Below, one piece after another: positions 1-22,031 of a stretch of 22,031 nucleotides of DNA. The position numbers and the translations under genes are program-made. The stretch lies in the IMG/VR virus record IMGVR_UViG_3300034012_001661, positions 1 to 22,031 of that record. One strand, written 5' to 3'. The notes beneath the pieces were generated by a model, which made no database searches, was not told the DNA's origin, and was given only the letters and a program-made list of their open reading frames with translations. How positions within the stretch are numbered: the stretch's first letter is position 1; each line of letters starts with the position of its first letter. This stretch comes from a virus.

Positions 1-6
1 CACCCT

Positions 7-24
7 TGCCCCACGGACGGGGCA
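7..24 (+). terminator. Short G/C hairpin, possible terminator
   Basis: TGCCCC (7-12) and GGGGCA (19-24) form a perfect 6-bp stem around a 6-nt loop. It lies just before the first gene and may end a transcript from the left, but no T-run follows, so this is weak. Bases 25-56 hold only the ribosome binding site of the next gene. Confidence 0.3.
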
Positions 25-56
25 CCCCATGACCATCCCCACAAGGAGGCCGCAAG

Positions 57-305
57 GTGAAGTCCGAACCCAAGCCCACACTCAGCGCGCAAGCATTCGA
101 GTCGGTCGGCCGTCGTGGCCCACAAGCTGACGTCGTCAAGGTCGCCGACCGGATGCCGCCCGACCTGCGCGCCGAGTTCGTCGCAGCCGTCAACGACCAA
201 ACGGTGCCCGCCGCAGGGCTCGCCCGCGCCGTCACCGCACGCGGCTACGAGATCGCCCAGCAGTCGATCTCCCGGTTCCGTCTCGACGGCAAGGTGCTCG
301 CGTGA
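57..305 (+). CDS. Small helix-turn-helix-type protein
   Basis: An 82-aa basic protein starting at GTG 57, 8 nt after a consensus AAGGAGG (42-48), which decides the start. The C-terminal half (about residues 50-80, with the run QQSISRFR) reads like a helix-turn-helix in which the second helix would contact DNA. The middle (VADRMPPDLRAEFVAAVND) is a predicted helix. It resembles small actinophage HTH proteins and some small-terminase-like proteins, but the real small terminase gene in this window is at 17601, so a packaging role here is unlikely. Its stop overlaps the start of the metallophosphoesterase gene (GTGA), so the two are probably co-translated and may act together. The function is not known. 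Confidence 0.75.
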   Translation: MKSEPKPTLSAQAFESVGRRGPQADVVKVADRMPPDLRAEFVAAVNDQTVPAAGLARAVTARGYEIAQQSISRFRLDGKVLA

Positions 306-1318
306 GTCTCGCCGATGAGGCGGGCGCAGCGTCGGAACTGACCGAGCTGCGAGCCGCCCTCGCACGTTCGCAGCGTCAAGCGATGAGACGCCAGATCGCC
401 CGAGACGAACTCGTCGGCGCCGTGTACGCCGCGGCGAAGGATGCGGTGTTGGCCCACGGGCCTGCGCCGAAGATCAGCGCGCCACCACGCGACCGCCGCA
501 AGGCGCGTTCCGAGGTGGCGCTGTTGCATTTGACCGATTGGCAGGTTGGGAAACGGTCGATCAGCTACGACATGGCAACCGCCCGTCGGCGCATCATGCA
601 AGCCGCCACGTCCGCTGTCGAGCTGACCGAACTGCAACGCGCCGACCACCCGGTCACCGAGTGCCACGTCATGCTCGGCGGCGACATGATCGAGAACATC
701 GCAATCTTCCCCGGCCAAGCGTTCGAGGTCGAAGCGGGCGCGTTCGAACAGGTGATCCACACGGCTCGCACCATCGAAGCTGTCATCACGTATCTGCTCG
801 AGCATTTCGAGACGGTGCATGTGTGGGAAGAGATCGGCAACCACGGGCGCATCGGCCGCAAGGGCGAGTCACCGCACGGCGACAACTTGGACCGGATGGC
901 GTACACGTTGGCGCGGTCGTCGATGGCGCCGACCGAGCGGCTCACCTGGCACCCGTTCACAGGTGGGCTCGGCACCCATGTTCACATCGGCGAGTACACG
1001 GCGTTGCTGGTTCACGGCGACGAGTTCAAGAGCTTCGGTGGCAACACGCCGGCGTTCGGCATTCTCCGCAAGTGCAACGCCTGGGCGACCGGTGTCGTCG
1101 ATCCGTTCCATGACGTCTACATCGGCCACTTCCATCATGCGATGGATCTGACGATGGCGAACGGTGGCCGCATCTTCGTCACCGGTTCACCCGAGTCCGA
1201 CAACGAGTACGCCAAAGAGTTCGTCGCCGCGTCGTCGCAGCCGTCGCAGCGTCTGCACTTCGTCGACCCGGTCAAGGGTCGCGTGACCGCCCAGTACATC
1301 GTCTGGCTGGACAAGTGA
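302..1318 (+). CDS. Calcineurin-like metallophosphoesterase (Mre11/SbcD-like)
   Basis: This 338-aa protein has the ordered metal-binding motifs of the calcineurin-like superfamily: D79-x-Q81 (usually D-x-H), G127-D128, G179-N180-H181, H238 in the block VHGDE, and G275-H276-F-H278. Residues 1-70 form a charged, probably helical extension without a recognised domain. Family members are metal-dependent phosphodiesterases, and phage versions are often annotated as Mre11- or SbcD-like nucleases. That substrate is inferred, since no SbcC/Rad50-type ATPase partner is visible here. The start is GTG 302, overlapping the stop of the HTH gene by 4 nt. The next gene also begins in a 4-nt overlap, so the three form one translational unit. 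The Gln in place of the first His of the metal site is a mild oddity, tolerated in some families. Confidence 0.88.
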   Translation: MSLADEAGAASELTELRAALARSQRQAMRRQIARDELVGAVYAAAKDAVLAHGPAPKISAPPRDRRKARSEVALLHLTDWQVGKRSISYDMATARRRIMQAATSAVELTELQRADHPVTECHVMLGGDMIENIAIFPGQAFEVEAGAFEQVIHTARTIEAVITYLLEHFETVHVWEEIGNHGRIGRKGESPHGDNLDRMAYTLARSSMAPTERLTWHPFTGGLGTHVHIGEYTALLVHGDEFKSFGGNTPAFGILRKCNAWATGVVDPFHDVYIGHFHHAMDLTMANGGRIFVTGSPESDNEYAKEFVAASSQPSQRLHFVDPVKGRVTAQYIVWLDK

Positions 1319-1569
1319 AGCCTTACCCCGTCTTCATCGAGTGGAACGACGCTGCCGATGTCGGTGAGGGCTGGGTGTGCTTGGACGACTTCGAGGATGA
1401 GCATGTTGCGCCGTGTGAGGTCGTTTCTGTCGGCTGGCTTGTGCGTGAGACGGAGTCGGCGGTACTGCTGGCGATGTCAATCACTGCGTTTGGAGACGGC
1501 CGTGCGACGTTCACTGTGCCGACTTCGGCGATCAAGACGATGGTGAGGTTGAAGCCACATGGCGATTGA
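1315..1569 (+). CDS. Small acidic protein of unknown function
   Basis: An 84-aa acidic protein starting at GTG 1315 in a 4-nt overlap with the metallophosphoesterase stop. It is predicted to be mostly beta strand, with Trp and hydrophobic residues alternating with acids. I recognise no domain, signal peptide or membrane segment. The tight overlap and G/C-rich third positions support a real gene. Small proteins of this kind are common in actinophage genomes. Confidence 0.7.
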   Translation: MKPYPVFIEWNDAADVGEGWVCLDDFEDEHVAPCEVVSVGWLVRETESAVLLAMSITAFGDGRATFTVPTSAIKTMVRLKPHGD

Positions 1570-1720
1570 TCTGAACTACGAGTTGGCTCGCGTTGTCGCC
1601 GACGCTCGCGCCCACGGACTCAAGTCGATCGACCTCGCCGCGTTGGAGCGGCTGCTTGGCCGACACAACGAATCCATGCGTCGCGACCTGCTACGCGCCA
1701 CGGAGTGGCAAGAGATCTGA
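1559..1720 (+). CDS. Small helical protein of unknown function
   Basis: A 53-aa reading frame from ATG 1559 to TGA 1720, overlapping the end of the preceding gene by 11 bases. The product is charged and helical (ELARVVADARAHG, then LERLLGRHNESMRRDLL). No upstream Shine-Dalgarno is needed if it is translationally coupled. A TATAAT hexamer begins 4 bases after its stop, so this gene probably closes the transcript that begins at or before 57. No family is recognised. It could be noncoding, but the overlap and codon usage favour a gene. Confidence 0.6.
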   Translation: MAIDLNYELARVVADARAHGLKSIDLAALERLLGRHNESMRRDLLRATEWQEI

Positions 1721-1723
1721 CGG

Positions 1724-1773
1724 TATAATGGGTGGGCCGGGCGCGCTACCAACGCCCCGGCCCCGGTCCCACC
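1724..1773 (+). promoter_or_regulatory. Promoter-like -10 and leader hairpin of the HNH gene
   Basis: A perfect TATAAT lies at 1724-1729; no good -35 is visible 17-18 bases upstream. Just downstream, GGTGGGCCGG (1731-1740) pairs with CCGGTCCCACC (1763-1773) with one bulged T. The leader contains TCCCACCTGT (1767-1776), also present in the leader of the second HNH gene (17117-17126). The HNH gene may therefore be transcribed independently. Confidence 0.45.
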
Positions 1774-1790
1774 TGTATGAGAGGTTGAAC

Positions 1791-2342
1791 ATGGCTAAGC
1801 CTATTCCGTTGACGATCGACCCGGCAAAGTTCTGGCGTCTCGTTGAAATCAGTGACATCACCCAGTGTTGGCCGTGGAAGCTCCGCACCAACGATCGCGG
1901 GTACGGGTGCGTCAGCACGCAAGGTGACCTTTACAAGTCGCATCGCGTTGCGTACACACTGATTCGTGGTTCCATCCCCGACGGGCTCGTCCTCGACCAC
2001 CTATGCCGCAACCGGTCCTGCTGCAACCCCTGGCATCTTGAGGCCGTAACGCACGCGGAGAACGTCCGCCGAGGCGCCGCCATGAAGAGGCCGCGCGGCT
2101 CAAGCGTCCACGGAAGCACGACAGGGTACGCGTATGGCTGCCGGTGCGATCAATGTCGAACTGCTAGCGCCGAATACACACTCGCCTATCGCCAGTCGAA
2201 ACCACCTCGCCCTCGCAGGCAGAGAACGCTGGTCCATGGGACAACCAGTGGATACTCGTATGGATGCCGTTGCGTTCCGTGCCGAGAAGCTAAAGCTGAA
2301 CAGGGGCGGGCGTATCGCGCTCGCTACGTGAAGCATTCTTGA
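1791..2342 (+). CDS. HNH homing-type endonuclease with duplicated Cys-rich tail
   Basis: A 183-aa protein starting at ATG 1791, 5 nt after GAGAGG (1780-1785); the frame is open upstream to 1593, but that stretch overlaps the previous gene and carries the leader hairpin. Residues 10-92 are an HNH nuclease: H51-R52-V-A-Y, then L68-D69-H70-L71-C72, and C77-C78-N79-P80-W81-H82-L83. D69-H70 and H82 are the likely catalytic and metal residues. Residues 107-133 and 149-175 are two copies of a Cys module, HG[ST]T[TS]GY[AS]YGCRCxxCR, probably zinc-binding DNA contacts. A related module ends the WhiB-like protein at 6832. Free-standing HNH proteins with such modules are frequent selfish inserts in actinophages. 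The gene has its own promoter-like and terminator sequences, which fits a mobile cassette. Confidence 0.9.
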   Translation: MAKPIPLTIDPAKFWRLVEISDITQCWPWKLRTNDRGYGCVSTQGDLYKSHRVAYTLIRGSIPDGLVLDHLCRNRSCCNPWHLEAVTHAENVRRGAAMKRPRGSSVHGSTTGYAYGCRCDQCRTASAEYTLAYRQSKPPRPRRQRTLVHGTTSGYSYGCRCVPCREAKAEQGRAYRARYVKHS

Positions 2343-2363
2343 CCTGACGGCCCGTCGGGTCAA
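2339..2363 (+). terminator. Terminator-like hairpin at the HNH stop codon
   Basis: TTGACC (2339-2344) pairs with GGTCAA (2358-2363), and inside it GACG (2346-2349) pairs with CGTC (2353-2356). The hairpin overlaps the stop codon of the HNH gene, so transcription from that gene probably ends here. Confidence 0.5.
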
Positions 2364-2402
2364 CAATCCGATACCACGCTCACACGTAACCGAGCGCAAC
2401 GA

Positions 2403-2440
2403 TCACGCCGCCATCCCTTCGGGGGTGGCGGCGTTGTTTG
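2403..2440. terminator. Bidirectional terminator between HNH and integrase genes
   Basis: ACGCCGCCA (2405-2413) and TGGCGGCGT (2426-2434) form a perfect 9-bp stem with further C-G pairs towards a TTCG loop. On the plus strand a T-rich run (TTGTTTG) follows. It sits between convergent genes and would serve both. Confidence 0.75.
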
Positions 2441-2444
2441 CGTT

Positions 2445-3257
2445 CTAGGCGACGTACAGGCCCGGTAGCTTGCTCGCCGTCTCGCCGCCACCCCAGCCGC
2501 AATAGCCCATCGTCGTCTGTGGCGACTCGTGGCCGAGCACCTTGCCGACGGCAACGATGTTGCCGTCCATGACGCGCGCGAGCTCGGTGGCGAACGACGA
2601 CCGGAGCTGGTGGAGTGTGCAGTCGAAACCCATGCGGCGCATGTGTTCGGCGGCGACCTTGCCGAGCCGGTCCGGCGACCACGGCACCAGCCTGCCCGCC
2701 GGTAGCGGCCGGTCGAGTTCGAGCCGCAACGCCGGGTGCAGCGGCACCATCCGGTCTTTCGATCCCTTGCCAGAGCGCACCATCAGCAGCGGCACCGGGA
2801 AGAACTGGACGTCGCCGCCCGTGATCGACGTGATCTCGGCGCGTCGCAGCCCCGCGTAGGCGGCGAGCATGAGCGCCAGCCGCAGCCGTTCGGTAGGTGC
2901 AGCGTCGATGATGGAGGGTACGGAACCGATCGGTACGGGCCGCGGCATCGCCTTCGGGACTCGGATGCTGTCGGTTTCGGCGACGGGGTTCGTCGGCATG
3001 ACCTTTCGCCGCACGCCCCACTGGTAGAACGCTGACAGGTCGGAGCGATAGGCGTGACGGGTGCGAGGCGCACTCTGCGTCGACAGCCAGGACTCTACGT
3101 GGTCGGCGTCTGCCTGCTCGATGGAGAGCGGTTGGACCCATTTCGCAAACGTTCCGAGCGATGACCGGCGCCGGCGGATCGTGTGCGTGCTGAGTCCTCT
3201 CATCTCCATGTAGGCGCAGAACGCCCCGATCAGTTGCAGTCCGTTGGGTGGCTTCAT
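2445..3257 (-). CDS. int: Tyrosine site-specific integrase
   Basis: This 270-aa protein is a tyrosine recombinase that would integrate the phage at attB. Residues 5-85 match the N-terminal SAM-like core-binding domain. The C-terminal catalytic domain shows every active-site residue: R138 (GLRRAE), K164/K167 (GKGSKDR), H216-x-x-R219, H243 (LGHES) and nucleophile Y252. It is of the short XerC-like class, without an obvious separate arm-binding domain. I prefer ATG 3257, directly before the core-binding domain; ATG 3341 would add 28 residues without family resemblance but would sit 3 nt after the repressor stop, allowing coupling. Repressor then integrase on one strand resembles phages with integration-dependent immunity. 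No tRNA-like attP sequence was found. Confidence 0.93.
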   Translation of the reverse strand: MKPPNGLQLIGAFCAYMEMRGLSTHTIRRRRSSLGTFAKWVQPLSIEQADADHVESWLSTQSAPRTRHAYRSDLSAFYQWGVRRKVMPTNPVAETDSIRVPKAMPRPVPIGSVPSIIDAAPTERLRLALMLAAYAGLRRAEITSITGGDVQFFPVPLLMVRSGKGSKDRMVPLHPALRLELDRPLPAGRLVPWSPDRLGKVAAEHMRRMGFDCTLHQLRSSFATELARVMDGNIVAVGKVLGHESPQTTMGYCGWGGGETASKLPGLYVA

Positions 3258-3331
3258 GGCCGCTACATTCCCACCAGATCGGGGGGTCGGGCAATGGTTC
3301 CTGTTCACCTGATATCCACGTCGGACTGTTA

Positions 3332-3349
3332 CCTGAGACATTACTCAGG
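3332..3349. other. CCTGAG-N6-CTCAGG palindrome, candidate att core or hairpin
   Basis: CCTGAG (3332-3337) and CTCAGG (3344-3349) are perfect inverted repeats with a 6-bp spacer, ACATTA. This is the shape of a tyrosine-recombinase core site, and it overlaps the repressor stop just upstream of the integrase gene. Nearby, GACTGTTACC (3324-3333) has an inverted copy at 3438-3447, a possible arm site. It may equally be a small mRNA hairpin. Confidence 0.35.
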
Positions 3350-3662
3350 CGGCTGCCGAAGCGACGCACGGCCCGTCTACCTGGGACTTCTTGCCACGTA
3401 ACGCCGGATGGCCGAGATACCCTTGGAGATCAGTCCCGGTAACAGTCTCGCTTGACAGCCACTCGAAAGGCACGTCGCAGATGTTGGCCCAGGCGATCAG
3501 AATCGCCGTCGATGGCACCGTGGCGTCGTCCTCGTATCGGGTGATCGACCGGCGGCTGATGCCCAACTTTGCGGACACCTGAGCCTGGCTCCAGCCGTTG
3601 ATGCGGCGCGCCTTGGCGAGCCGCTCGCCAAGGGTGCGCTTGAGGGTTTCTTGATTGGTCAT
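3345..3662 (-). CDS. XRE-family immunity repressor
   Basis: A 105-aa protein with a Cro/CI-type helix-turn-helix at residues 24-45 (WSQAQVSAKLGISRRSITRYE), the usual DNA-binding fold of lambdoid repressors. The family represses lytic promoters by binding paired half-sites, and TGAGCCA repeats in the adjacent divergent region are the likely operators. I use ATG 3662 because it sits 7 bases after a CATACT -10, giving a leaderless message, and because the HTH begins normally from here; longer starts up to 3752 run through the operator DNA. The C-terminus ends VASAAA, a non-polar tail like those recognised by ClpXP, as in integration-dependent repressors. It is short for a repressor with a dimerisation domain. 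Confidence 0.85.
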   Translation of the reverse strand: MTNQETLKRTLGERLAKARRINGWSQAQVSAKLGISRRSITRYEDDATVPSTAILIAWANICDVPFEWLSSETVTGTDLQGYLGHPALRGKKSQVDGPCVASAAA

Positions 3663-3669
3663 GTGGGTC

Positions 3670-3699
3670 AGTATGCGCCCCATGAGCCATCTAGCGCAA
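3670..3699 (-). promoter_or_regulatory. Leftward repressor promoter
   Basis: On the minus strand TTGCGC (3699-3694) and CATACT (3675-3670) are spaced 18 bp apart, and ATG 3662 follows the -10 by 7 bases. An operator repeat (3682-3694) lies in the spacer and touches the -35, suggesting autoregulation. Both hexamers are imperfect. Confidence 0.5.
3682..3694 (+). promoter_or_regulatory. Repressor operator, left copy
   Basis: ATGAGCCATCTAG is the exact reverse complement of 3759-3771. It contains the half-site TGAGCCA and sits in the spacer of the leftward promoter. Confidence 0.6.
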
Positions 3700-3754
3700 C
3701 AGTAGTGGATGTGACCCTTGTGTTGCAGTCTCATTACGGACTTCCGCTCCATAC

Positions 3755-3783
3755 TTGACTAGATGGCTCATCTGAGCCACAGT
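3755..3783 (+). promoter_or_regulatory. Rightward early promoter
   Basis: TTGACT (3755-3760) and CACAGT (3778-3783) are spaced 17 bp apart, and ATG 3791 follows the -10 by 7 bases, as on the leftward side. This predicts a leaderless early message, a common mode in actinobacteria. The -10 is poor, so the -35 carries most of the evidence. An operator fills the spacer. Confidence 0.45.
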
Positions 3784-3798
3784 CGGGGACATGAGCCA
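3759..3798. promoter_or_regulatory. Repressor operators, right cluster
   Basis: CTAGATGGCTCAT (3759-3771) is followed by a second half-site, so that TGGCTCA-TC-TGAGCCA (3764-3779) is a perfect palindrome. Another TGAGCCA lies at 3792-3798, across the start of the next gene. Binding here would block the rightward promoter. Confidence 0.65.
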
Positions 3799-3982
3799 GC
3801 AAGCGCAAACCATCACCACCGATGAGGTGGCCCGGATGCTGGGGAAGTCAAAGGCGTCCGTCAAGCGGCACGCGGCAAACGGACTGCTCCCCATCATCGG
3901 CAAGATCGACAGCCGAACCGGCGCCTACCTGTTCGACCGGGGGGCCATCGAAGCGATCGCCGCAGAACGGGGGGCAGCATGA
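3791..3982 (+). CDS. Excisionase-like / MerR-type HTH DNA-binding protein
   Basis: A 63-aa protein starting at ATG 3791, the first gene rightward of the switch. Residues 8-37 form a winged-helix HTH of the excisionase/MerR type (TTDEVARMLGKSKASVKRHA) and residues 38-60 look like the wing and last helix (YLFDRGAIEAI). Such proteins bend att DNA as excisionases or act as Cro-like early regulators. Position directly opposite the repressor fits either role, and the sequence cannot decide. TGAGCCA overlaps its start, so the repressor could also block it directly. The stop overlaps the next start (ATGA), so it opens the early operon. Confidence 0.85.
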   Translation: MSQQAQTITTDEVARMLGKSKASVKRHAANGLLPIIGKIDSRTGAYLFDRGAIEAIAAERGAA

Positions 3983-4182
3983 CCACCCAGCCCACCGGCA
4001 ACACCTACACGTTCACCGTGTACGGCGACACGTTCGACGAGATCGCAGACCGCGCCAAGGCCGACGCTGCGAACTTCTGGCGGGCACCGTTCAAGATCGT
4101 GTCGATCGAATGCTCCGACGGGCATCGCGGTCAGCCGTCGGGCTACGTCACGACGCAGCGCTTGCAGGACGTGGCGTCATGA
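3979..4182 (+). CDS. Small protein of unknown function
   Basis: A 67-aa protein from ATG 3979 in a 4-nt overlap with the previous gene. It looks alpha/beta: a strand (TYTFTVYGDT), a helix (FDEIADRAKADAANFW), then strands. I recognise no family. Its place second in the early operon suggests a host take-over or regulatory role, but this is only inference. Confidence 0.7.
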   Translation: MTTQPTGNTYTFTVYGDTFDEIADRAKADAANFWRAPFKIVSIECSDGHRGQPSGYVTTQRLQDVAS

Positions 4183-4364
4183 TCCCGGTCGACCTCGAGA
4201 TCGCCGTGAACCGCTGGTCGCTCGCCGAGCGGCTCAACGACCTCGTCGCCGATGTGCTCGCCCAGGACGTGACAGCCGAGTCGGCACCGTGGCAGCTCGG
4301 CCAGCTCATCGGGCGACTCGACTTCCTCATCGCAGAACTCAACGGCACCGAGGTGGCGTTGTGA
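4179..4364 (+). CDS. Small helical protein of unknown function
   Basis: A 61-aa acidic, mostly helical protein starting at ATG 4179, overlapping the previous stop by 4 nt. The frame is open much further upstream (to 3822), but that part lies over two other genes. No domain, signal peptide or membrane segment is seen. The 4-nt overlaps at both ends are the main support. Confidence 0.65.
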   Translation: MIPVDLEIAVNRWSLAERLNDLVADVLAQDVTAESAPWQLGQLIGRLDFLIAELNGTEVAL

Positions 4365-4636
4365 TCGCCGTGTCGACCGTCGACGCTGTCGGCGGAACCC
4401 TCATCGCCATCGGCGCAGCCCTCTGGCTGATCGTCGACGGTGTCCGTGATCGTGTTCGTGCAGGCTCATCCCCCCAGGGCCGCACGAACACCCGCCAGGC
4501 TCCCGCACCCGCCCGTGCGGTCGAGCCTGGCACCTTCTCAGCAGCAGACTCCACGCACCGCGAGGGCGTGGCGGTTCCTCTTCACCGTCGGCCGTCTGCT
4601 GCTGAGGCCATCGTGACGGCAGGGGCGAAGCGATGA
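4361..4636 (+). CDS. Small single-span membrane protein
   Basis: A 91-aa protein from GTG 4361. Residues 7-27 (about VDAVGGTLIAIGAALWLIVDG) form one hydrophobic transmembrane helix, followed by Arg-rich residues (VRDRVR), so the C-terminal tail is probably cytoplasmic. The tail is Pro/Ala/Arg-rich and likely disordered. No family is recognised. Small membrane proteins in early phage operons often affect superinfection or host physiology, but nothing here shows it. Confidence 0.65.
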   Translation: MIAVSTVDAVGGTLIAIGAALWLIVDGVRDRVRAGSSPQGRTNTRQAPAPARAVEPGTFSAADSTHREGVAVPLHRRPSAAEAIVTAGAKR

Positions 4637-4905
4637 CGCACGTCCTCAACCTTCGCCGTCGCCCGAACCCGGAAGCGCACGCAGCAAGCGCCGAGCGTGT
4701 CCGACGGGTGCAGCGCCGCGGTCCGCTCGACTGGGCGCACGACACGACCTACACCGACCGGCGAGAGGCGACCATCGTCGCCTCTGACATCGAGTGGTCG
4801 CTGTTGCTCGCCGTGCTCGACCAGCACGAGGCGCAAGGCGTGCAGGACTTGGGCGCCGATGTCCGGGCGCAGCTGCGCCGCCAGTGGGGAGGGCCGAGGC
4901 TGTGA
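4633..4905 (+). CDS. Small basic protein of unknown function
   Basis: A 90-aa protein from ATG 4633 in a 4-nt overlap with the preceding gene. The first 30 residues are very Arg-rich, and the rest is helical (ASDIEWSLLLAVLDQHEAQ). No known domain is seen. A nucleic-acid-binding role is possible from the charge but unproven. Confidence 0.65.
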   Translation: MTHVLNLRRRPNPEAHAASAERVRRVQRRGPLDWAHDTTYTDRREATIVASDIEWSLLLAVLDQHEAQGVQDLGADVRAQLRRQWGGPRL

Positions 4906-5093
4906 GCCGCCTGACCCGCATTCAGAACCTGCCGTCAATCTTGCGCGGCATTGTCTCCGACGAGGAGATCCGCGACGTCTGCGACCTGCGAGCGCTGAGC
5001 GACGCTGCGACGGAGATCGAGGTACTGCGCCTGCGTGTGCGCGACCTCGACGAGGCGCTCAGCGAGGCCGAGTGGAAGCTGAGCCAGCGATGA
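4902..5093 (+). CDS. Small coiled-coil protein
   Basis: A 63-aa protein from GTG 4902 in a 4-nt overlap with the previous stop. Residues 33-60 show a leucine-heptad pattern (ATEIEVLRLRVRDLDEALSE), so it probably forms a coiled coil. No family is recognised. The reading frame continues upstream to 4794 but overlaps the preceding gene there. Confidence 0.65.
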   Translation: MSRLTRIQNLPSILRGIVSDEEIRDVCDLRALSDAATEIEVLRLRVRDLDEALSEAEWKLSQR

Positions 5094-5278
5094 CCTCCAC
5101 CACCGTCACCTACCTCGTCGTTGGTGCGTTCGTCATCTACGCCGCCCGCATCATCGTCGCCGCAGTCCGCAACGCACCCGAGCGCAACGACGACACCAGC
5201 ACCTGCCCGCCGGTCGACCTCGATACCGAGCTGCGCCGGCTGCTCGACGACCGGGCCGACTGGCCCGACGCGTCCTGA
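5090..5278 (+). CDS. Small single-span membrane protein
   Basis: A 62-aa protein from ATG 5090 with a membrane helix at about residues 7-26 (TYLVVGAFVIYAARIIVAAV). A short acidic cytoplasmic or external tail follows (DLDTELRRLLDDR). It ends a run of eight genes from 3791 linked by 4-nt overlaps. Function unknown. Confidence 0.65.
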   Translation: MTSTTVTYLVVGAFVIYAARIIVAAVRNAPERNDDTSTCPPVDLDTELRRLLDDRADWPDAS

Positions 5279-5331
5279 ACCTCACGCTCGCCATCCCTGC
5301 TTTGGCGACCCTCCACGCAAAGGAACTGACC

Positions 5332-5982
5332 ATGACGACCACCATCATCCACATCAACCTCGACGCCGTCGACCAACGCCTCCGCCACGGCGAACTGTGG
5401 ACTCACGGCTGGGGAGACTTCACGTCGCCCGAGTCGGCCACCTGCCTCCACGGTGCCATCCGCTACTGCCAGCCCATCAAGGGTGACGCCTACCTGATCG
5501 AGCAGGTGGGCAAACGTTATGGATTCGGCATCGGCGACAACGACAACGCCGACACGTGGGATTTGATCAAGGCGAAGGTGATCCCCGACATCACCGACGA
5601 CATGCTTGCCGACACGTTCGGCCCCAACTGGGAACCGATCGTCGCCTTTGTCCGTCGAGTTGCCACGCTGACATCCAACGAAGCAGGGCAGCTGTTCGCC
5701 GCGTGGGACGCCGCGAGGGTCGCCGCGAGGGTCGCCGCGTGGGTCGCCGCGTGGGACGCCGCGTGGGACGCCGCGAGGGGCGCCGCGAGGGGCGCCGCGT
5801 GGGACGCCGCGAGGGGCGCCGCGAGGGGCGCCGCGAGGGGCGCCGCGAGTGGTCTTGTCGTCCGTGATCTGATCGGCCAGCACGGCTTCAACCAAGCCCA
5901 CTACGACCTTCTCACGCAGCCGTGGGCGACCGTCATCGGCAAGGTTCATCCCGACGACGCTGATCGGTTGGTGGCGACGTGA
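5332..5982 (+). CDS. Protein with an internal A-A-[WR]-[DVG] tandem repeat
   Basis: A 216-aa protein starting at ATG 5332, 5 nt after AAAGGAAC (5319-5326); an in-frame TTG at 5302 is less likely. Residues 1-120 are a mixed alpha/beta region without a recognised domain. Residues 123-174 consist of a four-residue repeat, Ala-Ala-[Trp/Arg]-[Asp/Val/Gly], coded by 12-bp units, and should form a long helix with Trp and Arg along one face. A normal sequence follows to the end. Similar Ala/Trp/Asp repeats occur in several phage and bacterial proteins of unknown role. Unit number probably varies among relatives. It restarts translation after a 53-base gap in the overlapping operon. Confidence 0.8.
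   Translation: MTTTIIHINLDAVDQRLRHGELWTHGWGDFTSPESATCLHGAIRYCQPIKGDAYLIEQVGKRYGFGIGDNDNADTWDLIKAKVIPDITDDMLADTFGPNWEPIVAFVRRVATLTSNEAGQLFAAWDAARVAARVAAWVAAWDAAWDAARGAARGAAWDAARGAARGAARGAASGLVVRDLIGQHGFNQAHYDLLTQPWATVIGKVHPDDADRLVAT
5698..5853 (+). repeat. Thirteen 12-bp tandem repeats
   Basis: The unit is GCCGCG[T/A]GG followed by GAC, GTC or GGC. Twelve units are complete and the thirteenth (5842-5853) is degenerate. The period is a multiple of three, so copy number can change without a frameshift. The repeat keeps several frames open on both strands, producing false antisense ORFs. Confidence 0.95.
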
Positions 5983-6578
5983 GCCGCCGCCTGTTCACAC
6001 TGCTGACCCTTGCCGCAGTCGCCGCCCTCCCCGGCACGGCTCACGCCAACGCCAACACGGCCGACGCCAACTGTGACGGTGTCACGTTCGACATGCCGAA
6101 GGGCGAGGCCGACACCGTCGTCACCACCACGCTGAACGGCCGGGTGGTGCGTACCGACACCGTCGTCACGTTCGGCGCACCGCTGGCATTCAGCATCGCC
6201 TCGCCCGACCAGACACGCCCGCACGTCTGGACGATCACCGTCGACTCACGGTGGAACGACGACACCGTGTGGACCGAGACGGTCCCGGCGTGCTCGCCGC
6301 CTGTGGCATCGACAACGACAACGCCTGCCACGACGAGCACCACAGTGCCCAACCAGACGACGACGACGAGCACCACAGTCGTCAACCCCACGACGAGCAC
6401 CACAGTGCCCACACAAGCCACGACGGTCGTCACGACGCCGCGGCCGACACCGACGACCACGACCGTGCCGCCGTTCGAGCTGCCCGAGACGGGCGCCGAC
6501 CATTGGGGGCTGCTCGCCATCGGTGCGACAGCGTTCGCCGTCGGTGTCGTCCTGCGGCGACTGGTGGAGCGGTCGTGA
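5979..6578 (+). CDS. LPETG cell-wall-anchored surface protein
   Basis: A 199-aa protein from GTG 5979 in a 4-nt overlap with the previous gene. Residues 1-24 are a Sec signal peptide (RR, then LFTLLTLAAVAAL, cleavage probably near AHA-NA). Residues 25-110 form a predicted beta domain. Residues 111-163 are a Thr/Pro-rich stalk, as in wall-spanning proteins. LPETG (168-172) precedes a hydrophobic helix (about 176-191) and an Arg-containing tail (RRLVERS), the complete sortase signal. Sortase would cut between Thr and Gly and join the protein to peptidoglycan. An early-operon surface protein in a phage could mask a receptor or alter adhesion of lysogens. That role is inferred. Confidence 0.88.
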   Translation: MSRRLFTLLTLAAVAALPGTAHANANTADANCDGVTFDMPKGEADTVVTTTLNGRVVRTDTVVTFGAPLAFSIASPDQTRPHVWTITVDSRWNDDTVWTETVPACSPPVASTTTTPATTSTTVPNQTTTTSTTVVNPTTSTTVPTQATTVVTTPRPTPTTTTVPPFELPETGADHWGLLAIGATAFAVGVVLRRLVERS

Positions 6579-6835
6579 GCACGTCAGAGTCTCGCGAGAT
6601 AGCGCCGCTTGGTGACGGCATCGCCAAGCACTTGCGGGTGCTCTCGGCGGCCCACTCTCGTCGCCGCCCAAGGCTGGCCGCAGACCTGGAAGAAGCGGCC
6701 GACGAGATCGACCGCTTGCAGGGCGTGGTCGACCACCTAGCAGAACTGCTCTCGTCCTACTCGTGCGGCTGTGGCGACCTCTACACCCCACCCGCTGTGG
6801 ACTGGGAGTGCGAGAACTGCCGGGGTGAAGCGTGA
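6575..6835 (+). CDS. Small protein with helix and zinc-ribbon-like Cys pairs
   Basis: An 86-aa protein from GTG 6575 in a 4-nt overlap with the preceding gene. Residues 31-60 form an amphipathic, probably coiled-coil helix. C64-x-C66 and C79-x-x-C82 in the tail could hold one zinc ion. No family is recognised; the Cys pairs suggest DNA or protein binding. It immediately precedes the WhiB-like gene, also by a 4-nt overlap. Confidence 0.7.
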   Translation: MSTSESREIAPLGDGIAKHLRVLSAAHSRRRPRLAADLEEAADEIDRLQGVVDHLAELLSSYSCGCGDLYTPPAVDWECENCRGEA

Positions 6836-7290
6836 CTTCCTCCAGCGCCACCTGGCGCCACCTCGCAGCCTGCGCCGGCAGCGACCCGAACGACTGGGTG
6901 TGGATCAACTCAAACAAGCTGAAGGACGGCCGCAAAGCCGCCAAGCTCAAGCAGATCTGCGCCACCTGCCCGGTCAGGGTTGAGTGCCTCGACACCGAGC
7001 TCGCCGTCATGCGTACCGGTGAAACGTCCTACGGGGTGTTCGGTGGCACCGACGTCTACGAACGTCGCGTCATGTTGGGGATGTCGGCCGACTTCCGACG
7101 CCGACAGCACCACCGTCCCTCGTCGCCGATGGAGCACGGCACGGTCGCCGGGTACAACAAGCACTTCCGCTACCCGGACCTGTTCGGTTCGCCGTGTGAC
7201 GCCTGCAAATGGGCCAACAGTCAGCGGTTCGTCGAGTACCGACGCACCCGACGCATCGGCGTCGGCGTCGCTGAGGGTGGCGCGGCGTGA
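6832..7290 (+). CDS. WhiB-like iron-sulfur transcription factor with Cys-rich tail
   Basis: A 152-aa protein from GTG 6832. The N-terminal domain has the four WhiB cysteines C14, C43-x-x-C46 and C52, which bind a [4Fe-4S] cluster, followed by the turn G68-V-F-G-G72, close to the consensus GVWGG. Family members bind sigma factor region 4 and DNA, and are confined to actinobacteria and their phages, which supports the host assignment. Phage WhiB proteins (for example of mycobacteriophage TM4) can interfere with host WhiB2 and cause superinfection exclusion; the same role here is an inference. Residues 101-125 (HGTVAGY ... SPCDAC) are an unusual extension matching the repeat of the HNH protein at 1791. 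Confidence 0.92.
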   Translation: MTSSSATWRHLAACAGSDPNDWVWINSNKLKDGRKAAKLKQICATCPVRVECLDTELAVMRTGETSYGVFGGTDVYERRVMLGMSADFRRRQHHRPSSPMEHGTVAGYNKHFRYPDLFGSPCDACKWANSQRFVEYRRTRRIGVGVAEGGAA

Positions 7291-8246
7291 ACGCCACCGT
7301 CCTGTTCGCCGGTGCGGGCGGCTCGAGCGTCGGGCTCGAGCACGCCGGCTATCACACCGTCGGCTACGAGTACTGGAACCGTGCCGTCGACACTCACAAC
7401 GCCAACGGCATGCAGTGCCACCTCCACGACCTGTCACACCCGGCAGGCGACAACGACATCACACCGTGCGACCTGTTGTGGGCGTCGCCACCGTGCCAGC
7501 CGTTCAGCGCAGCCGGTGACGGTGAAGGCGAGAACGACGACCGCGACGGCTTCCCGTGGACGCTGCGGATCATCGCCAAGCTACTCCCGCCCGTGGTCAT
7601 CATCGAGAACGTCAAGGGTCTGACCTTTGCCAAGCACGCCGACTACTTCTCGGCAGTGCTCCGCCATATCGCAGCCCTCGGCTACCGGGTCGACTGGCGG
7701 GTGTTGAACAGCGCCGACTACGGCGTCCCGCAGACCCGTGAGCGGTGCTTCATCGTTGCCCGCCGCGACAACGGGCCGATCACCTGGCCGGCGCCAACCC
7801 ACACCCAGGGCGACTCACTGTTCCTCGAGCCGTGGGCGACGATGGCCGAGGCGCTGGGGTGGGATGAGAGCGCCGTGCTCGTTGGCAACAACACGATCGC
7901 CGGCGGCCCGCTTGCGGAACGCTGCGCCACGGAACCGGCGATGACCGTCGGCACCAGGGGCGACCTGTGGACGTTGCACTACCGCCAGACCAACCGCGAT
8001 GGCGAACCGATCACCTGCGACGTCACCGACCGACCGGCGCCAACCGTCGGCACACAGTCGGGCAGCCAATGGATTGTCAACAACGCCATCCGCCTCACCA
8101 TTGCGGAACTGGCGAAGTTGCAGGGCTTCCCCGACGGCTATGTGTGGACCGGCACCAAGACCGACCAGGCCCGCATGATCGGCAACGCCGTTTGCCCGAT
8201 CATGGCGCAAGCACTCGCAGAGGCGAACAGGCCGGTGAAGCGATGA
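7287..8246 (+). CDS. DNA (cytosine-5) methyltransferase
   Basis: A 319-aa C5-methyltransferase with the ordered motifs: I (FAGAGG, residues 7-12, SAM binding), IV (PPC70QPFS, catalytic Cys), VI (E107-N-V), VIII (Q149-T-R-E-R) and X (IGNAV near 300). The target-recognition region lies between about 165 and 265. It would methylate cytosine in a short site, most simply to protect phage DNA against host restriction. No cognate restriction gene is nearby, so it is an orphan enzyme. The start is GTG 7287 in a 4-nt overlap with the WhiB-like gene. The specificity cannot be read from sequence. Confidence 0.95.
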   Translation: MNATVLFAGAGGSSVGLEHAGYHTVGYEYWNRAVDTHNANGMQCHLHDLSHPAGDNDITPCDLLWASPPCQPFSAAGDGEGENDDRDGFPWTLRIIAKLLPPVVIIENVKGLTFAKHADYFSAVLRHIAALGYRVDWRVLNSADYGVPQTRERCFIVARRDNGPITWPAPTHTQGDSLFLEPWATMAEALGWDESAVLVGNNTIAGGPLAERCATEPAMTVGTRGDLWTLHYRQTNRDGEPITCDVTDRPAPTVGTQSGSQWIVNNAIRLTIAELAKLQGFPDGYVWTGTKTDQARMIGNAVCPIMAQALAEANRPVKR

Positions 8247-8419
8247 ACGACCCCGCCAAGCCCGACACCCCCACCAAGGAAGAACACGACGCCTGGGTCG
8301 CCAAGCACGGCCGCAGCTACACGCAGCGACCGGTGAAACGGCGCAGGCCGAAGGAGATCACCGACATGCCGGCGTCATCGTTCTCGATCATCGACGGCTA
8401 CATCAAGGAGGACGAGTGA
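8243..8419 (+). CDS. Small basic protein of unknown function
   Basis: A 58-aa protein from ATG 8243, overlapping the methyltransferase stop by 4 nt. It is highly charged and Pro/Lys-rich in the first 40 residues, so probably disordered there. The last part contains an AAGGAGG-like stretch (8405-8411) serving the next gene. No family is recognised. Confidence 0.6.
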   Translation: MNDPAKPDTPTKEEHDAWVAKHGRSYTQRPVKRRRPKEITDMPASSFSIIDGYIKEDE

Positions 8420-8598
8420 AGACGTACACAACACCGGGCGGCGTTGAGATCCGCATCGGCGATACCACGTTTTGGGTTGAGGACATGTACGCCGACCTTG
8501 TCGCCGCCCTCGGCATCGCCCGCGCCTACCAGGCAAAGTGCGAACGATTGGAGGCGCAGGTCGCACAGCTCTGCGCACTGCTTGCGGTGCCGACGTGA
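8416..8598 (+). CDS. Small protein with C-terminal helix
   Basis: A 60-aa protein from GTG 8416, 4 bases after AGGAGG inside the preceding gene. A short beta-rich start (GGVEIRIGDTTFWVE) is followed by a helix with heptad hydrophobics. Function unknown. It overlaps both neighbours by 4 nt. Confidence 0.6.
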   Translation: MKTYTTPGGVEIRIGDTTFWVEDMYADLVAALGIARAYQAKCERLEAQVAQLCALLAVPT

Positions 8599-9386
8599 GG
8601 ACCATCAGCTACGGCGGCGGCGTGCAGTCGACTGCCTTGCTCGTCCTTGCAGCGTTCGGCGACATCCGCCCTGTCGACGTTGCCCTGTTCGCCAACACCG
8701 GCGACGACAGCGAACACCCGGCGACGCTCGCTTACGTCCGTGACGTGGCAACACCGTGGGCGGAATCGCTTGGCATCCCCATCGTGGAGGTCCGACGCAC
8801 CTACGCCGACGGCCGCCCGTACCGCACCCTGTACGAGACGTTGACCGAGACGGCAGGCATCGGCATCCCCGTGCGCCTGTCCGGTGGCGTGCCTGGCTCG
8901 CGCACCTGCACCGCCGAATGGAAGGCGGGCGCCCTGTCTCGGTGGCGTCGCAACAACGGGGCCATCCCCAGCAAGCCGTTCGTGTCGCTCGTCGGGTTCT
9001 CCATCGACGAAGCACACCGCGCCAACAAGAGCAAGGCGTCCGCATGGGAAGTCATCGAGTACCCGCTGCTCGACCTCGGCCTGAGCCGCAACGACTGCGA
9101 GAACATCATCTGCGGCGCAGGACTGCCCGTTCCACCCAAGTCGGCGTGCTGGTTCTGCCCGTGGAAGACGATCGAAGGTTGGCGGCGCATGAAGGCCGAC
9201 GAACCTGAATTGTTCGCCAAGGCCGTCGACCTGGAAGCGCAACTCTCGGCCAAGTCGCAAGGCAAAGGCAACGGCCCCGTCTACATGACCGACGCGCTCC
9301 GTCCCCTGCCCGAGATCACCGTCGGCGAACAGCACTCGTTGCCGTTCAACAACGCCGAATGCGACGAAGGGGTGTGCTGGGTATGA
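8595..9386 (+). CDS. PAPS-reductase-like ATP pyrophosphatase
   Basis: A 263-aa protein with the N-type ATP pyrophosphatase loop S5-Y-G-G-G-V-Q-S (residues 5-12, like SGGxDS) and the PAPS reductase/DndC-like pair RTC105TAEWK. Further cysteines are C168, C173 and C185-x-x-C188. This superfamily activates a substrate by adenylation; members reduce PAPS or insert sulfur into tRNA or DNA. Here no other sulfur-assimilation gene is present, while a DNA methyltransferase and nucleases are, so DNA or RNA modification is more likely than sulfur assimilation (inference). The start is GTG 8595 in a 4-nt overlap; a longer frame to 8538 overlaps the neighbour. No DndA, B, D or E partner is seen. Confidence 0.85.
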   Translation: MRTISYGGGVQSTALLVLAAFGDIRPVDVALFANTGDDSEHPATLAYVRDVATPWAESLGIPIVEVRRTYADGRPYRTLYETLTETAGIGIPVRLSGGVPGSRTCTAEWKAGALSRWRRNNGAIPSKPFVSLVGFSIDEAHRANKSKASAWEVIEYPLLDLGLSRNDCENIICGAGLPVPPKSACWFCPWKTIEGWRRMKADEPELFAKAVDLEAQLSAKSQGKGNGPVYMTDALRPLPEITVGEQHSLPFNNAECDEGVCWV

Positions 9387-9721
9387 CGCACCCCAACAAA
9401 GTCAAGGGAGATAGGGCCGAGCTCGAGGCCGCACGCATCCTCCACGACCTCACCGGCTGGCCCGTGCGCCGCAAACTCGGCGCAGGCCGCACCGACGACG
9501 AAGGCGACCTTGAAGGCGTGCCGCTGACCGTCATCCAAGTCGCCAACTGGGCCGACACCAACCGCGCCATGCGAGTGAAGCCTGACAAGGCCGAACAGCA
9601 ACGCATCAACGCCGGCGCCACCTTCGCCGCAACCCTCATCCGACTGCGCGGCGGCACCTGGCGCGCCGTGCTCACCCCCGAACAACTCTGCACCCTGCTC
9701 CGAGAGGCGACAAACCCATGA
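9383..9721 (+). CDS. PD-(D/E)XK-like protein, possibly Holliday-junction-resolvase-like
   Basis: A 112-aa protein from ATG 9383 in a 4-nt overlap. The layout matches small Hjc-like resolvases: an N-terminal helix with K6-V-K-G-D-R-A-E13, a hairpin (RRKLGAGR), then G-D42-L-E-G and a strand VIQ52-V-A54-N-W. In active nucleases the last motif is (D/E)-x-K. Here Gln and Ala stand in for the acid and Lys, so activity is doubtful or uses another residue. It lies directly before the Cas4/RecB-like nuclease, in a block of recombination and replication genes. The fold assignment is moderate; the function is uncertain. Confidence 0.6.
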   Translation: MTHPNKVKGDRAELEAARILHDLTGWPVRRKLGAGRTDDEGDLEGVPLTVIQVANWADTNRAMRVKPDKAEQQRINAGATFAATLIRLRGGTWRAVLTPEQLCTLLREATNP

Positions 9722-10965
9722 AGCTCAAGTACTCCGCCAAAGCCCACGGCTACTGGCTTGACGGCAAGCGCTGCAAGTCCCCCAGCGCCATCGCCAAAGT
9801 CCCCGACGACCAGAGCGGCCTCACCAAATGGAAGCTCCGGCAGGCACTCACCGGCGTCGCCCTCCGGCCCGAGCTCGCGACCCGCATCGCCGCCGCCAAC
9901 GGCGACAAGGACGCCCTCGACGCCATCTGCGAGGAAGCGATCCACGCAGCCGGTGGCAACAGTGGCCGCGACCGAGGCACCGCCGTCCACGGCATCACCG
10001 AACACCTCGACGGCGGCGTCACCCTCCTCGAGACACCCGAGGTGACCGCGATCCGCGAGCAGTATCAGACGCTCATGGCGCGCTACGGCCTCGAGGTCGT
10101 CCAGATCGAAGGCGTCATCGTTCACCCCGACCTGATGGTCGCCGGCCGCTTCGACCGCATCGTCAAATGCCCCGACGGCAAACTCCGCATCGCCGACGTC
10201 AAGACCGGCGAAAGCGCCGACAAGTACCTCCACTCGCACTGCACACAACTGTGGCTGTACGCGTCCGCTCCGCTGCTCGCCACCGGCCCACAAGGTGATC
10301 AGGACTTCGAGGTCACCGAGTTCGCACCGATGCCCGCCGTCGACCAAGACATCGCCTACGTCATCCACCTGCCCGCCGAAGGCGACGGAGACATCATCGG
10401 CGTCGACATCGCCGCCGGTCGCGACTGCTTCCACAACGTCATCGCGCCCATCTGGGGATGGCGCAGCCGCAAGAACCTGCGCGTACCCGTCGACGCGGTC
10501 ATTCAGCCGCCAATGCCACGCACCACCAACAAGAACAACACCGCCGCCCCGCCGCCCCGCATCGCCCCCGACGAGGGCCGCACCGGCGTCAACGTCGACA
10601 GCCTGCGCGACAAGTACAAGGCGCTCGACCCGGCGGCGAGGTCGTGGGTGGACGCCAAGCGCGCCGAGTCGCTGGCGGCACACGTCGACTTCCATCTCGC
10701 CACACCGACCGAGCGACGGGCGTGGATCATGTCGGCACTCTGCAACCTCGCAGCCGCCGAGGTCGACGACGACGACACGGTGAAGGCCATCTGTCGCTTC
10801 GTCACCAGTGACGATGCGTGCGAGTGGCCGACGGTCACCGCTGGGCACGCCGTCGGGTCGCTCGACGTGGTCCAGGCCAAAGCGTTCCGCGACACGGCGC
10901 TCGTGTTCGCCGCGGGCATGGGCGTGCTCGAGTTCGACGAGCTCGGGGCGAAGGTGGCGGCCTAG
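9718..10965 (+). CDS. Cas4/RecB-like PD-(D/E)XK exonuclease
   Basis: A 415-aa protein from ATG 9718. Residues 85-185 carry the RecB/Cas4-type nuclease motifs: G87-T-A-V-H91, D146 in GRFDRI, D160-x-K162 in IADVKTG, and Q177-L-W-L-Y-A. These are the metal and helix-QxxxY positions of the family. No Cys cluster for an iron-sulfur centre is evident, unlike true Cas4. Residues 280-415, after a Pro/Asn linker near 265-285, are a separate helical region of unknown role. Phage members are thought to act as 5'-3' exonucleases in recombination-dependent replication. It is followed by the SSB-like gene after a 71-bp gap with a small G/C hairpin, a usual pairing of exonuclease and ssDNA-binding protein. 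Confidence 0.85.
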   Translation: MKLKYSAKAHGYWLDGKRCKSPSAIAKVPDDQSGLTKWKLRQALTGVALRPELATRIAAANGDKDALDAICEEAIHAAGGNSGRDRGTAVHGITEHLDGGVTLLETPEVTAIREQYQTLMARYGLEVVQIEGVIVHPDLMVAGRFDRIVKCPDGKLRIADVKTGESADKYLHSHCTQLWLYASAPLLATGPQGDQDFEVTEFAPMPAVDQDIAYVIHLPAEGDGDIIGVDIAAGRDCFHNVIAPIWGWRSRKNLRVPVDAVIQPPMPRTTNKNNTAAPPPRIAPDEGRTGVNVDSLRDKYKALDPAARSWVDAKRAESLAAHVDFHLATPTERRAWIMSALCNLAAAEVDDDDTVKAICRFVTSDDACEWPTVTAGHAVGSLDVVQAKAFRDTALVFAAGMGVLEFDELGAKVAA

Positions 10966-11036
10966 CCAACCACCCCCGGCGCCGGCACCGGGTCACCAAC
11001 GGGCAACCCAACCCACACACACAAGGAGAACCAGTA

Positions 11037-11591
11037 ATGCCATTGGACGCACCCACAACCAGCGGACCCCCCGCCGCCTACTTCCCCGAAGAAGGCGACT
11101 CGATCGTCGTCGGCATCGTCGACATCGGCAGCTACCACCAGCGCGACTACGACACCGACGAGCTCAAGTACTGGCCCGACGGCGGCAAGGTCGAAGGCAA
11201 GGTGATCACCGGGCTCGTCGTGTCCACCAGCGGCTTGACGTGCGGCGGATCGCAGAAGGCCAACGGACCCATCAGTGCCGGCGACATCGTCACGTTCTGG
11301 TGCGAAGGCGGAAAGCACTTCACCTACACCGACGCCCTCAAGGCGCACGGGCCGGTGTCGCGCGGCGACGTGATGCTCTGGAAGCGTGACGCCGACAAGC
11401 CGCCGAAGAACGCCAAGCACAACCCGCAGAAGGTGTACACCGCCAAGATCCGCGCACCCAAGGCGGATGACGGTGACATCGTCGCACGCTGCGAGAAGGC
11501 GGCACGGGACCTCGCCGCCGCCAAGGCGCTCGATGCGCCGGCGGATACTTCGGGTGCTGAGGCTGCGAAGGGCGAGGAGGAGAGCTGGTGA
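11037..11591 (+). CDS. Putative ssDNA-binding-like protein with acidic tail
   Basis: A 184-aa protein starting at ATG 11037, 8 nt after AAGGAGAA. The start is decided by this site, as the frame upstream is open to 10818 but lies over the previous gene. Residues 18-130 are rich in predicted strands with Gly turns, compatible with an OB fold. The tail is Ala/Glu-rich and ends EEESW, an acidic run with a terminal aromatic, like SSB tails that recruit partners. I do not recognise the family directly. The role is inferred from its tail and from its position between an exonuclease and a primase-helicase. Confidence 0.7.
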   Translation: MPLDAPTTSGPPAAYFPEEGDSIVVGIVDIGSYHQRDYDTDELKYWPDGGKVEGKVITGLVVSTSGLTCGGSQKANGPISAGDIVTFWCEGGKHFTYTDALKAHGPVSRGDVMLWKRDADKPPKNAKHNPQKVYTAKIRAPKADDGDIVARCEKAARDLAAAKALDAPADTSGAEAAKGEEESW

Positions 11592-11731
11592 ACGTCGAAG
11601 TCGAACAGCGAGTTGTGATCCGGCTCACCGCAGCAGAGGCGTTGGCGCTGCACAGCATCCTCGATGACCTGTCCAGCGACTTCGCCATCGAGCTCGCAGC
11701 GCACCTCTTCGACGTCGACATCGTCGAGTAA
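11588..11731 (+). CDS. Very small acidic protein
   Basis: A 47-aa protein from GTG 11588 in a 4-nt overlap with the SSB-like gene, ending at TAA 11731. One strand (VEVEQRVVIRLT) is followed by an amphipathic helix. It is the last gene before a strong hairpin. Function unknown. Confidence 0.6.
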   Translation: MNVEVEQRVVIRLTAAEALALHSILDDLSSDFAIELAAHLFDVDIVE

Positions 11732-11744
11732 CACCCCGCGTTGT

Positions 11745-11775
11745 CCGGTCCGGGGGGCGGCAACCCCCGGACCGG
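11745..11775 (+). terminator. Strong G/C hairpin after the SSB-like operon
   Basis: CCGGTCCGGGGG (11745-11756) and CCCCCGGACCGG (11764-11775) form a perfect 12-bp stem around a 7-nt loop, 14 bases after a stop codon. No T-run follows (CGACACCCCCC), but T-less terminators are common in actinobacteria. It probably separates two transcripts. Confidence 0.65.
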
Positions 11776-11859
11776 CGACACCCCCCTATTCGCGTAGACG
11801 CACGAGACGAAGAGGCACAGACGATGATGACACATGGGGTCAAGTGGGGGGCGACTAGC

Positions 11860-11993
11860 GGGTTTCGGACAACCTCAGCCGACCCCGTGGTTTCGGGGAC
11901 TGGCGCCCATAGGGTTACCAGTGCAGTACCCGAAAACAGGATGACCCCGGCACCGCTTGCGACGGTCCGGGGTCTGATCGAAACCCCAGGAGG
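11860..11993 (+). promoter_or_regulatory. Candidate multi-branched structured RNA before the CoiA-like gene
   Basis: GGGTTTCG (11860-11867) pairs perfectly with CGAAACCC (11979-11986) and encloses three hairpins. These are P2 (GCC 11878-11880 and CCCCG 11883-11887 with CGGGG 11894-11898 and GGC 11902-11904), P3 (GGGTTAC 11912-11918 with GTACCC 11926-11931, one bulge) and P4 (GACCCCGG and ACCG, 11943-11955, with CGGT and CCGGGGTC, 11963-11974). The 3' strand of the closing stem lies 1 base before AGGAGG (11988-11993). An alternative stem, GGGGT (11969-11973) with ACCCC (11983-11987), would break both P4 and the closing stem. This layout suggests a translational switch. A 74-aa frame from ATG 11824 crosses it, but its third codon positions are atypically A/T-rich. 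No known riboswitch is recognised. Confidence 0.45.
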
Positions 11994-12000
11994 TTCCGAT

Positions 12001-12048
12001 ATGACAAGTGTACCAATGGCTGTCAAGACCTGTGAGGTGGAAGCCTGA
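12001..12048 (+). CDS. Possible 15-residue leader peptide
   Basis: ATG 12001 follows AGGAGG (11988-11993) by 7 nt and opens a 15-codon frame, MTSVPMAVKTCEVEA, whose TGA overlaps the next ATG by one base. The best ribosome binding site of the region thus serves this tiny frame and couples it to the CoiA-like gene. It may instead be the end of a 74-aa ORF from 11824. Confidence 0.4.
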   Translation: MTSVPMAVKTCEVEA

Positions 12049-12989
12049 TGGCATTCATCGCACTCGTAGGCACCAAGCCGATGAAGGCCACCAAGGGCCA
12101 GACCGGCACCTGTCTAGATCCTGCCTGCCGCGGCGAGATGATCGCCAAGATCGGCTCAGGACTCATCAAGCCCCACTGGGCGCACCGCCACGCCGGCGAC
12201 TGTGCGCTCGAGGGTAACGAGGAGTCTGGTTGGCACCTTACGTGGCGCACCCTGTTCGAGTTGAACGGTTGCGGCAGTGAGGTTGTCTACGCCGACGGCA
12301 AGCACCGCGCCGACGCTGTCACCCCCGACGGGCGCGTCGTTGAGTTCCAGACCACATGGCTGCCGTGGCAGTCCATCCGCTCACGCGAAGCCACCTACCA
12401 GAACATGGCGTGGATGTACCGCGTGACCGACTCGCAGGCCGACCTCGACCTCGGCGACACTGCGCTCGACGGGCTCGCCGAGTTCCACTGGTACACGCCC
12501 CGCCGGTCGATCCTCGCCCACGAACGGCCCGTCTACTGGCACCGCTCCGACGATGCGATCTGGTCGATCAAGGCCATCTACCGCACGGCCGACACAACCG
12601 ACGACGGCAACGTCGTATGGAAGGGCGTCGCCCAGCTCGTCGGCACGGACTGGGGCGACTTCGCCGAGCGCATCAGCAACGGCGAGCAGTTCGCCGACGC
12701 GCCCACGTTCTACGGATTCGAAGCCGTGGAGGCACGCCGCGCCTACGCCGCCGCCCGCCAACTCGAGCAAACGGACGAAGCATGGATCGACATGGACGGC
12801 TACGACTGCCAACTGTCGACCCCGTCACGCGGTCACCTCACGTTGGTGCGCCCCGGCATCGTCTACGACCCCGACAAGCTCGTCCACCTCGAGCGGTTCA
12901 AGGCCACCTGCCCCGCCTGCCAGGCGTGCCGCAAGCCGATGGTCTGCGGGCAGCGCAAGCTCCACTACACCTGCGGCGGTGTCGCATGA
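12048..12989 (+). CDS. CoiA-like PD-(D/E)XK nuclease with zinc sites
   Basis: A 313-aa protein from ATG 12048. Residues 18-57 look like the CoiA zinc finger (C22, C27, H43-W-A-H46, C52), followed by H63. The nuclease core is H86-R-A-D89-A, then V98-E99-F-Q101, and R111/R113. This order is that of CoiA-like nucleases. A second Cys cluster ends the protein (C288, C291, C294, C300, C309). CoiA acts in processing recombination intermediates during natural transformation in firmicutes; phage relatives are of unknown role. Position just before the primase-helicase (4-nt overlap) suggests replication or recombination. Expression probably depends on the structured leader upstream. Confidence 0.82.
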   Translation: MAFIALVGTKPMKATKGQTGTCLDPACRGEMIAKIGSGLIKPHWAHRHAGDCALEGNEESGWHLTWRTLFELNGCGSEVVYADGKHRADAVTPDGRVVEFQTTWLPWQSIRSREATYQNMAWMYRVTDSQADLDLGDTALDGLAEFHWYTPRRSILAHERPVYWHRSDDAIWSIKAIYRTADTTDDGNVVWKGVAQLVGTDWGDFAERISNGEQFADAPTFYGFEAVEARRAYAAARQLEQTDEAWIDMDGYDCQLSTPSRGHLTLVRPGIVYDPDKLVHLERFKATCPACQACRKPMVCGQRKLHYTCGGVA

Positions 12990-15769
12990 CCCCGACCAAG
13001 CTCACGCCCCGCGAGTTCATCTCCACCATCTACCGCGACGTCGACGGCGGTTGGCTCACCCTGTTCAGTCGCAACCCATCCACGGGCGAGCAGAGCACCG
13101 ACTGGTTCGCCACCGACCAGACGGCCGAGATGGTTGACCGCGCGATGGAGCTCTCCCTCGAGCGCGACGTGTGGTTCGGTGTCGCTACCCGCACCGACAG
13201 GCTGCATGACGGCCGTCGTGGTGGGGCGGCAGACTGCGCCCACATCACCGCGCTATGGGTTGACATTGATGTCGCTGGCCCCAACCACAAAGGCGACGTC
13301 GACTCCTACCCGGACGCCGACGCAGCGCGACGGCTGATCAAGGAGTTCCCGGTGCCGGTCACCACCGTCGTCAAGACGGGCGGCGGATACCACGGGTACT
13401 GGCACCTTGACGAGCCGATCGAACGCGAGGACGCCCTAAAGCTCCTCACCCGTTGGGGCGCACACTGGTCCTGCTATGCCACGGCCGCTGGGTACAAGGT
13501 CGACAACGTGTTCGACCTGCCTCGCGTGCTGCGCGTCCCTGGCACGTTCAACCGCAAGAACGGCGGCGAGGTGCTTGTCGAGGTGCTGTTCCACGACGCC
13601 ACGCGCGTCTATGGCTACAGCCACATCGTCGACCACACCGACGAGCCACCCGACGACCCGAAGCACGCACAGCGACACGTCCCCTACACCGGCGTCGAAC
13701 GCCCGGGCGACGACTTCAACGCCCGCAAGACGGGATCAGACGTGCTCGCCATGGCGGGCTGGACCCTCGGCAAGTCCAAGCGCAACGGCGAACAGGCGTG
13801 GATGCACCCGTGGGGGCCGTCGACTGAAGAGTCGGCGACGGTGTACCCCGACAACCACATCACCATCTGGTCAGACAACGTCCCCAAGCACTATCCGACG
13901 ATCACCGTCCGCACCCCGTACGACCCGTATGGGCTGTACGCCCGCATCTTTCACGGCGGCGACTTCCACGAGGCCACCATTGAGCTCGCGAAGATGGGCT
14001 ACGGCGCCCCCTCGATCACGGCGCTGCTCGGTATCGACGACATCCCCAGCTACAGCGACACCCCACCGTCGGACGACCAGATCGCCGACATGGAGGCCGC
14101 ACGCAGCAAGTACCAACTGTTCGTCGGCGGGCAACGCCACCTCGACGACATCGTCAACGAGCTGAGCACGGCCCTCCTCGCGATCAACGACCCGCCCCAC
14201 CTGTTCAAGCATGGTGACGTCGTCTCGCAGTTCACCCGCGGCGAGCTCGAGGCCGTTGACAGGGTGCGGATGGTGAACGTCATCGAGTCTCACATGCGGC
14301 CCGTCATCATGAAGAAAGACGGCGTGGCGCCGGCACGGGTCGAGCAGTCGGCCATCGACCTCGCGCTACTCCGACTCGTTGACCGCCTACCAGAGGTCGA
14401 GGGCGTCGTCAGGTCGCCGTTCCTGCGTGCCGACGGCACCGTCTGTGCTGATGTCGGCTACGACGTGCGTAGCGGCAACTACCTCGCGTCCACTATCCAC
14501 ACCAACGTCCCCGACGCACCCACCAGGGCCGACGTGGACTCGGCAGTCGCACGGATCGACGACTTGATCCACGACTTCCCGCTCAAGAGCGACGCAGACC
14601 GGGCGCACGTCTTCGCCCTCCTCCTCACACCCCTGGTGCGCCACCTCGTGCCCCTGACGCCGCTGTTCATCATGGACGGCAACGGCCCAGGCGTCGGCAA
14701 GAACCTCCTTGCCGAGTCATGCATGTACGTTGCCACCGGTGACTGGGTGCAGACCGACCCCCTGCCGACCGACGCCGAGGAGCAGCGCAAGCAGATCACT
14801 GCGCTGATGTCCACCGGCCGCAGTGTGGCGCTGTTCGACGAAGCCCACATCATCACCGGGACGTCGTTGGCGCGGTTGATCACGTCGACCACGTGGGGCG
14901 ACCGTCTACTCGGCTACAGCAAGCAGGTCAGCTACCCAAACCGCATCACCGTCGTCGCCCTCGGCAACAACGTCGAGATCCAAGGCGACATGCCGAGACG
15001 GTCGATCATCGTCCGGCTCGAGTCGCAACTGGCGAGGCCGTATGACCGCCAGGACTTCCGCCACGACAACCTGCGCGACTGGGTGGAACAGAACCGCCCC
15101 GAGCTCGTCGGAGCGTTGTTGACGATGCTGGTGTCATGGCACCAAGCAGGACGACCCAAGAGCGCCAAGCGACTCGGCTCGTTCGACGCATGGGCCGAGA
15201 TCGTCGGCGGTGCGCTCGACCACGCCGGCGTCAAGGGGTTCATGTCGAACCTCGGCGAGATGCGCGCCCGTGGCGCCGGCGACGAGCAGGACATGCACGC
15301 CCACCTGTGGGAGCTGCGAGGCCACTTCATCGACGCCGGGTTCACCGCCAAGCAAGTCGGGCGGATGATCGAAGACGACCGGCTCGACTCGTGGCCGCCC
15401 CGCATGGGCAAGGACAAGAACTACGCGCAGTCCCTCGGACACGTCTACCGGCACTACTCGGACCGCTGGATGGGCGACATTCGCATCAGGCAGGACGGCC
15501 TATCGAATGGCGCCCGCCGATGGGTGCTCGAGCTGCTACCTGTGGATAAACCCCCCGAATCAGTAGGACTTGTAGGACTTGTAGGACTTGCTCCCGCTAC
15601 ATACGAGAAAAATCAGGTCATAGAGGGGGCGCCGGCGGTAGTCCTCGACGCTCCGGAAGGCCCGGACAAAGTCCTACAAGTCCTACAAGTCCTACAGGAC
15701 GACCCCGAAGTCGAAGTCGACGAATGGGGCGACCCGATCCCCACCCGCACGCCCCAAGCATGGGACTGA
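12986..15769 (+). CDS. Primase-polymerase / helicase fusion replication protein
   Basis: A 927-aa protein from ATG 12986 in a 4-nt overlap (the frame is open from 12356 but over the CoiA-like gene). The N-terminal domain is an archaeo-eukaryotic-type primase: L90-W-V-D93-I-D95 metal site, K130-T-G-G-G-Y-H136 and R183-V-P-G-T-F-N. A helicase-type ATPase follows: Walker A G567-P-G-V-G-K572-N and Walker B F617-D618-E619-A-H, then a polar strand (ALGNN) and an arginine pair (MPRRS). It would unwind the origin and prime synthesis, and no phage polymerase gene is visible, so the host's is probably used. The last 75 residues are repetitive (VGLVGLVGL and VLQVLQVLQ), coded by a 9-bp repeat array that may be the origin. 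Confidence 0.92.
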   Translation: MTPTKLTPREFISTIYRDVDGGWLTLFSRNPSTGEQSTDWFATDQTAEMVDRAMELSLERDVWFGVATRTDRLHDGRRGGAADCAHITALWVDIDVAGPNHKGDVDSYPDADAARRLIKEFPVPVTTVVKTGGGYHGYWHLDEPIEREDALKLLTRWGAHWSCYATAAGYKVDNVFDLPRVLRVPGTFNRKNGGEVLVEVLFHDATRVYGYSHIVDHTDEPPDDPKHAQRHVPYTGVERPGDDFNARKTGSDVLAMAGWTLGKSKRNGEQAWMHPWGPSTEESATVYPDNHITIWSDNVPKHYPTITVRTPYDPYGLYARIFHGGDFHEATIELAKMGYGAPSITALLGIDDIPSYSDTPPSDDQIADMEAARSKYQLFVGGQRHLDDIVNELSTALLAINDPPHLFKHGDVVSQFTRGELEAVDRVRMVNVIESHMRPVIMKKDGVAPARVEQSAIDLALLRLVDRLPEVEGVVRSPFLRADGTVCADVGYDVRSGNYLASTIHTNVPDAPTRADVDSAVARIDDLIHDFPLKSDADRAHVFALLLTPLVRHLVPLTPLFIMDGNGPGVGKNLLAESCMYVATGDWVQTDPLPTDAEEQRKQITALMSTGRSVALFDEAHIITGTSLARLITSTTWGDRLLGYSKQVSYPNRITVVALGNNVEIQGDMPRRSIIVRLESQLARPYDRQDFRHDNLRDWVEQNRPELVGALLTMLVSWHQAGRPKSAKRLGSFDAWAEIVGGALDHAGVKGFMSNLGEMRARGAGDEQDMHAHLWELRGHFIDAGFTAKQVGRMIEDDRLDSWPPRMGKDKNYAQSLGHVYRHYSDRWMGDIRIRQDGLSNGARRWVLELLPVDKPPESVGLVGLVGLAPATYEKNQVIEGAPAVVLDAPEGPDKVLQVLQVLQDDPEVEVDEWGDPIPTRTPQAWD
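15563..15589 (+). repeat. Three 9-bp direct repeats, left arm
   Basis: GTAGGACTT in tandem three times with no spacer; coded as VGLVGLVGL. Exactly inverted at 15669-15695. Confidence 0.97.
15669..15695 (-). repeat. Three 9-bp repeats, inverted right arm
   Basis: AAGTCCTAC three times in tandem, the exact reverse complement of 15563-15589; coded as KVLQVLQVLQ. The perfect identity after different coding use argues for a DNA-level role or recent inversion-duplication. Confidence 0.97.
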
Positions 15770-15786
15770 ACCCGAAAGGCCCACCG

Positions 15787-16092
15787 ATGCCCCCCACACC
15801 CACCCACACGAGCCGCGCCGGCGACACGCCTCCGTACCTCGACTTCACTGATCTCCTCTATGCCCTTCGCCAAGAGGCCCCGCTCAGCCATTGGTCCGTC
15901 GCCGTGCCGGCGGCCGAAATCATCGAGTCGCTTGCCACCCTCGCCAACACCTACCGCGCCCGCATCGCCGCCCTCACCGTCGAGAACCATCGGCTCGCCG
16001 ACCTCCTCAACGGCGTCATGGCCGACGACCCTGCGGCGATCCGTGACGCCGCCGCCTGGCTGGCGACGAACCGGCCGGAGGTCGACGGGTGA
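15787..16092 (+). CDS. Small helical protein of unknown function
   Basis: A 101-aa protein. ATG 15787 follows GAAAGG (15774-15779) by 7 nt; an in-frame ATG at 15763 overlaps the primase-helicase stop and is the alternative. Residues 40-70 form a coiled-coil-like helix. No domain is recognised. The C-terminus reads ADDPAAIRDAAAWLATNRPEV, another helix. Confidence 0.65.
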   Translation: MPPTPTHTSRAGDTPPYLDFTDLLYALRQEAPLSHWSVAVPAAEIIESLATLANTYRARIAALTVENHRLADLLNGVMADDPAAIRDAAAWLATNRPEVDG

Positions 16093-16277
16093 GCGAGCCG
16101 ACGTTCACCGTCATCCACGTCGAAGCGTCGGTGACTGGCGGCATGACCGTCACCTTGCACACGAACGAGCGTCCGACGCCCGACTACATCGTCGCGATGT
16201 TGAGCACCAGCCTCGTGCGGCTGATCACCCCCTCACCGGCGGCAACCGGTGACACCACCCCCACCAACACCCCCTGA
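16089..16277 (+). CDS. Small protein of unknown function
   Basis: A 62-aa protein from GTG 16089 in a 4-nt overlap. It has strand-rich residues 5-25, one helix and a Thr/Pro tail. No family is recognised. Confidence 0.55.
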   Translation: MSEPTFTVIHVEASVTGGMTVTLHTNERPTPDYIVAMLSTSLVRLITPSPAATGDTTPTNTP

Positions 16278-16283
16278 CACCCC

Positions 16284-16308
16284 CGTAGACGCACACAGCA
16301 GGAGACGA
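16284..16308 (+). promoter_or_regulatory. Shared leader motif CGTAGACGCAC
   Basis: CGTAGACGCAC (16284-16294), followed by GAGACGA (16302-16308), also occurs at 11793-11803 and 11804-11810, in both cases just after an ACACCCCC stretch and before a gene start region. It may be a shared regulatory or RNA element; no promoter consensus is evident. Confidence 0.3.
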
Positions 16309-16315
16309 CACGACA

Positions 16316-16801
16316 ATGACCAGAATCGACACCCAGCTCGACGCCGCCGTCGGACTACTCCAGAACTACGCCCGCACCCTCCCCATCGCCCTCGCCCACG
16401 TCGACCGCGAGCTCCACATCATCGACGGCTGGCCGGCATCCACGTTCAGCGACGGCATGCCACGAGGTGAATCGACCCTCACCGCCGTGGAACGGGCCGC
16501 AGAGGCCCGCGTGCGCCTCTCAAACGTGCGCAGCACCCTGTTGGACGACAGAGATGCCATCCTGTCCCTCATCGCCTCAGCGCTCCACGTGTGCCGTGAT
16601 GCTGCCGGCATGCGTGCGCCCGTCATCGTGGCACGCTGCAACGACAGCCAGGTCGGCCGTGAAGGGCTGATCGAGTGGGGCAACACCACGTGCGTGGAGA
16701 TCCCCACCAAGGCAGGGCTCTGCTCGGCGTGCTACCAGCGCGAACGACGCTGGCGCCTTGCCAACGCGCTCGCACCTCGAGAGATCGAGCCGGCAGCGTG
16801 A
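16316..16801 (+). CDS. Small protein with zinc-binding Cys pairs
   Basis: A 161-aa protein starting at ATG 16316, after AGGAGA (16300-16305). Residues 1-100 are helical with conserved-looking acid and base patches. C108, C126 and C136-x-x-C139 in the last part, followed by YQRERRWR, probably bind a zinc ion. I know proteins of this layout from actinophage genomes, between replication and packaging genes, but they have no assigned function. Confidence 0.72.
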   Translation: MTRIDTQLDAAVGLLQNYARTLPIALAHVDRELHIIDGWPASTFSDGMPRGESTLTAVERAAEARVRLSNVRSTLLDDRDAILSLIASALHVCRDAAGMRAPVIVARCNDSQVGREGLIEWGNTTCVEIPTKAGLCSACYQRERRWRLANALAPREIEPAA

Positions 16802-17052
16802 GAGGGCAACCGAAGACGTTGGCGCAGATTATGTCTGAGAGCGCCTCAATGACGATCAACCAGTACCGCAAGATCTACCCACACGACTGCATCTTCGACG
16901 CTTGGTTCACTACCTCAACGACACGACGTGGCCCGTACTGCGTCACCTGCCTCGCCCAAGGACCCGACTATCACGAAACGACCTACCGTGTGCTGCGTGA
17001 TGTCGACCTCGTCGAATGGGACGCTACACCACCACCTGAGCCGGCGGCGTGA
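16798..17052 (+). CDS. Small protein with a Cys pair
   Basis: An 84-aa protein from GTG 16798 in a 4-nt overlap with the previous stop; ATG 16831 is the alternative start but lacks a ribosome binding site. C31 and C48-x-x-C51 hint at a metal site, and the N-terminal helix (QIMSESASMTINQYRKIY) looks like half of a DNA-binding domain. The function is unknown. Confidence 0.65.
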   Translation: MRGQPKTLAQIMSESASMTINQYRKIYPHDCIFDAWFTTSTTRRGPYCVTCLAQGPDYHETTYRVLRDVDLVEWDATPPPEPAA

Positions 17053-17076
17053 AACCATGCGCCTACCTGGTACGAG

Positions 17077-17106
17077 TTGACAAGTGATACCAACAGTGTG
17101 TATCAT
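17077..17106 (+). promoter_or_regulatory. Sigma-70-type promoter of the packaging-side HNH gene
   Basis: A perfect TTGACA (17077-17082) and TATCAT (17101-17106) are 18 bp apart. CCAACAG (17090-17096) and CTGTTGG (17109-17115) are inverted repeats on either side of the -10, a possible operator. This is the best promoter in the window and could drive the packaging genes. Confidence 0.75.
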
Positions 17107-17113
17107 CCCTGTT

Positions 17114-17133
17114 GGCTCCCACCTGTGGGGGCC
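17114..17133 (+). promoter_or_regulatory. Leader hairpin of the second HNH gene
   Basis: GGCTCCCAC (17114-17122) pairs with GTGGGGGCC (17125-17133) with one G-T pair. It lies just past the predicted transcription start. TCCCACCTGT at 17117-17126 matches the leader of the first HNH gene. Confidence 0.5.
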
Positions 17134-17154
17134 TTATGCGTGTAGCAGGTAGCG

Positions 17155-17466
17155 ATGTCAGGTGAGCGCAAGCCCTGGCACAACGGCCTGTACCGCAAGC
17201 TCGCCCCGCTCGTCGTGGCTCGAGCCGACGCCGACCCTTCGACCCGCTGCGGTCAGCTACCCGACGGCTCACTCCACCCTGACGGTTGTGGACTGACGAA
17301 GCGGCAGCACGGTCGGCAATGGCAGGCCGGCCATGTCGTGCGCGGCAAGATCGTCACGACGCCGTTCGACCTCATGCCTCACTGTGCTCGGTGTAACGCC
17401 AGCTCAGGGGCGCGTGACGGCAATCGAATGCGTCGGCGCATCACGAGCCGTGACTGGTACGCCTAG
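17155..17466 (+). CDS. HNH endonuclease next to the terminase
   Basis: A 103-aa HNH nuclease from ATG 17155. The core is W56-Q-A-G-H60-V-V, then H76, and C77-x-x-C80-N81 (PHCARCNASSG). Upstream cysteines C32 and C45 may complete a zinc site with C77/C80. The size and place, just before TerS and TerL, match HNH proteins that assist cos cleavage and packaging in siphoviruses such as HK97. This gives it a likely packaging role, and it could compensate for the weakened nuclease of the adjacent TerL. It has its own promoter and a leader hairpin. Confidence 0.9.
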   Translation: MSGERKPWHNGLYRKLAPLVVARADADPSTRCGQLPDGSLHPDGCGLTKRQHGRQWQAGHVVRGKIVTTPFDLMPHCARCNASSGARDGNRMRRRITSRDWYA

Positions 17467-17600
17467 CTGACCCCAGGGGTACCACCACGGAGCGTGGCGG
17501 GCTTCCGGACCCCGTCTCCCGGGGCGGTTCTCTCTCTCCCACCATCGTCGCAGGTCAGAGGCACTTTCCGAGGGCATACCCCAGGGGGTAGGTGTAGCTG
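17467..17600. other. Structured G/C-rich gap before TerS; possible cos region
   Basis: ACCCCAGGGGT (17470-17480) and TACCCC-AG-GGGGTA (17577-17590) are near-identical palindromes at either end of the gap. Between them are CCACGgagCGTGG (17485-17497) and CCCC/GGGG arms around 17513-17525, followed by a TTCTCTCTCTCCC run (17528-17540). The position beside the terminase genes fits cos, or a terminator. Neither is proven. Confidence 0.35.
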
Positions 17601-17918
17601 GTGAGTCTCACGACGAGCGTTGAAGCCCTGATCACCACGCTTGGTGACCTTGACCCGCACGCGTTGGTGCTCGCTGACGCTGCTCGGGTGTTGGCGCTTG
17701 AGGCGGTGGCCGGCGAGACGGCCGACGGCAAACCGAAGTCGGCGGCGTCGGCGGTGCGCGAGCTCCGGTCGACGCTGTCCGAACTGGTGGAGCGAGGTCG
17801 ATCGAGTGCAGACGATGACGCCGAATGGCCTGGTATTGCCGAGATTCGGAACGTCTCGGAACTTCGACCGGCCGACGTACGGCCACGAGGTCGGGGAGGT
17901 GGCGCGGCGGCTGGGTAA
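17601..17918 (+). CDS. terS: Terminase small subunit
   Basis: A 105-aa protein from GTG 17601, with a purine-rich AGGGGGTAGG 8 bases upstream. The middle (about residues 42-68, DGKPKSAASAVRELRSTLSELVERG) matches a helix pair common in actinophage small terminases. Position directly before TerL confirms it. The small subunit recognises the packaging site and loads the large subunit. The last 40 residues overlap the TerL start in another frame and look low-complexity (Arg/Gly/Ala), so the functional part may be the first 70 residues. Confidence 0.8.
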   Translation: MSLTTSVEALITTLGDLDPHALVLADAARVLALEAVAGETADGKPKSAASAVRELRSTLSELVERGRSSADDDAEWPGIAEIRNVSELRPADVRPRGRGGGAAAG

Positions 17919-19377
17919 GCCGCTGATGCCGTGGCAGCAGTACGCCGCGGATGTCGCCCTGGAGTACGACCCGGTGACGGGTGACCTGTGGTACGAGGAA
18001 GTTGACATCACGGTCCCTCGTCAGTCGGGCAAGACGACGCTGATCCTCGCCCTGTTCATCTGGCGGTGCGTCTACGCCGCCCAACGGCTCGGGCCGCAGA
18101 CCTGCACCTATCTGGCGCAGTCGGGGAAGATGGCGCGCCGCAAGTTGGAGCGGGAGTTCATCCCGATCATGCGCCGGTCGAAGGGCTTGCGGGAGGTGCC
18201 GCACTCGCGGGCGCGTCCGGTGAAGCCGACGGACTTTAAGCCGTCGATGAACAACGGCTCCGAACACGTGTTGTTCGGGACGGACTCGTACCTCCAGATC
18301 GAGGCGCCGACGGGTACCGGTTCACACGGCGACGTGCTGGACATGCCGGTCATTGATGAGGCGTTTGCCCATCTCGGCGACTTAGTGGAGCAGGCGGTTG
18401 ACGCTGCGTCGGTGACGCGCCGGTCGCCGCAGCTCTACGTGATTTCGACGGCGGGCAATGAGAAGTCGCCGTACCTGTGGCGCAAGGTGCTTGCTGGTCG
18501 TGCCGCCGTCGAGGCGGGGCACGAGTCGCGGGTGTGCTACTTGGAGTGGTCGCTTCCGGAGGATGTCGACTTCGACGACGAGGACGCTTGGTGGCGTTAT
18601 CTGCCGGCGCTCGGTCACACGATCACGTTGCAGCGGTTGCGTGCGAAGTTGGAGAAGGCGCTTCGCAACCCTGACAGTGTTGACGAAGAGGGCGACGACC
18701 CCGGTGTCGCCGGCTTCCGCCGCGGCTACCTGAACCAGTGGGTCAAGATCCCGCAGCTCGGGCAGTCGTCGCGGCCCACAGAGTTTGCGGCGTCGGCCTG
18801 GTCGGCGCTCGGTCGTGCCGCCTCGCCGCCGTCTGCACCGTCGGCTATCGGTGTTGGTGTCGGCCACGGTGGCGCTACAGCCGCCCTGGTGGTCGCCTCC
18901 CGCACACCTGACGGCGTCACGCAGCTTGAGGTGCTGGAATCAGCGCCGGGCACGTGGTGGCTCGAGCGTCGCCTAATGGACCTCGCCGCGAGCTCGTCGC
19001 GGCCCGCTCGTATCGGATGGAACCACGGCGGCCCTGCTCGCCCGTTGGCTCCGGAGTTGTTGCGTGGCGCTCGCGCTGTTGAGGCTGACCGGCTGGCTGG
19101 TCGGGAGTGGACGGCAGCGTGCGAGGCGTACAAGCGTGCTGTCGATGACGGTCGCGTCTGCCATCTGAACGATCCGATCTTTGACACGGCAATGCTCACG
19201 GTGGAGCGTCACGAGGTCGGTTCGGGGTTCGAGTGGGATCTGGTGAACGCAACGGCTGACGTTGCGCCGGTTGAAGCGGCTACGGCGGCGTTGCGTTCTC
19301 TTGAGGCTGCGATGAGTGCGCCGCCGGCCCGGTCGAAGGTGATGCGTACAAGGGCGTCTCTCAACGCCGGGATCTAG
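17806..19377 (+). CDS. terL: Terminase large subunit with altered nuclease site
   Basis: A 523-aa packaging motor from GTG 17806, 9 nt after a GAGCGAGG site; ATG 17815 is a possible start. It overlaps TerS by 113 bases. The ATPase is intact: Walker A P71-R-Q-S-G-K76-T-T, Walker B V-I-D184-E185-A, and STAGN coupling motif. The C-terminal RNase-H-like nuclease begins near 345. Where relatives have an Asp in the strand motif (like VDVSPD), G351 stands in GVGVGHGG, and where a second Asp is expected (VVVDGAGPA-like) there is N406 in GWNHGGPA. The later Asp residues in FDTAM and ATADVAP remain. Translocation should work; DNA cutting may not. Confidence 0.92.
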   Translation: MQTMTPNGLVLPRFGTSRNFDRPTYGHEVGEVARRLGKPLMPWQQYAADVALEYDPVTGDLWYEEVDITVPRQSGKTTLILALFIWRCVYAAQRLGPQTCTYLAQSGKMARRKLEREFIPIMRRSKGLREVPHSRARPVKPTDFKPSMNNGSEHVLFGTDSYLQIEAPTGTGSHGDVLDMPVIDEAFAHLGDLVEQAVDAASVTRRSPQLYVISTAGNEKSPYLWRKVLAGRAAVEAGHESRVCYLEWSLPEDVDFDDEDAWWRYLPALGHTITLQRLRAKLEKALRNPDSVDEEGDDPGVAGFRRGYLNQWVKIPQLGQSSRPTEFAASAWSALGRAASPPSAPSAIGVGVGHGGATAALVVASRTPDGVTQLEVLESAPGTWWLERRLMDLAASSSRPARIGWNHGGPARPLAPELLRGARAVEADRLAGREWTAACEAYKRAVDDGRVCHLNDPIFDTAMLTVERHEVGSGFEWDLVNATADVAPVEAATAALRSLEAAMSAPPARSKVMRTRASLNAGI

Positions 19378-19401
19378 CCAACACAGAAAGGCGGCCTCCA
19401 T

Positions 19402-20985
19402 ATGATCGAGCAGTCGCCTGAGTGGTGGTTGGTTCAGTTGCATCGTCGTCTGATGGTCCGCGCGCCGAAGGTGCGGATGTTCGAGGACTACTACGACGGG
19501 CATCATCCGTTGTCGTTTGTGACGACGGAGTACCGGCAGGAGTTCGCCACCATGCTGCGTGGCGTCTCCGACAACTGGATGGCCCTGGTCGTCGATGCCG
19601 TCGAGGAACGCCTCCACGTCGAGGGGTTCCGGATGGGCGACGACCCGGCCGGCGACACCGACGCGTGGCGCATCTGGCAGGAGAACTGCCTCGACGCCGA
19701 CTCGGAGATGCTGCACTCGACCGCCCTGCAGACCGGCTCGGCGTTCGCGATGGTGTGGTACGGCGAGGACGATCAGCCCGAGATCACCGTCGAGCACCCG
19801 GGCCAGTGCTTCGTGGCCTACGAGAACGGCACGCAGCGCAAGCGCGCCGCGGCGCTGAAGTCGTGGATCGACGAGTGGACCGGCGACGTGCGCGCCAACG
19901 TGTACCTGCCCGACGGGATCTACAAGTTCCAGTCGAAGCGAGCGATCACGCTCGACGAGTACCGCACCGACTCTGGCCGCGACCGGCGCCTCGACGTGCT
20001 CGGCGCGATGTGGAAGCCGCTCGAGGACGAGTACGTCGAGAACCCGCTCGGCGTCGTGCCGATCGTCGAGTTCCGCAACCGCCCCCGCCTGCTCGGCGAT
20101 GGACGGTCGGAGATCGCCGATGTGATCTCGGTGCAGAACCAGATCAACAAGCTCGTCTGCGACATGATGGTCGCCGCCGAGTTCTCGGCGTTCAAGCAGC
20201 GGTGGGCGACCGGCGTCGAGATCCCGACGGACCCGATGACCGGCAAGCCACTGCAGGCGTTCGCCTCGGCCGTCGACCGCCTGTGGAACGTCGAGTCGGA
20301 CACGGCGAAGTTCGGCGAGTTCGGCGAGACCGACCTGTCGAACTACGTCGCTGCGCTCGAGAACCGGGTGCAGTCGCTGGCGTCGCGCACTCGCACGCCG
20401 CCGCACTACCTGCTCGGCTCGAGCGGGTCGTTCCCGTCGGGTGAGTCGTTGAAGGCGACGGAGACGGGCCTGATCGCCAAGTGTCGGTCACGTCATCGCC
20501 ACTTCGGTGAGTCGTGGGAGGAAGTGATGCGCTTGGCATTCGCCGTGCTCGACGACGCTCGCGCCGGTGCTCGCATGGCCGAGACGATCTGGACCGACCC
20601 CGAGTCGCGCAGCGAGGCCGAGCACACCGACTCGTTGCTGAAGAAGATGTCGATGGGCGTCCCAGTGCGTCAGCTGTGGGAGGACGCCGGCTACTCGCAG
20701 ACGCAGATCGAGCGGTTCGGCGACATGTTGGTCGCCGAGGCGGAGCAGCGTGCGCGTGTTGCCGCGGCCGACAAGGGCCCGGAGCGCGAGCTCACGCAGG
20801 CCGAGCTGGTTCAGAAGGTCTACCTGGGAGTCGGCACCATGCTGACACCGGACGAGGCACGCGAGATGGCTGGGCTGCCCAGCGGGTTCGTGGCGCCCGA
20901 AGCGCCGAAGCCGGCGCCGGTGCGTCGCATGGTCGAGCGTGACGCTTCTGGTCGTGTCGCTGGTGTTGTGGAGCAGGTGTCGTGA
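19402..20985 (+). CDS. Portal protein (SPP1 Gp6-like)
   Basis: A 527-aa portal protein from ATG 19402, 10 nt after AGAAAGG (19385-19391). It resembles the SPP1 Gp6-like portal family of actinophages: N-terminal wing with DYYDGHHP near 29-36, a repeated NW-A-L-V-V-DAVEERL region, the core VVEFRNRPRLLGDGRSEI motif, and the C-terminal crown helices. It would form the dodecamer at the capsid vertex through which DNA enters, docking TerL and the connector. It is 24 bases downstream of TerL, as in most siphoviruses. No truncation or frameshift is seen. Confidence 0.93.
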   Translation: MIEQSPEWWLVQLHRRLMVRAPKVRMFEDYYDGHHPLSFVTTEYRQEFATMLRGVSDNWMALVVDAVEERLHVEGFRMGDDPAGDTDAWRIWQENCLDADSEMLHSTALQTGSAFAMVWYGEDDQPEITVEHPGQCFVAYENGTQRKRAAALKSWIDEWTGDVRANVYLPDGIYKFQSKRAITLDEYRTDSGRDRRLDVLGAMWKPLEDEYVENPLGVVPIVEFRNRPRLLGDGRSEIADVISVQNQINKLVCDMMVAAEFSAFKQRWATGVEIPTDPMTGKPLQAFASAVDRLWNVESDTAKFGEFGETDLSNYVAALENRVQSLASRTRTPPHYLLGSSGSFPSGESLKATETGLIAKCRSRHRHFGESWEEVMRLAFAVLDDARAGARMAETIWTDPESRSEAEHTDSLLKKMSMGVPVRQLWEDAGYSQTQIERFGDMLVAEAEQRARVAAADKGPERELTQAELVQKVYLGVGTMLTPDEAREMAGLPSGFVAPEAPKPAPVRRMVERDASGRVAGVVEQVS

Positions 20986-21344
20986 TGTTTACTCCCGCTG
21001 CTTCCCGTCTCGCCATCGATGCCATCGTCGGCGTGTCGCCGCCAGCCACGCGCTGGGTGCAGCTGCATGTCGGCGATCCTGGCGACGGGTCGAGCGCTCG
21101 TGCGGTGAACTCGACGCGCAAGGCGGTGGCGTTCGACTCGGACGGCCTGACGGCTGCGTCGACCAACGACGTCGTGTGGGCTCCGGTCGACGTGACCGCA
21201 GAGGAGCGCTACACGCACGTGAGTGTGTGGACGCAGGAGCGCGGCGGCGAGTTCTTGTGGCCGGCCACGGTGGTCGGCAGCAGGGTGTTCCCCGGCGACG
21301 AGTTCTACCTGTCGGCCGGCCAGATCGTCGTGGAGCTCGGCTGA
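20985..21344 (+). CDS. Small virion structural protein (Gp80-like)
   Basis: A 119-aa protein. ATG 20985 shares its first base with the portal stop (TGATG); GTG 20982 would add one residue. The layout (HVGDPG, RKAVAF, VWAPVDV, THVSVW then FYLSAGQIVVELG) is like small phage proteins annotated as tail-fibre or Gp80-like, which have a beta-sandwich that may bind other virion parts. The exact position in the virion is not shown. A capsid or tail accessory role is likely. Confidence 0.65.
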   Translation: MFTPAASRLAIDAIVGVSPPATRWVQLHVGDPGDGSSARAVNSTRKAVAFDSDGLTAASTNDVVWAPVDVTAEERYTHVSVWTQERGGEFLWPATVVGSRVFPGDEFYLSAGQIVVELG

Positions 21345-21739
21345 TGGCCTGGCCTCCCGCCACCATCGCCGACAACAAGGCGCCCGGCGCACCGACGTCG
21401 GACACCGAACACCCGGATCATCACAACGCGTTGGCCGCGGCGGTCAATGAGATCGTCGCCTACCTGACGGGTCGTGAGTGGGCCGAGGTCGAGGTCGACT
21501 TCGGAACGACCCCGCAGTACTCGGCGCTGTTCACGATTGTTGATGGTGACGTCACTGCGTCGTCCAACATCGTGGTCAATGGCTCGTCGGAGCCTGCGAC
21601 TGGCCGTGTCGGTAACGACGCCGAATGGGACGGCTTGGCGTTGTCGGCGATCGCTGGTTCCGGTTCGTTCACTCTGACAGCCATTGCGGTTCCTGGCCCT
21701 GTTGTGGGCCGCCGCAAGGTTCTTTACTCAGTCGTCTAG
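21344..21739 (+). CDS. Virion structural protein of unknown place
   Basis: A 131-aa protein from ATG 21344, overlapping the previous stop by one base. Residues 1-45 form a linker and helix (HPDHHNALAAAVNEIVAYL), a motif common at the start of phage fibre proteins. Residues 47-131 are beta-rich (FGTTPQYSALFTIVDG, then FTLTAIAVPG), as in fibre or decoration domains. No specific family is claimed. Confidence 0.65.
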   Translation: MAWPPATIADNKAPGAPTSDTEHPDHHNALAAAVNEIVAYLTGREWAEVEVDFGTTPQYSALFTIVDGDVTASSNIVVNGSSEPATGRVGNDAEWDGLALSAIAGSGSFTLTAIAVPGPVVGRRKVLYSVV

Positions 21740-21747
21740 GAGCTCTC

Positions 21748-22031
21748 GTGGCAGTCATTGACTCTGGGTCGTCGTCCGCTGGCAAGGCGAACGTCGACGC
21801 GAACTACAACCTGAACGTGAACCTTCCGACCGACCCTGATCTGGTCGGTGGTGCGTTCATGGTGTCGCAGATCGACGACGGCACCGTGCTCGGTTCGGTG
21901 ACGACGAAGCCGCTCGAGGTGACGCAGGACTACCGGCTGCGTGTCGGCCAGGACACGGTCATGTTCAACCTCGCCTTCGAGGGTACGAACATCGCCCGTG
22001 ATCGCATCCAGCAGAACGATACGACGGCCAC
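21748..22031 (+). CDS. Virion structural protein, 5' part only
   Basis: The gene starts at GTG 21748, 5 nt after AGGAG (21738-21742), and runs off the window after 94 codons. The product opens with Ser/Gly/Asn-rich sequence and continues with predicted beta strands (YNLNVNLPTDPDLVGGAFMV and VTQDYRLRVGQDTVMFNLAF). It resembles phage structural proteins of metagenomic siphoviruses, but I cannot say which one. Major head or tail component is possible. Confidence 0.6.
   Translation, partial: MAVIDSGSSSAGKANVDANYNLNVNLPTDPDLVGGAFMVSQIDDGTVLGSVTTKPLEVTQDYRLRVGQDTVMFNLAFEGTNIARDRIQQNDTTA

Follow-up and report, generated by a model that had tools for sequence, protein, structure and literature searches.

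The window, a virus record of 22,031 bases analysed at its full length, has a GC content of 66% and the look of an actinophage, and most matches of its large terminase come from phages of Gordonia, Arthrobacter and Mycobacterium. A 47-residue gene ends at 11731, and the 269 bases that separate it from a 15-codon frame beginning at 12001 show no coding signal. The initial annotation had seen no convincing gene in this interval, which we confirm for its 74-aa reading frame: it scores −0.25 bits per codon at a GC3 of 0.61, compared with +0.48 and 0.875 for the CoiA-like gene downstream, and a search among phages returned no significant homologue. The interval before 12001 is non-coding. The features considered here are the following:

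1734–1793, + strand: probable second copy of the conserved element (refined covariance model R2, 19.7 bits, E 0.0067 for the window alone), ending at ATG 1791
1791–2342, + strand: HNH_3 endonuclease gene (HNH_3 E 3e-15 for 1791–2339)
11745–11775, + strand: terminator-like hairpin with a perfect 12-bp stem, 14 nt past the end of the upstream gene
11860–11867 with 11979–11986, + strand: 8-bp closing stem, a genuine inverted repeat that was not recovered in relatives
11943–11974, + strand: H3, a GC-rich hairpin GACCCCGG-C-ACCG/CGGU-CCGGGGUC with a bulged C and a 7-nt loop, predicted pairing probability ~1.0 in every context
11977–12000, + strand: predicted Shine-Dalgarno (SD) hairpin AUCG-A-AACC (CCAGGA) GGUU-C-CGAU, whose loop and inner stem contain the Shine-Dalgarno sequence and which ends at the start codon
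11988–11993, + strand: Shine-Dalgarno sequence AGGAGG
12001–12048, + strand: 15-codon frame (MTSVPMAVKTCEVEA, then stop) without codon bias of its own, its stop overlapping the start codon of the CoiA-like gene
12048–12989, + strand: CoiA-like nuclease gene with a zinc-binding N-terminus and a PD-(D/E)XK-type D..ExQ motif

The CoiA-like protein matches Pfam CoiA_N at E 5e-4, below the curated cut-off, and its plasmid relatives are annotated as CoiA. Residues C22, C27, H43, H46, C52, D89, E99 and Q101 are invariant in our alignment A1, and a PD-EXQ assignment of the CoiA family has been published (PMC1189080). Three unrelated viral contigs have a primase/helicase gene directly preceded by a CoiA-like gene (window, 12048–15769; L024, 425–3717; L018, 3896–6788), and the two form a recurrent replication-linked pair. 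At a further viral locus, L005, the CoiA-like gene adjoins a P-loop ATPase-like frame.

Because the terminator-like hairpin at 11745–11775 follows the upstream gene, the leader of the CoiA-like gene is probably a transcription unit of its own. The hairpin resembles actinobacterial terminators, and look-alikes in stretches of Streptomyces phages and plasmids for which no gene is listed reach only E 0.3–4. When the leader DNA was compared with phages and plasmids, only weak matches were obtained, mainly to this hairpin, and a search of 11600–12100 for sigma-70-type promoters, the one type covered, found none. A replication origin at the leader was considered and rejected, as the GC skew makes no turn at 11.9 kb. 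The skew switches sign near 17 kb (16500–17500), at the border between early genes and terminase-structural genes.

The initial annotation had read 11860–11993 as a multi-branched, riboswitch-like RNA, in which an 8-bp stem encloses three hairpins and is opposed by a competing stem formed by 11969–11973 and 11983–11987. Several of its landmarks are present: the inverted repeat is perfect and stops one base short of AGGAGG, the three enclosed hairpins are seen in the predicted fold, and the frame opened by ATG 12001 is coupled to the CoiA-like gene through a stop codon that overlaps ATG 12048. Terminal long-range stems of at least equal length arise in 1.3% of shuffles. The + strand folds moderately better than its dinucleotide shuffles (z −1.4 to −2.4; rank 14 among 327 window positions), and the − strand folds better still (z −3.3). 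The predicted ensemble nevertheless assigns the competing stem a pairing probability of 0.00, and firm pairing of the closing stem (probability 1.0) requires an RNA cut at 11987. When downstream bases are present, its probability in the main tests is 0.01–0.37 and shifts with the 5′ end, the 3′ end and the dangle setting. In RNAs that reach 12000 or further, the SD hairpin (11977–11985 with 11992–12000) usually takes its place. The two are mutually exclusive in the ensemble, as a switch would have it, and in the folding model it is the SD hairpin that is the real competitor of the closing stem.

A search with the closing stem and the SD sequence as a pattern gave two matches, nearly identical to each other and both located in a gene immediately ahead of terL, hence chance matches. 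The covariance-model search of Rfam 15 gave no match at gathering score, in agreement with the earlier statement that no known riboswitch class is recognisable; the best sub-threshold match reaches 21 bits, compared with 58 needed, and lies outside the element, and the matches below gathering score are all weak and typical of chance. In relatives, the similarity begins only at ~11943, and neither the 5′ half nor the closing stem is recovered. With its perfect stem adjoining the SD sequence set against the loss of that stem in longer transcripts, a 5′ half not recovered in relatives, a stated competitor of zero probability and the lack of an Rfam match, we regard the multi-branched model as highly improbable. 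What survives of the earlier proposal is that an RNA with structure, probably cis-acting, directly precedes a consensus Shine-Dalgarno sequence, as homologues and compensatory changes indicate, with comparative support confined to 11943–12003. The HNH endonuclease genes neighbouring these homologues point to control of a selfish nuclease gene rather than to ligand sensing.

By sequence comparison, the conserved object is 11943–12003, comprising H3, the weaker SD hairpin and the start codon. Two or three unpaired bases separate the hairpins, and 13 nt separate H3 from the SD sequence. The SD hairpin has a predicted stability of −7.3 kcal/mol, which is equalled in 6.8% of shuffles, and the SD sequence is ~0.65 accessible in the predicted ensemble and less paired than in 95.5% of shuffles. 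The two-hairpin leader is best read as a distinct RNA family absent from Rfam.

Homologues were retrieved with a pattern in which GACCCCGG, CCGGGGTC and AGGAGG were fixed and nothing else, yielding 44 loci. Among these, R1, a covariance model with the window sequence as its sole input, singled out L132, L136, L158, L125 and L146 (E 6.5e-9 to 9e-5) as well as L147 (E 0.011). The similarity found by blastn, 86% over 58 nt with 22 positions fixed by the pattern, spans H3, the linker, the SD sequence and the bases up to the start codon. In some members, the aligned stretch just 5′ of the element also folds as a hairpin whose loop is AUA, but this is no more than suggestive. All six viral-contig copies end at the start codon of an HNH endonuclease gene, with products of 297–299 aa, 290 aa (PF01844) and 300 aa (PF13392). 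The remaining pattern loci, read by eye without a Pfam scan, precede unrelated genes or no clear gene.

We further ran R2, free of the pattern, on two complete cultured phage genomes (79 kb), which were chosen through protein similarity for their HNH genes; the RNA search itself was blind to genes. The best matches score 23.3 and 21.4 bits, and the next 12.6. In Arthrobacter phage 1191A, the match (38129–38190) meets the start of an HNH coding sequence at 38189, beside the gene of the terminase small subunit. In Microbacterium phage Footloose (MZ150789.1), it lies at 9293–9353 before the HNH gene gp16, between the tail assembly chaperone and tape measure genes. The annotated start of gp16 is 9392; an in-frame GTG at 9350 fits the element, adds 14 codons and is probably the actual start.

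Outside the window, all eight homologues directly precede HNH genes, as established by Pfam for representatives. L125, L132, L136 and L158 belong to one phage group, leaving about six independent lineages in all, and among the HNH genes of the reference phages examined, those with the element are a minority. R2 finds one copy per reference genome and, in the window, one strong and one weak copy. A search with R3 over 450 kb gave no further members, and the family is certainly under-sampled in viral contigs. Among viral and genome contigs, homologues of the CoiA-like protein (alignment A1) were found at 72 distant loci, none of which carries the leader by R1; at L005, the best viral locus, the CoiA start abuts the preceding gene. 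Searches of viral contigs found no close relatives of the CoiA-like protein, the primase or the exonuclease, and the records of portal and terminase relatives are without leader, CoiA and primase. Short matches in G001 were discarded; the one inspected falls within a large ORF.

The prominence of H3 raises the question of transcription attenuation: H3 would be a terminator-like GC hairpin (I-shaped, without U-tract) that lowers read-through into the nuclease gene, the SD hairpin being incidental. H3 is very stable, is the best-conserved part of the element and resembles actinobacterial terminator hairpins; GC hairpins precede SD sequences in other phages too, and mycobacterial intrinsic terminators frequently lack a U-tract (PMC12288462). 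The homology, however, extends over the linker and the SD stretch, where two-sided changes occur as well, and the short distance from H3 to the SD sequence leaves no room for a promoter, so that a full terminator would silence the gene. On balance, we consider attenuation unlikely.

Base pairing was assessed in an alignment of eight sequences (A6), where two-sided changes are found in 12 of 20 pairs, compared with 5.4 ± 1.6 after shuffling, a control that is inflated by the relatedness of the sequences. The covariation score is 0.286 (shuffled, 0.144), and 80.5% of paired cells can pair (shuffled, 71.6%). For each of these three measures, the observed value was reached in 0 of 500 shuffles, and sliding the structure lowers all of them. 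In H3, 92.6% of the cells are paired and 6 of 12 pairs change on both sides; the inner stem, which the pattern leaves free, shows replacements of C-G by U-A and of A-U by G-C, among others. In the SD hairpin, 62.5% of the cells of the eight rows pair, a value due in part to a shift of L146 and 1191A by one base in the alignment, and 6 of 8 pairs change on both sides. A count by hand in four members places the A-C mismatch at a fixed position in three of them, with two-sided changes in the flanking pairs. When arms were exchanged between members, chimeric H3 folded worse (5 of 5040 permutations were as good), whereas the result for the SD hairpin was not significant (555 of 5040) and swaps of the 3′ part did not reliably weaken it. 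For this reason, we regard H3 as well supported and the SD hairpin, less secure than H3, as probable.

Two-sided changes would also be expected from palindromic DNA, and both strands fold well, the − strand better. The palindromes might therefore be sites where the encoded nuclease or a phage regulator binds or cuts the DNA, with no role as RNA structure. Four copies of GKTTTCG lie nearby; we rejected them as an operator cluster, since a 7-mer cluster of some kind appears in 12.6% of leader shuffles and is thus within chance. Against a DNA element further stand the fixed position relative to the SD sequence and the start codon in all members and the free variation of the H3 sequence with pairing and bulge kept, more readily expected of a structure than of a recognition sequence. 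We judge a DNA element to be distinctly unlikely.

The gene context of the element suggests mobility. In L158, a leader with its HNH gene (1172–2190) is flanked by a small HNH gene on one side and the gene preceding terL on the other, a place that corresponds in the window to no more than 17467–17600. This presence in one genome, opposite a short gap in the other, suggests that leader and HNH gene travel together as a mobile insertion. The probable second copy in the window precedes an HNH_3 gene whose product is similar to that of the HNH gene behind the L147 element (41% over 95 aa). The main copy fronts the 15-codon frame and the CoiA-like gene, not an HNH gene. Like this frame, HNH N-termini begin M..TC.., and by pure guess the frame may be all that is left of an HNH gene.

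We favour, with somewhat more confidence than doubt, the reading of 11943–12003 as a translation-initiation leader with two hairpins, conserved before phage endonuclease genes and limiting or timing their translation. Its observed basis is the anatomy, the conservation and the gene association, from which we infer lowered or delayed translation. Transcripts would run in from upstream genes with the two hairpins holding the ribosome-binding site partly closed, the very stable H3 propping the weak SD hairpin just downstream, and little nuclease would be made, or its synthesis would be confined to a chosen time. Opening of the weak hairpin could come about (i) in a late transcript, (ii) through a factor or (iii) through melting by the ribosome. 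Such a leader would limit the damage from a mobile nuclease inserted among essential genes; in the window, it would drive the 15-codon frame, translationally coupled to the CoiA-like nuclease. Counting against this leader are the weakness of the SD hairpin, the accessibility of the SD sequence and an arm exchange that does not single out this hairpin. The − strand, moreover, folds at least as well, the main window copy precedes a 15-codon frame and a CoiA-like gene, and the element is missing from most HNH genes of the examined reference phages and spans about six lineages. In a bolder version, possible but doubtful in our estimate, the element would be an actinophage RNA family not described before, which would travel as one unit with free-standing HNH genes and keep them silent up to the moment when a signal from phage or host opened the SD hairpin; in the window, it would have been co-opted by the replication-linked nuclease gene of the CoiA-like kind beside the primase.

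The closest precedents are found in T4-like phages. The ribosome-binding sites of T4 I-TevI, I-TevII, I-TevIII and segB and of Aeh1 mobE are hidden by hairpins, an arrangement that silences these homing endonucleases until late (PMC2988022). The actinophage leader likewise has a predicted hairpin over a consensus SD sequence before the start codon of an inserted phage endonuclease gene. It differs in having two hairpins in series that covary across phages of different Actinobacteria, and here repression would be deduced by analogy. A late promoter lets late transcripts of the T4 type escape the hairpin. In the window, the search of 11600–12100, which covered promoters of the sigma-70 type, found none. 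The gene association of the T4 type fits the eight outside homologues and the copy at 1734 (HNH/HNH_3); the main copy instead fronts the CoiA-like gene. As to sequestration, the predicted hairpin contains the SD sequence but is weak and leaves it largely accessible (~0.65).

In seg43(25) of Aeromonas phage 25, a very stable hairpin lies just upstream of the ribosome-binding site without hiding it (PMC2988022). The leader shares the stable hairpin immediately upstream of the ribosome-binding site of an endonuclease gene and differs by its second hairpin, which includes the SD sequence. At L163 (734–816), in Mycolicibacterium phage phi1_186019, an 81-nt stretch forms a hairpin of −44 kcal/mol immediately before the ribosome-binding site of an HNH gene; it is seg43(25)-like and has no SD hairpin.

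Cluster K mycobacteriophages and Cluster EF Microbacterium phages carry the SAS/ESAS sequences; SAS is a 13-bp GGGATAGGAGCCC-like sequence present in 11–19 copies per genome before many gene types (PMC3203893, PMC7302621). Common to both is a conserved sequence at the ribosome-binding site of actinophage genes with an inverted repeat just upstream, here the imperfect repeat of H3, 13 nt before the SD sequence. The present element differs by its 1–2 copies, its tie to nuclease genes and a structure conserved more than its sequence; it is not a 13-bp multi-copy sequence, and it reads CCCCAGGAGGTTCC at the SD sequence. L138, L126 and L145 each contain two copies per contig of a GACCCCGG/CCGGGGTC hairpin before AGGAGG and the start of a non-HNH gene, and these may be start-associated repeats of the SAS/ESAS kind. 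With Rfam riboswitch and leader families the element has the 5′ leader position in common, and it matches no such family at gathering score. A literature search, with most subscription journals outside its coverage, found no report of a leader of this kind before HNH genes of actinophages.

Genes of the HNH type rank with the commonest in actinophages, and to our knowledge only T4-like phages have shown how their expression is restrained. A compact RNA signature at HNH start codons that lends itself to searches would make such restraint testable in the laboratory phages 1191A and Footloose, would aid the correction of start-codon annotations, as for Footloose gp16, and would suggest how the start-associated repeats of other actinophages, so far unexplained, might be understood in structural terms.

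Other repeats in the window lie within coding sequence. At the 3′ end of the primase/helicase gene, 15563–15590 and 15669–15696 contain three 9-nt repeats each in opposite orientation (GTAGGACTT and AAGTCCTAC), encode VGLVGLVGL and VLQVLQVLQ and form a long hairpin. In the gene at 5302–5982, ~13 copies of a 12-bp repeat (5697–5849) encode a repeat of the AAxxAA type.

Follow-up and report, generated by a model that had tools for sequence, protein, structure and literature searches.

A putative iteron origin of replication inside the 3′ end of its own primase-helicase gene in a probable actinobacterial phage

The segment at 15541-15695 is predicted to be a replication origin located within the 3′ end of its own initiator gene, which encodes a primase-helicase predicted to bind iterons, and we estimate the probability of this reading at roughly 0.83. 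As to its type, it is best read as an iteron origin, placed within coding sequence, that serves a self-loading D5/SF3-like helicase. The window, that is, the whole stretch of DNA analyzed, is the complete IMG/VR record IMGVR_UViG_3300034012_001661 (22031 bases). Genes for an integrase, an HTH repressor-like protein, WhiB, a terminase, and a portal protein are present in it, and the source is probably a temperate phage with an actinobacterium as its host. Since the 22-kb record is a fragment, a second origin may be present elsewhere.

The array begins with a DnaA box on the minus strand at 15541-15549 (TGTGGATAA on the window strand, corresponding to TTATCCACA), which is the only exact copy in the window, with 0.01 copies expected over the whole window. 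Three tandem iterons, GTAGGACTT, are found on the plus strand at 15563-15589, and three further iterons in inverted orientation (AAGTCCTAC three times, minus strand) occupy 15669-15695. All six iteron copies are exact, and the window holds no further exact copy. The spacer between the two blocks (15590-15668), the proposed unwinding element, contains an AT-rich patch at 15595-15624. The GC content of the 30-mer starting at 15595 is 40%, and only 0.05% of the 30-mers in the window are equally low. The positions given in a preliminary description of this DNA for the DnaA box, the three direct iterons, the 79-nt gap, and the three inverted copies are all exact. The A/T-richer center mentioned there is found locally, in this 30-mer, whereas GC over the entire 81-nt spacer is 62% (versus 66%).

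The two blocks form a perfect 27-bp inverted repeat, the longest in the 22 kb for arms at most 300 nt apart, whereas the longest inverted repeat in 100 Markov simulations was at most 14 bp. The array zone is also the best two-orientation repeat window across all 22 kb. The array lies within coding sequence, and the distance from its end to the end of the ORF is 74 nt. The exact 18-mer GTAGGACTTGTAGGACTT has 12 matches in IMG/VR, all in other contexts and without a second inverted array, indicating that the iteron unit is lineage-specific.

The codons of the two arms should be noted. The arms encode different peptides, VGLVGLVGL (arm 1) and VLQVLQVLQ (arm 2). The arm 1 codons GTA, GGA, and CTT represent 1.8, 5.1, and 4.5% of the codons for their amino acids, respectively, and the chance of this codon choice given VGLVGLVGL is about 7e-14. 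None of the 844 nine-codon windows in the remainder of the gene is as rare as arm 1. The array is constrained at the DNA level rather than at the peptide level. The earlier argument that protein selection explains the inverted repeat poorly stands. This is also a clear case of a replication-protein tail shaped by the DNA encoding it, as had been suggested. Alternatively, the repeats could have arisen by chance duplication, or as a peptide repeat in an unconstrained protein tail, with no role as DNA, since the tail is partly disordered and could take up repeats at little cost. However, the arms are inverted and encode different peptides, rare codons are used, and arrays with other units recur, frequently outside coding sequence, in about 100 relatives. 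A chance or peptide repeat is thus practically excluded.

The gene carrying the array (12986-15769, plus strand) encodes the proposed initiator, a primase-helicase of 927 aa. Its PHROG matches are DNA polymerase/primase families at the N-terminal side and helicase-type families at the C-terminal side, while the Pfam, NCBIfam, and PDB sequence profiles gave no name for the helicase. The helicase and a C-terminal winged-helix-like domain, the proposed iteron binder, are encoded at 14099-15540 (plus strand). The latter domain, a helix-helix-hairpin in the AlphaFold model, corresponds to about 15347-15535 (plus strand). The mean pLDDT of the model is 89, and the helicase and the helix-helix-hairpin are confident (mostly over 90). 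The top structural matches are chains of SaPI5 Rep, the primase-helicase of that island (Z 15.0 and Z 14.4, the latter over residues 2-473), followed by the vaccinia-type D5, PriRep1, and NrS-1 helicases. The identity to SaPI Rep is about 10% in the structural alignment, and no SaPI match at E up to 1 emerged when PDB chains were searched by profile. According to the model, the candidate for the initiator combines a D5/SF3-like helicase with a winged-helix-like domain at its C-terminus, which would bind DNA.

The C-terminal tail bearing the array (15541-15769, plus strand) is absent from the plasmid homologues, which end in the alignment where this tail starts. Its confidence is low at model residues 488-520 and 550-556, and a short helix at 522-534 has moderate confidence. 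Arm 1 encodes residues 489-497 in a low-confidence stretch, and arm 2 falls within the 522-534 helix.

The array recurs after the same helicase domain in relatives. Relatives were collected by tblastn on plasmids and phages, and alignment-based scans added 28 and then 76 loci from IMG/VR and 48 loci from actinobacterial genomes. An IMG/VR scan with the single protein found no relatives, whereas the alignment-based scans did. Of the loci, 152 include the whole helicase C-terminus. In 99 of these (12.9 expected), no other window of the locus scores as high for repeats in two orientations as the zone that immediately follows the helicase domain, though the relatives are mutually related and not independent, so that p-values from this set are only indicative and overstate the case. 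No array stands out in the other 53, which are mostly polymerase-fused. The automatic array caller fails at some loci (L070, L031, L112, L153, and L168), which were read by eye or omitted from the tree counts.

The iteron unit differs by lineage: it is GTGGGAAC in the Streptomyces plasmid pWTY27, and GCAGGGAC, CCCCGCAA, AAACCCGC, AAACTCAT, GGTGAGTT, GGAGGTAT, CTGCGGGGA, and more in others. The two orientations, a modal spacing of 9 bp, and an AT-rich spacer (54% GC versus 66% for the loci) are kept across lineages, whereas the unit and the peptide change. The modal spacing is equal in coding and non-coding arrays, indicating that the 9-bp period is not imposed by codons. The preliminary description had called for a comparison of whether relatives keep the iterons and their inversion while the peptide varies, and the outcome is clearly in favor of an origin.

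A second sequence motif in the spacers scored about twice as high as the shuffled control, but it turned out to consist of alternating purine-pyrimidine stretches and was rejected as a motif. The longest alternating run averages 11.9 in the spacers and 6.4 in control stretches (nominal P 2e-7), while the run of 8 in the spacer of the window is not significant. Runs of up to 43 nt are seen in the spacers of L071, L094, L140, L147, L156, L168, and others. In GC-rich genomes, such runs may act as an unwinding or Z-DNA-prone element.

A precedent for function is pWTY27, whose RepA is a homologue of the window helicase (29.7% identity and E 1e-39 in tblastn, also by alignment and tree), although the identity over the helicase is only about 30%, a point against the reading. 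RepA binds direct and inverted repeats of its unit beside repA in vitro, and a 300-bp region beside repA is needed for replication of this bidirectional replicon (PMC3583192). The window and pWTY27 share a homologous helicase, iterons of 8-9 bp in both orientations at the 3′ side, a spacer, and an actinobacterial host. In pWTY27, however, the array is wholly downstream of repA and non-coding, has more copies, and is without a DnaA box, and the primase is a separate gene. Short direct and inverted iterons with a spacer directly after the helicase domain, as in the pWTY27 type, are found in the window, but since the array ends inside the ORF, the window is regarded as a variant rather than a plain member of this type. 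The candidate origin first proposed for the 3′ end of the primase-helicase gene thus gains support from the arrays of relatives and from the binding and replication requirement of pWTY27 RepA (PMC3583192).

An array of this kind need not be an origin in itself. The array might be a regulatory site (an autoregulation operator, a copy-number or incompatibility element, or a partition site), used by the same or another protein, with the origin located elsewhere. Short inverted repeat arrays have such operator, copy-number/incompatibility, or partition roles in plasmids, and operator-like palindromes are found in the same linker of polymerase-fused relatives. However, the array follows a helicase domain and not a promoter, a consensus search found no transcription terminator or promoter near it, and the pWTY27 array is required for replication (PMC3583192). 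We consider a regulatory site quite unlikely.

SaPI Rep and SCC Cch2, both self-loading helicases, bind iterons through their C-terminal domain, and in each case these iterons lie immediately downstream of the helicase gene. Two hexamers have been proposed for them (PMC7581432). Such helicases (SaPI5 structures 7ola and 7om0; PriRep1, 7pds) resemble the candidate initiator in the D5/SF3-like hexameric helicase and the C-terminal DNA-binding domain, and iterons are likewise beside the gene. They differ in that they belong to Firmicute islands with a non-coding origin (that of SaPI5 is putative, just downstream of the gene). In plasmid RA3, oriV lies at the 3′ end of repB and depends for its function on that end of the initiator gene together with an AT-rich region and repeats (PMC9455977). 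The likeness is in the origin layout, but the AT-rich region and the repeats of RA3 run on downstream of the gene. In a 2011 survey of actinomycete integrative elements, the Prim-Pol-associated Rep was putative and RepAM was a predicted rolling-circle initiator (PMC3218068).

In the pRN1 type, primase, SF3 helicase, and winged helix are combined in one protein and the origin is 3′ of the gene, as in the window, but there the origin, located downstream of the gene, is a long stem-loop and has no iterons. An intact stem-loop is needed in pRN1, and similar stem-loops have been noted in phages (PMC4234260). This precedent raises the main rival explanation, that the origin is recognized as an extruded DNA stem-loop, as proposed for pRN1, in which the arms matter by pairing and not as separate iterons. 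The 27 perfectly paired bases and the folding energy of the strand (−75.6 kcal/mol, z −7.5) are consistent with it. However, the orientations in some relatives are unequal or interleaved (ten direct and two inverted; ++-+--+++) and beyond any single hairpin, and single units are kept in relatives while the spacing varies. A stem-loop origin is therefore considered unlikely.

The origin of lambda should also be compared, because the preliminary description called the arrangement typical of lambdoid origins. In lambda, the iterons and an AT-rich element of ori lie inside the coding sequence of gene O. The analogy holds for the iterons inside the initiator gene, but not for the initiator, since the gene in the window encodes a helicase and O is not one. 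The lambda iterons are also longer and in the middle of the gene.

For the iteron origin, the following mechanism is proposed. The C-terminal winged-helix-like domain of the primase-helicase would bind the GTAGGACTT iterons. Since the two blocks of three iterons are inverted around the AT-rich patch, they may seat two helicase hexamers facing opposite ways, and the hexamers would melt the spacer. Primers would be laid by the primase part or the host primase and extended by the host polymerase, probably in both directions. Host DnaA, recruited through its box, may act as an accessory.

The position of the array relative to the gene varies. The array follows the stop codon in plasmids such as pWTY27, lies across the stop codon in many Amycolatopsis, Saccharopolyspora, and Nocardioides elements, and is inside the ORF in the window, L100, L028-L031, L140, L146, L148, L157, L162, and L173 (some read by eye). 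L100 (Blastococcus) is the closest to the window by identity (37-38%). L173 matches the design of the window exactly, with three iterons of nine each, a spacer, and three inverted iterons, and its peptides are AGTAGTAGT and SPQSPQSPQ. In a helicase tree of 58 rows, picked mostly for having an array, the window is placed in a group of ten (SH-aLRT 99), in which all nine labelled rows carry the array in the gene. The exact place of the window is unsure because its own branch is long. On this tree, the in-ORF label changed at least six times, and three of the changes are forced by well supported branches.

In two or three relatives, a single gene seems to hold a helicase module and a DNA polymerase A module with the array between them. 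In L126 and L123, and with less clarity in L138, the array is preceded by the helicase and followed by a long C-terminal part, which in L126 and L123 includes a DNA polymerase A domain. At the other end of the protein, relatives seem to have exchanged the primase part that precedes the helicase, judging from the N-termini of L028-L031 and L100 compared with that of the window. The N-terminal part of L028 has a weak Toprim-like match, and that of the window matches phage DNA polymerase/primase families. In L100 and L146, the protein ends in a CxxC-CxxC zinc-ribbon-like stretch after the in-gene array.

A role of DnaA at the window array is plausible. The DnaA box that had been assigned to the origin is present and unique, but it is outside the conserved core, as DnaA boxes are absent from the iteron-bearing relatives, though they recur in the polymerase-fused sister group. 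In this group, TTRTCCACA occurs 7 times in the post-helicase zone and never elsewhere in those loci. Val-Asp pairs preceded by T are also concentrated in this zone (24 of 49, compared with 11 of 249 in the rest of these ORFs), suggesting selection on the DNA word TGTGGA. Both signals, a box of the TTRTCCACA type and T before Val-Asp, are seen in the window. In polymerase-fused relatives (phiAsp2 type; L111, L114, L117, L120, L127, L128, L136, and others), the helicase-polymerase linker contains DnaA boxes as well as palindromes close to TGACACTnnAGTGTCA. This palindrome, with up to 3 mismatches, is found at 0.98 per kb in the linker and 0.12 per kb elsewhere, and, as a phage operator would, it also appears elsewhere in the loci.

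GC skew does not support the origin. The cumulative skew does not turn at the array, and its minimum in the window is at 17582. Skew flips at the array in 38 relatives are inconsistent, with 6 from minus to plus and 4 from plus to minus.

The components are all known: iteron origins beside self-loading helicases (pWTY27, SaPI, and SCC), and origins reaching into the initiator gene (RA3, PMC9455977; lambda). No report of this helicase family with the array inside coding sequence was found in the literature searched, which covered few subscription journals, and the in-gene placement looks new for the family. It is about an even chance that, across a broad clade of phage replication proteins, the origin is part of the coding sequence, with iterons (and, in some, DnaA boxes) in the post-helicase linker, in two or three cases before a fused DNA polymerase A. 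The initiator gene and the origin would then be one inseparable unit, in which the DNA unit changes while the protein reads through. If the origin truly works inside the gene, one gene could be a nearly complete replicon. Working from sequence alone, the analysis assigns predicted origins to about a hundred mostly actinobacterial phages, plasmids, and probable integrative elements, among which an annotated replication site was seen solely in pWTY27. Since the unit changes between lineages and the arrangement stays, the helicase family is a natural set for studying the co-evolution of initiator and origin.

Other parts of the window also show short repeats and overlapping genes. A 12-bp tandem repeat of 12.8 copies is located at 5697-5849 inside the ORF at 5302-5982, and its peptide is rich in Ala/Gly/Arg and Trp-Asp, with a weak glycine-zipper match. 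At 6832-8246, a WhiB gene is directly followed by a C5-cytosine DNA methylase gene, and the two overlap by a few bases.
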